Positions 1 to 35,745 of a DNA stretch of 35,745 nt are shown here, one piece after another. Below the pieces are notes generated by a model. That model was given only the letters and a program-made list of their open reading frames with translations. It was not told where the DNA came from and did not search any database. The stretch lies in the IMG/VR virus record IMGVR_UViG_3300047287_000356, positions 1 through 35,745 of that record. One strand, written 5' to 3'. Origin of the DNA: a virus. Every line of letters starts with the position of its first letter. Positions within the stretch are counted from its first letter, which is position 1. Both the position numbers and the translations under genes were made by a program.

Positions 1-138
1 GTAATAATTACTAATATACTCAAAGATATTATTTATAGTATTTTTCTGATCAAAAAACCCACTAGGGGAACCAATGCAATCCCCTTTGGTTTTATAAATC
101 CTGCCGCCGGGGCCGTTACAATCGCAAGGGTTTGACAC
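1..138 (-). CDS. partial hypothetical protein (N-terminus; runs off left edge)
   Basis: An open frame on the minus strand runs from a GTG at 138 to the window edge (46 codons) without a stop. Its first residues read VSNPCDCNGPGGRIYKTKGD. I do not recognise it. The GTG is chosen because a GTTTAAAG motif (161-168) lies 22 bases upstream, the same spacing seen before the portal and other virion genes, and because an in-frame stop precedes it. It follows the PKD protein gene in the same direction, so a structural role is likely but inferred. The N-terminus is rich in Gly and Cys. Only the start of the gene is present, so length and family cannot be judged. Confidence 0.5.
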   Translation of the reverse strand, partial: MSNPCDCNGPGGRIYKTKGDCIGSPSGFFDQKNTINNIFEYISNYY

Positions 139-160
139 GGAATATAAACTGCTACCCTAG

Positions 161-168
161 CTTTAAAC
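161..168 (-). promoter_or_regulatory. late promoter-like motif GTTTAAAG before partial gene
   Basis: Minus-strand GTTTAAAG sits 22 bases before the GTG start at 138 and overlaps the stop region of the upstream PKD-protein gene. It is one of a recurrent set of motifs in this window placed about 20-32 bases before virion gene starts. Confidence 0.55.
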
Positions 169-1193
169 TAGCACTTTCTCCAGCCGTTGAGCAAAGGTCT
201 AGGTGGTGTGTACTTGACCGGTACCTCAATGTAATCGCACCGAGAACCTATTTGGACAACTTCGTACAGATCTTTAGGAGATTTTTTTCTTTGGTACCCC
301 ACACATTTTTGAAACCCGGTATTGGCACACCTCAGTACTTCGGACCTACCTGCTAACGTTTCACCTGGTAACACATCATCAGTAACCATATAAATACAGA
401 TTACGTCCTCACATTCTCCTAAAACATGGTAGACATCACCTTTTCGGTAGATATATTCTTTGTCGATTTGACCTGCTGACCATGTAGAATCTGCTTGTCC
501 CCACTTCCCGGCAGCTCTGCCCCAACGGGTCCAATAACTCCGGAGGTCTAGTTGTGTATATGAGTTGTAGATAGCATAAGCATCTTCAGGTTCATACCCG
601 TCCTGGAGTTTTAACTCACACAACACCGTCCATTTGCTTTGGTCCAACCCATCAGCATTGGAATTGATACTCTCATTAGCCTGCTTTAACGTGGCTTTGT
701 ACCCGTACGCATCGAAAAATAGGACTTTCTCCTCGTTATCGTATAATCTTTCTTGCGAAGCAGGGTTAGCAAAGACAGGGTAAGTCTCAAGAAGCTGACC
801 TAGAGACATATCACAACTATTAGTATTTAATACCGTACACCTTTTTTTGCTGGGAATGTCTATCTCCATAGAGCTAAGCTCTTGAAGAGCGTCTTTACTC
901 AGGCATGTGTCAACCCTGTCAATATCAAAATCAGAAGTTGTTACATGAATATAGTGAGTTTTGCTTTTTGTGAAAGTACCCGGTGTAGGTTGAGAGTCAC
1001 TAATTGTAAGACTTACAGTATACCTCCCTGGAGACGAATATGTATAAGATATGTCTTTTCCCGTACCGTCGGTCGTTCCATCTCCTGTCAGATCCCACTC
1101 CCAGCTCGTGGCATCGTCTGACAGTCCCGTGAAGTGCACGGTAAGAGGTGCATTACCAGAGACCGCACTTGAGATAAAATCTGCAGTTGACAT
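168..1193 (-). CDS. PKD-domain virion protein (putative)
   Basis: This 341-residue protein has a recognisable PKD (polycystic kidney disease, Ig-like) domain at about residues 12-70. The signs are the N-terminal GNAPLTVHFTG, the central SWEWDLTGDG and the closing GRYTVSLTISD, which are typical strand sequences of this fold. The rest, with several Cys and Trp-rich stretches, is not recognised. In tailed phages, PKD domains occur in surface-exposed tail or capsid proteins and are thought to help bind carbohydrate. The ATG at 1193 is preferred over an upstream TTG because the sequence reads MSTADF immediately before the domain. It lies downstream of the tail tube gene on the same strand, beyond a terminator, so it needs its own promoter or readthrough. 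Host-contact or decoration roles are inferred. Confidence 0.7.
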   Translation of the reverse strand: MSTADFISSAVSGNAPLTVHFTGLSDDATSWEWDLTGDGTTDGTGKDISYTYSSPGRYTVSLTISDSQPTPGTFTKSKTHYIHVTTSDFDIDRVDTCLSKDALQELSSMEIDIPSKKRCTVLNTNSCDMSLGQLLETYPVFANPASQERLYDNEEKVLFFDAYGYKATLKQANESINSNADGLDQSKWTVLCELKLQDGYEPEDAYAIYNSYTQLDLRSYWTRWGRAAGKWGQADSTWSAGQIDKEYIYRKGDVYHVLGECEDVICIYMVTDDVLPGETLAGRSEVLRCANTGFQKCVGYQRKKSPKDLYEVVQIGSRCDYIEVPVKYTPPRPLLNGWRKC

Positions 1194-1210
1194 GGAAGAT
1201 CTCAATAGTT

Positions 1211-1233
1211 AAAAAAAGGGGGAATAATCCCCC
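1211..1233 (-). terminator. Rho-independent terminator after tail tube gene
   Basis: On the minus strand AGGGGGATTATTCCCCCT forms a perfect GC stem with a short loop, followed by seven T. It lies 28 bases past the stop of the tail tube gene and before the PKD-protein start. Confidence 0.85.
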
Positions 1234-1260
1234 TGGTGCGACTTTACCTGTGCCGCTAGG

Positions 1261-1689
1261 TCAGTTGAACGTGAAGGTATCCATTACGAACGTAAGTTCG
1301 ATGGTAGACGTATTACCAGAAGTACGGTCAACAGCGCCAAATGTCAGAGCGGTGATTTGAGCATCGGGGATTAGGATGGTGCGATTACCGATGGGTTGAG
1401 GGTCGTCGCCACACTCGACAGGGGTGATCTGAATCGTGATAAACTCACAACCGTAGTTCTTCCAGAAATCGACAATGTCGTAATGTTTACGGGGATCAAA
1501 CGGGCAGGTGATAGTAGCCTCGGACAGGGTCTTAGGACCTTTGATCTGGAACATCCTTGCTCTTACACCGTCAGAATACTGGGATACAGCGGCAGTATCT
1601 TTGATACCAGTGAAAGTGGTGAAAAAGTGAGCGAAAGGAGATGCTTGTACCCAAAACTGGGACTGAGTAATTGGCTTATAACTAAGCAT
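1261..1689 (-). CDS. tail tube protein (putative)
   Basis: This 142-residue protein has the size and composition of myovirus tail tube subunits, which polymerise inside the contractile sheath. Visible features are an all-beta pattern, the segments KGPKTLSEATITCPFDP and DIVDFWKNYGCEF in the middle, and a C-terminal STIELTFVMDTFTF strand. This resembles tube proteins with a two-sheet fold, but I cannot assign a named family with certainty. It is the first gene downstream of the portal on the same strand, with its own GTTTAAAG motif 25 bases upstream (1715-1722) and a strong terminator behind it. A dedicated late promoter and terminator fit a highly expressed virion component. The sheath is far away at 15761, so tube and sheath are not adjacent as they are in Mu. 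Confidence 0.6.
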   Translation of the reverse strand: MLSYKPITQSQFWVQASPFAHFFTTFTGIKDTAAVSQYSDGVRARMFQIKGPKTLSEATITCPFDPRKHYDIVDFWKNYGCEFITIQITPVECGDDPQPIGNRTILIPDAQITALTFGAVDRTSGNTSTIELTFVMDTFTFN

Positions 1690-1714
1690 GGTGAGAGAAT
1701 AGTGTTCTAAGAAT

Positions 1715-1722
1715 CTTTAAAC
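1715..1722 (-). promoter_or_regulatory. late promoter-like motif GTTTAAAG before tail tube gene
   Basis: Minus-strand GTTTAAAG ends 25 bases before the ATG of the tail tube gene, in the 33-base gap after the portal gene. Confidence 0.65.
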
Positions 1723-3588
1723 CTACATAAAGTAGGGAGCAAAGTGAGACCAGTATCCAACCTCGTTAGGTCTGATTACAACGTAGTCTTTGTGGACAAT
1801 AGCTCTGTTTAACCTGTAAGCTCGTTGGTAGATCTCAATAAGACCTTTAATCTCGTCTTCGGCAAAAGCCTGGTCACGACGCAACATTGAGTCGAAATCA
1901 CCAATGTCCTGACGTACCATGGAGTATTCCGCAGTATACTCGTCAGGGATTTTGCTACGCAGGTTGCGAATCTCCTCGATGAGGCGTTTGATAGTAAAGA
2001 TAATCGAACCCGGCGAGGTGTACTCATTAATACGGATTCTATCCATCTCATTCTCGTTATCAGTAGGATCGATAATAATACGATCCCAAGTGATCTCATC
2101 GTTAACACCAAGGAAGCGCGAAGCGATAATCTTCGACAATTTATCCTTTTTGGTTTGGTCTTTAAGGTCTCCGGAATCATCAAAGTCGGAGAAATTAAGT
2201 TCGGTATGAGGAACGAGCTGTTTGGCAATGTCTCCTTCACCCATACCCCCCATACCACCAAGTGGCATTTCAGACTTCTGCAGTGAGGGGATTTCAAGTT
2301 TATCCCGCAACCAGTCTAGGTCGCCGACATTATACCCAATAGCAGTAAGTTGGCTGATCAACTGGACGACTTTTACCGGGTCTTCTCGCTGTTCAAGGTC
2401 TTCAAAGTTTCTACGAAAACGTGGAATAGGTGCGCCGGGATAGTTAAGTTCTACAATCCAGCGAATAAACGTTGCGTTGAGTGTTTCGTCCAGCTCTTCG
2501 GAGAAGGCTTTGGCTTTACGCATACGCACAGAGTCAGCGACCTGATCGCGAGCAAAACTACCAACGGAGCCGGTCTCCTGACCTACGGTGGTTTCACCGC
2601 TTATAATAAAGCTAATCTGCTGGTCTACGTAATTGATCAGATTCTCATAGATCTCCGGCCGACCTGCACTTGATTCAAGCCATTTGATATCCATCTCGTC
2701 AGGGATAACAACAGCGGTCTCTTGACCCAGACGTTGCAACGCAGTGAATAGATTTTTAATCTCTTCCTCTGGTGTGCCAAGGGTGAATTTACCTACCGCT
2801 GTAGGTGTGGTATGTTTGTCAGCATATTGAAGCCAGAAGCTCATTAACGTGCGACGAAAATCAACCAGCGTGTAGAGCTGTCTGCCTAAGCCCGTACCAT
2901 ACGGGTCCATGAAGTTGCTGAACGCCCAGTGTCTATGGATGACCATAGACCTCATAGGCAGAGGCATACCTTCGACAGGAGACGATACTGTCAACAAACG
3001 TGGGCTAACACTGCCGTCTTCATTCAAGATGAATAAGAATCTTCTCGGGTCGCGAATTTTAATTTCAGATGGGATGACATAGTCCCCTTGCTTCATCCAA
3101 CAGATCTCACCGATAGAGATCCCCAAGATGAGGGATTCGCACATGCCTCGGACAAAGCTATTAAAAGCTGAGTTAGAACTCACTAGCATGTCCTTACCGT
3201 AAGATTGACGGGTATTACTACCCATATTATAGATTACCTGACGAACAAACTCTGCTACTTCTTCATCCCGGTCCGAAGTTGATACTGGGAATACCTCCCA
3301 TTTACGTTGGATGATTTCACCAGTTAACTTCTCCCACGCAGCAAGCACCTGGCTGTCAATAAACAGCCGCATGTATTGCTCAATGGCACGAGCACCACCC
3401 CCAGCCTCCTCAAGGAGGATGTCATCACGTCGGGGGAGGATAACACCGGCAGTTAGGCTAGGTAGACCTGTATACGAATACGGGTCAGCTTTGTGACCTG
3501 CAAGGTTACCCTGAGAAACCCCTAGAGCGTAATATCTGTCATAGTACCCCGTCTTGATACTAAACCCTTTCAGGTCTTTTTCATCCAT
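1723..3588 (-). CDS. portal protein (DUF935 / Mu gp29-like)
   Basis: The 621-residue product resembles the DUF935 portal family typified by Mu gp29. Portals form the dodecameric ring through which DNA is packaged and to which the neck attaches. Supporting segments are the central FRRTLMSFWLQYADKH, the helix-rich stem region with LFTALQRLGQETAVVIPD, and the later ISGETTVGQETGSVGSFARD, which is characteristic of that family. The C-terminal third is charged and helical and longer than the usual core. The ATG at 3588 is supported by a GTTTAAAG motif 23 bases upstream. The gene sits between an unknown 58-residue gene and the tail tube gene. No terminase gene is visible in the window, so packaging genes are either elsewhere or among the unknowns. 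Confidence 0.8.
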   Translation of the reverse strand: MDEKDLKGFSIKTGYYDRYYALGVSQGNLAGHKADPYSYTGLPSLTAGVILPRRDDILLEEAGGGARAIEQYMRLFIDSQVLAAWEKLTGEIIQRKWEVFPVSTSDRDEEVAEFVRQVIYNMGSNTRQSYGKDMLVSSNSAFNSFVRGMCESLILGISIGEICWMKQGDYVIPSEIKIRDPRRFLFILNEDGSVSPRLLTVSSPVEGMPLPMRSMVIHRHWAFSNFMDPYGTGLGRQLYTLVDFRRTLMSFWLQYADKHTTPTAVGKFTLGTPEEEIKNLFTALQRLGQETAVVIPDEMDIKWLESSAGRPEIYENLINYVDQQISFIISGETTVGQETGSVGSFARDQVADSVRMRKAKAFSEELDETLNATFIRWIVELNYPGAPIPRFRRNFEDLEQREDPVKVVQLISQLTAIGYNVGDLDWLRDKLEIPSLQKSEMPLGGMGGMGEGDIAKQLVPHTELNFSDFDDSGDLKDQTKKDKLSKIIASRFLGVNDEITWDRIIIDPTDNENEMDRIRINEYTSPGSIIFTIKRLIEEIRNLRSKIPDEYTAEYSMVRQDIGDFDSMLRRDQAFAEDEIKGLIEIYQRAYRLNRAIVHKDYVVIRPNEVGYWSHFAPYFM

Positions 3589-3597
3589 TAGAAATGG

Positions 3598-3774
3598 TTA
3601 TTCTTCACTAGCTTTAAACTTCTTTCTGTCAACGTAAACGACATCAAGACTCAGGATTTTATCGTACAGCTCCTGCTGGGTCAGTTTGCCTTCCGAGTAG
3701 GACTGAATGGCTTCTACAGCCCCGTCTACTATGACAGGTTCCGAGTTTGTGAGGATGTTAATCCCTGGTTCCAT
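3598..3774 (-). CDS. small hypothetical protein (58 aa)
   Basis: A compact open frame from ATG at 3774 to TAA at 3598 encodes 58 residues, starting MEPGINILTNSEPVIV and ending in a Lys/Glu-rich tail. It overlaps the 3' end of the upstream gene by 46 bases and stops 9 bases before the portal ATG, so it fits translational coupling inside a leftward structural operon. The codon pattern and acidic-helical composition look genuine. The middle (SYSEGKLTQQELYDKIL) predicts a helix. I do not recognise a family. The portal gene's GTTTAAAG motif lies inside its last codons. Confidence 0.6.
   Translation of the reverse strand: MEPGINILTNSEPVIVDGAVEAIQSYSEGKLTQQELYDKILSLDVVYVDRKKFKASEE
3612..3619 (-). 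promoter_or_regulatory. late promoter-like motif GTTTAAAG before portal gene
   Basis: Minus-strand GTTTAAAG lies 23 bases before the portal ATG and is embedded in the 3' end of the small 58-codon gene. Confidence 0.65.
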
Positions 3775-4736
3775 GCCTCTTGCTCCAATTCGGTAATTTC
3801 TTCAATATCTTTAACCTTGTTTTCCCATTTTTCCCTGTAGTCTACGGCGAAAGTTTCTCGCCAGAAATCCCGCCAAGGGCAGTCTGGGTCAAGATTAACG
3901 TCAGGAGGCGGGTTGACTTCAAAATCCATAGTGAGAAATCTCATAGCAACAGTTACAAAATCTGCTGAATCAAGTTCGTACATGGTTTTTAACCTTTTTA
4001 AGTTATTAGCAGGGATATGGGGAAATTCCGAAGCGAATGCAACAAACAAAGGTGAGTCCATAATATCCGGTGGGTCGGACAAAATAATAGCTCCGGTAAC
4101 TTCTTCGATTAGAGATACATCCGGAGGTACATTATCACTCCCAGTGAAAATATAGACGTCCCAAGTTCTGATAGTAAACGCGACCGTAGCGGCCAAGACT
4201 TGTGCATCAAAAGTACCGGCACAGTCTCTGATCAAGTCTTTGATCGAATCAAGCTTGTTGATGTCCTTAGACTTGGGCCAGCGAGCAGCTCTGGCTAAGC
4301 AACAACTAGACCACAACAACAACGTAAGGATGTCTTTGTAAGTTTTTTGTTTGTCAGTCTTACCTTTAATAGACTTGTACTCGGGCGAGAGGACAAATTC
4401 TTCCGTCCAAGAAGGGAAAATCTCTTGAACCTTCCCCTTGGCAGCGGTAACTATGTTCGTACGGGATATTTTGTTAACCTGGTCTCTAGTGCATTGACCG
4501 AAAGAACTGATCTTGTTGAAGATCAGATCGTCTTCGCTAATCTCAACTGCAACATCGTTTTGTGCGAGTTCTATCGCTGCCGCTACCGGTGGGCGTTTAC
4601 CGGTCTTCAATTCAACCAGACGATACTCGTGGTCCAGAGTCGCCTGGACCTTCCACTTCTCATACTCCAGAATCCTGTCCAGGATCTCCGGCTTTAGGTC
4701 CTTCAGCAGAGCTAGTATCTTCAAGGTTTCTTCCAA
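3729..4736 (-). CDS. hypothetical protein (335 aa), structural block
   Basis: The 335-residue product is not recognised. It opens with a Leu/Lys-rich helix (METLK-like start, then DRILEYEKWKVQATLDHEY), continues with mixed alpha/beta sequence containing CCLARAARWPKS near the middle, and ends in a charged helix around KVKDIEEITELEQEAW. There is no signal peptide or obvious membrane segment. It overlaps the upstream gene by 77 bases and the downstream 58-residue gene by 46 bases, so the three are probably translationally coupled. Position directly upstream of the portal suggests a virion or packaging-related role, but no terminase motif (Walker A, nuclease acids) is visible, so that role cannot be assigned. 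Confidence 0.7.
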   Translation of the reverse strand: MEETLKILALLKDLKPEILDRILEYEKWKVQATLDHEYRLVELKTGKRPPVAAAIELAQNDVAVEISEDDLIFNKISSFGQCTRDQVNKISRTNIVTAAKGKVQEIFPSWTEEFVLSPEYKSIKGKTDKQKTYKDILTLLLWSSCCLARAARWPKSKDINKLDSIKDLIRDCAGTFDAQVLAATVAFTIRTWDVYIFTGSDNVPPDVSLIEEVTGAIILSDPPDIMDSPLFVAFASEFPHIPANNLKRLKTMYELDSADFVTVAMRFLTMDFEVNPPPDVNLDPDCPWRDFWRETFAVDYREKWENKVKDIEEITELEQEAWNQGLTSSQTRNLS

Positions 4737-5181
4737 TGCTCCTCCGGCGGACTTCCTGGTCTACTGTACCCACAATATCACGGTAAGTCCAGGAATCGAC
4801 GATTTTGCCAAAAGCACCAGGTCCAATGCGTCTTAGATCCAGACCCCGGACGATAATCCGTTCCACTTCTTCACGGATGGACTGCCCAGGCTCCTCGTAT
4901 AGGAATAAAGTCGGTGCTAAATTGCCCGCCGTTTCAACAAAACTCAGAGCTTTGAACAGGTCAGATAGGCAGTCCAGATCGTACCCACAGAATACCACAT
5001 AGTCTGATCCTTTAAGGACTGCGTCGGTAAGACTAGCTCGGACTTTTAGGTCAACCCCCTCTTTCTCAGTTAGCAACCCCTCAAGGTGAGAGGTCATCTT
5101 ACTAATGTCGGATGTCCCATTAGCCGACTTGGATCTTACGAGAACGACTTGAACTTTTTTCACTGAGTTGTTAGTTGCCAT
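4660..5181 (-). CDS. hypothetical protein, possible Rossmann-like fold (173 aa)
   Basis: This 173-residue protein begins with a strand-like stretch (VKKVQVVLVRSKSANGTSD), followed by helix and a second strand (GSDYVVFCGYD), then NLAPTLFLYEEPG. The alternation of hydrophobic strands with helices suggests a small alpha/beta nucleotide-binding-like fold. No specific family is identified. The C-terminus is polar and disordered and overlaps the next gene by 77 bases. Its ATG (5181-5179) overlaps the ATG of the divergent large gene (5180-5182), an unusual head-to-head arrangement with no intergenic space. No Shine-Dalgarno sequence is visible ahead of it. Whether it forms part of the structural operon is inferred from direction and overlap. 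Confidence 0.65.
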   Translation of the reverse strand: MATNNSVKKVQVVLVRSKSANGTSDISKMTSHLEGLLTEKEGVDLKVRASLTDAVLKGSDYVVFCGYDLDCLSDLFKALSFVETAGNLAPTLFLYEEPGQSIREEVERIIVRGLDLRRIGPGAFGKIVDSWTYRDIVGTVDQEVRRRSIGRNLEDTSSAEGPKAGDPGQDSGV

Positions 5182-8100
5182 GTCCAGTTACTTTAACCGA
5201 AAAAGTTTAAAGTTCACTGAGTCGGGTAAACTTGTGTATACGATTGAAATAGAGAACTTTAAGACGCATATCTCTGCTGTTTTAGAGGACTCTCTGCGCG
5301 AGTACGACAAATTCAGAGATAAAAATTCTCTAAAACCCGACCTTGGAGTTTTGCTAGAGACGGTCGCCCAGCTAATAAAAGAAGAAAGTCCTATCAATAT
5401 TGACCCGCTCAGATACCGGTTACTGGGCTTGGTTGTTATCTCTAACTTTAGAAATGACATCGTAGAAGAAGTATTAGGGCTTGTTTTTGACAGGGTTGAT
5501 AAAGACAGTGCGTTAGTTACTAAACAGCTAAAGGAAGAGTTCACAAAATACCGGGTCCTTACAATGGATTCTGTTAGGAATAATACCTATCTGTCTTTTT
5601 CCACTGAACTCTGGGACGTAAAGCAATATCAAGTATCCGATAGCAAATTTACCATAGTCCCTAAGCAGATCGATAGGGCAGCTCGGGTTATGTACACTCT
5701 TTTTACAAAGAGTAAACTCTGGGATAGCTACGAACCTGATAAAAGCTTAAAGAATCTTCTCAACCGTGTAAGCCTATCTTACGAACCGACCGTTTTACAC
5801 GAGAATAAACTCTATACCGCAGTAGCCAACAGGGGAATTAATTTCAACAGGTTTGTGGTGGAAGAGTGGCTACCTTTTGAATCTAAGCACTTAGACAAGA
5901 CCCAAACCTTTAACGAGTTGTTTTCTGCTACACTTAACGCAACCTATCGAGAGCAATTCAAAGTAGCTGAAGACATCAACGGTATTACCTCCGATTCAAA
6001 AATCCATGCACCGTTGGGAAGTTCGTCCTGGTCGGAATCTGACATCGATGGTTTGGTGAACACATTCGGAGGTGGAGGCAAGCTAGTTTTCAAGAAAATC
6101 CGTTCTTTGCTAGCTGAGTCCGAGCACTTCGGGGGCTATGAAGGCTCCGTAGCAGGGAGTTTGGACTATATGTCTGAGTTCACGCTTCGTGTCAGGGAGT
6201 GCTCTACTTGTGAATCAATCAATGAAGATTTTGGTAATTTTTCTAAGCTGTTCTTCTCAAAGACAGAACTCGGCAGGATGCCGGGTCTCAAACTGTTGGA
6301 CCCTATTGCCAGAACCCTATCTTTTAACCACAGACTGACTGCGCCTGCCGGTGTAGATATCTCCCAAGCCAAAGTTACTTACAACCCTGTTCACGCTAGG
6401 TTTAATACCGGGCTTAGCGTTAATAACAATATCAAGTTCTTAAAAACTAATAATAGTTACAGAATTAGTCCTGAGTATGACCCGATCAACTTACTACTAG
6501 ATACCTTGCTGAAAAGAGTGTGTTATATCGGGGATAACATCTTTTCAATGTCTCAGTCTGTAGACCACCGTGGTCGCATCCCTGGATACGAGTGTCTAGG
6601 GTCTGTAGAATACCAGCTCAAAGAATTGCAGAGGGTATTTCCTACTTTGCCCATGGTAAAGTCTTTAGCGGAAAAGAGTGGGGGCATTGGTGGGTCTGTA
6701 GCTTTCTTCAAGAGAGCGTACGAGAAGTTCTTGTACAATAGTGAAGATTCCTTTTTCCCGGAGGAGGTGTTACAAAACCTAAACAGTTGGCTGGACACTC
6801 TAGGATCTGGAGTAAAAGACTTGCATGGAGAACTCTCGACCGTTGGAATAAAAACTAACGGGGCGGGTCTATTGCCTAACATCGAAACCAAAGTATACAC
6901 GCCGACGTCGGAAAAGTTAATCGAGTTTCTTTCCTCGCTAGGGTTCAGAGACTCTGAAATCAATAACCTTATCAAGGTCGATTCTTTTGACAAACTTATT
7001 TCAAACTTCGCCCCGATTAGTGATTCTTCGGACCTAAAATCTTTTTTCAAGGGGTACGAGCTAGCTCAGTTAATCACCGAGTTCTCAGGGGAGACTGGTA
7101 TCGATGCCTACATTAAGTTTCTGTATAGCAAATCCGATGTCGACCCTTTGATTAACATTTTGAATCTGACTTTAAAGGACCCGTCTGCTCAGACGTTTGT
7201 TCAAACCAGCAGATACCCACGATTAGTAGGTTTGCTAATCGGGTTGACTTATGCTATTAACCCCGAGGAGTTAATAAAGTTCTCTGCGGCTTTGGGGGGA
7301 AATAAGCTATCTCTATTGGATAGTGTTGCATACCTACTAAACAAAGGAGAGAAGTCCATACTGAAAACCGGAGATGAGATTAATATCCTCAGCGGAGTGG
7401 TGGACCAGATTATACAGGGTAGTTATGCAGACGAGCAGTTATCACCAGATGTTAACTACGGTCAAATCTCTGCGCTAGAGGCGCGATACTGGACAAAAAA
7501 CCTCAGCGGGTCTCTTGGGAACAGCACTCCTGAGTCGGTATATAGGTTGTACGATAAGATAAGTGGGATGACCCCTAAAGAACTCATCGCAGTTCTAAAT
7601 AACCCTGGACCTAACTCGTCTGTCGGTCAACTAATCGACGGCTTTAACGGTGGCAATTTCACAAAGTTCATGAGATATGCTAGCATTAGCGGTCTGGCGA
7701 TTAAACTTGGATTTTACAAAAATTCAAGTCAATTAAAAAATAAACTTGTAAATTTTTCAGACAAGCAGTATAGTTTTCCTGTGCTACTAGATGGGCTGGA
7801 GAAGCTTTATAAAACAATAGAACTGATTAAGTCGGTGATTAAAGTACGCTCTTCCTCGGCATCGTCCTCTTCCACAGCTCCTGCTTCTACTTTTGCCGGT
7901 TTAGTCTCTTCACAGAATAAAGATATTCAAGCCCTGCTGGAGGTGATTAACACTGGTGAGATTGTCAACTCCTATCCCCCTATCGAACCTCCAGGGGTGG
8001 GAAACTCTAGGCTACCTAACAGGGAGGAGTCTCCTAACTCAATGAGCTCTGAACAGGCTTCTTCTATTATAAACTCACCCCAGCTTGCTCAACAAGTGCT

Positions 8101-8881
8101 TATGCAATATGCTAGCGAGCCCCGTACGGATGGATTTATTAAATTCACCCAGAAGAATAAATTTCTGAGCAACATTTCTCAACATTACCGTGAAAGTAGC
8201 TCTACGCTTGCCGAACCCGTAGCAGTCGAAAATACGAGAGAGGACAATCTAACTACTCCGGAGGTGCTGTCAGTACCTGTGGTGAATAGCGGCCCTGGTA
8301 AAAACTACTTAGCTAGTAATTACAACGCTTCTGCAAGGGTTAAGCCCTTCAATCCGTATGAGTCATGTAAGAGGTTCGGTGGGTCGGATTGCGATAGCCT
8401 GTACCCGTTATCTACAAGAGATAGAAACAACATGTGTGTTCCTGGAATTAATAAATCTTTATTACCTCAGAGTTCTGTGGACAACGTCGATAATAACAAC
8501 TTAGTAAAAATTGATAGAGCTCTAGGATACTTTTCAGAGTATATGCCAAGCTCTGGTAGTCTTATCTCTAAGAACACCCCAGTATATCATGGAGTATTTA
8601 ACTCCGACACTGTTCAAATTGGTCCGGATTCTGAGCCTATTGTCCCGCTACAAACCCAGGTCGACTACGAATCAGCTCCTGGAGCTTTGTATGAGTATGC
8701 TAACTCAAAGTTTGCTATTAACGGTTATGTCTCTGAGATGAAAAAAGAACATAACGAACTAACCTGTGCTTCTTTGACTAATCTCTACGAGTATAGGATG
8801 TGTATGAATGTGCTCAAGTGCAGAAAAACGAACGAGAAACTAGGATTTTGCCCTAGCACTCTCAAAGGGGGTCGTATTTGA
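5180..8881 (+). CDS. large hypothetical virion protein (1233 aa)
   Basis: A 1233-residue protein when started at ATG 5180; it is not recognised. Most of it is soluble alpha/beta sequence with many Ser/Asn. A Ser/Ala-rich linker (SSSASSSSTAPAS) lies near residue 900, and the C-terminus is Cys-rich, with CKRFGGSDC and a closing block with paired Cys. No membrane segments or enzyme motifs stand out. Size and company (LRR and coiled-coil genes follow in the same direction) suggest a baseplate, internal virion or fibre-associated protein. A tape measure is possible by length, but the sequence lacks the usual long Ala/Gly-rich helical repeats. A GTTTAAAG motif at 5205-5212 lies 21 bases before an in-frame GTG at 5234, so the late product may start there, 18 codons downstream. 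Confidence 0.75.
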   Translation: MSSYFNRKSLKFTESGKLVYTIEIENFKTHISAVLEDSLREYDKFRDKNSLKPDLGVLLETVAQLIKEESPINIDPLRYRLLGLVVISNFRNDIVEEVLGLVFDRVDKDSALVTKQLKEEFTKYRVLTMDSVRNNTYLSFSTELWDVKQYQVSDSKFTIVPKQIDRAARVMYTLFTKSKLWDSYEPDKSLKNLLNRVSLSYEPTVLHENKLYTAVANRGINFNRFVVEEWLPFESKHLDKTQTFNELFSATLNATYREQFKVAEDINGITSDSKIHAPLGSSSWSESDIDGLVNTFGGGGKLVFKKIRSLLAESEHFGGYEGSVAGSLDYMSEFTLRVRECSTCESINEDFGNFSKLFFSKTELGRMPGLKLLDPIARTLSFNHRLTAPAGVDISQAKVTYNPVHARFNTGLSVNNNIKFLKTNNSYRISPEYDPINLLLDTLLKRVCYIGDNIFSMSQSVDHRGRIPGYECLGSVEYQLKELQRVFPTLPMVKSLAEKSGGIGGSVAFFKRAYEKFLYNSEDSFFPEEVLQNLNSWLDTLGSGVKDLHGELSTVGIKTNGAGLLPNIETKVYTPTSEKLIEFLSSLGFRDSEINNLIKVDSFDKLISNFAPISDSSDLKSFFKGYELAQLITEFSGETGIDAYIKFLYSKSDVDPLINILNLTLKDPSAQTFVQTSRYPRLVGLLIGLTYAINPEELIKFSAALGGNKLSLLDSVAYLLNKGEKSILKTGDEINILSGVVDQIIQGSYADEQLSPDVNYGQISALEARYWTKNLSGSLGNSTPESVYRLYDKISGMTPKELIAVLNNPGPNSSVGQLIDGFNGGNFTKFMRYASISGLAIKLGFYKNSSQLKNKLVNFSDKQYSFPVLLDGLEKLYKTIELIKSVIKVRSSSASSSSTAPASTFAGLVSSQNKDIQALLEVINTGEIVNSYPPIEPPGVGNSRLPNREESPNSMSSEQASSIINSPQLAQQVLMQYASEPRTDGFIKFTQKNKFLSNISQHYRESSSTLAEPVAVENTREDNLTTPEVLSVPVVNSGPGKNYLASNYNASARVKPFNPYESCKRFGGSDCDSLYPLSTRDRNNMCVPGINKSLLPQSSVDNVDNNNLVKIDRALGYFSEYMPSSGSLISKNTPVYHGVFNSDTVQIGPDSEPIVPLQTQVDYESAPGALYEYANSKFAINGYVSEMKKEHNELTCASLTNLYEYRMCMNVLKCRKTNEKLGFCPSTLKGGRI
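5205..5212 (+). promoter_or_regulatory. late promoter-like motif GTTTAAAG inside 5' end of large gene
   Basis: Plus-strand GTTTAAAG lies inside the presumed first codons of the large gene. It is 21 bases before an in-frame GTG at 5234, matching the spacing at other virion genes. Confidence 0.45.
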
Positions 8882-8882
8882 A

Positions 8883-9683
8883 ATGACTATTTCAGTTAGT
8901 ACATACTTTAAAACAGCGTTTGTATCTACCAGATTGTTGTCGTTTGGTACGTCTGAAGATCTTAGCAACTTTAATTACGTAAAATTTAAAGACTCAAACC
9001 TATCTAATACCGCATCTATTGCCAAACACATGGTAGACTCCTGCCAAATTTGCTTGTCCAGTAAAGAGCACGGCATAAGAGAGTTAAAATTAACCAACCA
9101 GGAGGTGATGACCTGGGAAGATTATTGGGTTGATAGGTCAACTGGTTCGTTAATAGACCCAAAGGTAGAGAGGATAGATCTGAGGAAAAACCAACTATCG
9201 AGTGTTAACTTTAACATCAGTAGACCCGAGCTTAAGGAACTAATCCTTGACGACAACGGTAATATGTCTTCTTTATTCCTGCTAGATGCTCCCAATCTGT
9301 CCAGGTTAAGCATGATCGGTTGTAGCAACTTGTCTGTTGTAAACTTAGGGAATAACAGATCTCTGGAGTTTTTATCGGCCAAAAATTGTAACCTCAACGG
9401 GGTGGCTCAAGAAAGGCTATTGCGTGACTTCAGACCTATAAAAACATCTGACGGTGGTGATAGTTTCTTATTCCGGAAGGAATATACCACTCTACTGGAC
9501 TTGCGAGGTAATCAAATAGACTGGTCTAACCGGAGAGTAGCCAGTAAAATACGTCTTTTATTGTGTAATAACTGGCTAGTTTTGTGGGATAACCCTCCGC
9601 CTGCTACTATTGTACCTGTTCAAATGTATGCCTTCTTTACCAGCAACCTGGAGGACCACTTAGTACGGTCCTATTACGGGTAA
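8883..9683 (+). CDS. leucine-rich repeat protein
   Basis: The 266-residue product contains a short leucine-rich repeat array at about residues 95-175. Successive units of about 20-23 residues carry the L-x-x-L-x-L/I pattern, for example RIDLRKNQLSSV, ELKELILDDNGNMSSL, LSRLSMIGCSNLSV and SLEFLSAKNCNLNGV, with a further unit LLDLRGNQIDW near residue 205. LRR solenoids mediate protein-protein binding. In a phage virion block this suggests a structural adaptor or host-recognition role, which is inferred. The ATG follows the previous stop by one base, so the two genes are likely co-translated. No signal peptide is seen. Confidence 0.75.
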   Translation: MTISVSTYFKTAFVSTRLLSFGTSEDLSNFNYVKFKDSNLSNTASIAKHMVDSCQICLSSKEHGIRELKLTNQEVMTWEDYWVDRSTGSLIDPKVERIDLRKNQLSSVNFNISRPELKELILDDNGNMSSLFLLDAPNLSRLSMIGCSNLSVVNLGNNRSLEFLSAKNCNLNGVAQERLLRDFRPIKTSDGGDSFLFRKEYTTLLDLRGNQIDWSNRRVASKIRLLLCNNWLVLWDNPPPATIVPVQMYAFFTSNLEDHLVRSYYG

Positions 9684-9704
9684 AGTTCTTTAGCAACTTT
9701 CAGC

Positions 9705-10256
9705 ATGGCAGACCTGCGCACACGGTTTATCGAGGATTACGCTGGAGGTTTGTTAAACATCTCCAGGCAAGAATTTTCTACTACGGGTGAGGTTGCCTCT
9801 CAAGATGGTTTGCCAACAGATGGGAAGTCTTTGTATGTCGAGGATGGCTCTGGTAATAAAAGTGGTCTTAAGCTTGGAATTAGCCTAGCAGAGGTAGTAG
9901 ACCCTACCACAGAAGAAGGATGTGTAAATGTCAGATTTGCTGATCGTACTTATGCCAAACAAAGGGATCTAAAACTTCTTGCTACCAGCCTTGCTTCTGT
10001 GCAAGGCGCATTGGTAGATTCTGTATCAGCGTCTTTAACAAACCTTGAAACAGGATTTCAACTACTTGAGTCTGATGTCTCTGGTATTCAAAATGTGGTC
10101 TCTACTATGGCTGACCGAGTGGACTCGGTAAGTCTGATCGCATCAGACGTGACTCAGATTCAAACCACTTTGTCCACTATTACAAGTAATATCTCTTCTA
10201 TCAACTCCCAGATTCAAGACATCCTAAATCGCCTACAAGCCCTAGAAAGTGCTTAA
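9705..10256 (+). CDS. coiled-coil virion protein (putative)
   Basis: The 183-residue protein has an N-terminal globular part (about 1-85) with DGKSLYVEDGSGNKSGL and VNVRFADRTYAKQRDLK. A long Ser/Thr/Asn-rich heptad region follows from about 90 to the end, with hydrophobics at i, i+3/4 positions typical of trimeric phage fibre coiled coils. I read it as a fibre or baseplate component, possibly trimeric. It is the last gene of the rightward block and overlaps the convergent gene by 4 bases. A weak GGTAAAG sequence lies about 19 bases before the ATG, a degenerate form of the motif seen elsewhere. Confidence 0.65.
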   Translation: MADLRTRFIEDYAGGLLNISRQEFSTTGEVASQDGLPTDGKSLYVEDGSGNKSGLKLGISLAEVVDPTTEEGCVNVRFADRTYAKQRDLKLLATSLASVQGALVDSVSASLTNLETGFQLLESDVSGIQNVVSTMADRVDSVSLIASDVTQIQTTLSTITSNISSINSQIQDILNRLQALESA

Positions 10257-10603
10257 CTCTCTTGAATTAACTGCTGACTAATATTGCTGATAATATCCTC
10301 GTTCAATTTTAAAGTCACAATCGGTCCTACTTTTCTTAGCAAGAACATAGCAATACCAGTCCTTTTATCCTCGACGCTGGGAAACAAAGAATCAAATACG
10401 CTGTCGTAAACATTCTTCCCACCTATCATACTATAAGTAGTGTCAGGATCGAAGATCCACATACAATCTGTACGGTCCTTTGTAGCAATATATAATGAAA
10501 ATGGGTAGTGCGTGGCCAGTACTCTATCAAGGTTCTTAAGTACCATTCCTCGGTCCTCGACCTTTTTAAAAGATGCGACCAGTAGCTGTTCTCCCTCTTC
10601 CAT
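10253..10603 (-). CDS. hypothetical protein (116 aa)
   Basis: The 116-residue protein is unrecognised. It begins MEEGEQLLVASFKKVEDRG and has mixed alpha/beta character with the segment YPFSLYIATKDRTDCMWIFDPD. No membrane segment or known motif is seen. It starts directly after the stop of the upstream 64-residue gene (zero gap), so the two are probably coupled, and it converges on the coiled-coil gene with a 4-base overlap. Its position between the fibre-like gene and other virion genes suggests a minor structural or assembly role without direct evidence. Confidence 0.65.
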   Translation of the reverse strand: MEEGEQLLVASFKKVEDRGMVLKNLDRVLATHYPFSLYIATKDRTDCMWIFDPDTTYSMIGGKNVYDSVFDSLFPSVEDKRTGIAMFLLRKVGPIVTLKLNEDIISNISQQLIQES

Positions 10604-10798
10604 TTATACGATGAACGACTGACTGGATTTAATATTTAACTTATCCATAATCTCCTTGTTCATCTTTTTGATTAGAATTTGCTCCTCTTCTCCTAGGAAG
10701 ATCATATTAGTTTTACGAAACTGTGGCGTAGGAGCCTTCTTAGTTCTTCTCTTGTATCTCATATTACCTTCTCCTGCGGCAGGAAGAGCATCCGACAT
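10604..10798 (-). CDS. small basic hypothetical protein (64 aa)
   Basis: The 64-residue product has a basic patch near residue 15 (RYKRRTKKAP) followed by NMIFLGEEEQILIKKMNKEI, a likely helix. Its start lies inside the overlapping 58-residue gene upstream (35-base overlap) and its stop abuts the next ATG, a tight overlapping string typical of phage operons. The basic N-terminus could contact nucleic acid, but nothing specific can be claimed. Confidence 0.6.
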   Translation of the reverse strand: MSDALPAAGEGNMRYKRRTKKAPTPQFRKTNMIFLGEEEQILIKKMNKEIMDKLNIKSSQSFIV

Positions 10799-10940
10799 GA
10801 CGATAACCGGGGGGTAGGGGTGTAGTAGGGGGTATAACTTCCTTTAACCCTGGAGCAATGCTTTGCTCTTTAGGGCGCGATGCCCAAGATTTTAACAGGT
10901 CCATTTCGTTACGGGAAATAAATTTAACTTTGTCGTCCAT
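10764..10940 (-). CDS. small proline-rich hypothetical protein (58 aa)
   Basis: An open frame from ATG at 10940 to TAA at 10764 gives 58 residues. It starts MDDKVKFISRNEMDLLKSW, passes through a Pro-rich stretch (VIPPTTPLPPGY) and ends in a Cys/Arg-rich tail. It lies 7 bases after the fibre gene stop on the same strand and overlaps the next gene by 35 bases. The first 35 residues look like real coding sequence. The Cys/Arg tail falls in the overlap and may only reflect the other frame. No family is recognised. Confidence 0.5.
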   Translation of the reverse strand: MDDKVKFISRNEMDLLKSWASRPKEQSIAPGLKEVIPPTTPLPPGYRHVGCSSCRRRR

Positions 10941-10947
10941 GGTGTGA

Positions 10948-13635
10948 TTACTTGCAAGTAGATGATCTTGGTGGTAGAGCGTCTTGGATTGTAGCTATGG
11001 TGGTGTCTACAGTAGCACAATTAGCCAGTCTTGCTAACTCTGGCGACAGCTCTTCACGAACTGCCGTTGCGATAATAGCTGCTTCAGGGGGAGTGGGAGG
11101 GTCAACATAGTCAACAGAAGCTAAGCGACTACTGATAGTTGTATCGATCCTTGCTAGTTCCGTCGAAAGCTCTGTGCGTATTTCAGACGTTGTTGGTGCA
11201 AGGACGTAATCAGCAGAAGCTAAGCGACTACTGATAGTCGTATCGATCCTTGCTAGTTCCGTCGAAAGCTCTGTGCGTATTTCAGACGTTGTTGGTGCAA
11301 GAACGTAATCAGCAGAAGCTAAGCGACTACTGATAGTCGTATCGATCCTTGCTAACTCGGTAGAAAGCTCTGTGCGTATTTCAGACGTTGTTGGTGCAAG
11401 AACGTAATCAGCAGAAGCTAAGCGACTACTGATAGTCGTATCGATCCTTGCTAACTCGGTAGAAAGCTCTGTGCGTACTTGTAAAGAAATTTCCTCTGCT
11501 GACGGAACAATAGGAGCATTAGTTAACGTCGTAACTGTGTCTACCAGAGTAACCCGAGCTAGTGTACCAGACGGGTCTAGCCTGGAACTAATAGGCGTGT
11601 CAATACGACCTAACTCCGTATTTAACTCTGTTCTAACTTGACTGGCTATTTCAGCCGGGGTTGGTACAATAGGAGCATTTATCAGAGTGTCTACTGTACC
11701 CCCAGTTATTGTTCTTGTGGTATTGGACCATACAAAACTCGGGATATTGGTGATTTGTGTATCAAGGTTGGCTGATGCCAGACCTAAAGCTGACCGTGTC
11801 CCTGCTGCATCTAAGGGTGATATATAAGAAGACGAGGGCAATCTGCTACTAATAGATGCATTTACATTATCTACTAATAACTTACCTAGACTACCTACTG
11901 TTGTAGCTGAAGACGACAAATACGACCAGTTATTACCTGGAATGTTAGATATCTGCGTATCAAGGTTGGCCGACGCCAACCCTAAAGCAGAGCGTACCCC
12001 TGCTGCGTCTAACGGAGCCGTATAAGAACTGCTAGGCAAACGACTACTAATAGTTGTATCTATTCTAGATAACTCAGTAGTTAATTCAGTCCTTACAGCG
12101 CTGGCATTGACTGAGGCCGTAGGGATGTTGGATATTTGCGTATCCAGGTTGGCACTAGCCAGCCCTAGTGCAGATCGGGTCCCAGAAGCATCGAGCGGAG
12201 ATGTATAAGCAGACGATGCCAATCTGCTGCTGATTGTTGCGTTTATGTTGTCAACTAATAGCTTACCAACACTACCAGCAGTGCTCAGCGCAGAAGTTAA
12301 TGCTGACCAGACATTGGTTGGTATATTGCCTAGTTGTGTATCAAGATTTGCTGTTGACAGTCCGACTGCGGTTCTTGTTTCAGCTGCGTCCAAGGGAGCT
12401 GTGTAGGAACTGCTGGCGAGACGGCTGCTGATGGTTGCGTTGATATTATCAACTAAAAGCTTGCCAATGCTGCTAGCAGTTGTAAGAGCACTGGTTAGTG
12501 CATTCCAAACGGCGGTTGGAATGTTTGTGAATTGCGTATCAAGGTTGGCGCTGGCAAGGCCAACAGCAGTTCGAATATTTGCTGCTGTAAGAATTGCAGT
12601 GCCGACTGTGTTATCCGTAGCAACACCTAGAGCTACGGATGAAGGAGAGGGAACGGCAAGGGTTCCTGTAAATTCATTATTGGGACCGTAAATTGTGCCA
12701 CTGCGCGTATTGTTTTGGGTTGGATAACCGCCGGACGGCATGTTGTCTGCGGTGTATAGATTTCTCTTTGTGGTGCCGTTGCTGGCTACCACTTCTATGT
12801 AAGTTGGTGTTTGCGTTGGATTCCAGCGCCAAGATGCAGCGATTACTGGGTTAATATTGCCAGATGCACCAAGCAGAAATGGGCCAGAAAGACGAGTGAT
12901 CTGGCTTGCCGCTCCCACCGCAACAGCAGCGGTAGTGGTCCCGGATTGGCAAGGGCCATTAACTGTAACGGTTGAAGACCCACTTACCTGAAGTCCATAA
13001 GCAGTTCCACCGCCTCCATACACTCCACCCGTAAATGTTACGTTAGCGTTGCTCGCAGAAGACGAAACCCAAAGAGCTGCCTGATTGCCTGATATGCCAT
13101 ATAAATTGCCTGTAATGCTGGCAGCGCAGTTTGAAGCTATTTGCATCCCTCCCTGCGTGCCACCGCCTGCAGAATATATGTCCCCAGTAAAATTAAGAAC
13201 ACCAGTACCTGAAACAACAAAAGGGCAGACAGTAGTACCTGAATTAAGATTTCCAACCCAACTTAATGTACCAGAGGATGAAAATACTACGCAGCTGCCC
13301 TGCCCAGCAGCGTTGACGTTAATACTCGCCGCCACGATAGCTGAAGATCCCGCTGTCAGACCAGAAGTTGTAATGCAACTCGTCGCCGTCCCCCCCTGAA
13401 CCACGCCGTTCGCGTTGGTGCAGGTCAGGTTCGCGCCATTCAGTAGCGAAAATGTGCCGCCCACGGTGATACCGGCGACAGCAGCATTGGATACCGCCTG
13501 CACCGTCCTCGTGTCGCTGATTGTGATCGTGAAGGTGTTGGCGTAGGCAATATCGCCACTACCTGGCACAGCACCGCCGACCCAAGTTGTAGTGAGATTA
13601 AAATTGCCAGATTGTGCTGCTGCGATGTTCGCCAT
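10948..13635 (-). CDS. tail fibre-like protein with internal repeats (895 aa)
   Basis: The N-terminal 300 residues are Gly/Ser/Thr/Val-rich with regular short strands (FTITISDTRTVQAVS, TGNLYGISGNQAALWVS), consistent with a beta-solenoid. From about residue 350 the protein is built of related segments repeating ISSRLASSSYTAPLDAA and ALGLASANLDTQISNIP, then four near-identical 33-residue units STELARIDTTISSRLASADY near the C-terminus. This modular repetitive build is typical of phage tail fibres, which are trimeric and bind the host surface. The base composition of the first 250 bases of the coding strand is more GC-rich than the repeats, perhaps reflecting module exchange. No chaperone or peptidase domain is visible at the C-terminus. 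The receptor is unknown. Confidence 0.75.
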   Translation of the reverse strand: MANIAAAQSGNFNLTTTWVGGAVPGSGDIAYANTFTITISDTRTVQAVSNAAVAGITVGGTFSLLNGANLTCTNANGVVQGGTATSCITTSGLTAGSSAIVAASINVNAAGQGSCVVFSSSGTLSWVGNLNSGTTVCPFVVSGTGVLNFTGDIYSAGGGTQGGMQIASNCAASITGNLYGISGNQAALWVSSSASNANVTFTGGVYGGGGTAYGLQVSGSSTVTVNGPCQSGTTTAAVAVGAASQITRLSGPFLLGASGNINPVIAASWRWNPTQTPTYIEVVASNGTTKRNLYTADNMPSGGYPTQNNTRSGTIYGPNNEFTGTLAVPSPSSVALGVATDNTVGTAILTAANIRTAVGLASANLDTQFTNIPTAVWNALTSALTTASSIGKLLVDNINATISSRLASSSYTAPLDAAETRTAVGLSTANLDTQLGNIPTNVWSALTSALSTAGSVGKLLVDNINATISSRLASSAYTSPLDASGTRSALGLASANLDTQISNIPTASVNASAVRTELTTELSRIDTTISSRLPSSSYTAPLDAAGVRSALGLASANLDTQISNIPGNNWSYLSSSATTVGSLGKLLVDNVNASISSRLPSSSYISPLDAAGTRSALGLASANLDTQITNIPSFVWSNTTRTITGGTVDTLINAPIVPTPAEIASQVRTELNTELGRIDTPISSRLDPSGTLARVTLVDTVTTLTNAPIVPSAEEISLQVRTELSTELARIDTTISSRLASADYVLAPTTSEIRTELSTELARIDTTISSRLASADYVLAPTTSEIRTELSTELARIDTTISSRLASADYVLAPTTSEIRTELSTELARIDTTISSRLASVDYVDPPTPPEAAIIATAVREELSPELARLANCATVDTTIATIQDALPPRSSTCK
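11118..11478 (-). repeat. tandem 99-bp coding repeats in fibre gene
   Basis: Four near-identical units with an exact period of 99 bases start at 11118, 11217, 11316 and 11415. Neighbouring copies differ at only a handful of bases. Because 99 is divisible by three, gain or loss of units by recombination would keep the frame and change fibre length by 33 residues per unit. Confidence 0.9.
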
Positions 13636-13638
13636 GGA

Positions 13639-13929
13639 TCAGACCCTCGCATCAACGAACCGCTGAGCCGCTGCCTCCAGGATCCCCAGGAACTGCGCCA
13701 AGTGCGGATCCTCGGTAGCGGCTGCAAAGGCATCTCCATAAACCATCACGGTTTTACCTTCTTCCAGAATCTCCGGGCCAGCATCACCGTTTCGGTATGG
13801 CGTAAACGTCACGGCAATCGACAACTTCATCTCGTCCTGATGAACAATCGTAGACATTGCCAACGACACCCCGAGCAAGTCATAGGTGACGCCGTTGATA
13901 GATGCAGGTTGTGGATTACTAATTGCCAT
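13639..13929 (-). CDS. hypothetical protein before tail fibre (96 aa)
   Basis: Started at ATG 13929 the product is 96 residues, MAISNPQPASINGVTYDLLG onward, with beta-rich sequence (MKLSIAVTFTPYRNG) and a C-terminal helix (LAQFLGILEAAAQRF). A longer start would overlap the upstream gene more and adds unconvincing residues. The gene ends 3 bases before the fibre ATG, so the two are coupled. It may be a fibre-attachment or assembly protein. That is inferred from position only. Confidence 0.6.
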   Translation of the reverse strand: MAISNPQPASINGVTYDLLGVSLAMSTIVHQDEMKLSIAVTFTPYRNGDAGPEILEEGKTVMVYGDAFAAATEDPHLAQFLGILEAAAQRFVDARV

Positions 13930-13939
13930 TTTTTTTTGA

Positions 13940-14581
13940 TTAGGTGTAGGTAAGTGTTGTTCTATTAGCCCAAGCCCCAACCGAATTTGTAGTTGAGATC
14001 AGGACACCTGACGGACTAAAAAGATGTCTTTTAATAGTCCAGCCATCTTCAGACTCACCAGTACCTTCTAAAGCCGAACCTTTGTAAATTACGGTGGCCG
14101 ACGTATCCCAACGTACAATCCGGACCTGCGGCACCGGCAGAGGCGGAGGAGGCTGCGGAGGATTGGGATTTTGTGAAGTTTGTACTCCGATACCTTTGTA
14201 GGATTGGCCGACTGAAAAGCCTCCTACATTTTCGTAGGGATAATAGCTAGTTGCAGGGACTTCGTTATCTAACAAAGTCTCCTTAAGAGAGTCAGATACA
14301 TCCGAATCAGTTGCAGGAAAATTAATCGACTTGGTAACCCAGCCCTGCCAGCCCCAGAGATCGTCGGACCCGAAAACGTTAGGGATCTGAATAGAAGAAT
14401 CAGCAGTTCTGGTTCGCTTAGTACGCTCAGGTCCAGGACCAACACGGTTAGACCTGGTCAGATACTCACCCTGCGCTAGTTGTTTGCGGACAAGATTATT
14501 GACTTGCGTATCTGTGCAACGGTAATCCGCTTTATCGCGGTGGTTAACCCATGATACGTAAGGATTGAACTCTACTGCCAC
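13940..14581 (-). CDS. virion protein with proline-rich hinge (213 aa)
   Basis: The 213-residue protein has three parts: an N-terminal polar domain (about 1-145), a Pro-rich hinge NPNPPQPPPPLPVPQ, and a C-terminal beta domain of about 60 residues ending GAWANRTTLTYT. The hinge plus small beta domain is common in phage neck, fibre or decoration proteins. The start is a GTG (14581), supported by a GTTTAAAG motif exactly 20 bases upstream. It begins the leftward fibre block and is divergent from the tail-chaperone-like gene. The exact virion location is unknown. Confidence 0.65.
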   Translation of the reverse strand: MAVEFNPYVSWVNHRDKADYRCTDTQVNNLVRKQLAQGEYLTRSNRVGPGPERTKRTRTADSSIQIPNVFGSDDLWGWQGWVTKSINFPATDSDVSDSLKETLLDNEVPATSYYPYENVGGFSVGQSYKGIGVQTSQNPNPPQPPPPLPVPQVRIVRWDTSATVIYKGSALEGTGESEDGWTIKRHLFSPSGVLISTTNSVGAWANRTTLTYT

Positions 14582-14601
14582 GATATGTGTTTTCTACTGA
14601 T

Positions 14602-14609
14602 CTTTAAAC
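14602..14609 (-). promoter_or_regulatory. late promoter-like motif GTTTAAAG (leftward fibre block)
   Basis: Minus-strand GTTTAAAG lies 20 bases before the GTG start at 14581. A plus-strand variant lies only 12 bases to its right, so the two blocks share a divergent control region of 72 bases. Confidence 0.6.
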
Positions 14610-14621
14610 TTTGATAAAATC

Positions 14622-14629
14622 GGTTAAAG
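14622..14629 (+). promoter_or_regulatory. late promoter-like motif variant GGTTAAAG (rightward tail block)
   Basis: The plus-strand GGTTAAAG variant lies 24 bases before the ATG at 14654. Confidence 0.45.
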
Positions 14630-14653
14630 CTTGGAGACTACGTAACAATCCCA

Positions 14654-15046
14654 ATGACCCTAAGCTCCAAAGATTCCCGTCCAGCCAGAGTTTCTGTCCA
14701 AGAACCGGATGTAGACGAGTTCGATTTTGGCGAACCGGAAATCATCACTGTGGAGATCGCCCCCGGAAAATATCTTAATCTGCGTGAACCGTCTGCAAAT
14801 GATCTGATTGAGATCTACAAAATCAACTCTGACACTAAGAATAAGCTTAGTGATGTGGAATCTACCCTGGCGGTTATTTGTATTCTGCACTCCCCTGGCC
14901 CTGACGGCAGAAAACTCACCATGCGCGATGCCAAAAAGCTCAGAGCCAAACAAATCAAAGCTCTAGGCGATGCAATGAACCAGCTAATGGGCTACGAGGA
15001 GGAAGAGCAAGACGACAACAAAAGTGACGACGACGAGGAACTATGA
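14654..15046 (+). CDS. tail assembly chaperone-like protein
   Basis: This 130-residue protein has the layout of small myophage tail assembly chaperones (the Mu gp41 / P2 gpE type). A beta N-terminus is followed by NLREPSANDLIEIYKIN, resembling the LREP-x-x-x-DL signature, then a helical middle and a very acidic tail (EEEEQDDNKSDDDEEL). Chaperones of this type coat the tape measure during tail assembly. The next gene overlaps by 23 bases in another frame, as in families that make an extended product by programmed frameshifting. It precedes an unknown gene and the sheath. Family assignment is by motif only. Confidence 0.6.
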   Translation: MTLSSKDSRPARVSVQEPDVDEFDFGEPEIITVEIAPGKYLNLREPSANDLIEIYKINSDTKNKLSDVESTLAVICILHSPGPDGRKLTMRDAKKLRAKQIKALGDAMNQLMGYEEEEQDDNKSDDDEEL

Positions 15047-15482
15047 CTACACAGTGTCTGTAACTGACCGCCTAGGGAATACCCTCTACTTCCGGGACAT
15101 CTGCGGTTCGGACCTAGAGTACTTTGATTACCTGTATAAGTACGATCCCGATTCCCCGCCATCTGAAGAGACCGTCATAACCCATGACCAAGTAATGAGC
15201 ATCTTACGCCGTCTCCTAGCCCGACCGGAAAACTACGACCTAGGTCGGTTAACACATAAAACCCTCTCCGGGGTTTTCACTGCGGTTAATAACGAGATAC
15301 TCATTAACTACATGCCAAAGGTCAGTTGGCTTAAATTCTGCTATGGAGTACAAGACGGGTCGTTTGCTAATTTAAAAACTATGGAAGAAGTCCCCATGTC
15401 AAAATTTGTAGTCCTGGTAGACATCCATAGACAAGCACTAAAAGATCTAAATCCAGGACAGTCCAATGATAACGGACAGTGA
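15024..15482 (+). CDS. tail assembly chaperone partner (putative, 152 aa)
   Basis: The 152-residue frame overlaps the end of the chaperone-like gene by 23 bases and lies in the +1 (equivalently -2) frame. A GTG at 15024 could start it, but no Shine-Dalgarno sequence precedes it. It could instead be reached by frameshifting in the A-rich stretch before the GTG. Sequence includes YFRDICGSDLEYFDYLYKYD and a helical domain with IHRQALKDLNPGQ at the end. It resembles the second half of two-part tail chaperones in size and position, but homology is not certain. Its stop overlaps the next start. Confidence 0.6.
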   Translation: MTTTRNYDYTVSVTDRLGNTLYFRDICGSDLEYFDYLYKYDPDSPPSEETVITHDQVMSILRRLLARPENYDLGRLTHKTLSGVFTAVNNEILINYMPKVSWLKFCYGVQDGSFANLKTMEEVPMSKFVVLVDIHRQALKDLNPGQSNDNGQ

Positions 15483-15708
15483 CAAACTAAAACTCATCTT
15501 GTTGCTCTGCAAAATCTGTAGAGATCAAGACTCTATTATGCTGTCACAGTACATGCACATAGTCTCACGCAAAGTTGAGACAGACGAGTTTAACAGAATC
15601 TTAAGACGGTCCATGAAAATAATGGGGGACCGCTCGTACAATTCCCAGACATGTCAGGATTGGTTAATGAACGAACTTTTTACCTTATACAAACTAGGTG
15701 AAAGCTAA
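15466..15708 (+). CDS. small helical hypothetical protein (80 aa)
   Basis: The 80-residue protein is mostly helical and basic: KLKLILLLCKICRDQDSIML near the N-terminus and NRILRRSMKIMGDRS in the middle. It overlaps the preceding stop by 17 bases, so it is translated from the same operon. No family is recognised. Position just before the sheath gene and after chaperone-like genes suggests a small tail-assembly factor, which is inferred. Confidence 0.6.
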   Translation: MITDSDKLKLILLLCKICRDQDSIMLSQYMHIVSRKVETDEFNRILRRSMKIMGDRSYNSQTCQDWLMNELFTLYKLGES

Positions 15709-15720
15709 TTTTAACCATCT

Positions 15721-15728
15721 GTTTAAAG
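15721..15728 (+). promoter_or_regulatory. late promoter-like motif GTTTAAAG before sheath gene
   Basis: Plus-strand GTTTAAAG lies 32 bases before the sheath ATG in a 52-base gap. The leader downstream is AT-rich. This is the longest spacing of the set. Confidence 0.6.
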
Positions 15729-15760
15729 ATTATTGAGAGATATAGTGTCTTCAACAATTT

Positions 15761-18355
15761 ATGGCAAACTTGAATAGACCGGGGGTTTTTGTCACCCAAA
15801 CCTCCACTGGTGGCTTGCCTCAACCTATCGCTACCCACGCAGTAGGTTACATCTTCGGTACCACCGAAAACGAGGAGTACTACAGCAATAATGCTCAAGG
15901 CTACTCCCCCCTGCTGCCTTATAAGCCCACTCAGATCGCTTCTACGGAAGATTTCGTAGCAAAATCCGGTGGGGTGATTCCTACAGCTAACGCTGGAGCT
16001 CTCGTTACTTATGACTCTATCAAAGGGTTTTTTGATAACGTAGGGACCAACGGCATTCTTTACTTCACCAGGGTAACTCCTACCCCGGAGACTTTGGTTA
16101 ACCTCGCAGCTTCTAGTGCTGGTAGTGGTTACAACGCCTTTGCCATTAAAGTAAACGGCAGGTATTTTGGTACACCGATCGGCATTAACGACGACGAAGG
16201 TACTGAGATCAAAGTAATTACAACCACCGGACTGGATCAGTACGATAACGCAAGAGACCTCTATCTGTTCCTGTCCGCATCTAGCGCTTCTTCGGACAAT
16301 TTCTCGGATTTCTACCGGGTAGAACAGACTGCAACAGAGGCTACACAGGCAAAATTCAGAATTTTCTCCAGGGACGTAACCAACCTACCAGAAATTAGCA
16401 ATTTTATTGCATATTCGTTCTCTGGAAGTGCTTATTCTTCTCCGGTAAACCTGCTCAGCTACACAACTCTGTACACTTCGATCAAAGAAGTCAACTTCCG
16501 TTGTGATTCTGTTGATGTTGGTACTGGTGAAGCCATCCGTTATGTATCAGGCGCCCAGTTAAGCTTGTTCATCGAGGCAAGAAACGACCAATTCCCTGGT
16601 ACTTACGACCCCGCAACTGATCAAAATCAAATCCTCAAGGATTTTCTAATTGACCAGAGCATTTACGCCAATGTAGTATCTATCCCCGACGGTAAAATCT
16701 TAGCTGTTTCGCTCGACTCCACCTCTGGTGTAGATCCTGCTAACAAGTGGAGAGATGTAGATGCTGGGTACTGGGTTTACGACCTTTCCGGTACGTCCTT
16801 TTCTCTGCTTGTAGATGGCTCGGACAAAATTCTACCTTCAGGGTCTATCTCTGGTGGTGTTAGAGAGGGCTATCTACCAAAAACCGTCCAGGTGTTCTAT
16901 GTCAACGTTCTTGGAGAAAACCGGGCCATTATCGTCAATGGCTCTACTCCTCAGGAGCTGGCTGACGAACTCCGGGACCAGCTAACTGCTCTGTTTGTGG
17001 AGAAGAACGTAGCTGAATACTACAAAATCGAGTCAGTAGCGTACCCGACTATCTCAACCGACACCTACACCGGTAACAACGGCAGTAGCTACTCGCTTCT
17101 AGTGAGCCAGGCTGGTGCTCCGTCTATTCGCCCGTCGTTTGAGGACAACTCCTATACCGGTAACGAGTTCTACTCGTTTGATTATGTCCTTAAGATCAAG
17201 ATCACCTCAAAAAATGGTGTTGCTGCTCCGGTAATTCCTGGTAACAACCGGTTTGGTATTCTGGACACCAACGTAGCGAGACTTAACTCATCGTCCCAGG
17301 ACGAAGACTATGAGTCTTACAAGCTTACCCAGATCGCAAAGGCCCAGGACTTTGTATATGCCATCGAAGAAGGGATGGGCTCTGCTACATTCGCACCTGG
17401 GTTCTTGTTTGCCCCTGAAGCGTATGCCGAGCTGGTATACAATGTAGACGGAGACCTGCAGAGTAAGTCTGAGGCCCGCCTTGAGAGGGTAAAGATCACC
17501 CAGTCCCTGACGAAAGTCGCAGAAGGTAACGTGGGTGTGACAGAAGGTGTCACTAACACCCAGCACATCGCTCTGATCGACTGTGGTGGAGACGAAGAGA
17601 ACCTGCCCCAGGCTCAAGACGAACTGGCAGTTATCAAATCGCTTGTCGGGGTACCTTATGGTCATGCCGCTTTCTACGCGCCTTACGTCCAAAACCTGAA
17701 CGACCGCTACGTGCCTGCTAGCGCATACGTCGCTGGTATTGCTTGCTCTCGTTATATCAACGAAGGCTTCCAGCAACCCCCTGCTGGCTCGCGTTACCCT
17801 TTGCGCGGTGCAAAGGGTCTTAAATTCACGATCAGTGCTCAACAACAGGAAGTCACTTACGCCCTCGGCCTGAACCCGATCCGTTCTCTGCCTAACCGTG
17901 GGATCGTTGCCTGGGGTGCTCGCACCTTATCAAGTAACGCTCTGTTCAAGTTCGTTAATACCCGCGCTATTCTCAACGTCATCATCGACGTTCTGGGGCG
18001 TAGCTTCGACGACATTCTGTTTGAACAGATTGATTCTGCAGGTACTCTGTACTCGCGGATTCGCTCCGTAGCTTCTCAAGTTCTGCACCAGTTCTACCGT
18101 CAAGGAGCACTGTTCGGCGGAAGCCCTGAGCAAGCCTATGCGATTGTCTGCTCCACAGACAACAACTCCAACACCGATCTAGAGCAGGGTACGGTCCAAG
18201 CCGACATTTACGTGTCCACCAGCCCGACTCTTGAGCGTATTCCCATCACCTTGATCCGCACTCCTGCTGGTCAAGTAGCCCTGATTAGCGATTCTTTCTC
18301 CCGTAATGGAGATAGATATACCACATCTTTGGGTATTACCTCTAACTTCCTGTGA
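15761..18355 (+). CDS. contractile tail sheath protein
   Basis: The 864-residue product is a tail sheath subunit, whose contraction drives the tube into the host. The N-terminus MANLNRPGVFVTQTSTGG is the usual sheath start. The C-terminal domain carries conserved blocks: RYPLRGAKGLKF, then LGLNPIRSLPNRGIVAWGAR, TLSSNALFKFVNTRA, a QGALFGGSPEQAYAI loop and VQADIYVSTSPTLERIPI. It is longer than Mu or P2 sheaths (about 400-500 residues), with a large insertion in the middle, as in other large myoviruses. Its stop overlaps the protease start (TGATG), so the two are translationally coupled. A late-type motif precedes it. Confidence 0.93.
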   Translation: MANLNRPGVFVTQTSTGGLPQPIATHAVGYIFGTTENEEYYSNNAQGYSPLLPYKPTQIASTEDFVAKSGGVIPTANAGALVTYDSIKGFFDNVGTNGILYFTRVTPTPETLVNLAASSAGSGYNAFAIKVNGRYFGTPIGINDDEGTEIKVITTTGLDQYDNARDLYLFLSASSASSDNFSDFYRVEQTATEATQAKFRIFSRDVTNLPEISNFIAYSFSGSAYSSPVNLLSYTTLYTSIKEVNFRCDSVDVGTGEAIRYVSGAQLSLFIEARNDQFPGTYDPATDQNQILKDFLIDQSIYANVVSIPDGKILAVSLDSTSGVDPANKWRDVDAGYWVYDLSGTSFSLLVDGSDKILPSGSISGGVREGYLPKTVQVFYVNVLGENRAIIVNGSTPQELADELRDQLTALFVEKNVAEYYKIESVAYPTISTDTYTGNNGSSYSLLVSQAGAPSIRPSFEDNSYTGNEFYSFDYVLKIKITSKNGVAAPVIPGNNRFGILDTNVARLNSSSQDEDYESYKLTQIAKAQDFVYAIEEGMGSATFAPGFLFAPEAYAELVYNVDGDLQSKSEARLERVKITQSLTKVAEGNVGVTEGVTNTQHIALIDCGGDEENLPQAQDELAVIKSLVGVPYGHAAFYAPYVQNLNDRYVPASAYVAGIACSRYINEGFQQPPAGSRYPLRGAKGLKFTISAQQQEVTYALGLNPIRSLPNRGIVAWGARTLSSNALFKFVNTRAILNVIIDVLGRSFDDILFEQIDSAGTLYSRIRSVASQVLHQFYRQGALFGGSPEQAYAIVCSTDNNSNTDLEQGTVQADIYVSTSPTLERIPITLIRTPAGQVALISDSFSRNGDRYTTSLGITSNFL

Positions 18356-20196
18356 TGGACCAAGTCCTTAACTCACAAGTACCTCTGACAGCACAACAAC
18401 CCAAAAGGGTTGTTAATGTTGAAATGTTCCGAGCTGGTCCTCAGATCAGCTCTACGGGACAAAAGATGATGTTCAGCGAAGACGACTTAGACCAGGTCGT
18501 AGGTAGTTATGACCCTGCCACTCATGAAGCTCCGCTGATCATTGGCCATGACCAGGAGGACGGAACTCCGGCTCTAGGTTGGGTCAGAGGGCTTTGGAGA
18601 AAAGGCAAAGAGCTTTGGGGTAAGGTCGAGCTTACCCCTAAGGCTGAACAGCTCATCAAAGATGGGGTGTTTAAAAAAGTAAGCAGTTCTTTCTACCTGC
18701 CCGATGCAGAAACTAACCCGACACCGGGTTCGCTATCTCTGCGCCATCTAGGGCTGGTTTCCATCCCAGCCGTCAAAGGTCTTACTGCTTTTGCAGAGGG
18801 TCTAGCAGGTCAAGAAACTGTAACTATCACCCCATCCGAGTGGGGATCTTCCATTTCGTTTAAAGAAACTTCAGAAACTAAACCAACTATGGCTAGAAAA
18901 AAGAACGCAACGAGCCCCATCTCGGTTGATCATGCTGATGGTGGGCCTATGACCGTTCATATCAACATCGGTTCGGGTCAATCCAAGCCGAATTTGTATG
19001 ACGGTGATGGTAATCGGATCAGTGAGACTGGTGCTCCGGCTGATTACGACATGGACTACGGGGATATGGACGCCGACCCTGAAATGGTTGACCCCAATCA
19101 ACAAGATCAACCTGGTCCTGGCATGTCGGATATGGATCCTACCCACGCTCCTATGGGTGAATCCCCTCAGGGCGAAGACGAAGACTATGTCGAGGGTCCT
19201 GACGGTGACAACATGGGCACCGAAGACGACGGCAGTGCTAAGCCTGTCGCAGAGCACCAGACCGTTCCCGGATCTGGCGGTGGCGGCACCCCGCCTACCG
19301 ACTCCGAGGACATCTCTGGTGATGTAGAGGGCGACGACAAAGTCGCTTCGCAACTTGCTTCGCAATATACTGAGGAGCAGCTTATCAAAGCGCTTTATAG
19401 TAAAACCAGTACTGCTTCCATGATGGAAGGCATGAGCTATTCTGAGTGCGGCGAGGACGACGATGAAAAGGAAGATTATAGCGAGTCTGATGACGACGAG
19501 AACCAACCCTCCAGAGAGAAAGAAGAAGAAAAAGGTGGCATGTTTGGTGAGAACGAAGAGGATGAAGAAGATGAAGATGAAGATGAAGATGAAAAGGACG
19601 ATGACGAGTGGGGCGGTAAATCAGACCATGCTGAGTGCGGTGGCGTAGATGCGAATCCCGCACCTATGACCGCAGGCACCAAGCCTGGTGGGAAGAGTGT
19701 TTCTGAAGCGGCTACAGGATCTCGTAGCTACAGCGAACCCGCTGTCAGAGATCGTGGCTTACAAGCCAGGGTAGCCGAACTGGAAGAAGAACTCGCCCGT
19801 CAGAAAAAGCTGATGCGTGAGAAGGAAATCACTGACTTTGCTGAGTCTGTCTACGACACAGGCCGACTCACTGCTCAGATTGTTCCTCCGTCTGATCTGG
19901 TTCGTTTCATGGAGACCCTCAACTCCAAGAACACAGTCAACTTCAGCGAGGCTGGGAAAACTTCCCAGTATGACTTCTTCAAGTCCATGTTGGAAAACCT
20001 TCCGGCAATGGTCAGCTTTGAAGAAGTTGCCACTAAGACTTCTGCTCCGGCCAAGAAGTCTGCACCTAAGCCTACTGTCGACGGTTATGTATATGACCCG
20101 AGAACTTCTGACCTGCATGCTCAGGCTCTGGAGTATTCAGAAAGCAAAGGTGTAACTTACGAGATTGCCTTGCGCAATGTCTTGTCGGAAAACTGA
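18355..20196 (+). CDS. prohead protease / scaffold fusion (Mu gpI-like)
   Basis: The 613-residue protein starts at ATG 18355 overlapping the sheath stop. Residues 20-150 resemble the Mu gpI prohead protease: LIIGHDQEDGTPALGWVRG holds a likely catalytic His, and FKKVSSSFYLPD holds a likely Ser. The rest is scaffold-like: a Gly/Pro/Asp-rich middle, a stretch of alternating Glu/Asp (near residues 390-425), a heptad region (ARVAELEEELARQKKLM) and a C-terminal helical part. In Mu and lambda, protease and scaffold share a reading frame and the scaffold also starts internally. Here a GTTTAAAG motif (18858-18865) lies 23 bases before an in-frame ATG at 18889. It precedes the decoration and capsid genes, as expected. 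Confidence 0.85.
   Translation: MDQVLNSQVPLTAQQPKRVVNVEMFRAGPQISSTGQKMMFSEDDLDQVVGSYDPATHEAPLIIGHDQEDGTPALGWVRGLWRKGKELWGKVELTPKAEQLIKDGVFKKVSSSFYLPDAETNPTPGSLSLRHLGLVSIPAVKGLTAFAEGLAGQETVTITPSEWGSSISFKETSETKPTMARKKNATSPISVDHADGGPMTVHINIGSGQSKPNLYDGDGNRISETGAPADYDMDYGDMDADPEMVDPNQQDQPGPGMSDMDPTHAPMGESPQGEDEDYVEGPDGDNMGTEDDGSAKPVAEHQTVPGSGGGGTPPTDSEDISGDVEGDDKVASQLASQYTEEQLIKALYSKTSTASMMEGMSYSECGEDDDEKEDYSESDDDENQPSREKEEEKGGMFGENEEDEEDEDEDEDEKDDDEWGGKSDHAECGGVDANPAPMTAGTKPGGKSVSEAATGSRSYSEPAVRDRGLQARVAELEEELARQKKLMREKEITDFAESVYDTGRLTAQIVPPSDLVRFMETLNSKNTVNFSEAGKTSQYDFFKSMLENLPAMVSFEEVATKTSAPAKKSAPKPTVDGYVYDPRTSDLHAQALEYSESKGVTYEIALRNVLSEN
18858..18865 (+). promoter_or_regulatory. internal late promoter-like motif GTTTAAAG before nested scaffold start
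   Basis: Plus-strand GTTTAAAG lies inside the protease coding region, 23 bases before the in-frame ATG at 18889. The spacing equals that at the portal gene. Confidence 0.6.
18889..20196 (+). CDS. nested scaffold protein (internal start in protease gene)
   Basis: This frame is the C-terminal 435 residues of the protease/scaffold gene, beginning MARKKNATSPISVDHADGG. It excludes the whole protease domain and keeps the acidic and coiled-coil parts, just as the Mu Z or lambda Nu3 scaffold is nested in the protease gene. The start is supported by the GTTTAAAG motif 23 bases upstream and by the basic N-terminus (ARKK) after the protease domain. No clear Shine-Dalgarno is visible. The role would be an internal scaffold for capsid assembly that is degraded by the full-length protease. 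The nested product is inferred, not proved. Confidence 0.6.
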   Translation: MARKKNATSPISVDHADGGPMTVHINIGSGQSKPNLYDGDGNRISETGAPADYDMDYGDMDADPEMVDPNQQDQPGPGMSDMDPTHAPMGESPQGEDEDYVEGPDGDNMGTEDDGSAKPVAEHQTVPGSGGGGTPPTDSEDISGDVEGDDKVASQLASQYTEEQLIKALYSKTSTASMMEGMSYSECGEDDDEKEDYSESDDDENQPSREKEEEKGGMFGENEEDEEDEDEDEDEKDDDEWGGKSDHAECGGVDANPAPMTAGTKPGGKSVSEAATGSRSYSEPAVRDRGLQARVAELEEELARQKKLMREKEITDFAESVYDTGRLTAQIVPPSDLVRFMETLNSKNTVNFSEAGKTSQYDFFKSMLENLPAMVSFEEVATKTSAPAKKSAPKPTVDGYVYDPRTSDLHAQALEYSESKGVTYEIALRNVLSEN

Positions 20197-20212
20197 TTAA
20201 AACAAAGAAACT

Positions 20213-20737
20213 ATGGCCAAAGATCCGCGCTATATGTCCTTTGACCATCAGTATGTAGAGACTGTCACGGTCACTGACTCTGACGCTCTCGCTGATGGTG
20301 TAGAGGCTCATCGCTTCGTTAAGCGTAACGGAGCTTATGCTGATGCCGGTGGTTATGCCGCTGGTGCATCTATTTACAGACTGTATGGCCAAGGCGAGCT
20401 AACCGCCAAAGGCTATCAAGTCGACGACGGTACGACCCTCGTTTACGAAGGTCAACTCAACCCGTCTACCACCCCGCTCAAGCCGGGTGTGTTTCCCTAC
20501 CAAGGTCTGCTCAGCATCGTCACTACTGGCATTGCCATTATTGAAGTTGCTCCGAACGCAGGTGCTATCAGCCTGGACTCCCCTGTCTGGTCTGACTCCT
20601 CCGGCCGGGCTACGACTGTTGGTGCTGGTGCATCGATTGTGATGGGCCGCGCTCTTGACTCTGCTGCTGCGAGCACTGCAGGTCAATATATCCGCGTCAA
20701 ACTCGGCAACGAGTCTGGTGCATACCTATCCGACTGA
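20213..20737 (+). CDS. capsid decoration protein (DUF2190-like)
   Basis: The 174-residue beta-rich protein sits between scaffold and major capsid, the usual position of head decoration proteins. The C-terminal part, with GLLSIVTTGIAIIEVAPNAG, then VWSDSSGRATTV and GRALDSAAASTAGQYIRVKL, matches the pattern of DUF2190-type decoration proteins, which bind the outer capsid and stabilise it. Codon use is GC-rich and strong, as for the capsid gene. It starts 16 bases after the protease stop and is followed by the capsid ATG after 11 bases, so all are likely co-transcribed. Confidence 0.7.
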   Translation: MAKDPRYMSFDHQYVETVTVTDSDALADGVEAHRFVKRNGAYADAGGYAAGASIYRLYGQGELTAKGYQVDDGTTLVYEGQLNPSTTPLKPGVFPYQGLLSIVTTGIAIIEVAPNAGAISLDSPVWSDSSGRATTVGAGASIVMGRALDSAAASTAGQYIRVKLGNESGAYLSD

Positions 20738-20748
20738 GGTAATTAATT

Positions 20749-22653
20749 ATGATGAATCTTGATCAGGTTAGGGTTATTGACCCTATCCTCACGCAACTTG
20801 CACAGGGTTAATTTGGTAGCCGTGCCACGGAGTAATCTGTGGTATAATAAGGGGGTGAATTGCTGGGAAACCTAAGTTCAAACCTTCAGCCATGGAAACC
20901 ATCTACGATCAGTTTATTAAACACTGTTCGAGCATTGAGAGTCAAGAAGTAAAGTCTGGAATTTATATGGAAAAACACCATATAGTACCCAGACACTGCG
21001 GGGAGGTGATGAGAAAACTAACATCTTACTTCTCTCCAGAAAAAATCACATCTTAGCTCACTACTACAGGTGGATTTCTTATAATTCTCCTAAAGATAAA
21101 ATAGCCTATCTTTTTATGGTAGGTGATCCTACAGGGGAAGCAAAGAGAGAGTCGGGTAGATTAGCTCAAAAGACATGGACGCCACAAAAGCGATCTGAAT
21201 GTTCTAAAAAAGCTTATCAAACCATGCTTATAAGGAATTCTGGGATGGTCTTTAGGGGTGAGTCTTGGAAGAAAAATGTCTCTGATGCTGCCAAGCGAAA
21301 TATCGCTGAAAACAGATCAAAGAGAATCTCTCCAGACACTCTAATTCTATATGATTCTGTATTTGAATTCAAATATAAGAACTCAAAGGAAGTCATCAAC
21401 CAGTCCGACTTTTCTGATTTTGTCCAAACCAGTAAGCACTTGTGCTCTGTTTTTGGACTAAACGTCAAGGAAAGTGAGCATAAAAAATTCTTAGTCTTTG
21501 TGAAAGGAAAAAGAAAATCTTTTCATGGCATTGTTTTGAATAAGGTAATCAGCAGCCAAGCCGTAGAGGGCACAGGTTCTACGGAAGGTTCAACGACTAG
21601 ACAGTGAGTCCCAACAATAATCTGTCCAAGAGCGCCCTCCAACCTGCAAAGGTTGAAGATATAGTCTGGACTTATAGGAAACTATAAGAAGTAGAGTTTA
21701 AATGACTTTACGTTAACATACCGTACAAAAATGCTGAAGGTGTAGCTACCTTCTTCGGTCCTGCAGTTAGTATGAATGTTCGCGCTGGTAGAACACTTGT
21801 GTTTGGCAAGGAAGCCTTTGCTGCACAAACTTTCTTACGCGCACCTGGTGCCAACATTCAGAAGATCCAAAACCAATTCGGTACTCGTAGTTTCTCGCTT
21901 CGTCAAGAAGCGATTAGCTGGGCAATCGCCGAAGAGGTCGCTGCCGAAGCCAAAAACGGGGCCGCACAGATCGACCTGCGTCAATACGCAGCTAAGGACG
22001 CTGCTAACCGTCTCATGCAGTCCTGGGAAGTACAAGTCGCTGACAAAGTGACCGACATTGCCCAGTACGAGACCGACAACGTCCTCGACCTGTCCACCTA
22101 CAACGGTGGTGCTGATCAATTTAATAACCCCACCTCGGACATCGAGGTGCTCATGGACGCCGCTAAGGAACAAGTCCGTAGCCAAATTGGTATTTATCCC
22201 AACAAGCTCGTACTTAGTCCTGATGCTTTTAACGCCCTCAAGCGTAACAAGCGTATCCGTGACTTCATGCAGCGGGGTATTCTGGTCGACGAGAAGAGCC
22301 TTGCTCAGATCTTCGGCCTTGATGAGATTCGTGTTGCTCGTCGTCTCAAGCTGGACCAGGAAACTGGTGCTCTGGAGAACATCTACAACAACATCGCGAT
22401 TCTCTTCTACCATCCTAGTGCTTCGACTGATGGTTTCATGCCTGCTCTTGATAGCAACTACGGTAATCCGGCTTATGCCTATACCTACACGCTGTCTGGC
22501 TATCCTATCGCCACTCCTGAGCGCTTCAACGTAGACACCCGTGTCTTCACTGGTGACATCCTTGTTGAACGTAGCTTTGAGCTGGTTGGTATGGGTGAAA
22601 ACGGCAAGTGCGGTTCTGGCTTCGTGTTCCAGAATCCGGTTGGTGAACTTTGA
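20749..22653 (+). CDS. major capsid protein, split by a group I intron
   Basis: Exon 1 (20749-20808) encodes MMNLDQVRVIDPILTQLAQG and then meets an in-frame TAA. Exon 2 (21724-22653) resumes YKNAEGVATFFGPAV and runs to TGA, for 329 residues in total. The join restores LAQG-YKNAEG, the continuity expected in HK97-fold capsid proteins, where an N-terminal VRVIDPILT helix is followed by GYKNAE. Exon 2 holds the family-like segments GRTLVFGKEAF and NKLVLSPDAFNALKRNK. Without splicing only a 20-residue peptide would be made, or an N-truncated protein from ATG 21772, so the intron must be removed for capsid assembly. The gene follows decoration and scaffold genes and is closed by a strong terminator. 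Confidence 0.9.
20840..20848 (+). promoter_or_regulatory. extended -10 promoter candidate inside intron
   Basis: TGGTATAAT (TGn plus a perfect -10 hexamer at 20843-20848) lies 43 bases before the intron endonuclease ATG. The 12-base string CTGTGGTATAAT is identical to that of the tRNA-Val promoter at 31739-31750. No good -35 is seen here, and the bases also belong to the intron fold. Confidence 0.4.
20892..21607 (+). pseudogene. intron-encoded HNH homing endonuclease, frameshifted
   Basis: Frame one starts at ATG 20892 (METIYDQFIKHC) and reaches the HNH start EKHHIVPRHCG, but stops at TAG 21054. The rest of the family pattern continues in another frame: DEKTNILLLSRKNHILAHYY, then a basic C-terminal domain to TGA at 21607. 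Adding one G to the GGGG run at 21000-21003 would join both into a 238-residue protein of the T4 HNH type. So it is a recently broken homing endonuclease, a recoding site, or a sequencing error in a homopolymer. The gene's 3' end overlaps the intron R element. If truly broken, the intron may splice but not home. Confidence 0.8.
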
Positions 22654-22682
22654 TCAGCAACTAAGGTTGATCGCAATTAACG

Positions 22683-22708
22683 CAGGGGCCTTGTGCCCCT
22701 GTTTTTTT
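22683..22708 (+). terminator. Rho-independent terminator after capsid gene
   Basis: CAGGGGC, loop CTTGT, GCCCCTG, then seven T, 29 bases past the capsid stop. It closes the head operon. Confidence 0.92.
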
Positions 22709-22970
22709 ATTCGTCTCTCCAGAGCTTGACCTCAATCGAGACAAATTGCTCGCGTCGAAAAGTTAACTTGTACTGCCGGTAGACTTCATGCACAAACTGA
22801 GGGCTAGGTGCGAAGAAAGTCATGTGCTGACGCACAGTATTTCCTACACTGTCCAGCCCCCAGAATGTCAGGGTGTACTCGTACCTAGACTTGTGATCAG
22901 GTCGAGTTAGCAGCCGCGAATCCACCCTTTGTGTGAGTGCCTCTCTCCCGAGGCTACTTTGGATAGGCAT
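22707..22970 (-). CDS. hypothetical protein (87 aa)
   Basis: The 87-residue product is basic with a beta-rich middle (RYEYTLTFWGLDSVGN) and Phe/Tyr-rich end (VHEVYRQYKLTFRREQF). Its end meets the capsid terminator from the other side. It overlaps the upstream gene by 64 bases. No family is recognised. The Thr/Arg-rich first 25 residues lie in the overlap, so the true start could be further in. Confidence 0.55.
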   Translation of the reverse strand: MPIQSSLGREALTQRVDSRLLTRPDHKSRYEYTLTFWGLDSVGNTVRQHMTFFAPSPQFVHEVYRQYKLTFRREQFVSIEVKLWRDE

Positions 22971-23191
22971 TGATTTTGAAGCTCTTGTTCTGGAAATTTA
23001 CGAACAAGTTCTGCGATTGTCAAGTGCTGCTCACCGTACTGGGCGTGATACCAGTCCCGAACAATCCTGCTCCCCCTCTTGGGTAGCTCGACACCCTTTG
23101 ATTTGAGGAACCGGTGCAGTGCACTTCCAAGTCGAGCGTGGCTTTGCATGGTCTGATGAAACCTGGGCAGTCCTAGCCTAGCAGATGACAT
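22907..23191 (-). CDS. hypothetical basic protein (94 aa)
   Basis: The 94-residue protein is basic and helical (LGSALHRFLKSKGVELPKRG, AELVRKFPEQELQNQC) and ends in a His-rich tail. It may bind nucleic acid, but no motif supports a function. It is divergent from the gp36-like neck gene across a 31-base gap. Only the final residues overlap the downstream gene. Confidence 0.6.
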   Translation of the reverse strand: MSSARLGLPRFHQTMQSHARLGSALHRFLKSKGVELPKRGSRIVRDWYHAQYGEQHLTIAELVRKFPEQELQNQCLSKVASGERHSHKGWIRGC

Positions 23192-23194
23192 CGG

Positions 23195-23202
23195 GTTTAA
23201 AG
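23195..23202 (+). promoter_or_regulatory. late promoter-like motif GTTTAAAG before neck gene
   Basis: Plus-strand GTTTAAAG lies 20 bases before ATG 23223, in the gap between divergent genes. A GTATAC element lies within the leader. Confidence 0.65.
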
Positions 23203-23222
23203 TTCAGTATACATAACTTAAC

Positions 23223-23993
23223 ATGCCGCATACTCCTTACCCGGACGAGTTCGGCGTTGCCAATAATTGCGACCCGGCAACGGTAGATTATTTTATCGAA
23301 GTATTCGGCTACCAGGAAGCGGTAGAATTATCAAATATTGACGCACCTACTGGTAACAAAATTAACTACGGTAAGATTCAAATCGCTTTGAACGATGCCG
23401 CAGTATTAATCAATAACTACATCACTACAGCTCCTCCGCAGGGTAAAATCCTAATCGCTGGGTCTTACCGCCGCACCCAGGCAATCCTGGCTCGTGCATA
23501 TCTCGACACTCTGAGGCCCCGCGATCAGGTCCTAGAAGCGGCTAGAAAGGCCATGGACCAGCTTGACCTATGGGCGTCTCGTCAGTCGCCTTCAAGCGGC
23601 CTACGGTGGCAGGAAGCGTACAGATACTACGGTGGTACTTGCGGTATGGTCAGGTCTAATTTCCGCAGAGGTCGCAGCTACAGCGAAGACTCAATGTCGC
23701 GTTGGGTTCTTCGTGAAGGTGGCAACAACCGTTGGAATATGGTCCCTCGTAAGGAAGCTCATACCTCGGCACGAGGGGGTCAACTTGGACCGTCCGGCAG
23801 CCTGGACCACCCAATACCGGTCCCTAACTCAGTCATCGAGGCCAACGAGCTATTCGACTCACTTGAAACCACCAGAGACGTGTCGTCTTTCACCGACTCA
23901 CACGACGCCAGCTCCCCGGAAGATGGGTCGGTATTAGCTGGTAACGACGAGGGTAACCTCACCAGCGGTCTACAAGAATCTGATACTTTCTAA
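23223..23993 (+). CDS. head-tail connector (Mu gp36 / DUF1320-like)
   Basis: The first 120 residues match the pattern of DUF1320 (Mu gp36) neck proteins: a start motif near YFIEVFGYQEAVELSN, a helix IQIALNDAAVLINNYI, and a second helical half with RRTQAILARAYLDTL and EAARKAMDQLDLWAS. These proteins form the ring joining portal to tail. The C-terminal 120 residues are longer than in Mu: a Arg/Tyr-rich segment, then a Ser/Asp-rich disordered tail. It has its own late-type motif and is followed within 2 bases by the next small gene. Confidence 0.65.
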   Translation: MPHTPYPDEFGVANNCDPATVDYFIEVFGYQEAVELSNIDAPTGNKINYGKIQIALNDAAVLINNYITTAPPQGKILIAGSYRRTQAILARAYLDTLRPRDQVLEAARKAMDQLDLWASRQSPSSGLRWQEAYRYYGGTCGMVRSNFRRGRSYSEDSMSRWVLREGGNNRWNMVPRKEAHTSARGGQLGPSGSLDHPIPVPNSVIEANELFDSLETTRDVSSFTDSHDASSPEDGSVLAGNDEGNLTSGLQESDTF

Positions 23994-23995
23994 TC

Positions 23996-24343
23996 ATGAC
24001 ATCTAATCAAACTTACGGCTACGATCCTTTTTATGCTCACGACCCCAGCACTGGAGGTATGGCGATCGTCGACGAAGGTATCGACGGTGGCAGTTGCTAC
24101 TACGGACATGGAAGCTATGGTCGGTTAATGCGTCGTCTAGCTATTTTCCCAGATAGCACACCATACAAGCAAACCCTGGCTGAACTGAGGCAATATATTA
24201 TCGAGCTGGAGACAACTCGACGGTTTGAGGACCTGTCTAATGTGTCGTTCTCGCGGTCTCCACAACCCGGTGATCTAGTTGCGTATAACTACATAACCGG
24301 TAAGTGGGAGCTAACAGATTACGTCTGCGGTGGCCCCTGGTAA
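23996..24343 (+). CDS. hypothetical virion-associated protein (115 aa)
   Basis: The 115-residue protein starts MTSNQTYGYDPFYAHDPST, is Gly/Tyr-rich at the N-terminus, has a helix at about residues 55-75 (KQTLAELRQYIIELETT), and ends with PQPGDLVAYNYITGKWEL. I do not recognise it. Translation starts 2 bases after the neck gene stop, so it is expressed together and is probably a minor neck or head component. It overlaps the convergent gene by 25 bases. Confidence 0.6.
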   Translation: MTSNQTYGYDPFYAHDPSTGGMAIVDEGIDGGSCYYGHGSYGRLMRRLAIFPDSTPYKQTLAELRQYIIELETTRRFEDLSNVSFSRSPQPGDLVAYNYITGKWELTDYVCGGPW

Positions 24344-24654
24344 TGAAGGTGTGGTGACTTCTGAGCAGAAAATTCAAAAAGACTTTTCCAAGCTTCAGCG
24401 TGCTTAGCAGAACCTAAGCAGGTGACTACCTGAGCAGTTTCAGGGGAGAAAAGCTCAAACATTGAAGCCTTTAACGAGTCTTGTTCGTGTTGTTCTATTA
24501 CCGCCTCTAGACGGGTGATGATGTAAATATGCCCGTCTTCTGACAAGTAGTCCCATCTTCCTTTTAGCCATCCAACCGTACTGAACACAAATTTTGATGT
24601 TTTACCCAGCATAAGCTCCATTGCGTCCGTTGCGTCGATGTCTTCTGGGGTCAT
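24319..24654 (-). CDS. hypothetical protein (111 aa)
   Basis: The 111-residue acidic protein (MTPEDIDATDAMELMLGKTS onward) has an alpha/beta pattern including DYLSEDGHIYIITRLEAVIE and a helical C-terminus (AEAWKSLFEFSAQ). No family is recognised. It is antisense to its neighbours, sitting alone between rightward virion genes, which could mark an inserted accessory gene. Confidence 0.55.
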   Translation of the reverse strand: MTPEDIDATDAMELMLGKTSKFVFSTVGWLKGRWDYLSEDGHIYIITRLEAVIEQHEQDSLKASMFELFSPETAQVVTCLGSAKHAEAWKSLFEFSAQKSPHLHYQGPPQT

Positions 24655-24658
24655 TTTA

Positions 24659-24665
24659 GTTTAAG
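24659..24665 (+). promoter_or_regulatory. late promoter-like motif variant GTTTAAG
   Basis: The plus-strand GTTTAAG (last base of the octamer differs in spacing) lies 23 bases before ATG 24689. Confidence 0.4.
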
Positions 24666-24688
24666 GGCAATTGAGTACACTATAGCAC

Positions 24689-25624
24689 ATGTTACTGGAA
24701 ATTGAAAATCAACTCCACAAGAGAATCCACAGGACTCTGGGACAGGACGCTGTAGTATTAAGGTTGGCAGAAGAACTGGATAAATCCGGCAGGGTGTCGG
24801 AACAGACGATGATCATTGTTAGTTTCACATCGAGTGAGACAACTAATCCTAACAAGGGAGCCTACATCCCGACTGTTCGCGCTAGACTTCTTACGTATAC
24901 CCTGACATTAGTCCAGAAGCAAGCCCAGCGAGAGGGGCACAGCTTTGCCCTACCTTTACTCGACCTCATGGCAGATTCTGTGACTGGTTGGGTGCCAGAG
25001 GTCCCAGGTCTTGAATTCCGAACAGGATTTGAGCTGTCTTCAGAAAAGTTTGTCCAGATAACCGAAGAAGCTTCTCAGTTTATTTACGAGCAGTCGTATG
25101 AAATTGAAGTATCTGTATCCGATGGTAGATTTTACAGCCAGCCTTGTGCAGCTTATGATCCTATTTCTATCGAAGATTACCTACCAAAACGTACCTGCCT
25201 CGTAACCCCAGGTGGGTTGAAAACTGGCCTGGCTGTATGGCGGCGTAAGGTTAATGACATAGAGTACGACGAGAAAGTAGTTGACTGTGATCAAGTATGT
25301 AAATCCCGCATGGGAGACGTACTGGAAGTAACCTGTTCTGAATCATTAAATGGAACCGCAACATATAGGTTTATTCCCAAAGAAGCTATTAGCTATGTAA
25401 GCGGGGACAGGATCATCGACGAAAACAAAGTCGTCTCAGGTACTTTGCAGAAAGTCTGGAAATGCTACAGAGGTAACACTGGCGAGTCTTGTCCGCCTTG
25501 GTTTAAAGTTGATGTAGGCATGAATCTGTGGAGAAATGCCATTGACACAGTTCCCAACCAAGATGAAGGAACATCGGCAGTACAACAACTGCAGACGATA
25601 AAAACAAAACACAAACCGCAATGA
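24689..25624 (+). CDS. tail completion/terminator protein (Mu gp37-like, putative)
   Basis: The 311-residue protein's first 170 residues resemble Mu gp37 (DUF1834)-type tail terminators: N-terminal helix (LEIENQLHKRIHRTL), beta strand TMIIVSFTSSET, helical LTYTLTLVQKQAQREGH followed by LPLLDLMADSVTGW, then paired strands ending YEIEVSVSDG. Such proteins cap the tail at the neck. The C-terminal 130 residues form an extra domain with several Cys (CDQVCKSRMGD and WKCYRGNTGESCPPW). This extra domain has no assignment. It overlaps the ferritin gene by 4 bases (ATGA), so they are coupled. Confidence 0.5.
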   Translation: MLLEIENQLHKRIHRTLGQDAVVLRLAEELDKSGRVSEQTMIIVSFTSSETTNPNKGAYIPTVRARLLTYTLTLVQKQAQREGHSFALPLLDLMADSVTGWVPEVPGLEFRTGFELSSEKFVQITEEASQFIYEQSYEIEVSVSDGRFYSQPCAAYDPISIEDYLPKRTCLVTPGGLKTGLAVWRRKVNDIEYDEKVVDCDQVCKSRMGDVLEVTCSESLNGTATYRFIPKEAISYVSGDRIIDENKVVSGTLQKVWKCYRGNTGESCPPWFKVDVGMNLWRNAIDTVPNQDEGTSAVQQLQTIKTKHKPQ

Positions 25625-26034
25625 AAGATCAACTAATTGAAACCCTCACGGCTCTGAACTGTGTCGCTAATGCAGCTCAACTAGCCCACTGGAACATTAC
25701 CGGCAAAGACTTTTATCAACTACACCTGATGTTTGAACGTATCTACGGTACGCTATCAGGTCAGCTTGATGCTCTTGCTGAACAAGCACGTGGGTGTGGT
25801 GTTGAAATCCCGGCCAAGGTGTTCAATAGCGTCCCGGAGGTAGAGTGGTCCAGTAGTGAAGAGCTTGTAAAAGAAATTGGCAGACTGAATAGCAAGTATA
25901 AGTCCAGTCTTAAAGATTTGCATGAAGATTGTGGCGATGCCGGTAATCTTGGCCTGGTAAACCTAATCGAAGGCTATCTGACGGATGTAAATACGGTTGA
26001 ATTTCTGCTAAAAGCCACTGCTGACCTGCTCTGA
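25621..26034 (+). CDS. Dps-like ferritin
   Basis: A 137-residue four-helix protein of the Dps/ferritin-like family. The signature HWNITGKDFYQLHLMFE is at residues 23-39. The ferroxidase ligands H23, H35, E39, D50 and E54 have exactly the spacing of the E. coli Dps set (H51, H63, D67, D78, E82). Dps dodecamers oxidise ferrous iron with peroxide at subunit interfaces and so protect DNA. It is shorter than bacterial Dps and lacks the Lys-rich N-terminal tail, so DNA binding of the tail type is unlikely. The ATG overlaps the stop of the virion gene upstream, so it is probably expressed late. The role in infection is inferred: protection of DNA from oxidative damage or iron handling. Confidence 0.85.
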   Translation: MKDQLIETLTALNCVANAAQLAHWNITGKDFYQLHLMFERIYGTLSGQLDALAEQARGCGVEIPAKVFNSVPEVEWSSSEELVKEIGRLNSKYKSSLKDLHEDCGDAGNLGLVNLIEGYLTDVNTVEFLLKATADLL

Positions 26035-26035
26035 T

Positions 26036-26308
26036 TTAAAAAGTCAGAGTTTTACGAGTTAACAAATTTATAATCGTACGGGGATCAGCAGACGACGCCA
26101 CAGGTATGTGCGGTGCGTCTAGAATATACCCGCTGTAATATACTTTGCCAGTGTATTGGCTTTCATAACCTTCAATGTGCACCGTCCCCACTCCGGGGAC
26201 AAACATTACAACAGATTTATCGTTGACTACGTCGATTTTATCGACATTGAGCATCAGCTTGAGAAGATTTCTCCCACCAAGCGAATCGATAAGAGCGTTG
26301 TCTACCAT
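26036..26308 (-). CDS. hypothetical protein after DNA polymerase (90 aa)
   Basis: The 90-residue beta-rich protein (LLKLMLNVDKIDVVNDKSVV then GVGTVHIEGYESQ) is unrecognised. Its ATG overlaps the polymerase stop codon by several bases, so it is translated together with the polymerase, and it converges on the ferritin gene with a 1-base gap. A replication accessory role is possible on position only. Confidence 0.6.
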   Translation of the reverse strand: MVDNALIDSLGGRNLLKLMLNVDKIDVVNDKSVVMFVPGVGTVHIEGYESQYTGKVYYSGYILDAPHIPVASSADPRTIINLLTRKTLTF

Positions 26309-28971
26309 AGATCTAGCATGGTGTAGGACTTTCCATCAGGTTCAGGTTGTGTTTGAGATACGGTCAGCGTGGAAGATGTCGCTGACTTACGGAAAATCCG
26401 GTCAATCTCAATACTAGATAGCCAGGCATTGGCCACAGGCATCTCGTAGATACCAAAATTAAACCGTAGCCAGGACCAGCACCAGACATGGGCGACTTGG
26501 AACATCCTTGCAACGTCTACAGCTTGATCTTCAGGACACATGTACAGCACACTGTCGTGAACAGCCATGCAGAACTTCGCATCGAGATTGTGCTGCTGAC
26601 AGAGCCATACCATTGCGGTGACGAACCCATGTAGCATAGCACTTCCAGTAGACTGGATGCACCAATTGTTACGCATGGTCCAGAAGTCAGAGTTGACCGT
26701 CTCAGGGCGGAAAGCTGTCGACATCAGTGTGCCCGACAAAGGGTTGACTGGGCAAGCAGAGTCGGCAATGGCAGCCATGACGTTGTAAGCAAAAGAATCC
26801 GAACCGTCAACGAGGCTTCCGGTCATTGGAGAGACAACACCTTTTTTGGCACGGATTAGCTTTTTACCTAGCAGCATTGCTTCGGTCATAGGAATAGACT
26901 TGTTCCCTTGTCGAATAGTATCTGCGAGAGTCTTAGCTCCACAACCGTATAGCATGGCATAGTTACAACCCTTAGCAACACCACGGTTAGATGGCATACC
27001 GAGTGTTCGCGCAGTAACCGAGTGCATGTCAGTGCCATCGTCCTTAGAACCAGCAAGGATCGAATGGCTAAGTTGGCTACTACCGGCAACTTTATGATAC
27101 GAGTCGGCAAAGATACTGGCTACGACAGCCTCTTGAGCATCAAAGTCAGACTGGACGAAGGTATATCCGGCTGGGGCTTGAACTCTCGTCTTGATCTCGG
27201 ACCCGATTTTGTCGTATTTAGGGTCAGGTACAGTCAGCCACAGTCTCTCTCCGGCGCGGTTAGTCGATGTGTTATGCGGTACTGTAGCCGGAACGATCAA
27301 GTTAAACTTTGTACCGGGTTGTAATTTGTTATCTACTTGTACTGGAAGTTGTGCTAGCACACGGCTACGAACTGAAGTCCAGTAGGCGACATTAATCGCG
27401 AGTCGGATAAGCTCTTTAGCCTGAGGCAAGTCTGAACTCAACACCCCCGATTCAAATTCAGGCAGATACTCTTTACTAAGAATCCCACCAACGTTCGCCC
27501 CTTCTTTCTTATAGTGGGGGATTTTGAGATCTTTATTGCTGGCTCTGTCACGGTACATCCAGCCAGAGTCTTTAACATACACAATCGGAGAGTCATTCCA
27601 CTTAAAACGCAACAAAAGATGCGAGATACGAGACTTAGTAGTAATAGGCTTCATTACCACCTTACCAGAATCGTCGAGTTCGCTAATATTTCTCACCCAT
27701 TGCGGTACGCCATACCACTTAGAACGAGGTTTGTTTGCCTTAGTAAGCTGGTTATTGCACGTCCAGTCAAGTTGCCTCAACCACGGGTCTTGATCGATTT
27801 CAAGCTGGTCCTCTCGCCAGTCTTTGTACAGCTCCTGGGCCAGTTCCTGCAAAAGTTTATCTTGTTCGGCCAGGGCGGCTTGCCATTGACTCTCACAGCC
27901 TTGTAGCCATTGGTCCCAGTTATCGACCACAGGAAGAACCGAAGACGATATAGCGAAGTGCCCGCATAGAGTAGTAGGTGAAGGATTGCTATTCAGGTAC
28001 TTAGGTACAAGCTTACTTACTAACTCCCATGTACGGAATACATCGTTAAGGGCATAAGAGACTAACTCCTCCCTATCAGGTTGCATTTCTGCCATGCTAT
28101 TCGCTACGACAAAAATATCACGAGTCTTCTTGTCTTGCTTTTCCATGCGCCTAGGTGCGCAGTGGAAGTTGTAACAATCGACGAGGTTGTTCAATGACCC
28201 GTATTTAGCCCACTTCGGCTGGTAGCGGATGTCCTCTTCGTCATCGGATGAATCCTTAAAAAACCAGCGTTGATCTGAGGCTAGGCCACTCACATTGATA
28301 TGAGCGGACATTGTATCGAACCACAAGTTAGTATTGCCTAATGTGTAAGCTTCTGCGGTCCGTTGCCGGTCAAATGCAACGTTATGGGCAATCAACAGTG
28401 CTTTATCAGTACCAAGGGGCACAAACTGTGGGCTGTAAGTCAAGTCAGGGTTGACAAAACACTCGTGCATCCAGACGTAATATGCACTATCACTAACAGC
28501 AGTTGCAAGTATCGGGTGCCCGAATGAGCTACCTTTTACGAAGGTCTCACAGTCAAATACTGCAATATCGCAACCTAGCTTGTCGACTTGTTTTACAACC
28601 CAACCGGCCTGTGACCAGGCATAACTGACCCAGCCAGGAACATATAACAATTCAGAAGCTGGGGGTGGCTCAGGTACTGACGCAGAAGAAAACTTATTAA
28701 GCAAGTCAATCTTGCCCTGCATCAGTGTTCGTGAGATCGTTTCAAAATGTTGAGAGATATTCTTACCTTGTAGCAAGGGGAGATCCAGGTCGTCAGGTAA
28801 GTTGCTAAAAGACTTGGGGTTTTTTATGGGAAATTCTACGCCGAATTTCTCCATGTTCGACCTGATCTGGCTGATGGCGTATTCATCGACCTTCTGCTGC
28901 TTGACGTTGCCAAAGACCTTTTGCTGGATCTTTTCCGGTAGAATTGCGTAGCCGAGTTGATTGGTTTCCAT
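26302..28971 (-). CDS. family A DNA polymerase, mitochondrial Pol gamma-like
   Basis: An 889-residue replicative polymerase with 3'-5' exonuclease. Exo I FDCET (D140, E142), Exo II HNVAFDR (196-202) followed by LWFDTMSAHINVSGL, and Exo III around YALNDV (306-311). Polymerase motif A is SDFDAQE (608-614), motif B NRGVAKGCNYAMLYGCG (R663, K667, Y671), and motif C HDS (805-807), where most relatives have HDE. The region before motif A (KIGSEIKTRVQAPAGY) and after it (GTDMHSVTARTLGM), and the FWTMRNNWCIQSTGSAMLHG block, follow mitochondrial Pol gamma rather than E. coli Pol I. A Pol-gamma-like enzyme is known from cyanophage S-TIM5. Phosphatase and polymerase overlap (TGATG). No primase or helicase is in this window. 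Confidence 0.93.
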   Translation of the reverse strand: METNQLGYAILPEKIQQKVFGNVKQQKVDEYAISQIRSNMEKFGVEFPIKNPKSFSNLPDDLDLPLLQGKNISQHFETISRTLMQGKIDLLNKFSSASVPEPPPASELLYVPGWVSYAWSQAGWVVKQVDKLGCDIAVFDCETFVKGSSFGHPILATAVSDSAYYVWMHECFVNPDLTYSPQFVPLGTDKALLIAHNVAFDRQRTAEAYTLGNTNLWFDTMSAHINVSGLASDQRWFFKDSSDDEEDIRYQPKWAKYGSLNNLVDCYNFHCAPRRMEKQDKKTRDIFVVANSMAEMQPDREELVSYALNDVFRTWELVSKLVPKYLNSNPSPTTLCGHFAISSSVLPVVDNWDQWLQGCESQWQAALAEQDKLLQELAQELYKDWREDQLEIDQDPWLRQLDWTCNNQLTKANKPRSKWYGVPQWVRNISELDDSGKVVMKPITTKSRISHLLLRFKWNDSPIVYVKDSGWMYRDRASNKDLKIPHYKKEGANVGGILSKEYLPEFESGVLSSDLPQAKELIRLAINVAYWTSVRSRVLAQLPVQVDNKLQPGTKFNLIVPATVPHNTSTNRAGERLWLTVPDPKYDKIGSEIKTRVQAPAGYTFVQSDFDAQEAVVASIFADSYHKVAGSSQLSHSILAGSKDDGTDMHSVTARTLGMPSNRGVAKGCNYAMLYGCGAKTLADTIRQGNKSIPMTEAMLLGKKLIRAKKGVVSPMTGSLVDGSDSFAYNVMAAIADSACPVNPLSGTLMSTAFRPETVNSDFWTMRNNWCIQSTGSAMLHGFVTAMVWLCQQHNLDAKFCMAVHDSVLYMCPEDQAVDVARMFQVAHVWCWSWLRFNFGIYEMPVANAWLSSIEIDRIFRKSATSSTLTVSQTQPEPDGKSYTMLDLW

Positions 28972-29690
28972 CAGTAGTAGAGCATGAATTCATTGCGGTC
29001 AGAATAAAATACTCCGACCCCTTCAAACAGTGTAGCGTCGATAATACGTAGATTATCACGCAAGTACGGATAACCGTAATGTCCTAACACGTATTGATAG
29101 GCAGGGTCAAGGTGATCTGCCAAATCGTCTTTTTTGAACCATGCGTAACTAGGACCGGTTAAGATGTCGGAATCTCTACTAAATTTGGAATTAGGATAGT
29201 ACGCATGAGCAATACGGTACGTTGTTCCAGCACTGGACAACTCAAGATACTTGGGCAAGTTTCTAATCCAGCTAATAAGTGACCGGCGCTCCTCGCCTTT
29301 TAGGCGGTTCATAGCAACAACGGTATGCCGGACAGAGTCAGACTTGATATCTTTCAATGGTTGGTTAATTGATTCAACTATGTAACCTTCGTTATTTCCC
29401 ATTATCACAGTGGCTTTACCCTGCTGCTGCAAACTCCGGACAAATTGCAGTACCTGCAACGGTGGCGTGGGTTTAGCTCGTTTGAAATATCGTTTATGAT
29501 GTAATATGTCCCCCATAAGTACGAAGTGGTACTCACCTCGACGTCTGGAGTCCTTGATAATTTTTTGCAGAACGTCGAGACGTCCATGCAGGTCAGCAAT
29601 GAAACAGATCGGGACGACAGGACTTGAACCTGCACACTTTTCAGCGTCTGGGGTTGAACCAGGTACCTCTACCAACTCCGCTTCCTCCAT
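28971..29690 (-). CDS. calcineurin-like metallophosphatase
   Basis: The domain begins at about residue 27 (VPICFIADLHGRLDVLQKI), with metal-site motifs ADLHG (D33, H35), GDILHHK (D61) and GNNE (98-101), and later IAHAYYP and VLGHYGYP. These are the metallo-phosphoesterase blocks. The usual GNH[ED] has Asn for the His that acts as acid, and GDxxDRG has HHK, so activity may be altered or the substrate atypical. Family members remove phosphate from proteins, nucleotides or dinucleoside polyphosphates. The first 26 residues are encoded by a tRNA-Leu gene and have no protein-like pattern. No start codon lies between tRNA and domain, so the true start is uncertain. It precedes the polymerase with a TGATG overlap. 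Confidence 0.7.
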   Translation of the reverse strand: MEEAELVEVPGSTPDAEKCAGSSPVVPICFIADLHGRLDVLQKIIKDSRRRGEYHFVLMGDILHHKRYFKRAKPTPPLQVLQFVRSLQQQGKATVIMGNNEGYIVESINQPLKDIKSDSVRHTVVAMNRLKGEERRSLISWIRNLPKYLELSSAGTTYRIAHAYYPNSKFSRDSDILTGPSYAWFKKDDLADHLDPAYQYVLGHYGYPYLRDNLRIIDATLFEGVGVFYSDRNEFMLYY

Positions 29691-29696
29691 GTCCCC
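29609..29696 (-). tRNA. tRNA-Leu(CAA), imperfect
   Basis: The minus strand gives an 88-base type II tRNA: anticodon loop UUCAACC on a CUGG/CCAG stem (anticodon CAA), a long variable arm ACGCT-GAAA-AGTGT, and a good T arm (CAGG/CCTG with TTCAAGT). The acceptor has five good pairs (GGGAC/GTCCC), with mismatches at 1-72 and 7-66. The D arm seems to hold about 7 extra bases and has no clear stem, and position 37 is C. No CCA is encoded. It may be a decaying copy. It overlaps the first 26 codons of the phosphatase frame. A conserved TGCTAGAAT lies 18 bases upstream. Confidence 0.65.
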
Positions 29697-29711
29697 GTGG
29701 GTCGATATGGG

Positions 29712-29825
29712 TCATTCTAGCACGTCCTCAGGGATTGGCACCAGGTCCCGGAGGTGAACCGAAGCCGTGTAGCTAGTATAAAGATCACGATTAAAAGGCT
29801 TGAATTCATACAGCCTTAATTCTCC
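29712..29825 (-). pseudogene. 3' fragment of a duplicated small gene
   Basis: After the HNH stop the same frame stays open for 37 codons (LYEFKPFNRDLYTS, TASVHLRDLVP, ending at TGA 29712). The end aligns with the 51-residue gene at 30441-30596 (TALVHSRDLV against TASVHLRDLV), and the DNA after the stop also matches. There is no start codon of its own. It is read as the tail of a duplicated gene, cut off when the HNH gene arrived or when the module was duplicated. Confidence 0.5.
29714..29722 (-). promoter_or_regulatory. extended -10 element before tRNA-Leu(CAA)
   Basis: Minus-strand TGCTAGAAT (TGn plus a near-consensus -10) lies 17 bases upstream of the tRNA. The same string precedes the second tRNA-Leu. 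No strong -35 is seen. Confidence 0.45.
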
Positions 29826-30326
29826 CTACAAGCCCTGTCTGTAATTGGGATTGGGACTTCCTCCTCTGACAACTTTAGACTGCCTGCTGGAATATTTACC
29901 AGCACATGACCGACTACAAAATGGACCAGCTTTTTTCTTTAATAAGTTCCCCTTTACATCATTCATAGGTTTAGTAGCAGACTTTTTGCACTCTGGGCAG
30001 GTAAAAGTGTACATCTGCTGTGTGTGTCTCAAAGCATGATATTTAGAGGAGTTCTCCGCCCTGGTTAAAACTTGCAGATTTTCTGGGCTGTCATTGATGG
30101 GATCTCCATCTATGTGATCTACAGTTTCTTCTTCAGTTAGTTTTCTGCCTATCTTAATCTCAAGAATTAGACGAGCTGCCTGGCAAGTTTTCCAACGTGC
30201 ACCATCATATACATCATATATTTTCCTATTGTTTTTCTTCCATATGTATGGACCTCTGAGTTTTGCTTTCGGCCCATAAATAGGTAAGAGTTGCTGAAGA
30301 GTAGGGACGGTGGGAGTCGAACCCAC
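29826..30326 (-). CDS. HNH homing endonuclease (tRNA-linked)
   Basis: An HNH endonuclease with AP2-like N-terminal sequence (KNNRKIYDVYDGARWKTC), the HNH block DHIDGDPINDSPENLQVLT and a C-terminal zinc-ribbon-like CPECKKS with CSRSCAG. Such enzymes cut an intronless or gene-free allele to spread their own gene. The nearest in-frame start is a GTG at 30326, inside the tRNA-Leu(UAG) gene. The frame stays open through the tRNA to an ATG at 30422. No start lies between tRNA and the protein-like part, so the start cannot be settled. It separates tRNA-Leu from the gene fragment downstream, which suggests insertion there. Confidence 0.75.
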   Translation of the reverse strand: MGSTPTVPTLQQLLPIYGPKAKLRGPYIWKKNNRKIYDVYDGARWKTCQAARLILEIKIGRKLTEEETVDHIDGDPINDSPENLQVLTRAENSSKYHALRHTQQMYTFTCPECKKSATKPMNDVKGNLLKKKAGPFCSRSCAGKYSSRQSKVVRGGSPNPNYRQGL

Positions 30327-30384
30327 AATGCCAAAGGCACCGGAACCTAAAACCGGCCGATCTACCAGATTCTCGTACGTCCCC
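30302..30384 (-). tRNA. tRNA-Leu(UAG)
   Basis: An 83-base cloverleaf: acceptor GGGGACG/CGTCCCT, D arm CGA/TCG with GGTAGA, anticodon loop UUUAGGU (UAG, decoding CUA), variable arm TGCC-TTT-GGCA, T arm GTGGG/CCCAC with TTCGACT. CCA is not encoded. The stem next to the anticodon loop ends in a U-U mismatch but is otherwise sound. The frame of the HNH gene runs through it. Confidence 0.9.
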
Positions 30385-30427
30385 ATAATCTCCAGTGCGT
30401 CTACGTCTCCTTGGGTGGACATGGGCT

Positions 30428-30436
30428 ATTCTAGCA
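30428..30436 (-). promoter_or_regulatory. extended -10 element before tRNA-Leu(UAG)
   Basis: Minus-strand TGCTAGAAT, identical to that before the other tRNA-Leu, 43 bases upstream of this tRNA. It follows the stop of the 51-residue gene. Confidence 0.45.
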
Positions 30437-30440
30437 CATC

Positions 30441-30596
30441 TTAGGGGCTTAACACTAGGTCCCTGGAGTGAACAAGAGCTGTAGACCCATTATGAAGATT
30501 TCTAACCAGAAAAATTGCGTAATGGCCTGGAAAGTCGATCAGCATGTGGAGGATGACAACCCTAGAACCTCTGTACCAGGCGTGTCTGCCTCTCAC
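30441..30596 (-). CDS. small hypothetical protein (51 aa)
   Basis: Start GTG 30596 overlaps the stop of the membrane protein gene (GTGA). The 51 residues (VRGRHAWYRGSRVVILHMLI to VHSRDLVLSP) are beta-like and basic at the start, resembling a small SH3/KOW-type barrel, but no family is claimed. A homologous 3' fragment lies at 29712-29825, so the gene belongs to a duplicated module ending in tRNA-Leu. Confidence 0.6.
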   Translation of the reverse strand: MRGRHAWYRGSRVVILHMLIDFPGHYAIFLVRNLHNGSTALVHSRDLVLSP

Positions 30597-31024
30597 CTTG
30601 CCTCTTGGGATTGATGTGGTTGTTGTAGTGTAATTCCGAAGAAATTGGTTGTATATCCGGCAACTGCTGCGGCTAGAGCTAACGCTCCCATAGATCCCCA
30701 CATAAATCGTGATAAAGTGTCGATTCTTGAGTTGATCTTATCTGCCTCACGACGGACATCCTCCCGATCCTCAAGGCGTTTCTTCTCGTTAGTCTCAATA
30801 AGTTTGATCATCGCGGCATGGGCCTCTGCTGACCGTTCGATTTTTTCCTCATGCCTGATGAGGATTTTGGAAATATTCTGACTAGACTCAGAAATTTTCT
30901 CCACGGCAAGTTCTAGCTTAGTGAGCATATCTTTTGAAAGCTCCTCATACACCAGGAGCTTTTCCTCCAGAACCGCCATGCGTACCTCGCCTACGCGACT
31001 GTTGCCGAAGAAAGAATTAGGCAT
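30593..31024 (-). CDS. coiled-coil membrane protein (XhlA-like, putative)
   Basis: Started at ATG 31024 the 143 residues form a coiled coil at about 15-105 (EEKLLVYEELSKDMLTKLEL onward, with heptads and many Glu/Lys), then a single C-terminal transmembrane helix (MWGSMGALALAAAVAGY at about 112-128) and a short polar tail. This order resembles hemolysin XhlA-type holin-associated proteins, whose coiled coil lies on one side of the inner membrane. A lysis role is a guess; no endolysin or classic holin is nearby. The ATG is chosen over an upstream TTG because GTTTAAAG lies 23 bases before it. Confidence 0.6.
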   Translation of the reverse strand: MPNSFFGNSRVGEVRMAVLEEKLLVYEELSKDMLTKLELAVEKISESSQNISKILIRHEEKIERSAEAHAAMIKLIETNEKKRLEDREDVRREADKINSRIDTLSRFMWGSMGALALAAAVAGYTTNFFGITLQQPHQSQEAR

Positions 31025-31044
31025 TACTGACAATAGTTACAATA

Positions 31045-31581
31045 CTACTTTAAACGCACACGTCCTTTTACCCAACCGGGAGGTATGGGTTCAGTCAGAG
31101 GGATAAATCTATTAGTAACTCCGTTGTTAATGACGTATCTACTCATATAGCCTTCTACCCAACCAGGTGGGATAATATCAAACTTTGAGATATATTTTTC
31201 AATAACCCCGTTGTTAATTCTTTTTCTATTCTCCGATAGCAGCAAACCCCGACGAGACTGTTCTTTACTATATTCTAATTCATCCGTGAATCTTTTTCTA
31301 TAAGAGTTGTGCATGTGAAACATTTTGTCCAAATCGGGATATTTTTCCCATTTAGCTTTTCCGCCTTTCTCAGCAGCTTTGCTGACCCAAAACTTTCCTC
31401 TTTCGTAGAGGTGTGGGGGCAAATATTTTAGCTGTCGGCGATGAATGCACGGTCTACCGTAATGCTCGGACTGGTATACGCTCAAGATAGCGTGTGCTCT
31501 GGCACTGATCAGTACGAGGTTGCTCGGATCGTCAGACCCCCCCATGCACCTTGGGACGATGTGATGCAACTCCTTGGTCAT
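31045..31581 (-). CDS. HNH homing endonuclease (behind tRNA-Thr)
   Basis: A 178-residue HNH protein: ELHHIVPRCMGGSDDPSNLV at residues 4-23, then a helical ARAHAILSVYQSEHYG. The C-terminal half holds two copies of a motif with INNGV followed about 13 residues later by IPPGWV, probably DNA-contact modules. The ATG lies one base after the 3' end of tRNA-Thr, so it rides on the tRNA transcript. Its last codons contain the late motif of the next gene. A freestanding homing endonuclease linked to tRNAs is common in T4-like phages. Confidence 0.85.
   Translation of the reverse strand: MTKELHHIVPRCMGGSDDPSNLVLISARAHAILSVYQSEHYGRPCIHRRQLKYLPPHLYERGKFWVSKAAEKGGKAKWEKYPDLDKMFHMHNSYRKRFTDELEYSKEQSRRGLLLSENRKRINNGVIEKYISKFDIIPPGWVEGYMSRYVINNGVTNRFIPLTEPIPPGWVKGRVRLK
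31048..31055 (-). promoter_or_regulatory. late promoter-like motif GTTTAAAG before membrane protein gene
   Basis: Minus-strand GTTTAAAG, within the last codons of the HNH gene, 23 bases before ATG 31024. Confidence 0.6.
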
Positions 31582-31582
31582 A

Positions 31583-31654
31583 AGCCGGATAACAGATTTG
31601 AACTGTTGGCCTGAACTTTACAAAAGTCCTGCTCTACCACTGAGCTAATCCGGC
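31583..31654 (-). tRNA. tRNA-Thr(UGU)
   Basis: Full cloverleaf: acceptor GCCGGAT/ATCCGGC, D arm AGCTC/GAGC, anticodon GGACT-TTTGTAA-AGTTC (UGU, decoding ACA), T arm ACAG/CTGT with TTCAAAT, discriminator T. CCA is not encoded. It lies 3 bases after tRNA-Val in the same transcript. Confidence 0.95.
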
Positions 31655-31657
31655 AAA

Positions 31658-31729
31658 TGGGCAGTGGGGGAATCGAACCCACGACATCTTGCTTGTAAAG
31701 CAAGCGCTCTACCGCTGAGCTAACCGCCC
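31658..31729 (-). tRNA. tRNA-Val(UAC)
   Basis: Full cloverleaf: acceptor GGGCGGT/ACTGCCC, anticodon CTTGC-TTTACAA-GCAAG (UAC, decoding GUA), T arm GTGGG/CCCAC with TTCGATT, discriminator A. CCA is not encoded. It is the first gene after a strong promoter. Confidence 0.96.
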
Positions 31730-31738
31730 ATCTGTGTA

Positions 31739-31767
31739 ATTATACCACAGACTAAATGGTTTGGCAA
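31739..31767 (-). promoter_or_regulatory. sigma70-type promoter for tRNA-Val/tRNA-Thr
   Basis: Minus strand TTGCCA (31767-31762), 17-base spacer, TATAAT (31744-31739) with upstream TGG. The -10 ends 9 bases before the tRNA-Val 5' end, so transcription should begin almost at the mature end. Confidence 0.85.
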
Positions 31768-31799
31768 AAAAAGACCCTGAGAACTTTTGATCCCCAGGG
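31766..31799 (-). terminator. Rho-independent terminator after structured RNA region
   Basis: Minus strand CCCTGGGGAT / GTTCTCAGGG forms a 10-pair stem with G-U pairs around an AAAA loop, followed by TCTTTTTTT. Its T tract runs straight into the -35 of the tRNA-Val promoter. Confidence 0.8.
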
Positions 31800-31825
31800 C
31801 CTGTTTTTTGAACAACACTCTTGAC

Positions 31826-32156
31826 CCGCATTATGCGAAACTAACAACACAAGACCTGATGGGTCTAAATCTAAGACCCAGAGCAGTGACGAATGCAGGG
31901 CGGTTTGCCCTGTGAGACTGCTGCACTAAGTTAGTGCGCAGTAATATGAGTGGCCTATACCTCCTCCAAACTTTTGGACCGCATTATGCGGAACTAACAA
32001 CACAAAGCCCGATGGGGTCTTAATAAAGACACAGAGCGGGAGCGGTATTGGGCAGGGGGATTAACCTGCCGAGACTCTTACACATGATTAGTAATGTGTA
32101 GAGCGGAAATCCAGGAGACTTATGCCCCCTCCAAACTCTCGGACCGCATTATGCGG
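31826..32156 (-). ncRNA. tandem structured non-coding RNA region, two units
   Basis: No gene fits here. Three copies of the palindrome CGCATTATGCG (31827, 31980, 32145) bound two related units of about 153 and 165 bases. Each unit has, on the minus strand, GTTTGGAGG shortly after the palindrome, three further hairpins whose stems are kept but whose bases differ, and a conserved TTGTGTTGTTAGTT before the next palindrome. Compensated stems include GCACTAA/TTAGTGC against TACACAT/ATGTGTA, and CAGGGC/GCCCTG against GGCAGG/CCTGCC. The region ends in a terminator. The strand is inferred from that terminator and from flanking genes. I do not recognise a known RNA family. Confidence 0.65.
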
Positions 32157-32174
32157 GACAACCAATGGATTATT

Positions 32175-32381
32175 TTAGTTATTTTTACCCGAGCGGCTTG
32201 GGAGATTAACCTTCCAATCCGGACCGTCAAGGGCTGACCAAGTTTCGTATAGCCGGTTTTGGCTTACGAAAAACACAGCCCCGTCTCTGGCCATCTCAAG
32301 GGAAGCGGTATTGTTGCTTTCCATTATTTCTTTAAACACTTTTTGAGCGTTTTCGGAAACGGGCTCGACAGTGATGATCAC
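32175..32381 (-). CDS. hypothetical alpha/beta protein, start uncertain (68 aa or longer)
   Basis: From GTG 32381 the product has 68 residues: VIITVEPVSENAQKVFKEIM, then SLEMARDGAVFFVSQNR and a polar tail. The frame stays open upstream, in protein-like sequence (HTLGGHQSQSELDWV, NLKLSDVV), to the 3' end of tRNA-Arg. No ATG, GTG or TTG lies in that stretch. It looks like an alpha/beta domain whose first strand lies before the GTG, so it may be truncated at its 5' end or use a rare start. Function unknown. Confidence 0.5.
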   Translation of the reverse strand: MIITVEPVSENAQKVFKEIMESNNTASLEMARDGAVFFVSQNRLYETWSALDGPDWKVNLPSRSGKNN

Positions 32382-32460
32382 AACGTCAGAGAGTTTGAGA
32401 TTACTAACCCAGTCTAGCTCGGACTGGGACTGGTGTCCACCTAGTGTGTGGTTTACAGAA

Positions 32461-32534
32461 CACCCCCTGCAGGACTTGAACCTGCGGCACCTCGATTAGA
32501 AGTCGAGTGCTCTATCCATCTGAGCTAAGGGGGC
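32461..32534 (-). tRNA. tRNA-Arg(UCU)
   Basis: Full cloverleaf: acceptor GCCCCCT/AGGGGGT, D arm AGCTC/GAGC, anticodon CTCGA-CTTCTAA-TCGAG (UCU, decoding AGA), T arm GCAGG/CCTGC with TTCAAGT, discriminator G. CCA is not encoded. It lies 14 bases after the gene at 32549. Confidence 0.95.
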
Positions 32535-32548
32535 AGGAAAGGGGTAAA

Positions 32549-32914
32549 CTACCCCAGGCGGTCCATCTTATTGACCTTTGTCAACTTGTGGTTTTCGTCC
32601 AACTCAAACCCCAGAGACTGGACGGGCTTGTTGGTGAGAATCGTCAAACTCAACCCGGACTGGAGGCATTTACCCACCATGTCATAGAACGGGTCGGCCT
32701 CGTGCTCGTAGTAGGTAATCTCCTTTGCATGGGTCCCGAACTCATCGTGATCCTCAGCAGAGATCCTGACAACGGCCACTGCGTCTTCTTTCAGCTCTCC
32801 ATGCGGGTAGTGGAGAAGACTTATAGAACTGGTCCGAGGGAGTTTGTCAGAAGCCTGAGGCTGTTGCACGAAAAACCCCTGGAAAAAATTCTTAAAGAAA
32901 CTGCCATCGCTCAT
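32549..32914 (-). CDS. hypothetical protein (121 aa)
   Basis: The 121-residue product starts MSDGSFFKNFFQGFFVQQPQ and has an alpha/beta pattern with EDAVAVVRISAEDHDEFG and HAKEITYYEHEADPFYDMVG. No family is recognised. The ATG overlaps the stop of the upstream basic gene (ATGA), so both are one operon. It is followed by tRNA-Arg in the same direction. Confidence 0.65.
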   Translation of the reverse strand: MSDGSFFKNFFQGFFVQQPQASDKLPRTSSISLLHYPHGELKEDAVAVVRISAEDHDEFGTHAKEITYYEHEADPFYDMVGKCLQSGLSLTILTNKPVQSLGFELDENHKLTKVNKMDRLG

Positions 32915-33072
32915 TTGCCTTGACCCCGGTAGCGCTTCGACTTGCCATTAGCAGAAGTCGCAGAGAGCAAGGTGCGCTTGGAGTTTCCTTGACGGGTTTT
33001 CTTTGGTTTTGCCTGCTGGTGCGGGAGAGACGAGACCGTTGTCAAGCTCTTCTTCTTCCCTGCTGGTGCCAT
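32911..33072 (-). CDS. small basic protein (53 aa)
   Basis: A 53-residue, very basic protein: MAPAGKKKSLTTVSS at the start, then PKKTRQGNSKRTL and the end SKRYRGQGK. Lys/Arg make up about a third, so nucleic-acid or capsid binding is possible. It has no known domain that I can name. A TTGACA promoter lies just upstream, and its stop overlaps the next ATG. The frame is clear, with a start 23 bases after the -10. Confidence 0.65.
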   Translation of the reverse strand: MAPAGKKKSLTTVSSLPHQQAKPKKTRQGNSKRTLLSATSANGKSKRYRGQGK

Positions 33073-33094
33073 GCTGAGATGTTCAGACTGACAC

Positions 33095-33124
33095 AGTCTA
33101 CTAGCAATAGGACGGTTCTGTCAA
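33095..33124 (-). promoter_or_regulatory. sigma70-type promoter before small basic gene
   Basis: Minus strand TTGACA (33124-33119), 18-base spacer, TAGACT (33100-33095), in the 53-base gap after speD and 22 bases before the ATG at 33072. Confidence 0.65.
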
Positions 33125-33125
33125 C

Positions 33126-33455
33126 TCACCGTACAACTTTCTTAATGTTGTAGCTTTGAGGCTTGAAATACCTCAGCACCTCAGATACAAGGTGTTCAGA
33201 CTGGATAGACCCGCAAGAAAACATGTCAATAGCAATGCTATTTTTCTCGGGCCAGGAGTGAGCTGAAAAATGTGACGTGGACAACAAGGCGAGGTAGGTG
33301 TACCCCCCTTCTCCAGGGAACTTGTGGTAACAATCGCTTAAAACCTCTGCCATACACTCCCGTAGAAGCGGTCTGATAAAATCGATAAAAGATTGCATGT
33401 CTTCCAGAAGCAGTCTATCGACTTCAAATAGATCGACAAGGAAGTGCTGTCCCAT
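33126..33455 (-). CDS. speD: S-adenosylmethionine decarboxylase
   Basis: A 109-residue prokaryotic-type SAM decarboxylase, making decarboxylated SAM for spermidine synthesis. The signature STSHFSAHSWPE is at 59-70 and MFSCG at 78-82. Ser61, His66 and Cys81 match the spacing of Ser63, His68 and Cys83 of the Thermotoga enzyme: the Ser becomes the pyruvoyl cofactor after self-cleavage, and His and Cys assist. The residue before the Ser is Thr where Glu is usual. SpeD is a common auxiliary metabolic gene of cyanophages. Expression with the leftward early or middle block is inferred. No spermidine synthase gene is in the window. Confidence 0.93.
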   Translation of the reverse strand: MGQHFLVDLFEVDRLLLEDMQSFIDFIRPLLRECMAEVLSDCYHKFPGEGGYTYLALLSTSHFSAHSWPEKNSIAIDMFSCGSIQSEHLVSEVLRYFKPQSYNIKKVVR

Positions 33456-33458
33456 TGG

Positions 33459-34253
33459 TTAAAAGTTCACGTAGTAGATTTCGGAAGTACGGCGATTAAA
33501 CCCGTATCTGGTGTCGTCGGAGTGTACAACAACATGCCGACCAAAGTCTGGAAAAAGGTCAACATTGTGAACTTTAAGCCCCCGACTTTCATACAAGGTG
33601 GACAGGCAAACCTTATGACCTAGTACATTTAATTCATTAAACGCTTTCACTACATGGTTCATTTTTCTCCTGCTCCATACGTAGTTGTAACCATACCTGT
33701 CAAACCTTCCCGGCATGTGAAAATATGCAACAACATCTTCGGAGAGTTTTGAATCGTCGAAAGTTAACAAGTCTCCGGGGACAAGATTAGGGTTTTTCTC
33801 CCTGGCGAGGTTGGATTTCTCCTGCAAATCACTCAGATCGAGAGAGTATGGAAAATATGACGCGCTATACGCTTTGTTACTATACTTATACGCATATCCG
33901 CTAGCTGTCAGTAAACAATATAATCTCGCGCAGTCCGACCAATTTTGTATACGGGGCCGCTTAGAGTTGAACAGAGACCGTTGCTTGAGATAAGCTTGCT
34001 CAGATTGTCCGGACTTGAAGTCCTCTTCCCAGCAACGCCTCAAATACGAGATGCAAGACTTGACCTGAAAAAACTGGTGTAGCTCGATTATGTGTTTTTC
34101 TCTGGTAAATCCCCAACTGGACGGAGAACAGCGGTACAACAAAGAACCCGTAGACAGGTTCAAGTCGCAGATTTTGTGCGTGGAAAAATCCGGACGGTGG
34201 TTATTAACAAACTTTTCAGCAGTAATTGCATCGCGTCCGGGATACCTAATCAA
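33459..34253 (-). CDS. D12-class adenine methyltransferase-like protein, catalytic motif lost
   Basis: The 264-residue protein follows the layout of D12 (Dam-like) N6-adenine methylases: RYPG at residues 3-6, a DLNLSTGSL stretch (30-38) where the SAM-binding loop sits, a helical middle (ARLYCLLTASGYAYKYSN), then VVAYFHMPGRFDRYGYNYVW (174-193) at the place of the DPPY block, and VCLSTLYESRG. The DPPY tetrad that binds the target base reads HMPG (179-182), so methylation is unlikely. It may be a DNA-binding relic or have a new role. The family call rests on motif order and is moderate. It overlaps the previous gene by 4 bases. Confidence 0.5.
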   Translation of the reverse strand: MIRYPGRDAITAEKFVNNHRPDFSTHKICDLNLSTGSLLYRCSPSSWGFTREKHIIELHQFFQVKSCISYLRRCWEEDFKSGQSEQAYLKQRSLFNSKRPRIQNWSDCARLYCLLTASGYAYKYSNKAYSASYFPYSLDLSDLQEKSNLAREKNPNLVPGDLLTFDDSKLSEDVVAYFHMPGRFDRYGYNYVWSRRKMNHVVKAFNELNVLGHKVCLSTLYESRGLKVHNVDLFPDFGRHVVVHSDDTRYGFNRRTSEIYYVNF

Positions 34254-34639
34254 GGAGTGATCCTCCGCCAGTTTTTACCTGTCCAGAAACAGATATGGCG
34301 GTTGGAGTAGAACCTTAGAGTGCCTGGCACTGTACCTTTAATTTTACCCTCTGGACCAAAGACCTTCTTAATCTGATACTCCATGCCCTCAGGTGTATCC
34401 CCAGAAATTAATATAGCTTTTTCCAACAATTTTAACACACTATGAGCTGTAAATTTTAGATTATATCCTTCCAACAAGGTGACGTCTTTACTATATTCTC
34501 TGGACATTCCTGCCTGCCTCTCCTGAAACGGGTAGAGGTAGTTTTCCCCTTTGGCATCTACCCACAACTGCAAGGTTTTGATCATTTCAGGTCTGACTGT
34601 CTGCCACACCTCGGAACTGACAACCCTGGTGATTCTCAT
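34250..34639 (-). CDS. hypothetical protein (129 aa)
   Basis: From ATG 34639 the product has 129 residues, MRITRVVSSEVWQTVRPEM onward. A TTG 7 codons earlier is also possible. It has a helical middle (LKFTAHSVLKLLEKAILI) and a basic end (SNRHICFWTGKNWRRITP). No family is recognised. It overlaps the D12-like gene start, so the two are coupled. Confidence 0.6.
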   Translation of the reverse strand: MRITRVVSSEVWQTVRPEMIKTLQLWVDAKGENYLYPFQERQAGMSREYSKDVTLLEGYNLKFTAHSVLKLLEKAILISGDTPEGMEYQIKKVFGPEGKIKGTVPGTLRFYSNRHICFWTGKNWRRITP

Positions 34640-34656
34640 GAAGCGACCTTGTTTCG

Positions 34657-34881
34657 TCAAAAGTCTAGCACGATTGTGTCAGTCTGTACAGACTGCAGAT
34701 ATTGACGATACCGACTAAAACGGGGGTACGAGGGTACAACCCCCAAAGAGTTGCAGCACTCAGTGTAGCTGAGCCATTCGTACCACGGAGTTGTACGGTC
34801 CAGATTGGACATTCTGCCAATACTGCACTGATAACTGCGCGTAACGTTCCAGAGTTTCGCTACCAACGACACTGATCCCAT
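34657..34881 (-). CDS. hypothetical protein (74 aa)
   Basis: From ATG 34881 the product has 74 residues with many Ser, Tyr and Arg (SYQCSIGRMSNLDRTTPWYE, SYPRFSRYRQYLQSVQ). No motif is recognised. It follows the membrane protein gene with an overlap of the last bases of the region, in the same direction. Confidence 0.5.
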   Translation of the reverse strand: MGSVSLVAKLWNVTRSYQCSIGRMSNLDRTTPWYEWLSYTECCNSLGVVPSYPRFSRYRQYLQSVQTDTIVLDF

Positions 34882-34886
34882 TGGTC

Positions 34887-35183
34887 TCAATCTCCGTCTT
34901 GAGGCTGTTCAGCTCGTCCTGCAGCGTCATTGATCTCTTTGGTCAATTGTTCTGCCATCCTAACAAACCTGTCTGGGGTCTTTGCAACCCCCTTGTTGCG
35001 ATTCGTAAGGTACCAGCGGTCCATCTGCAACTGCGGCCAGAGCTTGAGCCAGAGAACGGCCTTTTGCCACCACAACTGAGGGTAGAGAGTCAAATACAGA
35101 TATACGGTGGCGAAAAAACTGCGATCGTTGTAAATAAGGATCGAACTCAAGATCAGAATACAGATTAGGTCTGTCGGGGTCAT
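34887..35183 (-). CDS. small membrane protein (98 aa)
   Basis: The 98-residue protein has one N-terminal hydrophobic helix (LICILILSSILIY, residues 6-18), then an aromatic stretch (SFFATVYLYLTLYPQLWW) that may form a second membrane-associated segment, and a charged C-terminal half. A late-type GTTTAAAG lies 20 bases before the ATG, which overlaps the topoisomerase stop. It could be a lysis or membrane-remodelling protein. That is speculative. Confidence 0.65.
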   Translation of the reverse strand: MTPTDLICILILSSILIYNDRSFFATVYLYLTLYPQLWWQKAVLWLKLWPQLQMDRWYLTNRNKGVAKTPDRFVRMAEQLTKEINDAAGRAEQPQDGD

Positions 35184-35745
35184 GCTTTAACCAATTTTTT
35201 AGTCTTTAAACGAGTTTTTGCCTCGCTGGTGTGGTATTTGGCCCGTCTAGACGATGAAAACCCCTTAAAAGTGGTGATTTGAGTGACAATCTCGTCGTCT
35301 AACCGGTCCTCACTGGCCAAAATGGCGGTAATTTCCGCCTTTCTACCCCGTAAAGAGGCAATTTTTGCCTTTAAGTCGGCAATTTCCGTCTTGATAAGCC
35401 GCGAGAGCGGTGTTTTGAGCACTTCTTCGGCCTGAAACTCGCTCAAAGACCACTTAGACCGCAAAGATTTGACCGCAGCAGCCCGATCTTTAGATTTTTT
35501 TAAGATTTCCACCAACATAGAGGTGTCTCCGAGCACTTTTTCAATACCGCATAGGCGTTCTATGGCTTTATCAACACCTAACTGCTCATTTACGAACCGT
35601 TCAGTCAAGTAATTTTTGCGTTGCACATACCAGTATTGGATAATATCCTTAACTCCGAGCACTTTAGGCATGCCATCCACGACAGCAGTGGCGTTAACAC
35701 TATGAACATGAGACAAATTAGTATTAGCAAGGAGCACTTTGATTA
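35180..35745 (-). CDS. type II DNA topoisomerase subunit A-like, partial (C-terminal part)
   Basis: The visible 187 residues are the end of a type IIA topoisomerase cleavage subunit (GyrA/ParC/T4 gp52 type). The start IKVLLANTNLSHVHSVNATA, then VVDGMPKVLGVKDIIQYW, match the region where the gyrase/topo IV A subunit meets its coiled coil, followed by the helix YVQRKNYLTERFVNE and the long coiled-coil arm to the end. The catalytic Tyr domain lies outside the window, upstream. No beta-pinwheel domain follows, as in T4 gp52, so it is of the short type. The frame is open to the edge. Its stop overlaps the membrane protein start. Confidence 0.85.
   Translation of the reverse strand, partial: IKVLLANTNLSHVHSVNATAVVDGMPKVLGVKDIIQYWYVQRKNYLTERFVNEQLGVDKAIERLCGIEKVLGDTSMLVEILKKSKDRAAAVKSLRSKWSLSEFQAEEVLKTPLSRLIKTEIADLKAKIASLRGRKAEITAILASEDRLDDEIVTQITTFKGFSSSRRAKYHTSEAKTRLKTKKLVKA
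35204..35211 (-). promoter_or_regulatory. late promoter-like motif GTTTAAAG before membrane protein gene
   Basis: Minus-strand GTTTAAAG inside the topoisomerase 3' end, 20 bases before ATG 35183. Confidence 0.6.

Follow-up and report, generated by a model that had tools for sequence, protein, structure and literature searches.

How does a phage make its major capsid protein from a gene whose reading frame closes after 20 codons? The question is posed by positions 20749-22653 (plus strand) of the window, the 35,745-nucleotide stretch of viral DNA analysed here. The best explanation overall, which we regard as close to certain, is a group I intron at an insertion site designated site B, spliced in frame and spread among related phages by homing.

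The interrupted capsid gene and its predicted product

Exon 1 (20749-20808; codons 1-20, MMNLDQVRVIDPILTQLAQG) ends in GGT and is followed by an in-frame TAA, so that unspliced RNA stops at codon 21. Exon 2 (21724-22653) begins with TAC at 21724 and reads from YKNAEG to the stop codon, with a match to the PHROG 1005 major head protein at 21772-22650 (E 1.8e-54). Joining 20749-20808 to 21724-22653 yields a capsid protein of 329 aa, which can be aligned gap-free with the major head protein of S-TIM5 (327 aa; 81.9% identity over 326 residues), bearing out the first-pass annotation, which had joined LAQG to YKNAEG in frame. Capsid homology and the gene order sheath-protease-structural protein-capsid, the same as in S-TIM5, both identify the host of the intron as an uncultured S-TIM5-like (Aurunvirus) cyanophage.

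In uninterrupted relatives, including the cultured phages S-TIM5, S-TIM61 and S-TIM54, LAQG-YKN is read straight through. Codons 1-77 were uninterrupted in 65 loci in a first scan of viral contigs and S-TIM phages, and 52 distinct uninterrupted (empty) haplotypes were found overall. The junction in these homologues sets the limits of the intron at 20809-21723 (915 nt, plus strand), following U20808 and ending in G21723. The previously proposed splice sites are thus exact to the base; the span first assigned to the feature, 20749-22653, is that of the whole capsid gene, within which the intron itself occupies 20809-21723.

Exon 1 is unbroken in homologues and bears the mark of purifying selection on protein: across the 52 distinct empty haplotypes, variation in codons 1-34 is mostly synonymous and the protein is conserved, which argues for a functional N-terminus and hence for a need for splicing. 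Because the 20 amino acids encoded by exon 1 are conserved and an unspliced message would close at codon 21, virion production can fairly be expected to depend on splicing.

Two repeat-rich proteins were observed in passing. The closest relative of the window, L007, whose capsid DNA is 95% identical, carries a 3.1-kb insertion just 3' of the capsid gene (L007:988-4131, relative to window 22715/22716) that encodes a 947-aa protein with many similar repeats (SLTSFPLLDVSNGT...), and the window itself contains an 895-aa frame (10948-13635, minus strand) with a C-terminal half of repeated units (ASSYTAPLDAAGTRSALGLASANLDTQI...).

Guide sequence and ribozyme fold

The internal guide sequence GUA-GCC (20816-20821) is invariant and paired in five same-site introns. 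Its GCC can pair with exon-1 GGU to form P1, with a U.G pair at the splice site (U20808.G20819), and its GUA can pair with exon-2 UAC to form P10. A U at the end of exon 1 opposite a guide G, and a terminal G, are found in the other site-B introns also. P1 and P10 are paired in all five site-B introns, yet nearly invariant, and P1 is a short helix, of 3 bp with the exon and 5 bp when intron bases are counted; a longer P1 formed by GCAC/GUGC was considered, and RNAfold did not choose it. Exon 1 ends in T in each of the five site-B lineages whose 5' junction is present, as against 11 of 52 empty haplotypes, and GCAC stands at -9 to -6 in five of five lineages as against 6 of 52 empties, although the lineages are non-independent and the p-values indicative only. 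These exon base preferences fit guide pairing or co-conversion.

The core elements P (20858-20870), Q (21547-21560), R (21588-21601) and S (21656-21666) contain, respectively, the 5' strand of P4 (20861-20866), the 3' strand of P4 (21549-21554), the 5' strand of P7 (21595-21599) and its 3' strand (21662-21666), all on the plus strand; the 5' strand of P5 is at 20870-20872. The five site-B introns were aligned with the insert removed and scored against a structure of named helices, P7 and P10 among them. Of the cells, 98.4% were standard pairs, a percentage favoured by the structure having been derived from the window sequence and its Rfam alignment; stronger evidence comes from two-sided (compensatory) changes, which occur in 17 of 64 pairs. 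None of 500 shuffles reached the observed values, and sliding the 3' partners leaves at most two two-sided pairs. The changes are located in P2 (20825-20842; two of seven pairs), P3 (20851-20857 with 21633-21639; two pairs), P4, P6a (21561-21584; five of six), a P7.2-type hairpin (21600-21626; three of five), P8 (21640-21655; one pair) and P9 (21671-21688; three of six). A P9.1-type hairpin (21691-21711) has 90% of its cells paired and zero compensatory changes. P1 and P7 are invariant among the five introns and so provide no covariation evidence. By eye, P7 of a partial intron in L007 differs by compensatory change (GGCCA/UGGUC versus GACUA/UAGUC), as does P1 among introns at another site, A (GCGG/CCGU to GCGC/GCGU in L050 and L169). 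Empty-site homologues and compensatory base changes together thus uphold what had been read from the window, namely a group I intron within the major capsid gene, with P1/P10 guide pairing and the core elements in place.

At the gathering cut-off, an Rfam search of the window returned no intron match. A permissive search placed RF00028 at 21472-21688, its 5' half out of position, with a score of 44.1 bits (E 1.2e-9 for a 1.3-kb target); this falls short of the curated cut-off of 50 bits, which is a scoring threshold and no biological feature. Two contigs from different samples, L169 and L170, carry an ORF-less intron of 269 nt at exactly site B, and that of L170 scores 87.8 bits across the full Rfam model. 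Alignment with the ORF-less intron places a split of about 665 nt, holding an HNH reading frame, in loop L5 of the window ribozyme, and this split accounts for the sub-threshold score.

Once transcribed, the intron would fold into a P1-P10 ribozyme in which the guide holds exon-1 GGU in P1 and exon-2 UAC in P10. Guanosine would attack after U20808 and exon 1 would then attack after G21723, joining LAQG in frame to YKNAEG in the 329-aa protein. The splicing chemistry and the cleavage described below are predicted from sequence.

The nuclease gene in loop L5

The HNH homing-endonuclease gene in loop L5 (about 20892-21607, plus strand), absent from the first-pass annotation, overlaps the Q and R elements with its 3' end and carries a net -1 frameshift inside the HNH motif, near 21000-21010, so that it does not form a single open frame. 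Its two halves match PHROG 655 separately (E 1.6e-4 and 2.4e-5), a protein of the L077/L079 type matches the same family with E 5.7e-18, and the Pfam HNH score is 18.3, below the cut-off of 21.4. At the same site the gene is intact in L059, L077 and L079, and one open frame is present in L137 also. A scan for the HNH protein recovered the same site-B introns only, and no other gene. On the simplest reading, the window copy encodes a homing nuclease that has decayed or was mis-sequenced; a sequencing error in this one metagenome contig could account for the frameshift. The intron would have spread among relatives by homing, its L5 nuclease being expected to cut intronless alleles at co-infection. 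Since its HNH gene is frameshifted, the window copy has probably kept its ability to splice and lost that of homing unaided.

The same break has been weighed in two other ways. The nuclease gene might be unbroken in effect and expressed by programmed -1 frameshifting, given that both halves are open and still family-like and that the shift sits in a G-rich run; we consider this unlikely, as the nuclease lies in one frame in same-site relatives, inspection by eye revealed no recognised slippery heptamer in the stretch, and frameshifted HNH genes in phage introns have been noted by others (PMC11878797). The ribozyme might instead have decayed along with the HNH frame, which is broken in the window and unbroken in L059, L077 and L079, leaving a defective genome. 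This is very unlikely: every core pair is formed in the window, P, Q, R and S are intact, and the capsid exons are open. Least credible of all is an insertion that is never spliced, whether mobile element or HNH cassette, which would abolish exon 1 and leave the capsid to start internally at Met 21772, where an ATG does open a 293-aa frame, because the empty site is exact, the exon frames are intact, the ribozyme fold is complete with compensatory changes, and codons 1-34 are protein-conserved in the empty haplotypes while the codons themselves vary. An intron that splices in frame thus remains the preferred reading.

Elsewhere in the window, two more HNH endonuclease-like genes (29829-30422 and 31048-31581, both minus strand) lie next to tRNA genes. 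Four tRNA genes (Leu, Thr, Val and Arg) occupy 30301-32535 on the minus strand. tRNA-Leu overlaps the first HNH-like gene, and tRNA-Thr and tRNA-Val adjoin the second, which matches PHROG 655, the family of the intron nuclease.

Four insertion sites in one capsid gene

Site B is one of four insertion sites that make the first 68 codons of the gene an intron hot spot: A follows codon 8, B follows codon 20, and C and D lie within codons 52 and 68. Nuclease type goes by site, with GIY-YIG at A and C and HNH at B. Introns at site A are present in L022, L050, L052, L055-L058, L061, L166 and others, and most carry a GIY-YIG gene; a GIY-YIG scan recovered the site-A introns and distant homologues, and no phage record matched a complete site-A intron in a blastn search. 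L169 (821-2498) and L170 (176-1853), independent contigs, have introns at A, B and C together; of these three group I introns, all within the first 52 codons, two are ORF-less and one has a GIY-YIG gene. L007:1-143 is the 3' part of a site-D intron, identified by visual inspection and by its 74% match to the intron of the window; an Rfam search of this partial intron gave no match.

Intron presence is patchy, even among alleles with identical exons. Mapped on the capsid tree, it needs 12 changes, near random placement. L052, with an intron at A, and L053, with none, are identical over 600 nt on each side, and L057 and L060 hardly differ outside a stretch that reaches some 30 nt upstream and 60 nt downstream of site A, a footprint that fits co-conversion during homing, albeit at site A and not at the site B of the window.

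Different parts of the introns have different affinities. The 3' segment, running from P8 to the intron end, groups strictly according to site (support 100/100), whereas the Q-to-P3 segment fails to do so: in L077 (site B) it is 94% identical to L058 (site A) and 56% to L170 (site B), and in L059 (B) it is 91% identical to L022 (A). A single site-B clade for this segment is weakly rejected (p-AU 0.041, about 107 columns). Exchange between introns appears the likeliest cause of the mosaic; donors elsewhere are possible, since short stretches of core occur in many phages. It may be, and here our confidence is evenly balanced, that at the 5' end of the gene, a hot spot of at least four sites, related ribozymes with different nucleases swap their catalytic Q-P3 segments and keep their site-specific guides and 3' ends, in which case the core of a ribozyme would evolve independently of its address.

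There is precedent both for introns in capsid genes and for phage genes with three introns. In mycobacteriophage LittleE, the major capsid gene contains a group I intron with splicing proven by RT-PCR and N-terminal sequencing (PMC3706429); like the present one, it is near the 5' end of the gene (about 0.8 kb long), absent from close relatives, preceded by an exon 1 ending in U, terminated by G and endowed with a homing endonuclease. However, LittleE belongs to another phage group with another capsid, and its endonuclease is LAGLIDADG-like and on the opposite strand (PMC3706429), whereas that of the window is HNH, on the same strand and frameshifted. The same source also lists Tuc2009 among capsid-gene introns. 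In cyanophages, a psbA intron in S-PM2 is known through its citation in PMC3706429 and PMC3428280, and Pf-WMP3 has a DNA polymerase intron with I-PfoP3I (PMC3428280). These too are group I introns in cyanophage protein genes, that of Pf-WMP3 also with an HNH nuclease, but in other genes and other phage groups, and no capsid-gene intron was found in the literature on cyanophage introns examined. Three-intron phage genes and exon skipping have been described (PMC11878797), with two to three group I introns per gene, several nuclease types and some frameshifted nuclease genes; here, by contrast, four sites fall within 68 capsid codons in an unrelated phage group. The closest ribozyme match in phage records, a dUTPase intron with an HNH nuclease in crAss-like phages (cr50_1, cr1_1), is 72.9% identical to the L170 intron over 64% of the latter's length, and differs in gene and phage group. 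The literature searched, which covered few subscription papers, yielded no description of an intron in the capsid gene of an S-TIM5-like phage.

Gene callers may shorten capsid marker genes at such loci; here the start expected to be called is Met 21772, 36 residues late. In the triple-intron genes, sites A and B enclose an exon of 36 nt, a multiple of three, whose skipping would, speculatively, give a capsid protein shorter by 12 residues. With four insertion sites, up to three introns per gene, identical exons with and without introns, and both intact and broken nucleases, these loci offer a natural series for intron gain, loss, homing and recombination, in a virus that would rely on a ribozyme for the protein it makes in greatest quantity.

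Follow-up and report, generated by a model that had tools for sequence, protein, structure and literature searches.

Gene content of the window

The window, meaning the whole stretch of 35,745 nucleotides that was analysed (IMG/VR record IMGVR_UViG_3300047287_000356), is a genome fragment from a relative of cyanophage S-TIM5 (Aurunvirus), as indicated by its major capsid protein and polymerase (Table 1) and by its tail sheath, which has 67% identity to that of S-TIM5 over the best segment. The genes of interest form one run, in which the tail sheath gene is followed by those for the head maturation protease, the major capsid protein and the head-tail adaptor, by the homologues of gp155 and gp156, and by dps; beyond it lie a convergent 90-aa ORF and the polymerase gene. 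The dps ORF is intact, from its ATG start to its TGA stop.

Table 1. Positions of the genes, overlaps and ligand codons of the window.
Feature	Position	Strand	Evidence or remark
Tail sheath	15761..18355	+	phrog_17610, 1.4e-264
Head maturation protease	18352..20196	+	phrog_976, 8.4e-72
Major capsid protein	21772..22653	+	phrog_1005, 1.8e-54; 80% identity to S-TIM5
Head-tail adaptor, gp154 homologue	23223..23993	+	phrog_195
gp155 homologue, virion structural protein per S-TIM5 annotation	23996..24343	+	S-TIM5 comparison
111-aa ORF, opposite strand, between gp155 and gp156	24319..24654	-	no family match; 98% copy in L001, undetected in other loci searched
gp156 homologue, probable Mu-type tail terminator	24689..25624	+	63% identity to S-TIM5 gp156; model matches
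ATGA stop/start overlap of dps with the upstream gene (translational coupling)	25621..25624	+	sequence
dps, 137-aa Dps-type mini-ferritin, closing the head/neck/tail-terminator gene run	25621..26034	+	PF00210, phrog_3636, AlphaFold2 model, Foldseek
H23 codon, ferroxidase ligand, helix A, W24 next	25687..25689	+	H in 48/48, W in 45/48 of the lineage
H35 codon, ferroxidase ligand, helix B	25723..25725	+	H in 48/48
E39 codon, fifth ferroxidase ligand, site B	25735..25737	+	variable: E 25, M 8, Q 6, G 5, A 4
D50 codon, ferroxidase ligand, partner subunit by homology	25768..25770	+	D in 48/48
E54 codon, ferroxidase ligand, partner subunit by homology	25780..25782	+	E in 48/48
Convergent 90-aa ORF, one base past the dps stop	26036..26308	-	86% identical copy in L001
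Convergent DNA polymerase, gamma-like family A	26302..28971	-	phrog_22619; 59% identity to S-TIM5 polymerase
HNH endonuclease-like ORFs, scattered; probably homing elements	29826..30422, 31045..31581	-
S-adenosylmethionine decarboxylase (speD), usual cyanophage auxiliary metabolic gene	33126..33455	-
DNA gyrase/topoisomerase IV subunit A-like ORF, partial, at fragment end	35180..35737	-

The model of the gp156 homologue is modest (mean pLDDT 64.9), and its matches are Mu-type tail terminators first and other tail terminators after them (2gjv, the Mu terminator 9khy, T5 p142, lambda gpU and T4 gp15). The protein is probably a Mu-type tail terminator, for which reason the original prediction was right to call this ORF a tail gene. 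The overlap of its stop with the dps start, which had also been pointed out, is the ATGA of Table 1; in all 47 relatives measured the distance between the terminator stop and the dps start is within -4 and +47 nt, and in 15 of them the two overlap. With the major capsid protein, the head-tail adaptor and the probable terminator in the same run, the placement of dps within a virion gene block also holds. Host contamination of the contig was considered and rejected, since the identical gene order was found in 63 loci. A close relative of the window (L001:1003-3846) encodes, between its capsid and head-tail adaptor genes, a 947-aa protein with many SFPLLDVS-type repeats, which is absent from the window.

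Three relatives with dps carry psbA and the window itself carries speD, which makes a cyanobacterial host very probable, in agreement with the photosynthetic host assumed previously. The S-adenosylmethionine decarboxylase gene is also found in other cyanophages, such as S-SRM01 (PMC8557907).

Fold, ligands and charge of the encoded protein

The protein matches the Pfam Ferritin family PF00210 (44.5 bits against a cut-off of 24.5, 1.9e-11) and the phage Dps family phrog_3636 (1.6e-14). Profile comparison with solved structures retrieved many Dps proteins, the best being Borrelia NapA (2pyb), matched at 2.4e-13 over nearly the whole length. The ferritin-like fold, whose absence, together with that of ferroxidase activity, had been named beforehand as a refutation, is present in the AlphaFold2 monomer model, built with 29 phage homologues as input (mean pLDDT 93.8): helices 2-25, 31-58, 79-107 and 110-136 form a four-helix bundle, and the short BC helix (66-69) lies between B and C. 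In Foldseek the 50 best PDB matches to this model are all Dps, including the cyanobacterial proteins of Thermosynechococcus, Nostoc and Thermoleptolyngbya. The assignment to Dps-type ferritins is thus borne out by Pfam, PHROG, the high-confidence fold and Foldseek alike.

In VIA-align, 12-mer mini-bacterioferritin and bacterioferritin chains tied with Dps (Z 19.6 versus 18.7), so that the fold by itself is no proof of Dps; therefore, the family call also uses the Dps-specific ligand pattern and the sequence profiles. ExxH motifs with an intra-subunit di-iron site are the defining feature of bacterioferritins and mini-bacterioferritins, and no ExxH motif occurs in the window Dps sequence. Against the NCBIfam equivalog PRK09448 (E. 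coli-type Dps) the protein scored 36.5 bits, below the cut-off of 114; judged from its sequence, it is a family relative of E. coli-type Dps, not its orthologue. Pfam PF19174 (DUF5856) overlaps the phage Dps proteins, with matches in 19 of the 29 members scanned (best 1.4e-10), L168, the dps of the genome of L026, being among the related cases. DUF5856 could thus itself be ferritin-like; the idea that it is a family apart was rejected, since it overlaps the Dps proteins themselves.

Residues H23, H35, E39, D50 and E54 were said to reproduce the exact Dps spacing, and they do, at spacings of 12, 4, 11 and 4. When the window protein was shuffled 200,000 times with its composition kept, the pattern H-x11-H-x3-[DE]-x10-D-x3-E arose in 4 cases; with profile, fold and conservation concordant, a chance origin of the motif was rejected. 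Across 48 distinct proteins of the lineage, with identities down to 33%, H23, H35, Y42, D50, E54 and R57 are invariant. A His-type centre as in NpDps4 and TeDpsA, in which His replaces the site-A Asp (position 78 of NpDps4), was rejected on the Asp at position 50 in every one of them. The gene is under strong purifying selection, with dN/dS about 0.03 (0.025-0.061 across the eight pairs that allowed its computation).

That the ferroxidase centre is complete is correct for the window copy, which has all five ligands, and does not extend to the lineage, where position 39 is E in 25 proteins and M, Q, G or A in the other 23. Another 44 phage Dps proteins were collected separately by a DNA pattern, which by its design fixes the His residues; all 44 have D50 and E54, and only 7 have a carboxylate at position 39. 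Phage Dps proteins often lack the fifth ligand, and for this reason the complete centre should not carry the argument; as these alignments indicate, the four-ligand site is what selection keeps, and the five-ligand centre is a property of the window copy.

Since nearly half of the relatives have lost the fifth ligand, the rate, metal or oxidant may differ from those of canonical Dps. One might then suppose that the four-ligand site holds Fe, Mn, Cu or Zn and buffers or withholds the metal, peroxide chemistry being absent. The non-carboxylate residues at position 39, in 23/48 relatives and 37/44 other phage proteins, speak for this, as does Borrelia NapA, the best profile match, which has Q at the equivalent position. 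Borrelia NapA is also unusual in its metal use. We nevertheless find such sequestration improbable, because the window copy has E39, the invariant ligands are those of site A, and Nostoc Dps4, which has no carboxylate at position 67, still oxidises Fe(II) with O2 (PMC6675082). In canonical Dps the inter-subunit centre consists of two His and an Asp/Glu of one chain with an Asp and a Glu of its partner, the fifth-ligand residue contacts site B via a water molecule, and Fe(II) oxidation is coupled to H2O2 (PMC6675082). A ferritin fold recruited for morphogenesis or structure alone, its metal chemistry gone, would fit the position of the gene; this is most improbable given the invariance of the four metal ligands (48/48) and the roughly one in six loci that have no dps and presumably still build particles.

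The protein is acidic, with a pI of 4.67 in the window copy, 4.3-4.7 over the sequences computed, and a net charge of about -9 to -16. The Lys/Arg-rich N- or C-terminal extension of the DNA-binding Dps subclass is absent from the window protein, where helix A begins at residue 2 and the first and last ten residues contain one K/R. Compaction or shielding of phage DNA by direct coating, which the family name and the PHROG label "DNA binding protein" might suggest, is very improbable for a tail-less protein of this charge, and direct DNA binding is not favoured by its sequence.

Distribution of dps in the lineage

Through gp156, 80 IMG/VR loci were gathered by similarity, near-duplicates included, of which 75 had enough downstream sequence. 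The dps gene lies immediately 3' of gp156 in 63 of these 75 and is missing from 12. In an unrooted gp156 tree of 58 distinct sequences (50 with dps, 8 without), the loci without dps form one fully supported clade on a long inner branch, which includes S-TIM5 and S-TIM54, and whole-genome searches found no dps elsewhere in these two phages. The presence of dps requires one change on this tree, a value as low as which was reached in none of 500 shuffles. Because the tree is unrooted, one loss in the S-TIM5 clade is indistinguishable from one gain in the rest. Distance matrices of dps and gp156 are correlated (Mantel r 0.75), as expected if both genes travel together. The gene is therefore close to fixed in an uncultured cyanophage branch, while the cultured marine S-TIM5 relatives are without it.

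Recent capture of dps from a host was rejected, as two scans of genome contigs, which depend on conserved peptides and may let distant relatives escape, gave no cellular relative, and the GC content of dps (0.457) is close to that of the window (0.464).

Proposed role and comparison with known ferritins

We favour, with a probability of about 60%, a tail-less Dps owned by the phage, made late and coupled to the tail terminator, that would oxidise and store iron and so spare the cell and its DNA from Fenton damage. Judged from its position, dps would be expressed late, co-transcribed and translationally coupled with the terminator gene. Its product would assemble, by homology, into a cage of 12 subunits, in which Fe(II) would be bound by H23 and H35 (and by E39 in the window copy) of one subunit and by D50 and E54 of its partner. 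The bound iron would be oxidised by peroxide or O2, iron and these oxidants being the presumed substrates, and the ferric product kept inside the cage. The benefit would be the joint removal of Fe(II) and H2O2, so that, until lysis, Fenton chemistry would harm neither the DNA being replicated and packaged nor the photosynthetic cell. Detoxification is preferred to DNA coating because the protein is tail-less and acidic, and iron and peroxide management by the phage Dps is plausible. Counting against it, the well-sampled S-TIM5 clade lives without dps.

The main rival is a mini-ferritin carried in or on the particle (head interior or neck), where it might shield packaged or injected DNA or bring iron. 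In its favour, dps is the final morphogenesis-run gene in almost all relatives and is coupled to that of the tail terminator. Some weight comes from other uncultured phages, in which Dps domains are fused to larger proteins: two IMG/VR ORFs of 743 and 371 aa (L176:664-2895; L183, around 2370-2411) carry a Dps domain, and UniProt names some of the larger proteins prohead proteases. The BFVD entries with such fusions are A0A6J7XDU5, A0A6J7WIS1 and A0A6J7WPK9, and one of the larger proteins has a C-terminal DUF5824 domain. We regard carriage by the particle as unlikely, because the dps of the S-TIM5-related lineage has neither a packaging signal nor a fusion, the dps genes of phiEco32 and LAh_9 sit among nucleotide-metabolism genes, a late-operon gene need not specify a virion part, and the S-TIM5 clade forms virions without it. 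Rather unlikely, too, is the version in which the mini-ferritin is a late virion-associated part that loads or removes iron at the particle, and thus a structural-module ferritin instead of an auxiliary metabolic gene.

An iron- and peroxide-handling protein of this kind would be nearly fixed across an uncultured cyanophage branch, beside virion genes and under strong purifying selection. Comparing phages with and without dps would address directly whether phages handle iron and peroxide in their photosynthetic hosts, and the gene has a bearing on the suggestion that iron is carried by phage particles.

Phage Dps as such is already known. Lactobacillus phages encode Dps, for which peroxide protection has been suggested (PMC6669764), and a ferritin is known from giant viruses (PMC7136201). 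Searches of the literature brought up neither a paper that discusses Dps in cyanophages nor a description of a near-fixed dps locked to the tail-terminator end of a morphogenesis operon across a lineage, and a query with a Vibrio Dps gave no relatives in viruses.

The phage proteins of phrog_3636, from S-SRM01 and its relatives, phiEco32, Lactobacillus phages, Bacillus phage G and Streptomyces phages, share the four core ligands with the window protein, at about 20-35% identity and in other gene neighbourhoods. A second, separate group of cyanophage Dps, S-SRM01-like and of 144-145 aa, is common in IMG/VR (L034-L089, e.g. L034:3092-3526; S-SRM01 itself, L006:2980-3414). In this group the fifth-ligand position is occupied by G and the next residue is mostly E or D, whereas the window copy has E39.

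Among the cellular proteins, the NapA of Borrelia burgdorferi, closest by profile, is longer than the window Dps and differs from it at the E39 position. The cyanobacterial Dps of T. elongatus (Dps and DpsA), N. punctiforme (Dps4) and Thermoleptolyngbya (Dps1) share its fold (query-normalised TM-score 0.83-0.89) at 17-21% identity, but the window protein has D50 in place of the His of the His-type centre, and it scores 22.8 bits with the NCBIfam cyanobacterial DpsA model, whose cut-off is 300. Compared with canonical bacterial Dps (Listeria innocua, E. coli, Bacillus Dlp/MrgA; PF00210), the window protein is shorter (137 aa) and tail-less, its BC region is several residues shorter, identity is 17-24%, and the fifth ligand is unconserved in its lineage; common to both are the fold, the short BC helix, the ligand pattern of the ferroxidase centre and the HW motif.

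Follow-up and report, generated by a model that had tools for sequence, protein, structure and literature searches.

Two questions are raised by a DNA polymerase gene found in a 35,745-base virus record, hereafter referred to as the window: how closely this phage enzyme is related to the mitochondrial replicase Pol gamma, and what it means that the third acidic residue of its motif C is a serine. The relation between cyanophage and mitochondrial Pol gamma has already been published, in a work that lists S-TIM5 among the phages with a Pol gamma and credits the hypothesis of a phage origin to Filee et al. 2002 (PMC7156551). The first-pass annotation of the window had assigned the gene to the Pol gamma type rather than to bacterial Pol I.

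Relatives of the polymerase were gathered from IMG/VR, phage records and genome contigs. Maximum-likelihood trees were built under LG+C20+F+G4 PMSF, with the yeast and human sequences, the only two eukaryotes included, taken from PDB alignments; the Mic1 sequence was put together from the products of two exons. Some contigs were sampled twice, and distinct sequences were therefore counted.

Family assignment and catalytic motifs

The window ORF starts with ATG, contains no internal stop (Table 1), and codes for a 3'-5' exonuclease and family A polymerase of the Pol-gamma type. Its likeness to mitochondrial Pol gamma is far above chance: the Pfam model of the mitochondrial polymerase exonuclease (DNApol_Exo, PF18136) matched above its cut-off at E = 4.9e-50 and DNA_pol_A at E = 1.7e-10, while phmmer searches against PDB returned yeast Mip1 as the top hit (E = 3.1e-116), human POLG at E ~1e-86, and the best bacterial Pol I at only E = 0.0026. 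An AlphaFold model, for which the input alignment consisted of the window protein and viral-contig proteins, reached a mean pLDDT of 85.9 and a pTM of 0.85. The top structural matches of this model were all Pol gamma (TM mostly 0.77-0.87 over the query), and in VIA-align comparisons 750-856 residues were aligned with Pol gamma at Z 28-38, against Z ~16 for Pol I, the predicted fold being that of Pol gamma over the full chain.

Although Pol I, T7-type enzymes and Pol gamma are all family A polymerases with motifs A, B and C in common, there is practically no chance that the window polymerase is of the Pol I or T7 type with a superficial likeness to Pol gamma, an origin ruled out by profiles, tree and fold: bacterial PolA-type models gave 13-26 bits against cut-offs of 600-720 (12.5-13 bits for NCBIfam polA, below the same cut-off range), the exonuclease domain fits the mitochondrial model, the Pol I fold matches are far weaker, and an outgroup made up of the E. 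coli Pol I, T7 and Pasto enzymes was split from every Pol-gamma sequence at 100 SH-aLRT. Clustering with T7 gp5 was not seen, T7 and Pasto forming a separate clade. The assignment made by the first-pass annotation is thus upheld by profiles, fold comparison and phylogeny; the exonuclease and polymerase motifs that it had reported are all present in the ORF, as are the three inter-motif strings it had quoted, which align with human POLG RVGSELKAMVQAP, GTDLHSKTATTVGI and LDTMSMHMAISGL.

The four exonuclease acids (D140, E142, D201 and D310), the motif A aspartate D609, the steric-gate glutamate E614, K667 and Y671 of motif B, and the HD of motif C with its catalytic aspartate (H805, D806) are all in place. 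The motif residues listed in Table 1 are invariant in 28 phage relatives, with the exception of the motif B tyrosine and the motif C serine, which vary between phage groups. Invariance in these relatives extends to R572, Q773 and H805, the equivalents of residues of the Pol gamma 'fidelity switch', in which a role for R853 has been described (PMC11122685). In the sequence alignment, nothing in the window polymerase corresponds to human POLG residues ~464-530 and 592-715, which belong to the spacer separating the exonuclease from the polymerase domain, so that the window enzyme looks like a compact, single-chain form of Pol gamma, presumably working without an accessory subunit.

Table 1. Coordinates in the window of the polymerase gene, its motifs and genes of its genomic context
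Feature	Residues	Position	Strand	Remarks
DNA polymerase, Pol-gamma type	889 aa	26302..28971	-	Pfam, PDB phmmer, trees, AlphaFold model
ExoI DCETFV	140-145	28537..28554	-	D140 and E142
ExoII HNVAFDRQR	196-204	28360..28386	-	N197 and D201
ExoIII YALNDVF	306-312	28036..28056	-	Y306 and D310
Loop TNRAGE	570-575	27247..27264	-	R572, equivalent of Pol gamma R853
Motif A DFDAQEAVVA	609-618	27118..27147	-	Catalytic D609; steric-gate equivalent E614
Motif B RGVAKGCNYAMLYGCG	663-678	26938..26985	-	R663, K667, Y671
NWCIQSTGSAM	769-779	26635..26667	-	Q773, equivalent of Pol gamma Q1102
Motif C MAVHDSVLY	802-810	26542..26568	-	H805-D806-S807 instead of HDE
Calcineurin-like metallophosphoesterase		28971..29690	-	Directly upstream of polymerase; S-TIM5 homologue in the same place
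Major capsid protein		21772..22653	+	S-TIM5 homologue
Contractile tail sheath (myovirus), S-TIM5 type		15761..18355	+	Context
Portal protein		1723..3588	-	S-TIM5 homologue

Phylogenetic position and relation to the mitochondrial enzymes

In a phylogeny with Pol gamma, the S-TIM5 polymerase and Pol I, as had been proposed for this gene, the window protein was placed with Pol gamma and S-TIM5, and not within Pol I or T7-type polymerases. It lies in a monophyletic clade with S-TIM5 (100/100), whose members it matches at 59-65% identity, and this clade is adjacent to a clade of S-CBWM1 type (100/99). The mitochondrial enzymes grouped with Mic1-like phages (100/100), with the A-HIS phages in between. 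The main groups, including the S-TIM5 clade, recurred in trees made from the exonuclease only and from the polymerase only.

Among the sampled phages, it is therefore the Mic1-like freshwater cyanophages, not the S-TIM5 clade, that come closest to the mitochondrial enzymes. In AU tests, a union of the mitochondrial enzymes with the S-TIM5 clade was rejected at p 3e-76, at a cost of 93.5 log units, and unions with the S-CBWM1 clade and with A-HIS were rejected at p 3e-96 and p 3e-4, respectively. As the root of the phage and mitochondrial tree was weakly placed, with a support of 49 near it and very long outgroup branches, and as the trees contained just two eukaryotes and a joined Mic1 sequence, no direction of transfer is claimed.

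Several observations were made on the relatives themselves. No relatives of the A-HIS1 polymerase were found in viral contigs. The sole match in a bacterial genome was a fragment at the end of a contig from an uncultured Microbacteriaceae MAG (L101:6001-6984), an S-CBWM1-like Pol-gamma N-terminus with 33% identity to the window polymerase; this contig is probably a phage contig within the bin. The Pol-gamma genes of several phages are broken exactly at motif A (L103:4544-4847, L106:3985-4881 and L091:5812-7831). The break in the Mic1-like L103 holds a group I intron (Rfam RF00028); L106 and the HDS-type L091 share the break site and had no Rfam match at the gathering score, and the gene of L109 is unbroken.

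Genome context and proposed role

The window carries genes for a portal, a contractile sheath, a head maturation protease, a major capsid protein and head-tail proteins, and in a comparison with the 24.6-100 kb region of S-TIM5 it proved collinear, in reversed orientation, with the part from 36 to 62 kb, where the genes for portal, sheath, protease and capsid keep their order along with flanking genes. Identity to the S-TIM5 homologues amounts to 81% for the capsid, 66% for the protease, 64% for the portal, 59% for the polymerase and 41% for the phosphoesterase. This collinearity identifies an S-TIM5-like cyanomyovirus, whose host we infer, as the source of the window. The last base of the metallophosphoesterase gene is shared with the start codon of the polymerase, an overlap suggesting that the two are translationally coupled.

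Other genes were noted nearby. The gene of a small ferritin-like or Dps-like protein (25621-26034) separates the structural genes from the polymerase, and HNH or homing endonuclease genes lie amid four tRNA genes (Leu, Thr, Val and Arg) at 29826-32535; the HNH ORF at 29826-30422 overlaps tRNA-Leu (30301-30384), so that translation may really begin at a more downstream position. A SpeD-like S-adenosylmethionine decarboxylase (33126-33455) is likely an auxiliary metabolic gene.

Taken together, the gene almost certainly codes for the replicative, single-chain, proofreading Pol-gamma-type polymerase of an S-TIM5-like cyanomyovirus. A role as main replicase is suggested by its conservation throughout the clade and by the lack of a second polymerase among the window proteins scanned; helicase and primase are absent from the 35.7-kb fragment, and no published biochemistry was found for the window protein. 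The N-terminal DEDDy exonuclease would excise mismatches, and primer extension by two-metal catalysis would be the task of the palm, fingers and thumb in the C-terminal part. The metals would be carried by D609 and D806, with help from R572, Q773 and H805.

A motif C serine fixed across the S-TIM5 clade

The first-pass annotation had read motif C of the window polymerase as HDS, unlike HDE, and this reading is correct. The serine is not peculiar to the window sequence and represents the normal state of the clade, S-TIM5 included: HDS occurs in all the S-TIM5-clade polymerases examined (98 full-length rows, 63 distinct) and in none of the 45 distinct sequences (58 rows) of other phage Pol gammas, every one of which has HDE, as do the yeast and human enzymes. 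With 63 distinct relatives carrying it, sequence error behind HDS is ruled out. Essentially all HDS loci have S-TIM5-like neighbour genes, and no HDE locus has them. Given that HDS is found throughout the clade and is confined to this gene context, the change from HDE would most simply be a single clade-wide event, with HDS as the derived state, provided that HDE, seen in the other groups, in mitochondria and in Pol I, is the ancestral one. We found no description of the clade-wide HDS state in a limited search of the literature.

Because of this serine, in place of the third carboxylate that the HDE of the mitochondrial subgroup (Mip1/POLG proper) includes, the window polymerase is not filed with that subgroup; the wider family admits HDS, since S-TIM5, itself an HDS enzyme, is listed as a phage Pol gamma (PMC7156551). 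The window polymerase is a further phage relative of the mitochondrial replicase, of an already known kind. The HDS shared by its clade adds modestly to this: throughout the S-TIM5 lineage, a serine stands for the motif C glutamate, at a site whose substitution in humans is pathogenic.

What the serine may mean

HD-Ser is also the motif C of the T7-type single-subunit RNA polymerases. Within family A, the polymerase of Thermus phage Tt72 naturally carries HDS and is active; its S616A mutant keeps 76% of the activity, whereas D384A and D615A drop to 4% (PMC9324360). Catalysis rests on the two aspartates, and the Tt72 enzyme, at least, can do without the third acid. The existence of an active HDS enzyme indicates that loss of the glutamate is tolerable, and by this analogy the HDS of the S-TIM5 clade is most likely a variant that the enzyme tolerates and that may change its kinetics or fidelity. 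The serine would have replaced the third carboxylate in the common ancestor of the clade, accompanied by changes around the loop of the R853 equivalent and in the Q helix.

A refinement of this explanation, which we regard as possible but rather doubtful, is that the serine represents a functional adaptation affecting how the enzyme uses metals, how fast or accurately it works, or how it selects nucleotides, and that N567, N571, G574, S608, T775, S777 and A778, all specific to the clade, compensate for it. Several changes fixed in the S-TIM5 clade indeed fall within active-site segments. Around R572, N567 stands for G, N571 for R and G574 for V; ahead of motif A, S608 replaces A; and beyond Q773, T775 replaces S, and A778 takes the place of a residue that is D or E in all other Pol-gamma groups. 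Furthermore, the human equivalent of the serine position, E1136, belongs to the interaction network around R853 (PMC11122685). Fixed differences could, however, also result from drift along the stem branch of the clade, which measures 0.99 substitutions per site, other fixed changes lie elsewhere in the polymerase, outside the active-site segments, and S616A had little effect in the Tt72 enzyme. We thus put forward only tentatively that a whole cyanophage lineage may replicate with a Pol-gamma-type enzyme that dispenses with the third carboxylate through co-fixed active-site changes. If this were true, the S-TIM5 lineage would constitute a natural experiment on the human E1136 site, mutated in mitochondrial disease.

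Very improbable is the reading of the serine as the mark of a degenerate or inactive polymerase, for which it can be said that human E1136 has been called a member of an essential carboxylate triad and that E1136K is pathogenic (PMC8238196). The window polymerase is of full length, 63 distinct relatives conserve it, every other catalytic residue is invariant in the 28 phage relatives compared, and the Tt72 polymerase shows that an HDS family A phage enzyme can be active (PMC9324360).

Comparison with known systems

The closest known system is the polymerase of S-TIM5 (AEZ65654.1; Aurunvirus), which is similar over its full length, has HDS, and lies among the same neighbours in a collinear genome. 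The two differ in their diverged sequences and in the tail sheath, which is shorter in the window (864 vs ~1137 aa; 67% identical over the best 386 residues), and the phages are likely separated at the genus level. The polymerases of cyanophages S-CBWM1, A-HIS1, A-HIS2 and Mic1 are likewise of Pol-gamma type, at ~30-35% identity, but have HDE in motif C and lack the S-TIM5-like neighbour genes, those of the S-CBWM1 and A-HIS types also having a Phe in motif B. Yeast Mip1 and human POLG align end to end with the window polymerase in their exonuclease and polymerase domains and share its predicted fold, but have HDE and form a separate branch nearer to the Mic1-like phages, and POLG has the additional spacer parts. 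Finally, the polymerase of Thermus phage vB_Tt72 is, like that of the window, a family A phage enzyme with HDS for HDE, and differs from it in being described as a divergent type-A polymerase, with <30% identity to other family members and a Phe (F441) in motif B (PMC9324360).
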